The notes beneath the pieces were generated by a model, which worked only from the letters and a program-made list of their open reading frames with translations, made no database searches and had not been told where the DNA came from. DNA of 32,080 nt from an uncultured Oscillospiraceae bacterium (GTDB taxonomy: Bacteria; Bacillota; Clostridia; Oscillospirales; Oscillospiraceae). Both the position numbers and the translations under genes were made by a program. The stretch lies in the NCBI GenBank assembly GCA_947624395.1, contig CANQKA010000017.1:1-32080 (forward strand), written 5' to 3'. This document shows, one piece after another, positions 1-32,080 of this stretch; position 1 is the first letter of the stretch, and every line of letters starts with the position of its first letter.

Positions 1-863
1 CGGTTGCCCTCCAGGGATTCAATGAGGGCCGTTTCCTCGCCGCAGACGAACGCGCCCGCGCCGGCCTTGATGCGGATATCGCAGCTGAAATCTGTGCCCA
101 GAATGTTCCTGCCCAGATAGCCCCGCTCCCGGGCCTGACGGATGGCCTCGGTCAGGCGGACGATGGCGAGAGGATACTCGGCCCGGACGTATACAACGGC
201 CTCGATGCAGCCGATGGCGTACGCGCCGATCAGCATGCCTTCGATCAGGTTGTGGGGGTCGGATTCAATGACGGCCCGGTCCATGAACGCGCCGGGGTCG
301 CCCTCGTCCGCGTTGCAAATGAGGTATTTCTCCGTGCCGGCGCTCTGCCGCGCCGCGTTCCACTTGAACCACGTGGGAAAGCCCGCGCCGCCGCGACCGG
401 CCAGGCCGGAGATCTTGATCTCCTCGATGACCTGCTCGGGGGTCATGGTCTTCAGCACCTTTTCCAGGGCCTGGTAGCCGTCGTCCGCTAAATATTCGTC
501 GATGCTCTCCGGGTCGATGACGCCGCAGTGCCGCAGGGCGATACGGGTCTGTTTGGTGAGAAAGCTCTCGTCCTCGGGCTGTATCAGGATGTTAGAAAGG
601 CTGGCGTAATCGCCGGTCTTGACGGCGGATACGATGGTCTCGGCGTTCTCCGGCGTCACGTGCACGCAGCGGTGGAGAAAACCCCGGTCATCGTACACGT
701 CCACGATGGGTTCCAAAAAGCACGCGCCCACGCAGCCGGTGATGGAAAGCTTCGCGTCCACGTCGGCCGTCAGGGCTTTTTGCAGGGCGTCGTAGACCGC
801 CGCCGCGCCGGCGGCCAGACCGCAGCTGCCCTCGCCCACTACGATACGAGCTGGCATTTTCAT
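1..863 (-). CDS. nuoF: NuoF-like flavoprotein subunit (NADH-binding), 3' part cut by window edge
   Basis: Partial; 287 codons are visible from the N-terminus. An N-terminal thioredoxin-like ferredoxin stretch has Cys14, Cys44 and Cys48. The 51-kDa NADH/FMN domain follows, with GRGGAGFPT at about 156-164, NADEGDPGAFMDR at 184-196 and GAGAFVCGEETAL at 268-280. This is the NuoF/HydB/HndC family, which takes electrons from NAD(P)H through FMN; in Clostridia such subunits usually belong to soluble bifurcating [FeFe]-hydrogenases or formate dehydrogenases. The start at 863 overlaps the stop of the upstream NuoE-like gene (ATGA), so the two are translationally coupled; a second ATG lies at 857. The ferredoxin domain shows three cysteines where the classical [2Fe-2S] set has four (Gly10 sits near the expected first position). 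The partner catalytic subunit would lie beyond base 1, so the identity of the complex cannot be decided here. Confidence 0.93.
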   Translation of the reverse strand, partial: MKMPARIVVGEGSCGLAAGAAAVYDALQKALTADVDAKLSITGCVGACFLEPIVDVYDDRGFLHRCVHVTPENAETIVSAVKTGDYASLSNILIQPEDESFLTKQTRIALRHCGVIDPESIDEYLADDGYQALEKVLKTMTPEQVIEEIKISGLAGRGGAGFPTWFKWNAARQSAGTEKYLICNADEGDPGAFMDRAVIESDPHNLIEGMLIGAYAIGCIEAVVYVRAEYPLAIVRLTEAIRQARERGYLGRNILGTDFSCDIRIKAGAGAFVCGEETALIESLEGN

Positions 864-1351
864 CCGATCTGCGCCTCCTTCCGAAGGTCCCGTAAGATCT
901 GCCGGGCCTTGTCCGGCGTCAGGGAACCGTACGCCTTGTCGTTGATCATCATCACCGGCGCAAGAGAGCAGCAGCCCAGGCACGCCACCACCGACAGGGA
1001 GAAAAGTCCGTCCTCCGTCGTCTCGTTGCTGCCGATGCCAAGCTCGTCCGTCACCGCGTCCAGAATACGCTCCGCGCCGTTTACATAACACGCCGTGCCC
1101 TTGCACAGCATGACCAGATATTTGCCCATGGGCTGGAAGCGGAACTGGGAGTAAAACGTCGCCACGCCCAGTATTTTCGCGGGGCTGGCGCCGGTGCGCT
1201 CCGAGATACGGTACACCGCGTCCATGGGCACATAGCCGTACAGCTCCTGGGTCTTTTGCAGAATGGAGATGAGGCTGCCTTTGACGTTGGCGTACTCCGC
1301 CAGCGTCGGCTCCAGCAGCGTCAGGTCCACGCTCGGTTTGTTGCAGCTCAT
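860..1351 (-). CDS. nuoE: NuoE-like [2Fe-2S] thioredoxin-fold subunit
   Basis: 163 aa, the usual size for NuoE/HydC/HndA proteins. The four cluster ligands are visible as C-x4-C (Cys83, Cys88) and C-x3-C (Cys124, Cys128), after a helical N-terminal domain containing the family's GVATFYSQF segment at about 62-70. The protein carries a [2Fe-2S] cluster and passes electrons to or from the NuoF-like flavoprotein encoded next, with which it overlaps by four bases. The start at 1351 is preceded by GGAGTGA about 6 bases upstream. A promoter with TTGATT/TAAAAT and a 17-bp spacer lies at 1477-1505, giving a leader of about 120 nt that contains a tandem 10-bp repeat (1367-1386). It is probably a soluble hydrogenase or formate dehydrogenase diaphorase subunit rather than membrane complex I, because no nuoA-D or nuoG genes adjoin it. 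Confidence 0.93.
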   Translation of the reverse strand: MSCNKPSVDLTLLEPTLAEYANVKGSLISILQKTQELYGYVPMDAVYRISERTGASPAKILGVATFYSQFRFQPMGKYLVMLCKGTACYVNGAERILDAVTDELGIGSNETTEDGLFSLSVVACLGCCSLAPVMMINDKAYGSLTPDKARQILRDLRKEAQIG

Positions 1352-1366
1352 GATCGGTCACTCCTT

Positions 1367-1386
1367 TATCTGTCAATATCTGTCAA
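1367..1386. repeat. Tandem 10-bp direct repeat in the nuoE leader
   Basis: TATCTGTCAA occurs twice back to back between the promoter and ribosome site of the NuoE-like gene. It shares the TGTCA core with the half-sites of the XRE operator at 1560-1619, so the same regulator might bind both; this is only suggestive. Confidence 0.4.
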
Positions 1387-1466
1387 AGTGTCGCCGGATA
1401 TGGAAAATGGGTCCAGGCGCTCCCCTTCCAGGACGCCAAAACCCGGCCCTCCCCGTCTGCGATTTT

Positions 1467-1505
1467 TAACATTGTTATTTTAGCATGCACAGTATTAAAA
1501 ATCAA
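1467..1505 (-). promoter_or_regulatory. Promoter of the nuoE-nuoF operon, with a small palindrome
   Basis: On the minus strand, -35 TTGATT (1500-1505), a 17-bp spacer and -10 TAAAAT (1477-1482). An 11-bp palindrome TAACATTGTTA (1467-1477) touches the -10 and covers the expected start site. It could be a repressor site, but it does not match the canonical Rex operator in half-site order. Confidence 0.6.
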
Positions 1506-1545
1506 GACGGGACGGGCGGGGCGGAAATATTTTCGCCCGGGGCTA

Positions 1546-1574
1546 TTGACAGACGGATATGACAAGAGTATAAT
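1546..1574 (+). promoter_or_regulatory. Full-consensus sigma-A promoter of the XRE gene
   Basis: TTGACA (1546-1551), 17-bp spacer, TATAAT (1569-1574): both hexamers and the spacing are ideal. A promoter this strong would need repression, which fits the operator overlying it. Confidence 0.85.
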
Positions 1575-1619
1575 GCAAAATGACAAGGATAATTGTCAAT
1601 TCGGCAAAGATAGTTGTCA
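1560..1619. promoter_or_regulatory. Symmetric four-half-site operator (TGACAA/TTGTCA)
   Basis: Two TGACAA half-sites (1560-1565, 1581-1586) and two TTGTCA half-sites (1593-1598, 1614-1619) are all symmetric about 1589.5. The inner pair is an inverted repeat with a 6-bp gap. Each outer half-site lies 21 bp from its inner neighbour, about two helical turns. The array runs from the -35/-10 spacer, past the start site, to just before the ribosome site of the XRE gene, so autorepression by that protein is the likely role. Confidence 0.7.
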
Positions 1620-1633
1620 TTGGGAGGTGCGCT

Positions 1634-1852
1634 ATGGTCCTGCGAAACCGGCTGAAGGAGCGGCGGGCCGCGCTGGGAGTCAATCAACAGGATATGGGGC
1701 GAATGTGCGGCGTGTCCCGCCAGACCATCAGTCTCATCGAGCGGGGGGATTATTCGCCGTCGGTCACCCTGGCGCTGACCATCGCCAGGGTGTGCGGCGT
1801 GACGGTGGAGGAAGTATTCTATTTACAAGAGGATGAAAGGGAGGAAAAATGA
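1634..1852 (+). CDS. Small XRE-family helix-turn-helix regulator
   Basis: 72 aa, essentially one Cro/C1-type HTH domain: a recognition-helix region around VSRQTISLIERGDYSPS (about 27-43) and the typical tail VCGVTVEEVF. An in-frame ATG exists farther upstream at 1580, but 1634 is preferred because GGGAGG lies 6 bases before it and because 1580 falls inside the operator and at the predicted transcription start. Its stop is two bases before the start of a membrane-protein gene, so the two form an operon. This XRE plus DUF3169-type membrane protein pairing is common in Firmicutes; the physiological role is unknown. The symmetric half-sites over its own promoter suggest autoregulation by a dimer or tetramer. 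Confidence 0.9.
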   Translation: MVLRNRLKERRAALGVNQQDMGRMCGVSRQTISLIERGDYSPSVTLALTIARVCGVTVEEVFYLQEDEREEK

Positions 1853-1853
1853 C

Positions 1854-2648
1854 ATGGATAACAACGAGATCAAAAGGGCCAACCGGAAAGCGCTGCCAAA
1901 GTTTTTGCTGAGTTTGGCGGCAAGCCTGGCAGTCGGCGGGTGCATCGGGTTTTTCGCGGCCAAATACGGCTGGAACGAGATGGCGGACGGCTTGAAGAGC
2001 GCGGGACGGGCGTTCGGCTCCCATGTGGCGCCGTGGCTGCTGGCGGCGGAGGCCGTGGCGCTGCCGGCGGTGGCCGCGCCTCTTTACAGAAAGGCGAAAG
2101 AGCGGCTGGCCGCCTGGGACGGCGAGGACGAGGCGGTATCGGACCAGATCGACGCGGGGCTGAGCCTGGTGGTGTGGATCGCGAACGGGGCGTGCATCGT
2201 CAGCTTTTTCCTGATCGCGGCCAGCTATGCCGGGGGCTTCGCCATCTTTGAGGACACCAGTGCATCCGTGATGCTGCTGGTGGGCATCGGGGCGTTTTTT
2301 GCGGTCATGGCCGAGAACATCGCGCTCCAGCAGAAATGCGTGGACGCGGCGAAAAAGACGAACCCGGAAAAGACCGCGTCCGTGTACGACGTGAAGTTTC
2401 AGAGGAAGTGGATGGACAGCTGCGACGAGGCGGAAAAGCTGCTCATCGGCAAGTGCGCGCTCAGGGCGTACCAGGCGGTGAATACGGTCTGCGTGACGCT
2501 GGCGGGGGTGTTCGCCGTGGGGGCTATCATATTCGACATCGGGTTTCTGCCGTCGCTGGCCGTGTGTCTGGTGTGGCTGGTGAGCCAGTGCGTGTACTGC
2601 CGGGAGTGCATGAAGTACGCCAAGGCCGGAAAGGTGATACGTCCCTGA
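1854..2648 (+). CDS. Integral membrane protein, DUF3169-like
   Basis: 264 aa. Hydrophobic segments are visible at about 17-40 (LLSLAASLAVGGCIGFF), 60-75, 105-125, 135-155, 212-232 and 235-252, separated by charged loops. The segment SVYDVKFQRKWMDSCDEAEKL before the last two membrane spans resembles DUF3169 proteins; this assignment is from memory of the family. The start at 1854 is chosen over an in-frame ATG at 1833 because GGGAGG (1839-1844) lies 9 bases upstream and 1833 would overlap the XRE gene. Co-transcription with that regulator suggests a function linked to membrane stress or sensing, but no activity can be assigned from sequence. Confidence 0.85.
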   Translation: MDNNEIKRANRKALPKFLLSLAASLAVGGCIGFFAAKYGWNEMADGLKSAGRAFGSHVAPWLLAAEAVALPAVAAPLYRKAKERLAAWDGEDEAVSDQIDAGLSLVVWIANGACIVSFFLIAASYAGGFAIFEDTSASVMLLVGIGAFFAVMAENIALQQKCVDAAKKTNPEKTASVYDVKFQRKWMDSCDEAEKLLIGKCALRAYQAVNTVCVTLAGVFAVGAIIFDIGFLPSLAVCLVWLVSQCVYCRECMKYAKAGKVIRP

Positions 2649-2672
2649 GACGGCGGGGCGATAAAATACCAC

Positions 2673-2701
2673 TTGTAAAATGCGTGTATAGCGAATATAA
2701 T
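2673..2701 (+). promoter_or_regulatory. Promoter of murC
   Basis: TTGTAA (2673-2678), 17-bp spacer, TATAAT (2696-2701), located in the 96-bp gap between the DUF3169-like gene and murC. It gives murC its own transcript with a leader of about 37 nt. Confidence 0.75.
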
Positions 2702-2744
2702 GAAAGGAGCGGCAAGAACACACAACATATTGGGGTTATGAAGC

Positions 2745-4127
2745 ATGACAGCATCATTTGACGAATATCTGGCTCCCGGCAAACGGGGCTATCTCATCGG
2801 CATCGGCGGCGTGTCCATGTCCCCCCTGGCGGAGGTCTTGCAGGGCGAGGGCCTGGCGATATCCGGAAGCGACATGCAGCGCAGCGACAAGGTGGAGCAC
2901 CTGGAAGGTCTGGGCATCCGGGTGAACATCGGCCACAACGCCGGGAACATCAACACCGGCTACGATTTCGTGGTCCGCACCGCCGCCGTCCACGACGACA
3001 ACCCGGAGATACGGGCCGCACGGGAGATGGGCATACCCGTGTTCGAGCGGACCCAGGCCTGGGGCGCGCTGATGAAGCGGTACAAAAACGCCCTGTGCAT
3101 CGCCGGTACCCACGGCAAGACCACCACTACCTCCATGTGCACCCATATCCTGATGGCGGCGGAAAAGGACCCCACGGTCATGATAGGCGGCACCCTGCCC
3201 CTGCTCCAGGCCGGACACCGGGTGGGCGCGGGGGATACCATCGTGATGGAGAGCTGCGAGTATTACGACAGCTTCCTGGCCTTCTTCCCCACCGTGGCCG
3301 TGATACTGGACATCGACGCGGACCATCTGGACTATTTTGCAGACCTGGAGGCGGTCAAGACATCGTTCCGGAAATTCGCCCAGCTGGTGCCCGCCGACGG
3401 GGTGGTGGTGGCCAACCTGGATGACGCCAATACCATGGCGGCGCTGGCGGGTCTGGACAGGCACATGGTCACCTTTGGCCTGACGCCGGAGGCAGATATC
3501 CAGGCGGTGAACATCGTCAGCCGGGGCGCGCAGACGGATTTCGACATTTTGAAAAACGGCCAGTTCTTCACTCACCTGCACCTGCAGGTGCCCGGGGTGC
3601 ACAACGTGAAAAACGCCCTGGCGGCGGCAGCCGCGGCCATGACATTGGGCGTGTCCCCCAACGCGGTGACATACGGCCTGGCCGGGTTCCGGGGGGCCAA
3701 CCGGCGCTTCGAGTTCAAGGGCAAGTATAACGGCGCGGACGTGTACGACGATTACGCCCATCACCCCGGCGAGCTGAAGGCCCTGCTGGACGCGGTGGAG
3801 CCGCTGGGGTACAAGCGGGTCATCGTCATATTCCAGCCACACACGTATTCCCGGACCAACGCCCTGTTCGACGACTTCGTGAAGCAGCTCAAAAGGCCGG
3901 ATCTGGCGATCTTGGCGGAGATATACGCCGCTCGGGAGACGAATATCCTGGGCATTTCCTCGGCGGACCTGGCCAAGCAGATACCGAACAGCATCTTCCG
4001 GCCCACTTTCGACGAGATCGAGACGATCCTGCGGGCCAGCGTGCAGCCAGGAGATCTGGTGCTGACCGTGGGCGCGGGGGACGTGTATAGGATCGGCGAG
4101 GACCTGGTGGAAAAAGGGAAAAATTGA
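2745..4127 (+). CDS. murC: UDP-N-acetylmuramate--L-alanine ligase
   Basis: 460 aa, normal length for MurC, the cytoplasmic ATP-dependent ligase adding L-Ala to UDP-MurNAc in peptidoglycan synthesis. Domain order is as expected. The N-terminal Rossmann domain opens with GYLIGIGGVSMSPLAE (about 15-30). The central ATPase domain has the P-loop GTHGKTT at 121-127 and the ESCEYYDSF and DIDADHLDYF segments that bind Mg and substrate. The C-terminal domain carries DDYAHHPGELKALL and FQPHTYSRT. The ending GAGDVYRIGEDLV is typical of MurC and argues against Mpl. The start at 2745 has only a modest ribosome site (GGGG at 2732-2735); no better in-frame ATG is near. It is transcribed alone and ends just before a palindromic repeat that supplies a terminator. 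Confidence 0.95.
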   Translation: MTASFDEYLAPGKRGYLIGIGGVSMSPLAEVLQGEGLAISGSDMQRSDKVEHLEGLGIRVNIGHNAGNINTGYDFVVRTAAVHDDNPEIRAAREMGIPVFERTQAWGALMKRYKNALCIAGTHGKTTTTSMCTHILMAAEKDPTVMIGGTLPLLQAGHRVGAGDTIVMESCEYYDSFLAFFPTVAVILDIDADHLDYFADLEAVKTSFRKFAQLVPADGVVVANLDDANTMAALAGLDRHMVTFGLTPEADIQAVNIVSRGAQTDFDILKNGQFFTHLHLQVPGVHNVKNALAAAAAAMTLGVSPNAVTYGLAGFRGANRRFEFKGKYNGADVYDDYAHHPGELKALLDAVEPLGYKRVIVIFQPHTYSRTNALFDDFVKQLKRPDLAILAEIYAARETNILGISSADLAKQIPNSIFRPTFDEIETILRASVQPGDLVLTVGAGDVYRIGEDLVEKGKN

Positions 4128-4130
4128 GAA

Positions 4131-4189
4131 TCTCTCCCCCAGTCAGCGCCAAAGGCGCTGACAGCCCCCTCGTCAGAGGGGGCCTTTTT
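4131..4189 (+). terminator. Palindromic repeat arm, copy 1, acting as murC terminator
   Basis: Begins 3 bases after the murC stop. Two hairpins: AGTCAGCGCC/GGCGCTGAC, then CCCCCTC-GTCA-GAGGGGG followed by TTTTT (4185-4189). The second is a good intrinsic terminator. It belongs to a dispersed family with the outline TCTCTCCCCCAGTC...GAGGGGGCC found at several loci here. Confidence 0.8.
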
Positions 4190-4210
4190 CTATATGTGGG
4201 CAGTGGTCTG

Positions 4211-4264
4211 TCTCTCCCCCAGTCAGCGCCAAAGGCGCTGACTGCCCCCTCGTCAGAGGGGGCC
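4211..4264 (+). repeat. Palindromic repeat arm, copy 2
   Basis: Nearly identical to copy 1 (one difference in the region between hairpins: ACTGCC for ACAGCC), same orientation, 80 bp downstream. Followed by a GC-rich GCGCTGCGGCGC palindrome rather than a T-tract. Confidence 0.8.
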
Positions 4265-4286
4265 GCGCTGCGGCGCGAGGGGGCAA

Positions 4287-4337
4287 TCCCCCAGTCACCG
4301 CCTGACGGCGGCGACAGCCCCCTTTGACAAGGGGGCC
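4287..4337 (+). repeat. Palindromic repeat arm, copy 3 (diverged)
   Basis: Retains TCCCCCAGTC, a changed first hairpin (CCGCC/GGCGG) and CCCCCTT-TGAC-AAGGGGG in the second. The compensated changes in both hairpins suggest that stem pairing, not the sequence, is maintained. Confidence 0.7.
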
Positions 4338-4379
4338 TTCGATATTGTGCGCGGCTGCGCCGCGATTTTAGATCCTTGT

Positions 4380-4402
4380 CCCCTCGGAAGAGGGGGCCTT
4401 TT
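4380..4402 (+). repeat. Palindromic repeat arm, copy 4 (partial, terminator-like)
   Basis: Only the second hairpin remains (CCCCTC-GGAA-GAGGGG), followed by TTTTT. It is the last unit of the tandem cluster and insulates the downstream LytTR-like box from murC transcription. Confidence 0.6.
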
Positions 4403-4425
4403 TATATGGATTTTTCTTCCAAAAG

Positions 4426-4457
4426 TGCAATTCACGTCGTGATTTCTGCATTTCAGG
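4426..4457 (+). promoter_or_regulatory. LytTR-type regulator box upstream of the GG-leader peptide
   Basis: Direct repeats TGCAATTCACG (4426-4436) and TGCATTTCAGG (4447-4457), exactly 21 bp apart start to start, ending 9 bp before the -35. Paired ~9-bp repeats at a two-turn period just upstream of a weak promoter are the layout of ComE/PlnC/AgrA-type sites, and CATTTCAG resembles the ComE half-site. An 11-bp quasi-palindrome TCACGTCGTGA (4432-4442) overlaps. The 35 bp 4426-4460 recur exactly at 4813-4847. The regulator itself is not in the window. Confidence 0.65.
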
Positions 4458-4466
4458 ACAAAAATA

Positions 4467-4496
4467 TTGACATTTGGCAGGAAAAATTGCTATGTT
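4467..4496 (+). promoter_or_regulatory. Activator-type promoter of the GG-leader peptide
   Basis: TTGACA (4467-4472), 18-bp spacer, TATGTT (4491-4496). The long spacer and weak -10 suggest need for an activator at the adjacent box. Confidence 0.65.
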
Positions 4497-4561
4497 GCCA
4501 CCAGAAACAGCGACAAGTTGAGCTGTATCAAAAACCAAAATTCATAAGGGAGGATAATACC

Positions 4562-4753
4562 ATGGAAAACACGAAGAACAATGAGCAGCTGGCGGAAGAG
4601 GCCCTGAAGAACGTGACGGGCGGCGACGGCAAGCTGGCCAAGGGCTGGATCTGCGACAACTGCGGCGCAGAGGTGAAGGCCGCCAAGGCCAAGAACGGCA
4701 AAGCCTACTGCATCCCCTGCTACAACAAGCTCTTTCCGGAGACAAACGCGTGA
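4562..4753 (+). CDS. Double-glycine-leader peptide with zinc-ribbon-like core
   Basis: 63 aa. Residues 1-21 fit a double-glycine export leader: Gly20-Gly21 at -2/-1, Val18 at -4, Leu15 at -7 and Leu10 at -12 in LAEEALKNVTGG. C39-peptidase ABC exporters recognise such leaders on bacteriocins and peptide pheromones. The predicted 42-aa mature part is Lys-rich and holds two CxxC pairs (Cys31/Cys34, Cys50/Cys53) separated by 15 residues, like a one-metal zinc ribbon (WICDNCGAEV...YCIPCYNKLF). The start is set by GGGAGG about 9 bases upstream. It has its own promoter and LytTR-like box, almost identical to those of the giant gene downstream. No exporter, immunity or modification gene is nearby. 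It could be a bacteriocin-like or signalling peptide, or a RiPP precursor with a zinc-binding core; a purely cytoplasmic zinc-ribbon protein is less likely given the leader. Confidence 0.75.
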   Translation: MENTKNNEQLAEEALKNVTGGDGKLAKGWICDNCGAEVKAAKAKNGKAYCIPCYNKLFPETNA

Positions 4754-4784
4754 GCTGAACCGGCAAAATCTCTAAAATCGAACC

Positions 4785-4813
4785 AAGCCGCCCGGGTTTT
4801 TACCGGGCGGCTT
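4785..4813 (+). terminator. Hairpin after the GG-leader peptide gene
   Basis: AAGCCGCCCGG / CCGGGCGGCTT, an 11-bp perfect stem with a 7-nt T-rich loop. No T-tract follows; its last base is the first base of the second LytTR-like box. It may be a weak terminator or a barrier between the two units. Confidence 0.55.
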
Positions 4814-4844
4814 GCAATTCACGTCGTGATTTCTGCATTTCAGG
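4813..4844 (+). promoter_or_regulatory. LytTR-type regulator box upstream of the 3030-aa protein
   Basis: Same pair TGCAATTCACG (4813-4823) and TGCATTTCAGG (4834-4844) with the same 21-bp period, and the same 9-bp distance to the -35, as at 4426-4457. The two loci are identical over 35 bp and nearly so into the -35, which indicates control by the same regulator and probably origin by duplication. Confidence 0.65.
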
Positions 4845-4853
4845 ACAGAATTA

Positions 4854-4883
4854 TTGACTTTGGGCGGGGCGATTTGCTATGTT
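4854..4883 (+). promoter_or_regulatory. Activator-type promoter of the 3030-aa protein
   Basis: TTGACT (4854-4859), 18-bp spacer, TATGTT (4878-4883). Spacing and -10 are the same as in the GG-leader peptide promoter. Confidence 0.65.
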
Positions 4884-4938
4884 GTTGCCAGAATTGGTTG
4901 AATATACACGTTTGTAATATCGCAAGGAGGACACTGGA

Positions 4939-7900
4939 ATGCAGATGGCAAAACGGGTCATAGCTGTGTTTCTGGCAGCGGTGCTCGCCTTTGGCAGTCT
5001 GGCGACGGCGGCGTTCGCGGCGGACGAGCCGGAAGTAACGGCGGAACCGGAGGCCACGGCTGAACCGGAAGTAACGGTCGAACCGGATGCCACGGTAGAG
5101 CCGGAGGCCACGGCTGAACCGGAAGTAACGGTCGAACCGGAGGCCACGGCTGAACCGGAGGTCACGGTCGAACCGGAAGTAACGGTCGAACCGGAGGTCA
5201 CGGAAGAACCCGAGGTCACGGAAGAACCCGAGGTCACGGAAGAACCCGAGGTCACGGCCGAACCGGAGGTCACGGCGGAGGCTGAGACGGCCGCCGTGAC
5301 CGTCGCGACCGTGGCATACTACGACCCCAACACACAGTCGGCCCAGCAGGCGCGCAACGTCACGCTTGTCACGTCGGATGTCCAGGAGTGGAAAAAGGAC
5401 GTGCACTTGAGCGGCTGGTACGTGGTCGGAACCAGAACCAGCGACGGCAGTCCGGTGCACAGCACGGCAAGCCTTGACCAGGTCACCGTCACGGGCCATG
5501 TGGACCTGATCCTGCCCAAGGGGGCGCGCCTGACGGTCGCCAACGGCATCCACATCAGCCAATACGGCAGTCTGACCATCTGGGGCGATCAGAGCGACTA
5601 TAGCCAGGACGGAGCGCTGATCGTCCAGAGCGGCGGCCTGAACGTGAACTCCGGCGCCAGTCTGACCATCAACGGCGGCAATATCACGGCCACCGGCGGC
5701 GTGAACACGTGGGGCCGCAAGAGCGCTCTGACCATCAACGCCGGCTCGGTGACGGCCACCGGCGGAGAGGAAGGCGCGGGCATCGGTGGCGGCGGAATGG
5801 CCACGGTGACCATCAACGGCGGCACGGTGACGGCCCAGGGCGGCGCCAGCGGCGCGGGCATCGGCGGCAGCCGGGATGCGGACGACGTGAATGTTATCAT
5901 CAACGGCGGCACCATCACGGCCAACGGCGGCGCCTACGGCGCGGGCATCGGCGGCGGCGACAGCGACGCCCTCTTTATGACGGTGACCATCAACGGCGGC
6001 AATGTCACGGCCAACGGCGGCAGCGCCGGCGCGGGCATTGGCAGCGGGTTGGGCTATTCCCGCTGCACCGTGAACATCACGGGCGGTACCGTGACGGCCA
6101 CAGGCGGCCCGAGAGCCGCGGGCGTCGGCTCAGGAAGTTTGTCCACGTCCACGGTGACCATCGACGGCGGTGTGGTCAACGCCACAGGCGGCTCGGGAGC
6201 CGCGGGCGTCGGCAGCCGGTATGAGACCGACGGCGCGGATGTCATCATCAACGGCGGCACCGTGACGGCCACAGGCGATGGCGGCGTGGGCGTCGGCGGC
6301 GCACAAGCCAATCTGACCATCAACGGCGGGTCGGTGAAAGGCGGCGTCAGTCCCCAACCCGTGAACGGAAACGGCGAGCCGGTCTATCTGCTGCAGGTCG
6401 CGAACCCCAGCGGCGAGACTGTCACCGTGGACGGAACGGCGTGGAACGTCAACAACCACGCGGCCGCGGGCGGCAGCGACACAAATCTTTATATGTATCT
6501 GCACGGCGTCAACGGCTCGGCCGGCGTGACCGTGGGGAGCAAGCCGGTGGAGAAATTCTGCCTGAACAAGGACACGAACCAGTTTGAGGACATCGGCCCG
6601 CAGTACTATGACCCGCTGACGAAGACGGCGTCATACTACGACCCGGCCGAGAAGACGAAGAAGACGGTGGAGAACGTCACGGCCGTGACGGAGGATGTCA
6701 CGGAATGGACCAGCGGCTGGTACGCGGCGGACGGCAAGGTGAGCCTGGGGCGGGTCAACGTCAACGGCGACGTGAACCTGATACTGCCCAAGGGTATGAG
6801 CCTGCGTTCTGACGGCGGCATTGGCGTCGGCGAGGGCAACAGCCTGACCATCTGGGGCACCGAGGAGGACTGTCGCAAGGACGGCTCGCTGACGGCCAAC
6901 GGCGGCAACCAGGCCGCGGGCATCGGCGGCAGCGGCGGCATAGTGACCATCAACGGCGGCGTGGTGACGGCCCGGGGCGGCTCGGAAGGAGCAGCCATCG
7001 GCACCGGGTCTGGCAGCGCCAATATCACGGTGAACATCACCGGCGGCGCCATAACGGCCATCGGCGGTTGGCGCGGCGCGGGCATCGGCGGCGGTGCGTA
7101 CTGGTGCGGCGCCACGATCAATATCAGCGGCGGCGCGATCAACGCCACCGGCGGCGAACAGGCCGCGGGCATCGGCTCCGGCGACTGGTATGGCAACGCC
7201 ACGGTGACCATCAGCGGCGGCGCGATCTACGCCGTCAGCGGCATGGAGGAAGCGGGCATCGGCGCCGGGTATGCGTCCTCGGCCACGGTGATCGTCACCG
7301 GCGGCTCGGTAAAGGGCGCCTGCAATGTCCGGCCCACGGACGCCGAGGGACACGCGGCCTATCTGCTGCAGGTGGAGAACCCCAGCGGCGGGACCGTCAC
7401 CGTGAATGGCAAGGCATGGAATGGCACGAACAACACGGCCGCAGACGGCGACGCCAACCTTTACATGTATCTGCCCGACACGGACACCACCGCGGACGTG
7501 TCCGTGGGCGGCGGCGCAGCCCAGCGGTACCGGCTGAACAAGGACGCGGGCCAGTTCGAGCACGTGGGCCCCGTGCCCGCCGATCCGGCGACCAGGTCGG
7601 TGCAGTATTACGACCCGAATGAGGGGTCGATGCAGCAGGCCGGGAACGTCCACCCCGTGAAGAGCGGCGTGACCACATGGGAAAACGGCTGGTATGTGGC
7701 CGACGGCGCGGTGACGCTGGAGCACGTGGACGTTTACAGCAACGTGAACCTTATCCTGCCTAAGAATACGAGCCTGACGGTCAGCCGGGGCATCCAAATC
7801 AGGGACGGCGGCAGACTGACCGTCTGGGGCAGCGAGAGCGACTGTCACGATGACGGGACCCTGACCGTTACCGGCGCGAACGAGAACTGCGCGGGTATCG

Positions 7901-10900
7901 GCGGCGGCAACGGCGACAGCAACGTCCGGGTGACCATCAACGGCGGACATGTGACGGCCACCGCCAGTCAACACGGCGCGGGCATCGGCTCCGGCGACTG
8001 GTATGGCGGCGCCACGGTGAACATCAGCGGCGGCGCGATCTACGCCGTCAGCGGCATGGAGGAAGCGGGCATCGGCGCCGGGTATCACGCCTCCAACACC
8101 ACGGTGACCATCACCGGCGGCGACGTGACGGCCACCGGCGGCGCACTGGGCGCGGGCATCGGCACCGGTTGTTACGGCCCCGGCGGCACGGTGAACATCA
8201 GCGGCGGCACCATAAACGCCACCGGCGGCGATTCCGGCGCGGGCATCGGCACCGGCTCGTCGTTCAAAAAATCCAGTTTGCGCATCAGCGGCGGCGTGAT
8301 AACGGCCCAGGGCGGCAGCTGGAGCGCGGGCATCGGCGCCGGCAACAGCGACGGCTACGGCGGAAACGGCATGACCGTGACCATCACCGGCGGCACGATA
8401 ACGGCCAACGGCGGCAACATGCCGGGCCAGGGCGGGACCGTCCCGGGCATCGGCGGCTCGACCAAGTTCCAGTACGATCCTTCGCTCCTGTCCGTCACCA
8501 TCGACGGCGGCTCGGTGAAATCCGGCGAGGGCATCTTCCCCCAGCCCAAGAACAGCGCCGGAGGGGCGCTCTATGCCCTGCAGGTGGCCAACCCCAACGG
8601 CGGGACCGTCACCGTGAACGACAAGGCATGGAACACAAATAATCACGCGGCGCTGGGCAACGACACGAATCTTTATATGTACCTGCCCGAGACGGAGACG
8701 ACGGTGTTCGTGACCGTCAACGGCGGGGCTATCGAGCGGTACGTGCTGAATAAGGAGGCTGGCCGGTTTGAAAAGGCCGCGGGCAGTGTCTATTACGACC
8801 CGGCCAGCGGCGTCCAGCAGCGGGAGACGGTAGAGTCGGTCCAGAGCGTCCTGCGCGGGGACAATAATACGGGCGGCTGGTACGTGGCCCAGGGCGCGAC
8901 GAACATAAGCAGCATCGGGGTCCAGGGCAGCGTGAACCTGATACTGGCCCACGGCGCGACGGTGTCCGTCAGCGATGGCATCCGGGTCCAGGAGGGCGGC
9001 AGTCTGACCATCTGGGGCCAGGACAAGGACCCGGCCAAGAGCGGGACGCTGACGGTCCAGAGCGGCATGTGCATTGCGTTCGGCGCCCACAGCGGAGATA
9101 TCGTTATCAACGGCGGCGTGATCAACGCCAACGGCGGCGGCGCGGCCATCGGCGGCAACACCGACTGCAGCGGCACGGTGACCATCAACGGCGGCGTGGT
9201 CAACGCCAACGGCAACGGCAGCACGTCCATCGGCGCAGGGGGCGCCGCGGCCAAGATTGCGGTCGTGATCAACGGCGGCGTGGTGACGGCCTTCGGCGAC
9301 GAGGTGAGCGCGGCCCTGGGCCGCGGGCCAAACGGCGGCGACGCCACGGTGACCATCACAGGCGGGTCGGTGAAGGCCATAGGGTACGTCAGCCCCGAGC
9401 CGGTGGGCGCAAACGGAGAAGAGGCCTATCTGCTGCGCATCCCCAACCCCAACGGCGAAATCGTCACCGTGAACGGGAAGGTCTGGGACGTGAACAACCA
9501 CGCCGCCGCGGGTACCGGCGACACGGACCTGTATCTCTACCTGTCCGCCCCGGACGTGTACGTGACGGTGGGGACCGGCCAGGCCGTGCTGTACGTGCGC
9601 AACGATAGGACGCGCCAGTACGAGGCCTCCACGGCCGTGCGGTACTATGACCCGACCGCCAAACAGGACCAGCGGCGCGAGACGGCCACGGCGATAGCGG
9701 CGAACGCGACAAGCTGGACGGGCGGCTGGTACATGGCCGGCGGCATCATGACTTTTGACGCGGTCACGGTCAGCGGCGACGTGAATCTGGTCCTGATCGA
9801 CGGCGCGGCCCTGACGGTGAACGGCGGCGTCAGCGTCGGGGACAACAGCAGCCTGACCATCTGGGGCCAGAACGCGGACTATGCCAAGGACGGCGCTCTC
9901 ACCGTCACCACCGGCGGCATCCTCTGCGGCAGCAATGCCGCGGTGACCATCAACGGCGGCACGGTGAAGTCCACCAACAGTGAATATGGCTCCGGCATCG
10001 GCACCCGCAACAGTGTCACCGGCGTTCGCCTGACCGTCAACGCCGGCACGGTGACGGCCGCCGGCGCCGATGACGGCTCCGGCATCGGCGCCGGCAATGA
10101 AAAGGCCGACGCCGTGGTGACCATCAACGGCGGCGTGATAGACGCCACCGGCGGCATGTCCGCCCCGGGCATTGGCGCCGGACCCTACTCCACCGCCACG
10201 GTGACCATCGACGGCGGCGCCATCAAGGCCCAGGGCGGCGGATACGCCGCGGGCGTGGGCTCCGGATTTCGGGGCAGCGCCACGGTGACCATCAACAACG
10301 GCACCATCGACGCCGCCGGCGGTCTGCTCGCCTCGTTCGTCGCGGACCTGGGCGGCCCCGGCGTGGGCGGCGGCACCTACGCCGACGGGACCACGGTGAC
10401 CATCACCGGCGGCACGATAAACGCCAACGGCGCCCAGGGCGCCGCGGGCATCGGCGCCGGCGCCTGGACACACAACACCGCGGTGACCATCCACGGCGGC
10501 GTCATCAACGCCCACGGCGGCGATGGCGGCGCGGGCATCGGCAACGGATGGGCCGCCGATTCCGCCACGGTGACCATCGACGGCGGCACGGTGACAGCCT
10601 TCCAGGGCTGGGCCGCCTCGGACATCGGCTCCGGCAGCAACGCCAGCGCCACGGTGACCATCGACGGCGGCTCGGTGAAGGCCGCCAACGGAAGCGTCAA
10701 CCCCCAGCCCGTGGATAAAAACGGCGACCCGGCCTATCTGGTGACGCTGGAAAACTCCGGCGGCATGGCCGTGACCATCGGCGGGAAGAGCTGGCAGCCC
10801 AGAAACCACGCGGCGCTGGACGACAATACGCTGTACGCTTACGTGTCCAAGGCGCTGGCGGATGAGGCCGGACTGGTCCGGGTCTCGTCCAACGGCGCGG

Positions 10901-13900
10901 AGGAGCTGTACGTCATCCAGAGCGACAGGATCGCAAAGCTGACCGGCATCTCGCCCAGCGACGGCGTTTGGGACTGGCCCGAGGATATGAGCGGCGACGG
11001 GCCTGTGACGGCCGCCTTGACCCTGCCCCAAAGCGGCGGCGAGGCCGTGGTGCTGACGGCGAAAGCGGTCATCACCGGCCGGACGGCGGCCACATGCACG
11101 GCGGAGGGCAGCAAAACTTATACGGCCACGATCACGATAAACGGCATGGAGTTTACCAACAGCAAGACCGTGCCGGTGGCCCCGCTGGGCCACGCGTGGA
11201 GCGCGTCGGTCCAGTGGATGGCGGACTGGAAGCAGGCGACGGTGACGTTCATCTGCGGCAACGACCACTCCCACACGGAAAGCGTGACGGTGGACGCCAG
11301 CGTCCAGGTCGTGAAGGAGCCCACGTGCACCATGGCCGGCGCTCGGAAATACCAGGCGGACGCCTCGCAAAAGGCGGCCGAGCTGGGCTGCGCCAACGGG
11401 ATATTCACCGCCACCACGGCCATTGACGCGCTGGGCCACGACTGGGACGTGGAGGGCGACGACATCGGCCTTATGCCCGGTGTGCAGGGCGACTTCACGA
11501 CCCTGACCATCACATGCAAAAACGACCACAGCCACACCCGCACGGTGTACACCAGCGCGGAGAAGATCGCCGAGACGGCCGCCGCATGCACGGTCGAGGG
11601 CAGCGAGACATACCGCATGAGCTATGAAGTGGACGGGCAGAAGCACGTGCTGGCCGATACGGTGACGTACGCGCTGCCCACGGTCCCCCACGACTGGGGC
11701 AAGTGGGAGCTGGTCAGCAGCGGCGCGGACGGCCGGATATACGAGCGGGAGTGCTCCATGTGCCACGAGCGTGAGCAGTCCAGCCACGAGCACATATACA
11801 TGCTGCCGGATGAGGCGGAATGGACCGTGGTGAACGACCGGGTGGTGAGCGTCGCGCTGAAGGCGGAATGCCTGGACTGCGACTGGTCCGAGACGCTGAC
11901 CTACTCGGGCGAGCAGATCCAGGCCCGTCCCGTGACGGAAGAGGTCACGTGCACCACGGGCGCTTGGACGGCCTGGACGGTGAACGTGGAACTGGGCGAG
12001 CAGTCGGGGACCTATACGAAGCAGACGTTCGTGCCGGCAAAGGGCCACGCGTGGCTGGTGGACGAGAGCAAGACCGTGTGGTCCGCGGACCACGCCACGG
12101 CGACATTCACGCTCCGGTGCGACACCTGCGGCGAGCAGACCACGTGTCAGGCCGAGAGCGTGGTGCTGGGGTCCACGGCCCCCACATGCGAGCAGAGCGG
12201 CGAGACCGTCTACAGCGCAAGCGTGGAATACGACGGCGTGACCGCGACGGCCACCGAGAGCGTGCAGACCCCGGCGCTGGGCCATGAGTGGGACGTGGAA
12301 GGCGACGAGCTGGGGCTGCGGCCCGGTGTGGATGGCAGCTTCACAACGCTGACCATCTTCTGCCTGAACGACAACGCCCATACCCAGACGGTGTATGCCG
12401 AGCTGATGCAGGTGAAAACTGAGCCGGCCACGTGCACAAAGAGCGGCGTGACGAGCTATCGGATGGGGTATGAATTCGACGAACAGGTCTATCTGGCCGG
12501 CGAGGAAGAGGACTATGAGATCCCCGCGCTGGGGCATCGGTACACCCAGGACCACGTGTGCGCCACCTGCGGCGCAAAAGAGCCCGTGCAGCAGAACGTG
12601 ACCTATACGTGGGAGCTGCCGGAGAGCGACGATACGGACGGGGTGAAGTGGATGACCCTGGCCATGGGCGCGACGCCGTACGTGACGGTGACAGCCGTCC
12701 GCACGGGCAGCGACGGGAGCCGACTGGAGCAGCCGCTGGTGGTGACGGACCCGGAGGTCCAGCGCACGGAGAAGTGCGACGCGCCGGGGACCACCACGTA
12801 CACGGCCCAGGCGACCATCGGCGGCAAGAGCCAGCGCTATTCCATCACGCTGGAGGACGTGCCGCCCGCGGGGCACCAGTGGAGCAGCGAGCCGACGGTG
12901 AGCTGGTCGGACGACATGCGGACGGTCACGTTTACCCTGACGTGTGCCAGGGACGCGACCCACACCGAGGCCGTCACGGCCCATACGACGGCGACGACGC
13001 TGACCGCGCCTACCTGCGAGACGGCCGGCGAGGCGCGCTATACGGCGACGGCGCAGATGACGGACGGCAAGACGGTGACGGCGGAAACGACGGCTCCGGC
13101 GGCGGTGCTGGGCCACGCCTGGTGCTTCGGCGCCAACGATCCGTACCCGCCCAGGCTGGAGCGCGTCAACGGCGTGCTCACGGCGACGCTCACCTGCCGG
13201 AACGATGCAAGCCACACCTGGACCACCACGGACCTTCAGCAGACATCCGCGGGGCAGGTGAAGGCGGCCAACTGCGAGACGGGCGTGGGCGAGCTTGTCC
13301 GCATCAGCGTGACAGTGGACGGCAAGACCCATGTGCTGGGCGAGGAGGTCATCGATACCACGCCCGCCAGCGGCCATCAGTGGGGCAAGTGGACGACTCT
13401 GAGCGAGACCAGCAGTAAGATGGTCCGTGAGCGGACGTGCAGCGTGTGCGGCCAGGCGGAGCGGATAGATATCACTGCCGCGAGCGCCGCACCCATGGTG
13501 ACGGTGGCGAACACAGCCGACGGCATTCAGCTGACCTGGACGGAGGTCACCAGCGCCGACGCTTACCGGGTGTACTACCGGGAGCATGGCGGAAGCTGGA
13601 AGGTCATAGGCCACACCACCAAGCTGGCATATACCTGGAAGCACGGTACGGACGGCAAGAAGTACGAGTTCACCGTCCGGGGCTGCGCCATAAGCGGCAA
13701 GACAAAAACCGTGATGCCCGGCAAGTACAACACCAGCGAGACCATCCAGTTCGTGAAGGCCCCCGCTGTGACGGTCAAGGCCGTGAAGGACGGTATCCAG
13801 GTGAGCTGGACAAAGGTGGCCGGGGCGGATACCTATCGGGTGTACTACAAAACCGCCGGCGGCGCATGGCATGCCATCGGGCACAACAAGAACCTGAGCT

Positions 13901-14031
13901 ATATCTGGAAGCACGGCAAGGCCGGCGTCAGCTATCAGTTCACGGTCCGGCCCTGCACCGTCAAGGGCGCGACAAAGACCCTGTTCGGCGCCGGGTATAA
14001 CACCAGCAAGAGCGTGAAATTCCCCAAGTAA
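4939..14031 (+). CDS. Giant secreted repeat protein (beta-repeat modules, GHxW-type repeats, two Fn3-like domains)
   Basis: 3030 aa. The signal peptide is residues 1-27 (AFA/AD cleavage), then about fourteen EPEVT-type hexads (about 32-116) forming a stalk. Five modules follow, starting with YYDP at about 127, 566, 890, 1285 and 1569. Each has a W-Y segment, a VNLILPKG..LTV part, SLTIWG, many GG-x-[VI]-x-A-x-GG...GAGIG turns, and a closing GGSVK...YLLQV...NNHAA...LYMYL unit. The glycine-rich turns look like a beta-helix and resemble Cthe_2159-type carbohydrate-binding repeats. Residues about 2015-2840 are repeats with LGHxW and paired Cys/His; about 2853-3030 are two Fn3-like domains. No LPXTG, SLH or transmembrane anchor is seen, so attachment is unexplained. 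AAGGAGG (4923-4929) sets the start. It shares its upstream control region with the GG-leader peptide and its overall plan with the BspA-like protein opposite. An adhesin or glycan-binding role is inference. Confidence 0.9.
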   Translation: MQMAKRVIAVFLAAVLAFGSLATAAFAADEPEVTAEPEATAEPEVTVEPDATVEPEATAEPEVTVEPEATAEPEVTVEPEVTVEPEVTEEPEVTEEPEVTEEPEVTAEPEVTAEAETAAVTVATVAYYDPNTQSAQQARNVTLVTSDVQEWKKDVHLSGWYVVGTRTSDGSPVHSTASLDQVTVTGHVDLILPKGARLTVANGIHISQYGSLTIWGDQSDYSQDGALIVQSGGLNVNSGASLTINGGNITATGGVNTWGRKSALTINAGSVTATGGEEGAGIGGGGMATVTINGGTVTAQGGASGAGIGGSRDADDVNVIINGGTITANGGAYGAGIGGGDSDALFMTVTINGGNVTANGGSAGAGIGSGLGYSRCTVNITGGTVTATGGPRAAGVGSGSLSTSTVTIDGGVVNATGGSGAAGVGSRYETDGADVIINGGTVTATGDGGVGVGGAQANLTINGGSVKGGVSPQPVNGNGEPVYLLQVANPSGETVTVDGTAWNVNNHAAAGGSDTNLYMYLHGVNGSAGVTVGSKPVEKFCLNKDTNQFEDIGPQYYDPLTKTASYYDPAEKTKKTVENVTAVTEDVTEWTSGWYAADGKVSLGRVNVNGDVNLILPKGMSLRSDGGIGVGEGNSLTIWGTEEDCRKDGSLTANGGNQAAGIGGSGGIVTINGGVVTARGGSEGAAIGTGSGSANITVNITGGAITAIGGWRGAGIGGGAYWCGATINISGGAINATGGEQAAGIGSGDWYGNATVTISGGAIYAVSGMEEAGIGAGYASSATVIVTGGSVKGACNVRPTDAEGHAAYLLQVENPSGGTVTVNGKAWNGTNNTAADGDANLYMYLPDTDTTADVSVGGGAAQRYRLNKDAGQFEHVGPVPADPATRSVQYYDPNEGSMQQAGNVHPVKSGVTTWENGWYVADGAVTLEHVDVYSNVNLILPKNTSLTVSRGIQIRDGGRLTVWGSESDCHDDGTLTVTGANENCAGIGGGNGDSNVRVTINGGHVTATASQHGAGIGSGDWYGGATVNISGGAIYAVSGMEEAGIGAGYHASNTTVTITGGDVTATGGALGAGIGTGCYGPGGTVNISGGTINATGGDSGAGIGTGSSFKKSSLRISGGVITAQGGSWSAGIGAGNSDGYGGNGMTVTITGGTITANGGNMPGQGGTVPGIGGSTKFQYDPSLLSVTIDGGSVKSGEGIFPQPKNSAGGALYALQVANPNGGTVTVNDKAWNTNNHAALGNDTNLYMYLPETETTVFVTVNGGAIERYVLNKEAGRFEKAAGSVYYDPASGVQQRETVESVQSVLRGDNNTGGWYVAQGATNISSIGVQGSVNLILAHGATVSVSDGIRVQEGGSLTIWGQDKDPAKSGTLTVQSGMCIAFGAHSGDIVINGGVINANGGGAAIGGNTDCSGTVTINGGVVNANGNGSTSIGAGGAAAKIAVVINGGVVTAFGDEVSAALGRGPNGGDATVTITGGSVKAIGYVSPEPVGANGEEAYLLRIPNPNGEIVTVNGKVWDVNNHAAAGTGDTDLYLYLSAPDVYVTVGTGQAVLYVRNDRTRQYEASTAVRYYDPTAKQDQRRETATAIAANATSWTGGWYMAGGIMTFDAVTVSGDVNLVLIDGAALTVNGGVSVGDNSSLTIWGQNADYAKDGALTVTTGGILCGSNAAVTINGGTVKSTNSEYGSGIGTRNSVTGVRLTVNAGTVTAAGADDGSGIGAGNEKADAVVTINGGVIDATGGMSAPGIGAGPYSTATVTIDGGAIKAQGGGYAAGVGSGFRGSATVTINNGTIDAAGGLLASFVADLGGPGVGGGTYADGTTVTITGGTINANGAQGAAGIGAGAWTHNTAVTIHGGVINAHGGDGGAGIGNGWAADSATVTIDGGTVTAFQGWAASDIGSGSNASATVTIDGGSVKAANGSVNPQPVDKNGDPAYLVTLENSGGMAVTIGGKSWQPRNHAALDDNTLYAYVSKALADEAGLVRVSSNGAEELYVIQSDRIAKLTGISPSDGVWDWPEDMSGDGPVTAALTLPQSGGEAVVLTAKAVITGRTAATCTAEGSKTYTATITINGMEFTNSKTVPVAPLGHAWSASVQWMADWKQATVTFICGNDHSHTESVTVDASVQVVKEPTCTMAGARKYQADASQKAAELGCANGIFTATTAIDALGHDWDVEGDDIGLMPGVQGDFTTLTITCKNDHSHTRTVYTSAEKIAETAAACTVEGSETYRMSYEVDGQKHVLADTVTYALPTVPHDWGKWELVSSGADGRIYERECSMCHEREQSSHEHIYMLPDEAEWTVVNDRVVSVALKAECLDCDWSETLTYSGEQIQARPVTEEVTCTTGAWTAWTVNVELGEQSGTYTKQTFVPAKGHAWLVDESKTVWSADHATATFTLRCDTCGEQTTCQAESVVLGSTAPTCEQSGETVYSASVEYDGVTATATESVQTPALGHEWDVEGDELGLRPGVDGSFTTLTIFCLNDNAHTQTVYAELMQVKTEPATCTKSGVTSYRMGYEFDEQVYLAGEEEDYEIPALGHRYTQDHVCATCGAKEPVQQNVTYTWELPESDDTDGVKWMTLAMGATPYVTVTAVRTGSDGSRLEQPLVVTDPEVQRTEKCDAPGTTTYTAQATIGGKSQRYSITLEDVPPAGHQWSSEPTVSWSDDMRTVTFTLTCARDATHTEAVTAHTTATTLTAPTCETAGEARYTATAQMTDGKTVTAETTAPAAVLGHAWCFGANDPYPPRLERVNGVLTATLTCRNDASHTWTTTDLQQTSAGQVKAANCETGVGELVRISVTVDGKTHVLGEEVIDTTPASGHQWGKWTTLSETSSKMVRERTCSVCGQAERIDITAASAAPMVTVANTADGIQLTWTEVTSADAYRVYYREHGGSWKVIGHTTKLAYTWKHGTDGKKYEFTVRGCAISGKTKTVMPGKYNTSETIQFVKAPAVTVKAVKDGIQVSWTKVAGADTYRVYYKTAGGAWHAIGHNKNLSYIWKHGKAGVSYQFTVRPCTVKGATKTLFGAGYNTSKSVKFPK
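5026..5286 (+). repeat. EPEVT-type hexad repeat array (stalk)
   Basis: About fourteen 18-bp units encoding EP[ED][VA]T[AVE], some identical at DNA level (the GAAGAACCCGAGGTCACG unit three times in a row), just after the signal peptide. It resembles a wall-spanning spacer and is probably length-variable by slippage. Confidence 0.85.
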
Positions 14032-14049
14032 GGCAGATAAACAGAAGAA

Positions 14050-14078
14050 GGGCGCGGCCGGAAGATCCGGCCGCGCCC
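14050..14078. terminator. Bidirectional terminator between the two surface-protein genes
   Basis: GGGCGCGGCCGGA / TCCGGCCGCGCCC, a 13-bp perfect stem with a 3-nt loop. It is followed by a T-rich run on the plus strand and by CTTCTTCTGTTT on the minus strand, between convergent genes ending at 14031 and 14095. Confidence 0.8.
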
Positions 14079-14094
14079 TGTGATTTTGTTGGTA

Positions 14095-16839
14095 TTATTT
14101 TGTGTACTTCAAACTGTTGCTTGCCGTATAGCTGCTCAGCATCGTCTTCTTGTCGTTCTGGCAGCAGCGGACGGTGAACGTGTACTTGACGTTGTTCTGC
14201 AGCTGCGCGGCCTTGCGGGTGTAGGTGGTGGCTGTCGTGGTGCCTATCCGGGTCCAGCTGCCGTTACCCTCTTTGTAGTAGACCATGTACCGGGGCGCGC
14301 CGGCGATCTTGTTCCAGGACACCTTGATGCCATTCGCCGCCTTGGCTATCTTCACGGTGGGGGCGGCATAGAAGGTCAGGCTGCCGCTGGCCTTATAGGG
14401 GCCAAGGAGGGTCTTCTTATCGTTGGCACAGCAACGGACGGTGAACTGGTAGGTTGTGCCGCTCTTCAAATACTTTGCCGCACGGGTGTAAGTGGTGCTG
14501 GTCGTGGTGCCTATCTTCGTCCACCCGCCGTTGCCCTCTTTGTAGTAGACCATATACCGTGGAGAACCGGTGACCTTATTCCAGCTGACTTTAATTCCCC
14601 CGGCCACCTTGGCGATCTTCACCGTCGGCGCGGCCAACTGCGGCTTAGGCGTAGCCGTGGGTTTGGGGGTTGCAGTTGGCTTGGGGGTATTTGTGGGCTT
14701 AGGTGTGGGTGTGGGCCGTGACACCACACCCAGAGAAACGAAGCCAAACCTCCCGCTATTGGCGTAGGTCTGGGCTGTGGAGCCCTCGTAGCCGGTCACG
14801 GTCAGCGCCTCACCCCAGAGGGCGTTCTTATCCAGCTTGCAGTCCGGGTTATACACCGTGGCACTGGTCAGATTGCCGTTCAACGCGCTTTCGCCCAGGC
14901 TGGTCACATTCGCCGGGAGCGTGATTGTCTTTAATGCGCTATCATTTGCAAATGCATAATTATTTATCTCAGTTACACTATCGCCTATGCTGACATCTTT
15001 CAAGTCGTAGCAGTTACGAAAAGCGTGTGCGCCAATGGTTCTTACTCCGTTGCCAATAACCAGATTTGTCACATGTGGATAATCGTTACCACTACCAGCA
15101 AAAAGGCTGGTCGGAATGGCCGTTACTGCATCGCTGAAGATAACATTCAGAGAGTCCGCATTGGCTCCCACGTTATAAAATGCAGCATGATCCCAGGAAT
15201 TATAAAACGGATTAGGACAAGTTCTGATATCACCCTCGATCGTAATGGAGCTTAGGCCCGTGCAGTTCATAAACGCACTTAGGCCAAGGGAAGATAGTTT
15301 CTGGGGAAGAATTAAAGTAGTCAAGGCCGCACAATTGGCAAAGCAGTAATTTCCAAGTGAAGCTATATTTGATCCAAAGGTCAGAGTTGTCAGACCCGCG
15401 CAATTATAAAACCCTCGTTCCTGAATACTCAGCAAACTATTCGGGAGCGTAAGCGCCTTTAATGCACTATCATCCGCAAACGCATAGGCATCTATCTCCG
15501 TTACGCTATCGCCTATGCTGACATCTTTCAAGTCGTAGCAGTTACGAAAAGCATGTGCGCCAATAGTCCTCACTCCGTTGCCAATAACCAGATTTGTCAC
15601 ATGTGGATAATCGTCACCACTACCAGCAAAAAGGCTGGTCGGAATGGCTGTCACTGCATTACCAAAGGTAACTGTCAGAGAGTCCGCATTGGCTCCCACG
15701 TTATAAAATGCAGCATCATCCCAGGAATCATAAAACGGATTAGGGCAAGTTCTGATATCACCCTCGATCGTAATGGAGCTTAGGCTCGTGCAGTTCATAA
15801 ATGCACTTAGGCCAAGGGAAGATAGTTTCTGGGGAAGAATTAAAGTAGTCAAGGCCGCACAATTGGCAAAGCAGTAATTTCCAAGTGAAGCTATATTTGA
15901 TCCAAAGGTCAGAGTTGTCAGACCCGCGCAATTATAAAACCCTCGTTCCTGAATACTCAGCAAACTATTCGGGAGCGTAAGCGCCTTTAATGCACTATCA
16001 TCCGCAAACGCATAGGCATCTATCTCCGTTACGCTATCGCCTATGCTGACATCTTTCAAGTCGTAGCAGTTACGAAAAGCATGTGCGCCAATAGTCCTCA
16101 CTCCGTTGCCAATAACCAGATTTGTCACATGTGGATAATCGTCACCACTACCAGCAAAAAGGCTGGTCGGAATGGCTGTCACTGCATTACCAAAGGTAAC
16201 TGTCAGAGAGTCCGCATTGGCTCCCACGTTATAAAATGCAGCATCATCCCAGGAATCATAAAACGGATTAGGGCAAGTTCTGATATCACCTTCGATCGTA
16301 ATGGAGCTTAGGCTCGTGCAGTTTATAAACGCACCCCGACCAAGGGATGTGATACCTTCCGGAATCACCAGCGTACGGATGGTAGAGCAATTCTCGAAAG
16401 CATATTTCTCCACCGTATGAATTTTATAGGTGATGCCATCAATTATCACGGATGTCGGTACCGTCACGCTGGCATCCGAGCCGTTGTACTTCTTCAGCGT
16501 CGCCACGCCATTTTCAACGGTATAAGTATAGCTGCCACTGGAGACATCAGATACCGGTATGATCTCGTCTTTCGGTTCCTCTGTGACAACAGGTTCCTCC
16601 GTCACGACCGGCTCTTCCGTCACAACGGGTTCCTCTGTCGCCACCGGCTCTTCCGTGACTTCAACCGGTTCCTCCGTGACCTCCGGTTCAATGACCGGCA
16701 CTTCTTCCGTCGCCATGGGTTCTTCCGTCGAAACGGGTTCCTCCGTCGCTTCTACGGGCGCTTCTTCAGCGAACGCCGGGACGGCCAACGCAAACAGCGT
16801 CAGGACCGCCAAGAATATGCATAAACTGCGCTTTGCCAT
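14095..16839 (-). CDS. BspA-like leucine-rich-repeat surface protein with two Fn3-like domains
   Basis: 914 aa from ATG 16839, chosen because the signal peptide (MAKRSLCIFL..., cleavage after AFA at 24) begins there and AAAGGAA lies upstream; the longer open frame adds a non-signal extension. Order: signal peptide; Thr/Glu/Pro stalk of TEEPV repeats (about 26-105); Listeria-Bacteroides/BspA-type LRRs such as AFRNCYDLKDVSIGDSVTEI and ALKALTLPNSLLSI (about 140-690); a PTPKP-type proline linker (about 710-735); two Fn3-like domains (about 738-824, 825-914) close in sequence to those of the 3030-aa protein. The LRR part holds a 176-aa tandem duplication. No LPXTG or membrane anchor is visible. 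BspA-like proteins in other bacteria bind host matrix or other cells; that role is assumed here. The LRR DNA is visibly more AT-rich than its surroundings. Confidence 0.9.
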   Translation of the reverse strand: MAKRSLCIFLAVLTLFALAVPAFAEEAPVEATEEPVSTEEPMATEEVPVIEPEVTEEPVEVTEEPVATEEPVVTEEPVVTEEPVVTEEPKDEIIPVSDVSSGSYTYTVENGVATLKKYNGSDASVTVPTSVIIDGITYKIHTVEKYAFENCSTIRTLVIPEGITSLGRGAFINCTSLSSITIEGDIRTCPNPFYDSWDDAAFYNVGANADSLTVTFGNAVTAIPTSLFAGSGDDYPHVTNLVIGNGVRTIGAHAFRNCYDLKDVSIGDSVTEIDAYAFADDSALKALTLPNSLLSIQERGFYNCAGLTTLTFGSNIASLGNYCFANCAALTTLILPQKLSSLGLSAFMNCTSLSSITIEGDIRTCPNPFYDSWDDAAFYNVGANADSLTVTFGNAVTAIPTSLFAGSGDDYPHVTNLVIGNGVRTIGAHAFRNCYDLKDVSIGDSVTEIDAYAFADDSALKALTLPNSLLSIQERGFYNCAGLTTLTFGSNIASLGNYCFANCAALTTLILPQKLSSLGLSAFMNCTGLSSITIEGDIRTCPNPFYNSWDHAAFYNVGANADSLNVIFSDAVTAIPTSLFAGSGNDYPHVTNLVIGNGVRTIGAHAFRNCYDLKDVSIGDSVTEINNYAFANDSALKTITLPANVTSLGESALNGNLTSATVYNPDCKLDKNALWGEALTVTGYEGSTAQTYANSGRFGFVSLGVVSRPTPTPKPTNTPKPTATPKPTATPKPQLAAPTVKIAKVAGGIKVSWNKVTGSPRYMVYYKEGNGGWTKIGTTTSTTYTRAAKYLKSGTTYQFTVRCCANDKKTLLGPYKASGSLTFYAAPTVKIAKAANGIKVSWNKIAGAPRYMVYYKEGNGSWTRIGTTTATTYTRKAAQLQNNVKYTFTVRCCQNDKKTMLSSYTASNSLKYTK
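14960..16340 (-). repeat. 528-bp (176-codon) tandem repeat inside the BspA-like gene
   Basis: Landmark sequences recur at exact 528-bp steps: TCGCCTATGC at 14981, 15509 and 16037, and CAGTT[CT]ATAAA at about 15263, 15791 and 16319, giving about 2.6 copies. The two upstream copies are almost identical at DNA level (one or two differences over about 370 bp compared by eye); the third has diverged. This indicates recent duplication or ongoing gene conversion. Confidence 0.9.
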
Positions 16840-16880
16840 GCTTTCATACCGTTCCTTTCTTTTTTGATGTCCGGCAGTCG

Positions 16881-16916
16881 GGTCCGGGGCGGGGTTTTCG
16901 ATCCCGCCCACGGACC
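16881..16916 (-). other. Strong hairpin in the leader of the BspA-like gene
   Basis: GGTCCG/CGGACC outer and GGGCGGG/CCCGCCC inner stems, between the structured RNA and the ribosome site. On the minus strand no U-tract follows, so it may be a pause, processing or weak termination site rather than a standard terminator. Confidence 0.5.
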
Positions 16917-16923
16917 TTTCCAC

Positions 16924-17125
16924 CGAGACAAACAAAAGACGGCGCAGGGAAACTTCCCTACACCGTGGAACGACAGCACTGCCCCATATAACCCGTCCTT
17001 GTAAAAAGGGACGGTTGCGGTTATAATGGGTCCGGCGCAGTTATCCTGCTGTGTGGGAGCCAACTCTCCTGCATAGGGGCTTGGAGTGTTGCCTCACTCC
17101 AAGTCCCGCCTTTCGTTTATCTCGC
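16924..17125 (-). ncRNA. Structured RNA candidate (~200 nt), family not identified
   Basis: The ends pair over 19 bp without a break, three of them G-U: 17106-17124 with 16924-16942. Inside are a perfect 9-bp hairpin CTTGGAGTG/CACTCCAAG (17080-17103), a long arm pairing 16983-16993 with 17019-17030 capped by CCGTCC/GGACGG (16993-17014), and a small GGGAA/TTCCC hairpin near 16947-16960. A promoter at 17132-17160 would start transcription at about 17125, exactly at the foot of the closing helix. The size and own promoter suit an independent RNA such as 6S or raiA, but the branched interior is not plainly 6S, and no known riboswitch core was recognised. It could also be the 5' leader of the BspA-like gene. 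Confidence 0.55.
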
Positions 17126-17131
17126 TCTTAT

Positions 17132-17160
17132 ATTGTAGCGCATTATTGCACGCAACGCAA
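17132..17160 (-). promoter_or_regulatory. Promoter of the structured RNA / BspA-like gene
   Basis: Minus strand: TTGCGT (17155-17160), 17-bp spacer, TACAAT (17132-17137). Confidence 0.7.
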
Positions 17161-17170
17161 GAAGAAAATC

Positions 17171-17198
17171 GACAGGACCCGAAAAAACGGGCCCTGTC
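17171..17198 (-). terminator. Terminator of the azlCD operon
   Basis: GACAGGACCCG / CGGGCCCTGTC, an 11-bp stem with one mismatch and a 6-nt loop, followed on the minus strand by GATTTTCTTCTT. Confidence 0.75.
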
Positions 17199-17206
17199 GC
17201 TGCTTT

Positions 17207-17533
17207 TCAGAAAAGCCGTATCAATAGCATATAAATGGCTGTGCCGGAGAGGATGCTGACAAGGGAGCTGCGTTTCCAGACCTGTAACCCCACCACCGCC
17301 AGGGCCGCCAAAAGCTCCGGCAGACCGTAAGGCGCGGCGGCAAACGACACGTCCTTCAGGCAGTAAATCACCAGCATGCCGATGATGGCCTGGGGCAGCA
17401 CGTCGCCCAGATAGGCCACATAGGCCGGGGTCTTGCCCTTGCGGAAAACCAAAAAGGGCAGAAACCGCAGCAGCACCGTGACCGCCGACATCACCGCCAC
17501 AAGGGCGGCCGCGTGGGTGTTGGAGGCCGTCAT
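17207..17533 (-). CDS. azlD: AzlD-family branched-chain amino acid transport protein
   Basis: 108 aa, normal for AzlD, the small partner of AzlC. Nearly all of it is hydrophobic, with about four membrane segments: LVAVMSAVTVLLRFLPFLVF, IIGMLVIYCL, LLAALAVVGLQV and SGTAIYMLLIRLF. The start at 17533 overlaps the azlC stop as ATGA; a longer open frame upstream lies inside azlC and is discarded. AzlCD complexes export branched-chain amino acids or analogues in other bacteria; the substrate here is not determined. It is the last gene of a three-gene operon. Confidence 0.9.
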   Translation of the reverse strand: MTASNTHAAALVAVMSAVTVLLRFLPFLVFRKGKTPAYVAYLGDVLPQAIIGMLVIYCLKDVSFAAAPYGLPELLAALAVVGLQVWKRSSLVSILSGTAIYMLLIRLF

Positions 17534-18228
17534 TGTCCCGCCCCCTTTCGCCGGGTGAGCCTTGGCCGCAATATAGTCAGCGCCAGGGTTATCAATGCCA
17601 TCGCGGGGATGAGAAAGTCGTCCGGGCCGAATATGAAAAGGCACACCAGCGACGCGCAAAGCCCTACCAGGGCGGGTATGTGGTCCCGTGTGGTCAGCCA
17701 CTGCTGGGTGAAGGAGGCGATGAACAGGGCCGTCATGGAAAACTCGATGCCCGCCGTGCTGAATGGCAGCGCCGCGCCTAAAATGCTCCCCAGCACGCAG
17801 CCGATCACCCAATAGCACTGGTCGAAAAGGGACACCAGAAACCGGTAAAGATTTGGGTCCGCGCCCTCCGGCGTCTCGCCGTCGCAGAGCAGCGAATAGG
17901 TCTCGTCCGTCAGGGCGAAAATCATGTAGGGTTTATACTTGCCCGCGTCCCGGTACCGGCCCAGCATGGACACGCTGTAAAACAAATGCCGTGCGTTGAC
18001 CATGACGGTGGTCAGGGCCGCGGTGAGCAGGCTGGCCCCGCCCGCCAGAAGGCTCACGCCCACGTACTGCATGCTCCCGGCGTAAATGAGCAGCGCCATC
18101 GCCAGGGACCACACCACGCCGTAGCCCGCGTCGTGCAGCAATATACCAAAGCCGATGCCCAGTACGACGTACCCCGCCATCACGGGCAGGGACGTGAAAA
18201 ACGCCTGCCGCGCCACGGAGCCTTTCAT
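17530..18228 (-). CDS. azlC: AzlC-family branched-chain amino acid permease
   Basis: 232 aa, typical for AzlC. Hydrophobic, with the family's N-terminal FFTSLPVMAGYVVLGIGFGIL and SLAMALLIYAGSMQYVGVSLL segments, then NARHLFYSVSML, all characteristic of AzlC/YgaZ. The start at 18228 (MKGSVARQAFF) is preferred to an upstream one at 18375 because it overlaps the preceding stop by ATGA and the upstream part does not look like AzlC. It probably forms a two-component exporter with AzlD, made immediately downstream by coupled translation. Confidence 0.92.
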   Translation of the reverse strand: MKGSVARQAFFTSLPVMAGYVVLGIGFGILLHDAGYGVVWSLAMALLIYAGSMQYVGVSLLAGGASLLTAALTTVMVNARHLFYSVSMLGRYRDAGKYKPYMIFALTDETYSLLCDGETPEGADPNLYRFLVSLFDQCYWVIGCVLGSILGAALPFSTAGIEFSMTALFIASFTQQWLTTRDHIPALVGLCASLVCLFIFGPDDFLIPAMALITLALTILRPRLTRRKGAGQ

Positions 18229-19136
18229 GCCCAGAGGTCCTCCGGGTACTTGCCGGCGGCCTTCATGTCCGCCAGGGCCGCTTGCAGGGCGGGCAGATCG
18301 TCCCGGTATGTAACGCCGTGCCATACCTCGTCCGTGGGCAGGACCTTTACCCGGTCCGTCCCGGCGGTCAGACACGCGTTCACCACGCTGGGCAGGAAGA
18401 ACTCCGCCTTGGCGGGGTCATTCGGCATGTCCAGCCGCAAAAATTTTTCCAGCTCCGTCCCGATGGCGTTGAGAAAACTCTGGTGGAAGCCCCAGGTGTT
18501 CAGGCTCACAGGCGTGTCCGCCGCCAGGGCGGTCCAGGTCGCGCCGCCGTCCAGGGTGTAAGACGGGCTATCCGCCGGGCCCTGGATGGCCGTCAGCTCC
18601 GTCACGCCGGTAAGATAGCCGCCGGCGTCGATGGTGCAGGCCCCACGGGCCACGGTGCCGTTTTCCGTCAGGGTGTTCTTGAGGTCATAGGCCACCAAAG
18701 CGTGGGTGTGCTCGTCCGCGTGGCCGGTGAGAAAATCCGCCAGGGCCCGGAACGCGCCCCGGCCATAGAAATCGTCCGCGTTGATGACCGCGAAAGGCCG
18801 GTCGATCAGGTCCCGTGCGGCGTACACCGCGTGGGCCGTGCCCCAGGGCTTGGCCCGCTCGGCCGGGACAGAAAAGCCGGCCGGCAGGTCGTGCAGGTCC
18901 TGAAAGGCGTAATGCATGTCGCATTTCGCGCCGATACGGTCCCCCACCAACGCCCGGAAGTCCGCCTCGATCTCTTTTTTTATGACGCAGACGATCTTCT
19001 CAAAGCCCGCCTGCAGGGCGTCATAGGCGGAGTAGTCCAGTATCACCTGCCCCGCCCCGTCCACGGCGGTCATCTGCTTCAGCCCTCCAAAACGGCTGCC
19101 CATCCCGGCCGCCATGATCACCAGCATCGGTCCCAT
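18225..19136 (-). CDS. Sugar-phosphate nucleotidyltransferase family protein
   Basis: 303 aa. The N-terminal signature LVIMAAGMGSRFGGLKQM (5-22) is the nucleotide-binding loop of NTP_transferase enzymes; AVINADDFYG carries the metal-binding Asp residues, and WGTAHAVYAARD is a substrate-loop segment. Such enzymes join NTP and a sugar 1-phosphate; the exact sugar cannot be read from the sequence, and a regulatory or orphan role is possible. The start at 19136 has AGGAGG 8 bases upstream; a second ATG lies at 19127. The promoter at 19171-19199 serves the operon with azlC and azlD, with which it is translationally coupled although the functions seem unrelated. Confidence 0.85.
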   Translation of the reverse strand: MGPMLVIMAAGMGSRFGGLKQMTAVDGAGQVILDYSAYDALQAGFEKIVCVIKKEIEADFRALVGDRIGAKCDMHYAFQDLHDLPAGFSVPAERAKPWGTAHAVYAARDLIDRPFAVINADDFYGRGAFRALADFLTGHADEHTHALVAYDLKNTLTENGTVARGACTIDAGGYLTGVTELTAIQGPADSPSYTLDGGATWTALAADTPVSLNTWGFHQSFLNAIGTELEKFLRLDMPNDPAKAEFFLPSVVNACLTAGTDRVKVLPTDEVWHGVTYRDDLPALQAALADMKAAGKYPEDLWA

Positions 19137-19170
19137 TGCCCGCGCCTCCTTATTATTTTCATGATGGTCG

Positions 19171-19199
19171 ATTTTACCACAATCAGCCCCGATTGGCAA
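19171..19199 (-). promoter_or_regulatory. Promoter of the nucleotidyltransferase-azlCD operon
   Basis: Minus strand: TTGCCA (19194-19199), 17-bp spacer, TAAAAT (19171-19176). Confidence 0.75.
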
Positions 19200-19259
19200 C
19201 GGCGGCTTCGCATGAGAGCGGGGCGGGCGGATATACTGAAAGCGGGGACGATGACGGAT

Positions 19260-19286
19260 TTAGCACTCGTTTGTTGTGAGTGCTAA
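19260..19286 (+). promoter_or_regulatory. CIRCE element (HrcA operator)
   Basis: TTAGCACTC (19260-19268), 9-bp spacer, GAGTGCTAA (19278-19286): a perfect match to the CIRCE consensus bound by HrcA, upstream of the small heat-shock gene. The 9-bp arms are fully complementary. Confidence 0.95.
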
Positions 19287-19309
19287 TATTTACAATTCGT
19301 TCACAGAAT

Positions 19310-19338
19310 ACACATAAATTTGTTCACAAATTATGTGT
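19310..19338 (+). promoter_or_regulatory. Second palindrome between CIRCE and hsp20
   Basis: ACACATAA...TTATGTGT outer arms and ATTTGT-TC-ACAAAT inner arms, with one unpaired base, form a nearly perfect 29-bp palindrome. AT-rich, 41 bp before the start codon. It may be a second operator, or an RNA hairpin if transcription begins upstream of it. I see no clear consensus promoter hexamers here. Confidence 0.6.
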
Positions 19339-19379
19339 ATGATACAGTCAAATCAATAAGGACAGGGAGGTCCAAGACA

Positions 19380-19793
19380 ATGTTTGATATGATCCCGTTT
19401 GCAGCCAGTTCCTATACCCCCAGCAAGATCTGGGACCCGTTCCAGGAGTTCTTCGGCACGGTGGCCCACGCCGCCGCCACGGACATCCGGGAGAGCGACC
19501 ACGATTTCGTCATCGAGACGGAACTGCCCGGTTTCGACAAGAGCGAGATATCCGTCAGCGTGAAAGAAGGCGTGCTCACCGTACGGGCCGAGCACCAGAG
19601 CAAGGACGAGGAAAAGTCCGACGAGGGCTATATCCGCCGGGAGCGCTCCAACACCGCCGTGGAGCGGCGGTTCGAGGTCTCCGGCGTGGACGCCGGGGCC
19701 ATCAGCGCCCAGTACGTCAACGGCGTGCTGAAGCTGACGCTGCCCAAGCTGCCCGAGACCGTGCCCGAACAGCACCAGATCGAAATCAGGTAA
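19380..19793 (+). CDS. Hsp20-family small heat-shock protein
   Basis: 137 aa. An alpha-crystallin domain covers about residues 33-125: DFVIETELPGFDKSEISVSV, then VLTVRAEH, YIRRERSNTAVERRFEV, and the hallmark GVLKLTLPK near the end. The C-terminal IEI is the I-x-I/V anchor used in oligomer assembly. This is an ATP-independent holdase that binds unfolding proteins in the cytoplasm. The start at 19380 is supported by GGGAGG about 9 bases upstream; an upstream in-frame start at 19320 falls in the regulatory palindrome. The perfect CIRCE element predicts HrcA repression released on heat shock; HrcA control of hsp20 genes is less common than of groESL or dnaK operons. A terminator follows. Confidence 0.93.
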   Translation: MFDMIPFAASSYTPSKIWDPFQEFFGTVAHAAATDIRESDHDFVIETELPGFDKSEISVSVKEGVLTVRAEHQSKDEEKSDEGYIRRERSNTAVERRFEVSGVDAGAISAQYVNGVLKLTLPKLPETVPEQHQIEIR

Positions 19794-19813
19794 AATCGCA
19801 CAAGAAAAAGCTG

Positions 19814-19839
19814 CCCCGGCTCGCCAGAGCCGGGGTTTT
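19814..19839 (+). terminator. Intrinsic terminator of hsp20
   Basis: CCCCGGCTC-GCCA-GAGCCGGGG, a 9-bp stem, then TTTT. Confidence 0.85.
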
Positions 19840-19860
19840 GCTGAATCTTGCACCGGTCCC

Positions 19861-19889
19861 TTGCGCGATGGGCGGGAACATGGTAAGAT
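19861..19889 (+). promoter_or_regulatory. Promoter of the pheB-like/hom/lysC cluster
   Basis: TTGCGC (19861-19866), 17-bp spacer, TAAGAT (19884-19889). Confidence 0.65.
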
Positions 19890-19931
19890 ACACGGTGCGT
19901 GGACAAATGCCCGCAAAAGGAGGACACGCGT

Positions 19932-20378
19932 ATGGCGACAGGCAAGCGCAGACAATACTACCTGGTAGACGGGGACGCTCTGCCGGAGGTCTTCATCCGG
20001 GTGACTGAGGCCCAGGAGCTTCTGGACACGGGCCGGGCCCAGACCGTGGCGGAGGCCGCCGAACAGGTGGGCATCTCCCGCTCGGCGTTTTACAAGTACA
20101 AAAACGCCGTCATGCCCTTCCAGAACGTGGCTGGCGGCCACATCGTCACCTTCCAGATCATGCTGCAGCACAAGATGGGCATTCTCAGCGCCGTGCTGGG
20201 GCTGTTCGCGGAGACAGGCGCCAATATCCTGACCATCAACCAGGGCATCCCCACCAACGGGGCCGCGCCGGTCACGATAACGGCGGACATGACCGCGCTG
20301 GATACCTCCGCGGAGGGGCTTTTGGAGCGCCTGGGCGCGGTGGACGGGGTGATAAAGGCCGCTGTTGCTGCGGGATAA
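19932..20378 (+). CDS. PheB-like ACT-domain protein (UPF0735 type)
   Basis: 148 aa. The N-terminal half has a helix-turn-helix-like segment (TVAEAAEQVGISRSAFYKYK, about 41-60); the C-terminal half is an ACT domain (VTFQIMLQHKMGILSAVLG...ILTINQGIP, about 72-145). ACT domains bind amino acids, and this architecture is the PheB/UPF0735 family, often found beside homoserine dehydrogenase in Firmicutes. AAGGAGG (19917-19923) sets the start at 19932, over a longer frame beginning 33 bases earlier. Its position before hom and lysC suggests a sensor or regulator for aspartate-family amino acid synthesis; a biochemical role is not established. It is separated from hom by a palindromic insertion-like segment. 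Confidence 0.88.
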   Translation: MATGKRRQYYLVDGDALPEVFIRVTEAQELLDTGRAQTVAEAAEQVGISRSAFYKYKNAVMPFQNVAGGHIVTFQIMLQHKMGILSAVLGLFAETGANILTINQGIPTNGAAPVTITADMTALDTSAEGLLERLGAVDGVIKAAVAAG

Positions 20379-20540
20379 AAAGGCCTTGCAGGTCTGCAAG
20401 GGGGAGCTCGAGGGGGACGGGAGTCCCGCCTCGAATGGAATCTGACGCCCCGCGCTTGCGCGGCGAGCGGAGCGAGGACTTTTGCGCCGTTCACGGCGCG
20501 AAAGTACCGGCGTCATTAGCGGCGGTGGCTGCGGGATAAA
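20367..20540. repeat. Palindromic element flanked by 13-bp direct repeats, between pheB-like gene and hom
   Basis: GCTGCGGGATAAA occurs at 20367-20379 and 20528-20540, 161 bp apart, with similar sequence extending upstream of each copy. Between them lie hairpins CCTTGCAG/CTGCAAGG (20384-20401), CGGGA/TCCCG, CCGCGC/GCGCGG and ACTTT-GCGCCG/CGGCGC-AAAGT (near 20478-20505). The layout looks like a small palindromic element inserted near the pheB-like stop codon. No coding potential is seen in the 187-bp gap. Confidence 0.55.
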
Positions 20541-20565
20541 GTACAGACAAAAGAGGAAGATACAG

Positions 20566-21762
20566 ATGACAAAATACGCGATACTGGGTTTTGGCGTCGT
20601 GGGCACAGGCGTGGCGGAGGTCATGGCCGCCCAGCGGGAAAAGCTGGCCGCCGCGGCGGGCGAGGACATGGAGCTGGGCTATATTCTGGTGCGCCGGGAT
20701 ATGCCGGACAGTCCCTGGAAGGACAAGATGGTGAAGGACTTCGCCGTGATAGAAAACGACCCGGACGTGTCGGTCGTTGCGGAGGTGATAGGCGGCGTAG
20801 GGCCGGCCTATGAGTATTCCCGCAGGGCGATACTGGCGGGCAAGAGCGTGGTCAGCTCCAACAAGGAGCTGGTGGCTACCCACGGCCTGGAGCTGGCAAA
20901 GCTGGCGAAAGAGCACGGCGTGAGCTATCTTTTCGAGGCCAGCGTGGGCGGGGGTATTCCCCTGCTGCGGCCTCTGAGCCGGTGCCTTGCGGCCAACCGG
21001 ATCGATGAAGTGTACGGCATTTTGAACGGCACCACCAACTATATCCTGACGGCTATGGACGCGCAGGGTCAGGACTTCGCCGACGCGCTCAAAAAGGCCC
21101 AGGAGCTGGGCTATGCCGAGGCGGACCCCACCGCGGACGTGGAGGGCATCGACGCCTGCCGCAAGACGGCCATTTTGGCGGATATGTCCTTTGGGTGCAA
21201 TCCGGACCCGGCCAGTATCCCCACCACCGGCATCACGTCTGTGGCGGCGGCGGACCTGGAACTGGCCCGGAGTTTGGGCTACACGGTGAAGCTGCTGGGC
21301 CGGGCCATGCGCACGGAAAACGGCTGCCGGGCCTTCGTCCAGCCCCATCTGGTGCCCCTGACCCACACCCTGGCGTCGGTGAACGGGGTGATGAACGCCT
21401 GCGCCATCAGGGGCAGCGCCGTGGGCGAGGTCATTTTGTGCGGCCCCGGCGCGGGGCGCTATCCCACGGCCAGCGCCGTGGCGGCGGACATCGCCGACGC
21501 GGTACGGCACCGGGCCGCGCCCGTAGTCCCGGACCTGGGCGCGCTGGGCGGGAAGCTGGCCCCGGAGGAGGAGCTGGCCTCCCCCTGGTACGTGCGGGTC
21601 TGCGCCAAGCCGGATGAGGTATGCGCGGCGTTCCCGGAGGCGCAGCCGGTGTACGGCACCACCATGGAGTGCGCCTTCCTCACCGAACCCATGGCGAGGC
21701 CCGCGCTTATGGCGCGCCTCGCGGCGCTGGAGGCAAAGGCCGTGTGGCGGGTGCTGGCATAG
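20566..21762 (+). CDS. hom: Homoserine dehydrogenase
   Basis: 398 aa. Converts aspartate semialdehyde to homoserine with NAD(P)H, the branch to threonine and methionine. The NAD-binding GFGVVGTG lies at 8-15; SSNKELVATHGLELAKLA and FEASVGGGIPLLRPL carry active-site residues; GTTNYILTAMD and GYAEADPTADVEGIDACRKTAIL hold the conserved lysine/aspartate catalytic region (about 155-205). Typical Gram-positive Hom has a clear C-terminal ACT domain (about 430 aa); here the C-terminal about 80 residues are shorter and not an obvious ACT domain, while an ACT protein is encoded just upstream. AGAGGAAG sets the start at 20566; the longer frame runs back into the palindromic element. Confidence 0.95.
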   Translation: MTKYAILGFGVVGTGVAEVMAAQREKLAAAAGEDMELGYILVRRDMPDSPWKDKMVKDFAVIENDPDVSVVAEVIGGVGPAYEYSRRAILAGKSVVSSNKELVATHGLELAKLAKEHGVSYLFEASVGGGIPLLRPLSRCLAANRIDEVYGILNGTTNYILTAMDAQGQDFADALKKAQELGYAEADPTADVEGIDACRKTAILADMSFGCNPDPASIPTTGITSVAAADLELARSLGYTVKLLGRAMRTENGCRAFVQPHLVPLTHTLASVNGVMNACAIRGSAVGEVILCGPGAGRYPTASAVAADIADAVRHRAAPVVPDLGALGGKLAPEEELASPWYVRVCAKPDEVCAAFPEAQPVYGTTMECAFLTEPMARPALMARLAALEAKAVWRVLA

Positions 21763-21814
21763 AATGGATGGGCCAATGCCCACCTATTGCGAGAACAAGG
21801 AGACTTGATATAGA

Positions 21815-23023
21815 ATGCTGATCGTACAAAAATTCGGCGGCTCCTCCGTGGCCGACGCCGGCCGTATCCGAAACGTGGCGGCCATCATCGCGGAGAGCTA
21901 TTTGGAGGGCCACGAGATGGTGGTGGTGCTGTCCGCCCAGGGGGACACCACCGACGATTTACTGGAAAAGGCCGCGGAGCTGAACCAGGCCCCGTCCAAG
22001 CGGGAGCTGGACATGCTGCTGGCCACCGGGGAGCAGCAGTCCATCGCCCTGATGGCCATGGCGCTGGAGGCAATGGGCCTGCCTGTCGTATCCCTGACCG
22101 GCTGGCAGGCGGGCGTGCGCACCAACACGGACTACAGCGCCGCACGTATCAACCGGGTCAACACCGAGCGGCTGCGCCGGGAGCTGGACAAAAAGCGCAT
22201 CGTGCTGGTGGCGGGGTTCCAGGGCGTGAACAAGTTCGATGACTACACCACCCTGGGCCGGGGCGGGTCTGACACCACCGCCGTGGCCCTGGCCGCGGCG
22301 CTGCACGCCGACAAGTGCCAGATCTTCACGGACGTGCAGGGCGTGTACACCGCCGACCCTCGGAAAGTGCCGGGGGCGAAAAAACTGGACGAGATCACCT
22401 ACGACGAGATGCTGGAACTGGCCAGCATGGGCGCGCAGGTGCTGATGAACCGCTCCGTACAGCTTGCCAAGCGGTACGGCGTGGAATTGGAGGTGCTCTC
22501 CTCGCTGGTGAGAGCGCCCGGTACAAAGGTGAAGGAGGTTTCCCGCAGCATGGAAGAGATGAAGATCACCGGCATCGCCAAGGACGACAACGTGGCACGG
22601 GTAACGGTCATGCAGGTGGCGGACCGGCCCGGTTCCGCCTTCCGGGTCCTGAACGCGGTGGCTCGGGCGGGCATCAACGTGGACATGATCATCCAGGCCA
22701 ACGGCCGGGACGGGACCAACGACATGAGCTTCGTGGTGGCCCAGGCCGACGCCGAGGCCGCCGAAAAGGTCCTGCGCCAGCGCCAGCCGGCCATCGGGTT
22801 TGCGGACATCTCCGTGGACAAGGACATCGCCAAGGTCAGCGTGGTGGGCGCGGGCATGATGAGCTCCGTGGGCATCGCGTCGCTGGTGTTCGAGGCTTTG
22901 AACGACGAGCACATCAACATCCAGATGATCAACACCAGCGAGGTGAAGATCTCCTGCGTGATAGACGCCGCCAGCGCCGACCGGGCCGTCGCGGCCATCC
23001 ACAGGAAATTCTTCGAGGCGTGA
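21815..23023 (+). CDS. lysC: Aspartate kinase
   Basis: 402 aa, the length of monofunctional aspartokinases of the LysC alpha type. Catalyses ATP-dependent phosphorylation of aspartate, the first step to Lys, Thr and Met. The N-terminal kinase domain begins VQKFGGSSVADAGRI (4-18) and continues with RGGSDTTAVALAAAL and FTDVQGVYTADPR. The C-terminal part (about 262-402) holds two ACT domains (VMQVADRPGSAFRVLNAVARAGINVDMI and VVGAGMMSSVGIASLVFEAL...INIQMINTSEVKISCVI), the site of lysine/threonine feedback. AAGGAGA precedes the start by 11 bases; a 52-bp gap follows hom, so they are probably one operon. An in-frame internal start giving a beta subunit, as in Bacillus, cannot be judged here. Confidence 0.96.
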   Translation: MLIVQKFGGSSVADAGRIRNVAAIIAESYLEGHEMVVVLSAQGDTTDDLLEKAAELNQAPSKRELDMLLATGEQQSIALMAMALEAMGLPVVSLTGWQAGVRTNTDYSAARINRVNTERLRRELDKKRIVLVAGFQGVNKFDDYTTLGRGGSDTTAVALAAALHADKCQIFTDVQGVYTADPRKVPGAKKLDEITYDEMLELASMGAQVLMNRSVQLAKRYGVELEVLSSLVRAPGTKVKEVSRSMEEMKITGIAKDDNVARVTVMQVADRPGSAFRVLNAVARAGINVDMIIQANGRDGTNDMSFVVAQADAEAAEKVLRQRQPAIGFADISVDKDIAKVSVVGAGMMSSVGIASLVFEALNDEHINIQMINTSEVKISCVIDAASADRAVAAIHRKFFEA

Positions 23024-23043
23024 AAAACACATAATAATAGACG

Positions 23044-23075
23044 GCCCGCTCGTCACAGGCGAGCGGGCTGTTTTT
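23044..23075 (+). terminator. Intrinsic terminator of lysC
   Basis: GCCCGCTCG-TCACAGG-CGAGCGGGC, a 9-bp stem, then TGTTTTT. It runs directly into a palindromic repeat arm. Confidence 0.88.
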
Positions 23076-23209
23076 CTCTCCCCCAGTCAGCGCAAAGCGC
23101 TGACAGCCCCCTCGTCAGAGGGGGCCTTTTTATAAGGAAAATTCATTGAAAAAAGCCTCCCTCTGACGAGGGAGGTGGCGCGGCGCAAGCCGCGTCGGAA
23201 GGAGAGATA
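23075..23209. repeat. Paired palindromic repeat arms (head-to-head composite A)
   Basis: Left arm 23075-23126 (TCTCTCCCCCAGTC...GGGGGCC followed by TTTTT) and an inverted right arm 23155-23209 (GCCTCCCTCTGACGAGGG...GGAAGGAGAGATA), around an AT-rich 28-bp spacer. The right arm is of a diverged subtype with GTCGGAAGGAGAG in place of GACTGGGGGAGAG. It separates convergent genes and ends two bases before the stop of the 81-aa gene. Confidence 0.8.
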
Positions 23210-23211
23210 TC

Positions 23212-23457
23212 TCACTCCCGTTTTGCCGCGCTGGCGCCGGAGATCTTCATGCGCACGCCGTTGGCGGCCAGGGCGCTTTCCAGCCAGCGGCCGATCTGGT
23301 CGCTGTGAGAGTTTACATAATTCACCGCCATGTCCTCCTTGGCGCTGTCGGGCATCGCCCGCACGGCCATCACCATCGTGGGCGGCAAATGGCCCGCCAT
23401 CGCTTCCAGCACGGAGGCGTAGTCCACCTCGCGCACCTGCAGGCGTAATTCTACCAT
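23212..23457 (-). CDS. Small protein of unknown function (81 aa)
   Basis: 81 aa, not recognised. It starts MVELRLQVREVDYASVLEAM, with a predicted strand-helix pattern, then MPDSAKEDMAVNYVNSHSDQIGRWLESALAANGVRMKI and a basic C-terminus. No signal peptide, membrane segment or metal motif. The start at 23457 has AAGGGGGG upstream and a near-consensus minus-strand promoter (23491-23519), so it is probably expressed. It is transcribed divergently from a MarR-family gene with overlapping promoters, which suggests control by that regulator. Its stop lies against a palindromic repeat. Confidence 0.75.
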   Translation of the reverse strand: MVELRLQVREVDYASVLEAMAGHLPPTMVMAVRAMPDSAKEDMAVNYVNSHSDQIGRWLESALAANGVRMKISGASAAKRE

Positions 23458-23490
23458 GGTCTGTCCCCCCTTGTTTTTTGCTTGTGATAC

Positions 23491-23519
23491 AGTATAGCAT
23501 ATGCATTCGGCATTGACAA
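23491..23519. promoter_or_regulatory. Divergent, overlapping promoters of the 81-aa gene and the MarR gene
   Basis: Minus strand: TTGTCA (23514-23519), 17-bp spacer, TATACT (23491-23496) for the 81-aa gene. Plus strand: TTGACA (23513-23518) followed 16-17 bp later by GATAAA/ATAAAC for the MarR gene. The two -35 boxes share the same bases, so only one promoter can be occupied at a time. A GCATATGC palindrome (23497-23504) lies within. Confidence 0.7.
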
Positions 23520-23571
23520 ACCCGGCTCATATGGGATAAACTGGTAAAAACGAGGAAAGCGAGGACGGACC

Positions 23572-24000
23572 ATGCTCTACCAGAAGCTGAAGACCCTCTA
23601 CGAAAAAGTCCGGCTGCAGCATTACCGGGACCTGTTCCGGCGGGTCAAAGAGCGGGACGGCTCCCTGAGCGCCACGGAGGCGTTCGCGGCGGACGTGATC
23701 TATCTGCTGGGCTCCCCCACCGTCAGTGCCTTTGCCGACACACTGGGCATCTCCCAGCCCAACGCGACCTATAAAATCAACAATCTTGTCTCCAAGGGCT
23801 ACGCCGTCCGGGGCGGGTCCGACGCAGACAGGCGGGAGTGCCGGGTGTCCGTGGGCGAGCGGTTCTTCTCCTATTACGACACCGACTATCCCTTCATCGC
23901 CGACAGCGTGAAGAAGCTGCAGGAGCATTACACCCCGGAGCAGCTGGTCCTGCTGGAAAAGATGCTGGACGACGTGATCGGCTACATGTGCGAGGAATAA
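23572..24000 (+). CDS. MarR-family transcriptional regulator
   Basis: 142 aa, typical MarR length. The winged HTH runs from LSATEAFAADVIYLLGSPTVSAFADTLGISQPNATYKINNLVSKGYAVR (about 33-82) to the wing SDADRRECRVSV (about 85-96), flanked by helices for dimerisation. MarR proteins are usually repressors of neighbouring genes relieved by small ligands. The divergent 81-aa gene, whose promoter overlaps its own, is the natural candidate target. The ribosome site (GAGGAC) is modest. A terminator follows at once. Confidence 0.92.
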   Translation: MLYQKLKTLYEKVRLQHYRDLFRRVKERDGSLSATEAFAADVIYLLGSPTVSAFADTLGISQPNATYKINNLVSKGYAVRGGSDADRRECRVSVGERFFSYYDTDYPFIADSVKKLQEHYTPEQLVLLEKMLDDVIGYMCEE

Positions 24001-24017
24001 TGACATCCAAAGCAAAA

Positions 24018-24041
24018 ACCTCCGGCTTGCCGGAGGTTTTC
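24018..24041. terminator. Bidirectional terminator between the marR-like and glycerate kinase genes
   Basis: ACCTCCGGC-TT-GCCGGAGGT, a 9-bp stem with AAAAA on one side and TTTT on the other, between convergent genes. Confidence 0.85.
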
Positions 24042-24043
24042 GC

Positions 24044-25282
24044 TTATTGTGCCCGCAGCAGGGCCACGGCTACGTCGTTGACGTTGGTGCCGGTGGGGCC
24101 GGTGACGATGAGGCCGTCCACGGCTTGCAGGGCGTGGTAGGCGTCGTTTTCCTGCAAAGCAGCGCCCACGTCCAGTCCCGCGGCATGCAGCGCGTCCATC
24201 GTATCCCCGTCCACATAGCCGCCGGCGGCGTCGGTAGGGCCGTCGGTGCCGTCGCTGCCCACGGAGAACACCGCCGCGCCGGACAGTCCCGCGATGCCCG
24301 GAGCCGCCGCCAGGGCCAGCTCCTGATTTCGCCCGCCCAGGCCATGGCCGGTCACGTGCACCACCGTCTCGCCCCCGGCGATGAACGCCAGGTCCTCTCT
24401 GCTGTTGGCGTGACGGCGCAAGGTATCGGCCAGACAGCGGCCCGCCTCACGGGCCTCGTAGCATAAAGCATCCGTCAGGACCACCGGTTCATAGCCCAGG
24501 GCACGACACTCCGCCGCCGCGGCGGCGCAAAGCTGCCGTACGGAGCCGGTGATATGGATCTGGGCGTTGGGCAGCTTTTTCGGCGTCTCCACGTCCAGCA
24601 GTCCACGGGCCTGATCTGACAGGCGCAGGGCGTATTTTTCCGCCACGGCTCTTGCCTCGTCGCAGGTGGAGCTGTCCGCGCAGGCGGGACCGCTGGCGAT
24701 GGCGTCCGGCCTGTCGCCCAGCACGTCGCTGAGGGCCACGGTGAAAACCTGCGCCGGGGCGCAGGCCAGGGCGAACCGGCCGCCCTTCACGGCGCTGAGC
24801 CGCTTGCGGACCGTGTTTATCTCCACGATATCCGCCCCGCCGGCAAGAAGCCGGTCCGTTATCTCCTGAAGCTCCCCGGCCGGTATCAGCGGCTTTTCAA
24901 AAAGCGCGCTGCCGCCGCCGGACAGCAAAAAAAGCACCCTGTCCCGCGCCGTCAGCCCCGACACCAGCGCCAGGGCCTTTTCCGTGGCGGCAAAGCCGTT
25001 TTCGTCCGGCACCGGATGGCCCGCCTCGTAACACGCAAGACCGGGGATAGGTCCTTGTATGTGGCCGTATTTGGTTATCACGATGCCGCCGTCCACGGCC
25101 CCCAGAGCGTCTACGGCGGCCTTCGCCATCCGCCACGCGGCCTTGCCGGCGGCCACCAGTATGATTTTCCCGCCAGCCGGTTCAAAGCGCTCCAGCGCCC
25201 GCCGCACCGCCCGGTCAGGCAGCACGGCCCGGATAGCGCCCCGGACGATTTTGTCGGCGTCCGCCCGCAGAGTCCGGTCCAT
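24044..25282 (-). CDS. Glycerate 2-kinase (MOFRL family)
   Basis: 412 aa. An N-terminal DUF4147/GckA-type domain (AAGKAAWRMAKAA, GHPVPDENG, LFLLSGGGSALFEKP, INTVRKRLSAVKGGRFA) and a C-terminal MOFRL domain (FIAGGETVVHVTGHGLGGRNQELALA, FSVGSDGTDGPTDAAGGYVDGDT). Such enzymes phosphorylate D-glycerate to 2-phosphoglycerate; older annotation calls them hydroxypyruvate reductases, which is probably wrong for this fold. One base separates its start from the stop of a D-2-hydroxyacid dehydrogenase, so the two are co-translated: the dehydrogenase would make glycerate from hydroxypyruvate and this kinase would feed it to glycolysis. The pathway link is inference from adjacency. Confidence 0.92.
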   Translation of the reverse strand: MDRTLRADADKIVRGAIRAVLPDRAVRRALERFEPAGGKIILVAAGKAAWRMAKAAVDALGAVDGGIVITKYGHIQGPIPGLACYEAGHPVPDENGFAATEKALALVSGLTARDRVLFLLSGGGSALFEKPLIPAGELQEITDRLLAGGADIVEINTVRKRLSAVKGGRFALACAPAQVFTVALSDVLGDRPDAIASGPACADSSTCDEARAVAEKYALRLSDQARGLLDVETPKKLPNAQIHITGSVRQLCAAAAAECRALGYEPVVLTDALCYEAREAGRCLADTLRRHANSREDLAFIAGGETVVHVTGHGLGGRNQELALAAAPGIAGLSGAAVFSVGSDGTDGPTDAAGGYVDGDTMDALHAAGLDVGAALQENDAYHALQAVDGLIVTGPTGTNVNDVAVALLRAQ

Positions 25283-25283
25283 C

Positions 25284-26252
25284 TCAGCCGTTGACCACGT
25301 GCATCGGCGCCCCGGCCAGGAACGCCTTCACGTTCTCCACCGTGGCGTCCATGATGCGCTGGCGGCTCTCTTTGGCGCCCCAGGACATGTGGGGCGTGAT
25401 GATGCAGTTTTTCGCCGTGAGCAGCGGGCTGTCCGCCCGGATGGGCTCTTCGGACACCACGTCCAGCCCCGCGGCGGCCACCTTGCCGCTGTTGAGCGCG
25501 TCCGCCAGGTCCTGGTCCACGATCATCTGGCCCCGGCTGTTGTTGATGATGATAACGCCGTCCTTCATTTTGGCGATGTTTTCCCTATTGATGATGCCGG
25601 TGTTGAACGGGGCCAGGGGCATTTGCAGCCCCAGCACGTCGGATCGGGCAAAAAGCGTGTCCAGGTCCACGAATTCCACGCCCAGGGCCTTGGCCTCAGG
25701 CCGCTGGCTCCTGGCGTGGGCTATCACACGCATGCCCAGGGCGCTGGCGATGGCGGCGGTGTGCACGCCGATGTTGCCGCAGCCCAGAAGGCCGTAGGTC
25801 TTTCCAGCCAGCTCTATCAGCGGATAGTCCCAATAGCACCAGTCCTGGCAGGCGGTCCATTTCCCGGCGTGGACCGTGTCGCTGTGGTGGCCGATGTGGT
25901 GGCAGATCTCCAACAGCAGGGCTATGGCGAACTGGCTCACGGCCCGTGCGCCGTAATCCGGCACGTTGGACACGCTGATGCCTTTTTCCCGGGCGTATGC
26001 CACGTCCACCACGTTATACCCCGTGGCAAGCACCGCGATGAATTTAAGGCCCGGACAGGCGTCCAGCGTGGCTTTCGATATGGGCGTCTTGTTGGTGACG
26101 GCGATGGCCGCCTCGCCGATGCGCGAGGCGATCAGCGCCTCGTCGGCCTCGTCGGTCCTATCGTACACCGTCAGCTCCCCCAGCGCCGCCAGAGGCTCCC
26201 AGCTCAGATCGCCGGGGTTTTCCGTATAGCCGTCCAGCACCACGATCTTCAT
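25284..26252 (-). CDS. D-2-hydroxyacid dehydrogenase (glycerate/hydroxypyruvate reductase-like)
   Basis: 322 aa. The NAD-binding Rossmann motif GLLGCGNIG is at 154-162. The catalytic triad of the family is in place: Arg240 (NNSRG), Glu269 (SEEP) and His288 (TPHMSWG). The substrate domain carries FIAVLATGYNVVDVAYAREKGI. Reduces a 2-keto acid to the D-hydroxy acid; hydroxypyruvate is the likely substrate because a glycerate kinase gene follows. The start at 26252 (MKIVVLDGY) has AAGGAG upstream; the longer frame back to 26489 overlaps rpe and has no dehydrogenase similarity. Ten bases separate it from rpe. Confidence 0.92.
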   Translation of the reverse strand: MKIVVLDGYTENPGDLSWEPLAALGELTVYDRTDEADEALIASRIGEAAIAVTNKTPISKATLDACPGLKFIAVLATGYNVVDVAYAREKGISVSNVPDYGARAVSQFAIALLLEICHHIGHHSDTVHAGKWTACQDWCYWDYPLIELAGKTYGLLGCGNIGVHTAAIASALGMRVIAHARSQRPEAKALGVEFVDLDTLFARSDVLGLQMPLAPFNTGIINRENIAKMKDGVIIINNSRGQMIVDQDLADALNSGKVAAAGLDVVSEEPIRADSPLLTAKNCIITPHMSWGAKESRQRIMDATVENVKAFLAGAPMHVVNG

Positions 26253-26262
26253 AGCAAACTCC

Positions 26263-26928
26263 TTATGCCTCGCCCCGCAGTTGGCGGATGATGGCCGCGT
26301 AATCATCGTGGCCGAATATGGCCGAGCCGGCCACCAGCACGTTGGCCCCCGCCCCGATGGCGATGGGGGCGGTGTTCGGCTTGACGCCGCCGTCCACCTC
26401 CACGTCGCAATCGGGATTGACCGCGTCCAGCCGTGCGCGGACAGCGCGTATTTTGTCCATCTGGTCCAGCATGAACGGCTGGGCCCCAAAGCCCGGTTCC
26501 ACCGTCATCACCAGCACCATGTCCAGCTCCGCCAGCCAGCTTTCCAGCGCCACGGCCGGCGTGGCCGGTTTTAAGGACAGGCCGGTCCGCATCCCCAGCT
26601 GCCGCGCACTTGCCAGGGCGGCGGAGATATTGTCCGGGTTATCGGCCTCCACGTGTATGGTCAGGCTGCTGGCCCCCGCTCTGGCGAAGGGCTCCACAAA
26701 ATCGCCCGGTTCCACGATCATCAGGTGCACGTCCAGAAACACGTCCGGGAATGCCCGGCGTATGCTCTCCACCAGCGGCACGCCCATGGAGATGTTGGGC
26801 ACGAACTGGCCGTCCATCACGTCCACATGGATATAGGACGCGCCGGCCCGCAGCACGCTCTTGATCTCCTCCCCCAGGCGCGTGAAGTCCGCCGCCAGGA
26901 TGGAGGGCGCGATCTTTATCTCTTTCAT
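26263..26928 (-). CDS. rpe: Ribulose-phosphate 3-epimerase
   Basis: 221 aa, normal length. A TIM barrel with all family landmarks: IAPSILAADF, HVDVMDGQFVPNI, DVHLMIVEP, VMTVEPGFGAQ, VEVDGGVKP and GSAIFG. Interconverts ribulose 5-phosphate and xylulose 5-phosphate in the pentose phosphate pathway, using metal bound by the His and Asp residues in these motifs. The start at 26928 is preferred to a GTG nine bases upstream because GGGGGTGA then sits at normal distance. First gene of an operon with the dehydrogenase and glycerate kinase. Confidence 0.95.
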   Translation of the reverse strand: MKEIKIAPSILAADFTRLGEEIKSVLRAGASYIHVDVMDGQFVPNISMGVPLVESIRRAFPDVFLDVHLMIVEPGDFVEPFARAGASSLTIHVEADNPDNISAALASARQLGMRTGLSLKPATPAVALESWLAELDMVLVMTVEPGFGAQPFMLDQMDKIRAVRARLDAVNPDCDVEVDGGVKPNTAPIAIGAGANVLVAGSAIFGHDDYAAIIRQLRGEA

Positions 26929-26950
26929 GCCGCTCACCCCCGTACCAATT

Positions 26951-26980
26951 ATTGTAACTTTATTATACCCACTGTGTCAA
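26951..26980 (-). promoter_or_regulatory. Promoter of the rpe operon
   Basis: Minus strand: TTGACA (26975-26980), 18-bp spacer, TACAAT (26951-26956). Confidence 0.7.
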
Positions 26981-27025
26981 CCTGAAAATAGTGTACAGCC
27001 GTGGACCGCGTTGGATGTTGATGTT

Positions 27026-27160
27026 TCTCTCCCCCAGTCAGCGCGAAGCGCTGACAGCCCCCTCGTCAGAGGGGGCCGGATTCTATACCCAGGTGGAGAA
27101 TATGCCTCCCTCTGACGAGGGAGGTGGCTCGGCCCTCCGGGCCGAGACGGAAGGAGAGAT
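27026..27160. repeat. Paired palindromic repeat arms (composite B)
   Basis: Left arm 27026-27077, inverted right arm 27104-27160 of the GGAAGGAGAGAT subtype. The spacer around 27076-27103 reads GGATTCTATACCCAGGTGG..., the inverse of the spacer in composite C at 31008-31032. Confidence 0.8.
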
Positions 27161-27169
27161 ATTTAAATC

Positions 27170-27340
27170 GCGCCGTCAGGCGCTTCCTTATTGTTCGGGG
27201 TCCCCACGCGGCACGCTTACCGCGTGGGGAAAAGGAGGAACGGCTCTGGCCGATGCGCAGGGCCTCGCTTGCGAGGACCCTGGCATCTCCAGAGCCGTTC
27301 CGACGTACAAAGCCGGCCGTCTTTCGACGACCGGCTCTGC
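27170..27340. other. Cluster of four strong hairpins, possible structured RNA
   Basis: In order: GCGCC-GTCA-GGCGC (27170-27183); CCCCACGCGG/CCGCGTGGGG (27202-27229); a long nested hairpin with outer arms GGAACGGCTCTGG/CCAGAGCCGTTCC (27237-27249, 27289-27301) enclosing GATGC-CAGGG-CTCGC/GCGAG-CCCTG-GCATC; and AGCCGG-CGTC/GACG-CCGGCT (27311-27336). The whole is too regular for chance. No promoter could be fixed on either strand and no RNA family is recognised; a mobile palindromic element is an alternative. Confidence 0.55.
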
Positions 27341-27363
27341 AACAAAGAAGAGAGGAGTGAAAA

Positions 27364-27492
27364 ATGAAAAGTGTCACGCGTTCGATGCTCTGCTCCGCGG
27401 GGCCTCGGCTTGGCCTCTTGGAACCCTGTGAGCATATACTACTCCATCCCGACCCGGCAATGGTGAATAAATTCCCAACGATTTGTAAATAA
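27364..27492 (+). CDS. Possible 42-aa ORF downstream of the hairpin cluster
   Basis: ATG at 27364 with GAGGAGTG about 6 bases upstream; reads MKSVTRSMLCSAGPRLG... to a stop at 27492. No domain, signal peptide or leader motif is recognised, and the composition (Pro, Cys, His, Leu) is not typical of a known small-protein class. The good ribosome site is the only support. It could be a leader peptide or chance. Confidence 0.25.
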   Translation: MKSVTRSMLCSAGPRLGLLEPCEHILLHPDPAMVNKFPTICK

Positions 27493-27520
27493 ACGATGAA
27501 TAAAGCTTTAAGGATGGCGA

Positions 27521-27550
27521 TTGACACCGTTCCGCCCTTTACTGTATAAT
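27521..27550 (+). promoter_or_regulatory. Promoter of the GH13 gene
   Basis: TTGACA (27521-27526), 18-bp spacer, TATAAT (27545-27550): both hexamers are consensus. Confidence 0.8.
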
Positions 27551-27601
27551 AGCACGGTCTGTTGAACTTAATTGCTGCTGACGAGAGGAACATGCTGCCC
27601 C

Positions 27602-29251
27602 ATGAACATCCTGTACGACTGCTTCGATCCCGCCGACAAAACGCCATTCGGCCCTGTGTGGGCCGGAAAGCCCTGCCAAATCCGTATCCGCATCCCCGCC
27701 GCGTGCGGGGCAAGGCGGGTCAGGCTCACCGCCGAGGGCCTGGACGTGCCGCTGGAAAAGCGGGGCACGGAGGAAGCTTACGACCTTTTTGGGACCAGCT
27801 TCGTCCCCGACAGGCCGGGGCTTTACTTTTACCGCTTCCACATCTGGGACAAAAACGGCGACTATGACCTGTTCCGGGCCGGAAACGGCACCAACATCGG
27901 CGTGGGGGACCTGTGGCAGCTGAGCGTGCTGCCGGCGGACTACCAGCCGCCGGAGGAATACCGGGGCACGGTGTACTATCAGATATTCCCGGACAGATTC
28001 GCCAAGAGCGGCGATTGCGACCTGACGGGCAAGCTGAAGCCCTATACGGTGCGGGATTTCGACACCTTCGTCCCCAGGGCCAAAAATGCCACCGACTTTG
28101 CCGGGGGCAATCTGCGGGGCATCATGGAAAAGCTGGACTACATAAAGAGCCTGGGCGTGGGCGTCATCTACTTAAACCCCATCGTGCTGGCTTGGTCCAA
28201 CCACCGGTACGACGCGGCGGACTACATGCGGCTGGACCCCATGCTGGGCTCTGAAGCGGACTTCACTGCCCTGTGCGACGCGGCCCACGAGCGGGGCATG
28301 AAGATCGTGCTGGACGGGGTATTTTCCCACACGGGCAGCCACAGCGTCTATTTCGACGCGGACGGCCACTTCGGTGGGGGAGCGGTGTCGGCTGGGCCCG
28401 CATCAAAGTACTATAAGTGGTACGATTTTCAGGATTTTCCCAAGAAATACACGGCCTGGTGGGGCGTGGAGGTCATGCCATGCGTCAACGAGCTGGACCC
28501 GGATTATATGGAGTATATTCTGGGCGAGAACGGCGTGGTGGCCACCTGGCTGCGCCGGGGGGCCGACGGGTTCCGGCTGGACGTGGCCGACGAGATACCG
28601 GACGCGTTTCTGGCGGCTCTGCGCCGCCGGGTGAAGGCGGTGCGGCCCGACGGCGTTGTGATAGGCGAGGTCTGGGAGGACGCCTCCAACAAGATAAGCT
28701 ACAGCGTGCGCCGGACCTATTTCACCGGCGCGGAGCTGGACGGGGTCATCAACTACCCCTTCCGCACGGCCATTTTGAACTTCGCCGCTGGTCGGGACGA
28801 CGGCCATGCCCTGGCGGCGACGGTGCTGGATATCGCCGAGCACTACCCCGCACCGGCGCTGGACTGCACCATGTCCGTGCTGGGTACCCACGACACGGAG
28901 CGGGTGGGCACGCTTTTGCCGGACAAAAATGCCCGTCGGGCGGCGGTGTTCCTGCAATTCGCCCTGCCCGGTTCTCCGGTGATCTATTACGGGGACGAGG
29001 CAGGTCTCACCGGCGGCAAGGACCCCATGAACCGGCTGCCGTTCCCATGGGGCCGGGAGGACAAGGAGCTGCAAGAGCTTTACCGTCAGGCGGCGGCGCT
29101 GAAAAACGCCCATCCGGCCCTGCGGACCGGGGATATCCGGTTCGACCAGGCGGCGGGCGGTATATTGCGCTTCACCCGCTCCTGCCCGGAGGAAACGGTG
29201 TTCTGCGAACTGGTGCGGGACACTGGCGCGTTCTCGGTGGAGGTCTGCTGA
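27602..29251 (+). CDS. GH13 alpha-amylase-family glycoside hydrolase (neopullulanase/cyclomaltodextrinase-like)
   Basis: 549 aa. A short N-terminal beta domain (about 1-110) precedes a GH13 barrel starting at VYYQIFPDRFAKSG. Catalytic machinery is complete: region I DGVFSHTG, region II GFRLDVADE with nucleophile Asp327, region III GEVWEDAS with acid/base Glu356, and region IV LGTHDTER with Asp431. There is no signal peptide, so it is cytoplasmic and likely acts on imported maltodextrins; the FPDRF start and N-terminal domain fit neopullulanase or cyclomaltodextrinase types. The C-terminal beta domain is short (about 50 residues after the barrel). The start at 27602 has an AGAGGA site 13 bases upstream, rather far; no better ATG is in frame. 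It has its own consensus promoter. Confidence 0.92.
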   Translation: MNILYDCFDPADKTPFGPVWAGKPCQIRIRIPAACGARRVRLTAEGLDVPLEKRGTEEAYDLFGTSFVPDRPGLYFYRFHIWDKNGDYDLFRAGNGTNIGVGDLWQLSVLPADYQPPEEYRGTVYYQIFPDRFAKSGDCDLTGKLKPYTVRDFDTFVPRAKNATDFAGGNLRGIMEKLDYIKSLGVGVIYLNPIVLAWSNHRYDAADYMRLDPMLGSEADFTALCDAAHERGMKIVLDGVFSHTGSHSVYFDADGHFGGGAVSAGPASKYYKWYDFQDFPKKYTAWWGVEVMPCVNELDPDYMEYILGENGVVATWLRRGADGFRLDVADEIPDAFLAALRRRVKAVRPDGVVIGEVWEDASNKISYSVRRTYFTGAELDGVINYPFRTAILNFAAGRDDGHALAATVLDIAEHYPAPALDCTMSVLGTHDTERVGTLLPDKNARRAAVFLQFALPGSPVIYYGDEAGLTGGKDPMNRLPFPWGREDKELQELYRQAAALKNAHPALRTGDIRFDQAAGGILRFTRSCPEETVFCELVRDTGAFSVEVC

Positions 29252-29266
29252 GTCCGGCAACATAGT

Positions 29267-29295
29267 AAAAGCCCCCTTTGCACAAGGGGGCTTTT
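29267..29295. terminator. Bidirectional terminator between the GH13 and fRMsr genes
   Basis: AAAAGCCCCCTT-TGCAC-AAGGGGGCTTTT, a 12-bp perfect stem with flanking A and T runs. Confidence 0.9.
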
Positions 29296-29306
29296 ACTAT
29301 GGACGA

Positions 29307-29786
29307 TCAACAGGGCCGCAGGAGCTTGACCGCTTCCTCCAGGCCGATGCGGTCCTGGTCCGTGAAATAGCCGGGAAGCACCGAGTCCATGTCCAGCACG
29401 CCCCAGATATTCTCCCCGTCCCACAGGGGGATGACGATCTCCGCGTGGGTGTCGCAGTCGCAGGCGATGTGCCCGGCGAAACAGCTCACTTCCTCCACCA
29501 CCTGGCTTTTGCGCTGGGCCCAGGCCGTGCCGCACACGCCCTTGCCGAACCCGATACGGCTCACGGCGGGCTTGCCCTGGAAAGGACCCACCACCAGGCT
29601 GTCCCCGTCCACCAGATAAAACCCGGTCCAGTTGGCGTCGGGGAACGCCTGGGCCAGCACGGCGGAGGTGTTGGCCAGCCGCGCCGTCAAATTTTGTTCT
29701 TCCCCCATATAAAGCGCCAGCTGCCGGCGGAGCATGGCGTAAAATTCCGGCTTTTCCTTCGGATATTCCACTGGTATATAGCTCAT
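29307..29786 (-). CDS. msrC: Free methionine-R-sulfoxide reductase (GAF domain)
   Basis: 159 aa, one GAF domain, the fRMsr/YebR family. The family core is present: NWTGFYLVDGDSLVVGPFQGKPA (about 52-74), GKGVCGTAWA with Cys85, FAGHIACD with Cys109, AEIVIPL and GVLDMDS. By analogy with E. coli fRMsr, Cys109 is the catalytic position and Cys85 a resolving cysteine; Cys102 and Cys111 also lie nearby. Reduces free Met-(R)-sulfoxide, an oxidative-stress repair role in the cytoplasm. AAGGAGGG sets the start. It diverges from galM, with its own promoter at 29810-29838. Confidence 0.92.
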   Translation of the reverse strand: MSYIPVEYPKEKPEFYAMLRRQLALYMGEEQNLTARLANTSAVLAQAFPDANWTGFYLVDGDSLVVGPFQGKPAVSRIGFGKGVCGTAWAQRKSQVVEEVSCFAGHIACDCDTHAEIVIPLWDGENIWGVLDMDSVLPGYFTDQDRIGLEEAVKLLRPC

Positions 29787-29809
29787 GACGCGTCCCTCCT
29801 TTTTGCATC

Positions 29810-29838
29810 ATTGTACCAGCCCCCGCCCACGCTGGCAA
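29810..29838 (-). promoter_or_regulatory. Promoter of the fRMsr gene
   Basis: Minus strand: TTGCCA (29833-29838), 17-bp spacer, TACAAT (29810-29815). Confidence 0.75.
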
Positions 29839-29859
29839 CCGTTTATTTCCAGCTCCATC

Positions 29860-29888
29860 TTGCGCGAAAGGCCCGGTTAGGGTATGAT
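29860..29888 (+). promoter_or_regulatory. Promoter of galM
   Basis: TTGCGC (29860-29865), 17-bp spacer, TATGAT (29883-29888). Confidence 0.7.
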
Positions 29889-29918
29889 GGAGAAAAATCA
29901 ACTAAGGAGGTCTATCCC

Positions 29919-30941
29919 ATGGCAGTTTCATCCAGACCCTTTGGCAAAACAAAGGCGGGCGAGGCCGTGACCGCCTACACCCTGACCAACAAAAACCGCA
30001 TGGCCGTGACGGTGCTGGACTACGGCGCCACGGTCCAGGCCCTGCTGGTCCCCGACGACAGAAACGGCCTGACGGACGTGGCCCTGGGCTATGACACCAT
30101 CGGCGAATACGAACGCAACGACGGCTACCTGGGCGCGACCATAGGCCGGGTGGGCAACCGCATCGGCGGGGCCCGGTTCAGCCTGAACGGCGTGGAGCAC
30201 GCCCTGGCGAAAAACGACGGGGAAAATCATCTGCACGGCGGCGTCAAGGGCTTCGACAAGGTCATCTGGCACATTGAGGCCAAAGATAACGCTCTGGTCT
30301 GCTCCTATCTCTCCCCGGACGGGGAGGAAAATTACCCCGGCAATTTGACCGTGACCGTCACGTTCACCCTGACGGACGATAACGCCCTGGCCATCGCCTA
30401 CGACGCCGTGTCCGACAAGGACACGCCGGTGAACCTGACCAACCACACCTACTTCAACCTCAACGGCGGCGGGTCCGTGCTGGGTCACGAGCTTCAGATT
30501 TTCGCCGAGCGCTTCTGCGAGAACGACGGCGGCTGCCTGCCCACAGGCAAGCTGCTGGACGTGGCCGGCACGCCCTTTGACTTCCGGGAGAGCAAGACCA
30601 TCGGCCGGGACATCGAGGCCGACGACGAGCAGCTTCGCCGTGGCGGCGGCTATGACCACAACTATGTGCTGGCCGGACGCAAGGCCGCGGTGCTTTTCAG
30701 CGCCGGCAGCGGCATCGAGATGACCGTGGAGACGGACCTGCCCGGTATGCAGTTTTACGCCGCCGGCGGTCTGACGGACAGGACCGGCAAGGGCGGCGCG
30801 CCTATCGTGTACCGCGGCGCGGCATGTTTGGAGACCCAGCTTTTCCCCAACGGCATGAACTGCTGGGGCTTTCCCTCTCCCGTATTAAGGGCGGGGCAGA
30901 AAATGCACACCGAGACGGTGTTCAGATTTGCGGTGAGGTGA
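29919..30941 (+). CDS. galM: Aldose 1-epimerase (galactose mutarotase)
   Basis: 340 aa, normal for GalM. Catalytic residues are in place: His106 (LHGGVKGFDK), His176 (LTNHTYFNL, general acid) and Glu305 (CLETQ, general base). Other family segments are DYGATVQALLVPD, GATIGRVGNRI and TPFDFRE. Interconverts alpha and beta anomers of hexoses, feeding the Leloir pathway or glucose metabolism. AAGGAGG (29904-29910) fixes the start; the frame is open much further upstream but without similarity. No other galactose genes adjoin; it is a single-gene unit ending before palindromic composite C. Confidence 0.95.
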   Translation: MAVSSRPFGKTKAGEAVTAYTLTNKNRMAVTVLDYGATVQALLVPDDRNGLTDVALGYDTIGEYERNDGYLGATIGRVGNRIGGARFSLNGVEHALAKNDGENHLHGGVKGFDKVIWHIEAKDNALVCSYLSPDGEENYPGNLTVTVTFTLTDDNALAIAYDAVSDKDTPVNLTNHTYFNLNGGGSVLGHELQIFAERFCENDGGCLPTGKLLDVAGTPFDFRESKTIGRDIEADDEQLRRGGGYDHNYVLAGRKAAVLFSAGSGIEMTVETDLPGMQFYAAGGLTDRTGKGGAPIVYRGAACLETQLFPNGMNCWGFPSPVLRAGQKMHTETVFRFAVR

Positions 30942-30953
30942 AATTTTAAATTA

Positions 30954-31089
30954 TCTCTCCCCCAGTCAGCGCCGGAGGCGCTGACAGCCCCCTCGTCAGA
31001 GGGGGCCATATTCTCCACCTGGGTATAGATTCCGGCCCCCTCTGACGAGGGGGCTGGCTTGGCCGTCAGGCCAAGACTGGGGGAGAGAC
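30954..31089. repeat. Paired palindromic repeat arms (composite C)
   Basis: Left arm 30954-31007 and inverted right arm 31033-31088 (GGCCCCCTCTGACGAGGGGG...GACTGGGGGAGAGA). Both arms are of the same subtype, so the element is an almost perfect 135-bp inverted repeat. The 25-bp spacer TATTCTCCACC...GGTATAGATTCC is the inverse of the spacer in composite B. Confidence 0.85.
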
Positions 31090-31098
31090 AAAAATCAC

Positions 31099-31123
31099 AA
31101 GGGGCTGTGTTGAACAGCCCCTT
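31099..31123 (-). terminator. Terminator of the polyphosphate kinase gene
   Basis: AAGGGGCTGT-GTTGA-ACAGCCCCTT, a 10-bp stem, followed on the minus strand by GTGATTTTTG. Confidence 0.85.
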
Positions 31124-31129
31124 GATTCA

Positions 31130-32080
31130 TTATTTTTCCCCGCCCAACAGCCGCCGCAGCCTTTGCAGCAATCCGCCGGTGGCCGGCGTTTTGGGCACGC
31201 CCTCGATGACCTGCTCGGCAAACCAGGCGTAGAGCTTATCCTGGCTGGCGGTGCCGGGGCCGGAACGGTCCCAGACATATGTCCCGTCGGGCTGCATGGT
31301 CCAGCTCCGCTCCTTATCGTCCCGCAGCGCGTCCAGCACCTGCAGCGCGCCGATCCTCGTCTCGGGGGTGACGCACTCGATGAACGCCTCCACCCGCCGG
31401 CGGGTGTTCCGGTTCAGCAGGTCGCCGGAGCCGATGAAGATGCGCTGGTCCTCGCCCTTGCCAAAGGCGAAAATGCGGGAGTGCTCCAGGTACCGGCCCA
31501 CCACGCTGCGGACCGTGATATTGTCCGTGAAGCCCGCCAGACCCGGCCGCAGACAGCAGATGCCCCGGATATATAGCTCGATATGTACCCCCGCCTGACT
31601 GGCGGCGATGAGTGCACGCATGACCTCCATGTCGTTGAGGGAGTTCACTTTGATGCGCACCTGGCCGTCCGGGCCCTTGGCCGCCTCTCGGGCCAGCATG
31701 TCCAGCACCCGGGTCCTAAAGCTGTTGGGCGCGATCCACATGACCTCCGCCTCGCCCGGGACCTGGCCCAGGGACAGTGACTCGAACACCGCGGCGGCGT
31801 CACGCCCCACGGCCTCCCTTGAGGTTATGACGGACAGGTCCGTATATTGCTCGCTGGTTATCTCGTTGTAGTTGCCGGTGCCCACCTGGGTGAAGTACTG
31901 TATCTGCCCGTTTTTCTGGCGGGTGATGAGACAGAGCTTGGAGTGTATCTTCTGGTCCGGCAGACCGTATATCACCGTGCAGCCGGAGTCCTCCAGGACC
32001 TCGGAGTAGTCGATGTTGTTCTGCTCGTCGAACCGGGCCCGCAGCTCCAAAAGGCACAGCACGCTCTTGCCCCGGTCCGC
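31130..32080 (-). CDS. ppk1: Polyphosphate kinase, C-terminal part (5' end beyond window)
   Basis: About 316 C-terminal residues are visible; the frame is open through base 32080, so the true start is outside. Both phospholipase-D-like catalytic domains of PPK1 are present: LLELRARFDEQNNI and KIHSKLCLI (autophosphorylated histidine motif), TQVGTGNYNEITSEQYTDLSVIT, then IRGICCLRPGL and YLEHSRIFAFG with the second histidine, and FIGSGDLLNRNTRRRVEAF. Transfers the gamma phosphate of ATP reversibly to long-chain polyphosphate. The tail after the conserved domain (about 80 residues, ending RLRRLLGGEK) is basic. A terminator and a palindromic composite follow. Confidence 0.95.
   Translation of the reverse strand, partial: ADRGKSVLCLLELRARFDEQNNIDYSEVLEDSGCTVIYGLPDQKIHSKLCLITRQKNGQIQYFTQVGTGNYNEITSEQYTDLSVITSREAVGRDAAAVFESLSLGQVPGEAEVMWIAPNSFRTRVLDMLAREAAKGPDGQVRIKVNSLNDMEVMRALIAASQAGVHIELYIRGICCLRPGLAGFTDNITVRSVVGRYLEHSRIFAFGKGEDQRIFIGSGDLLNRNTRRRVEAFIECVTPETRIGALQVLDALRDDKERSWTMQPDGTYVWDRSGPGTASQDKLYAWFAEQVIEGVPKTPATGGLLQRLRRLLGGEK

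Follow-up and report, generated by a model that had tools for sequence, protein, structure and literature searches.

The 35-bp box found before two promoters of the window (the whole 32,080-nucleotide stretch of DNA that was analyzed, which is contig C17 of a 2.06-Mb genome of 131 contigs and 82.7% completeness, here G000) belongs to a family of direct-repeat boxes, and our analysis suggests, with a probability of about 0.8, that these boxes are controlled by one clade of LytTR response regulators (RRs), which we call the C21 type. The box family, its direct-repeat form, its fixed spacing, the content of the genes behind it and its linkage to an RR and a kinase can be read directly from the DNA. 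The coincidence of two promoters is in this way extended to a putative regulon with a candidate regulator, kinase, signal and exporter in uncultured gut Clostridia, where peptide signalling thereby becomes directly testable. If this reading is true, exported peptides and giant surface proteins would be placed under one switch, which bears on colonization and competition.

The sequence-only reading of this DNA had described two promoters with the same control sequence and the same geometry. Both copies of TGCAATTCACGTCGTGATTTCTGCATTTCAGGACA are present, at 4426-4460 and 4813-4847, 387 bp apart, and in both copies the -35 starts 9 bp past the second TGCATTTCAGG and is followed by an 18-bp spacer and a TATGTT -10, as had been claimed. 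Both promoters do carry the box, but it is not limited to them, and the model described below finds nine in the genome. The features of this region are the following:

4426..4460 (+), LytTR-type box, copy 1, with half-sites TGCAATTCACG at 4426-4436 and TGCATTTCAGG at 4447-4457 and a 21-bp period
4467..4496 (+), promoter of the peptide gene, read from sequence: TTGACA at 4467-4472, 18-bp spacer, TATGTT at 4491-4496
4562..4753 (+), gene of a 63-aa peptide with a double-glycine (GG) leader, start MENTKNNEQLAEEALKNVTGG
4784..4814 (+), GC-rich hairpin between the peptide gene and the second promoter, without a clear T run
4813..4847 (+), LytTR-type box, copy 2, matrix score 66.1 bits
4854..4883 (+), promoter of the giant-protein gene, read from sequence: TTGACT at 4854-4859, 18-bp spacer, TATGTT at 4878-4883
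4939..14031 (+), gene of a giant protein of 3030 aa with a signal-peptide-like start, EPEVTAEPE repeats, Beta_helix_3 repeats and an fn3-like C-terminal part

Copy 1 scores 71.1 bits on the box matrix and belongs to the 77 strong sites defined below. The two boxes sit in an 81-nt repeat whose copies share 85% identity, and a scan of the window with the 47-column matrix gave scores above 15 bits at these two boxes only and none in the reversed window. A TG precedes the -10 of the window promoters at the usual position, and because of this they could be of the extended -10 type. The frame of the peptide is also open from an earlier TTG (according to the ORF list); its leader comprises residues 1-21 and ends in VTGG, and its core, which has two CxxC pairs, shows a weak resemblance to zinc ribbons that stays below the Pfam cut-offs. 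Zinc-ribbon GG peptides that resemble it by eye occur in a boxed region of G326 (L155). The hairpin is a possible terminator of the peptide gene. Positions 4131-4400 of the window also hold GC-rich palindromic repeats with a CCCCCTCGTCAGAGGGGGC core, in two copies 80 bp apart plus diverged ones; this core occurs in 31 of the 284 loci examined, and several of these loci overlap and represent the same place.

The form of the box was analyzed across the strong sites. TTGAC stands at one fixed column in 74 of the 77, and the remaining three comprise two with one base fewer inside the box and one with TCGAC. When 71 distinct gap-free boxes were matched against themselves, the best result was a direct repeat at 21 bp (14.2 bits), followed by 6.0 bits at offset 8, and the best inverted match reached 1.5. 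The second half-site has two main spellings, TGTCGATTC and CTGCA[AT]TTC, the latter of which repeats the first half-site. Above 25 bits, the matrix gives 47 sites in 423,514 bases from loci chosen partly for their boxes, and 0 in the reversed sequence. The arrangement is the one by which we would recognize a LytTR regulon, namely two direct half-sites with a period of about 21 bp upstream of the -35. According to the sections available of the published work, PlnC sites, which adjoin the -35 on its upstream side, consist of two 9-bp repeats separated by 12 bp (PMC2714321) and SilA sites of 10-bp repeats with 11 bp between them (PMC2766830); the dimensions of both give a 21-bp period, as in the box described here. 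The earlier suggestion that the repeat layout recalls LytTR sites agrees in this respect with the sites described in those sections (PMC2714321, PMC2766830).

A 31-mer with up to three mismatches occurs twice in the 2.06-Mb genome of the window (reversed control, 0), and a stricter box pattern returns the window's two sites only. A relaxed paired-repeat pattern gives nine matches versus one in the control; seven of the nine are boxes by promoter context, and the matches at C10 and C62 are probably chance. We used the seven context-supported boxes of G000 to build a 52-column model, and the genome-wide search for the two-repeat motif that the sequence-only reading had proposed gives nine sites in G000 with this model. 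Two precede GG peptides (C17 and C29) and one, at C16, a GG peptide with a frame interrupted at a G-tract; those before large proteins stand at the giant protein of the window and at genes of C7, C8 and C11 whose products share its type of N-terminus; the further boxes precede a 657-aa secreted protein at C21 and a 373-aa protein at C1.

Of the 35 genus genomes searched with the model, 12 contained matches, 85 in all. A strong box was defined by an E-value of up to 1.6e-5, which kept 77 boxes in 9 of the 35 genomes (23 in G326, 16 in G307, 14 in G317, 9 in G000, 5 in G313, 4 in G294, 3 in G216, 2 in G310 and 1 in G309) and dropped eight weaker ones with E between 4.1e-4 and 0.042, at least two of which precede GG peptides. 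In a sample of 300 family genomes taken from a larger group, E-values below 7e-4 were found in genus members only; outside the genus the model matched in 8 of the 300 genomes with a best E of 7.5e-4, and judging by the three that were read these matches look partial. A search of 150 genomes with the 31-mer and three mismatches returned the window's own genome alone, and this search was too strict because the model found boxes in further genomes. The idea of a regulon had been tied to the motif occurring at homologous loci of related strains; relatives do have the box, ahead of genes for GG peptides and surface proteins, and the locus that recurs in several genomes is that of the kinase described below. 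A scan of GTDB species genomes with the relaxed box, which may omit genomes very near that of the window, gave 55 stretches, all 55 on MAG contigs with 'Lapin' in their names, which we take to mean rabbit; the labels are Oscillospiraceae for 49, Clostridia for 5 and Lachnospiraceae for 1, the last of which is possibly mis-binned. A phage origin of the box was also considered and rejected, the single viral-contig match scoring 2.0 bits on the matrix and being probably chance. Among the matches listed in a search of the openly licensed literature, no title describes either the box or the regulon in Oscillospiraceae.

Sorted by regular expressions and a simple ORF rule, as uncurated classes, the first genes behind the 77 strong boxes comprise 36 GG peptides, 28 large proteins and 8 other small proteins, with none in 5 cases; two of the eight other small ones also bear a GG motif. 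The large products include giant surface proteins, a radical-SAM protein, a GH3-like enzyme, an OPT transporter, a patatin-like protein and a family of 620-670 aa, whose tested member has SLH, SH3 and NlpC/P60 matches. Several boxes head arrays of small genes, that of G326:C9 consisting of nine in a row, eight of them with the GG motif. As far as sequence goes, the proposal that a peptide with an export leader and a giant secreted protein belong to one regulon is supported by further loci where the box precedes GG peptides and surface proteins. The boxed radical-SAM protein is present in G307 (L145:413-1801) and G326:C87 (L151) and is possibly a modifier of the Cys-rich peptides. In other bins, boxes precede a probable prepilin-like protein and a probable GspE/PilB-like ATPase (L221, L229).

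The search for LytTR genes, which had also been suggested, found three in G000; across the genus there are 90 matches in 31 of the 35 genomes. A tree of 78 of these 90, which leaves out the 12 that scored under 100 bits in our own profile, contains one clade of 12 RRs with a support of 100/99, and this is the C21 type. Eight of the nine strong-box genomes have a box at a distance of 0.8-11 kb from a LytTR gene that belongs to this clade, and the odds of this linkage come to 6.8e-8 when four lineages are taken as independent and genome lengths are rounded. The RR has REC and LytTR domains. The candidate in G000 is the open frame at contig C21:6909-7598; in locus L008:5880-6602 its frame is interrupted within the receiver domain when compared with G313, and this break is either an assembly error or true. 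G309 (73% complete) has a strong box and no LytTR gene was found in it, and G316 and G312 have an RR of the clade and no box in the 14 kb examined. The 500 nt before eight of the RR genes hold no box, and seven kinase loci (of the sister clade, G316 and G312) show no convincing differently spelled repeat of 20-23 bp.

The genes around this RR follow a common order. In G000, G307, G326, G216, G294, G313 and G317 the box is followed by peptides and/or surface proteins, then by a kinase and then by the convergent RR gene; in G319 and G323, diverged boxes (39.5 and 30.8 bits) stand before a run that ends in the kinase; and in G310 a boxed run of two peptides converges on the RR, with no kinase there. 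The kinase is thus the last gene of a boxed run on the same strand and adjoins the RR in 9 of the 12 clade genomes, the exceptions being G310, G316 and G312; the runs, which are putative operons, extend up to 11 kb. The kinase itself would stand behind the box in these genomes, which would give positive feedback and a self-amplifying circuit. A GHKL ATPase domain (HATPase_c_5) is present in the kinase, and simple hydropathy gives an N-terminal span, a predicted extracellular part of about 170 residues and some 3-6 further spans.

We propose that the 35-bp box would be the binding site for a dimer of one LytTR RR (in G000, that of C21:6909-7598), in which each subunit would read one half-site, with its [AT]TTC[AG] core, 21 bp from the other, and that the dimer would aid RNA polymerase at the TTGAC -35, which lies downstream at a constant spacing. 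The RR would pair with the neighboring GHKL sensor kinase, whose gene ends the boxed run of GG peptides and/or surface proteins, and the products of the regulon would be GG-leader peptides and large surface proteins. The GG peptides would be exported and cut after the GG by a C39/NHLP exporter where one is present, and the likeliest inducer would be one GG peptide, with the Cys-rich one before the kinase as the best candidate. The operons, the binding of the RR, phosphorylation, activation and dependence on cell density are what we infer from this arrangement.

We give about even odds to a GG peptide acting as the signal. At the loci examined, 6 of the 12 clade genomes (G000, G313, G317, G307, G326 and G319) have a Cys-rich GG peptide immediately ahead of the kinase. 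A related one holds the same place in G318, which belongs to the sister clade and shows no box in the 16 kb examined. We regard this kinase-adjacent peptide as the best signal candidate, its secretion being predicted from the leader. It could also well be, at odds somewhat below even, that the kinase senses a nutrient, host or envelope signal and that the GG peptides are effectors, either bacteriocin-like or acting on the host. The predicted extracellular part of the kinase matches no Pfam sensor domain, the kinase of G216 and G294 is preceded by a non-GG protein of 61 aa, and the search for C39 found none in 4 of the 9 strong-box genomes, all of which would fit such a signal; the recurrence of related Cys-rich GG peptides immediately ahead of the kinase argues for the peptide.

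A C39 exporter, for which the sequence-only reading had proposed a search, was found once in G000, as an NHLP-type ABC1/ABC2 pair. Compared with the NCBIfam cut-offs, ABC1 (with C39) scores 952 vs 853.3 bits and ABC2 724.1 vs 709.4, and the HlyD-like partner of the exporter is a partial match only (37.1 vs 156.2 bits). G319 has one NHLP exporter over the family cut-off and a second one (812 vs 853 bits) that adjoins the regulator. The exporter loci scanned have no box of their own, and the box beside the exporter of G000 belongs to a downstream surface protein. C39 is found in 14 of the 35 genus genomes and 5 of the 9 strong-box genomes; it was not found in G313 (93% complete), G317, G310 and G309, nor in G323 with its diverged box. 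The GG peptides of G000 are presumably substrates of the NHLP exporter, and the two of them that were tested match no NCBIfam family. AgrBD was considered as the controlling system and rejected, since no AgrB was found in G000; in the genus there are seven AgrB matches in 5 of the 35 genomes, each about 2 kb from LytTR genes of other clades.

Some further proteins occur near the regulator and the exporter. In G326, a dCache-HAMP-SpoIIE protein and an LCM-STAS protein are encoded next to the regulator gene (L123:11432-14839, L010:3174-6490), LCM-STAS-like proteins are boxed in other bins (by eye), and upstream of the C39 exporter of G000 there are a SpoIIE-like protein (by eye) and a STAS (anti-sigma-antagonist) match just under the cut-off. 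These SpoIIE/STAS proteins are possibly a linked partner switch.

A less probable reading, to which we give only a small chance, is that the box is the LytTR site of another regulator, of the C4 or C14 type, and that its linkage to the C21 type is incidental. G000 does have three LytTR genes, and the presence of an RR in a genome goes with the presence of boxes for each of these types (Fisher p of 1.6e-4 for C21, 1.7e-4 for C14 and 1.2e-3 for C4), so that presence and absence alone cannot single out the C21 type from the C14 type. Other LytTR genes also share contigs with strong boxes, a C14-type gene at about 9 kb (G307:C10), a C4-type gene at about 6 kb (G317:C55) and further ones at about 22 kb (G216:C18) and 57 kb (G307:C1). 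However, when each type is counted among the strong-box genomes that have its gene, the distance from the gene to a strong box is at most 11 kb in 8 of 8 for C21, compared with 1 of 6 for C4 and 1 of 7 for C14, and in 9 of 12 clade genomes the C21-type kinase is the last gene of a boxed run, the kinases of the other types having been examined in part of the genomes. It is very improbable that the repeated promoters are copies spread by gene duplication without a common regulator. Three further boxes of G000 do stand before genes that are almost identical to that of the giant protein in upstream region and N-terminus, but elsewhere the box and the -35 are kept while the remaining promoter and the downstream genes differ, and the 71 distinct gap-free boxes keep the same columns.

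The LytTR reading, with control by the C21-type RR preferred, is well supported by the layout, the regulator linkage and the gene content, and the regulon would work like a peptide-pheromone regulon of the Pln/Blp/Sil kind; two of the features by which we would recognize one, a kinase adjoining the RR behind the box and a GG peptide linked to the kinase, are found in 9 of 12 and in 6 of 12 (plus G318), respectively. As far as the available sections describe it, the pln regulon of Lactobacillus plantarum C11 has, like the present one, LytTR RRs, secreted peptides, tandem half-sites with a 21-bp period directly upstream of the -35 of several promoters, and a kinase within the regulated operon, which is a putative operon here (PMC2714321). 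It differs in its half-site, TACGTTAAT, and in its transport operon, which has a regulated promoter (PMC2714321), whereas no box was found at the exporter loci scanned here; and unlike what those sections report for pln, up to 23 strong boxes are present here on many contigs (G326) and large surface proteins are targeted. The Sil and Blp systems of streptococci, in the parts available, likewise have a LytTR RR, a box searched for genome-wide, and direct repeats (10 bp + 11 bp) or a 30-bp operator immediately before the -35 (PMC2766830, PMC8545106). The motif of S. gallolyticus is described there for 12 putative operons at the gallocin locus and two other loci (PMC2766830, PMC8545106), unlike the many scattered loci and giant surface proteins found here. 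As in NHLP/NHLM export (TIGR03796/TIGR03797; PMC2887384), G000 has an ABC1 with C39 and an ABC2 over the cut-offs, and it differs in that its two tested GG peptides fall outside the NCBIfam families. The agr system (AgrBDCA) shares a LytTR RR and a GHKL kinase with ours and differs in AgrB, which was not found in G000 and whose matches in the genus lie near LytTR genes of other clades.

Many of the GG-peptide genes contain G-tracts. By our rule, which missed at least one in-frame gene (L123:7394), 23 GG-peptide genes have a tract of 6-12 G in the leader codons, 11 of them in frame and 12 out of frame (examples are L147:1463, 1735 and 1967; L233:2589, 2821 and 3093; L142:1130 and 1543; L038:1603; and L051:1442). 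One peptide has G9 and is in frame in G307 (L147:1967) and has G10 and is out of frame in L233:2589, a Lapin-022 contig that matches G326. Of the distinct runs of at least nine G in the examined loci, 20 of 31 fall in GG-peptide genes. These tracts suggest phase variation of the GG-leader genes. We regard as rather doubtful, though worth considering, the combined reading in which a self-amplifying LytTR circuit would drive highly varied Cys-rich GG peptides and giant surface proteins, part of which would also be phase-variable, each gene separately, through slippage in the G-tracts of its leader codons; it would apply to one rabbit-gut Oscillospiraceae lineage and to a genome-wide repertoire, and if true it would combine quorum activation with phase variation of secreted peptides. 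A family of MTDEKKTL-like peptides is out of frame in all eight copies found by the rule, which could be decay.
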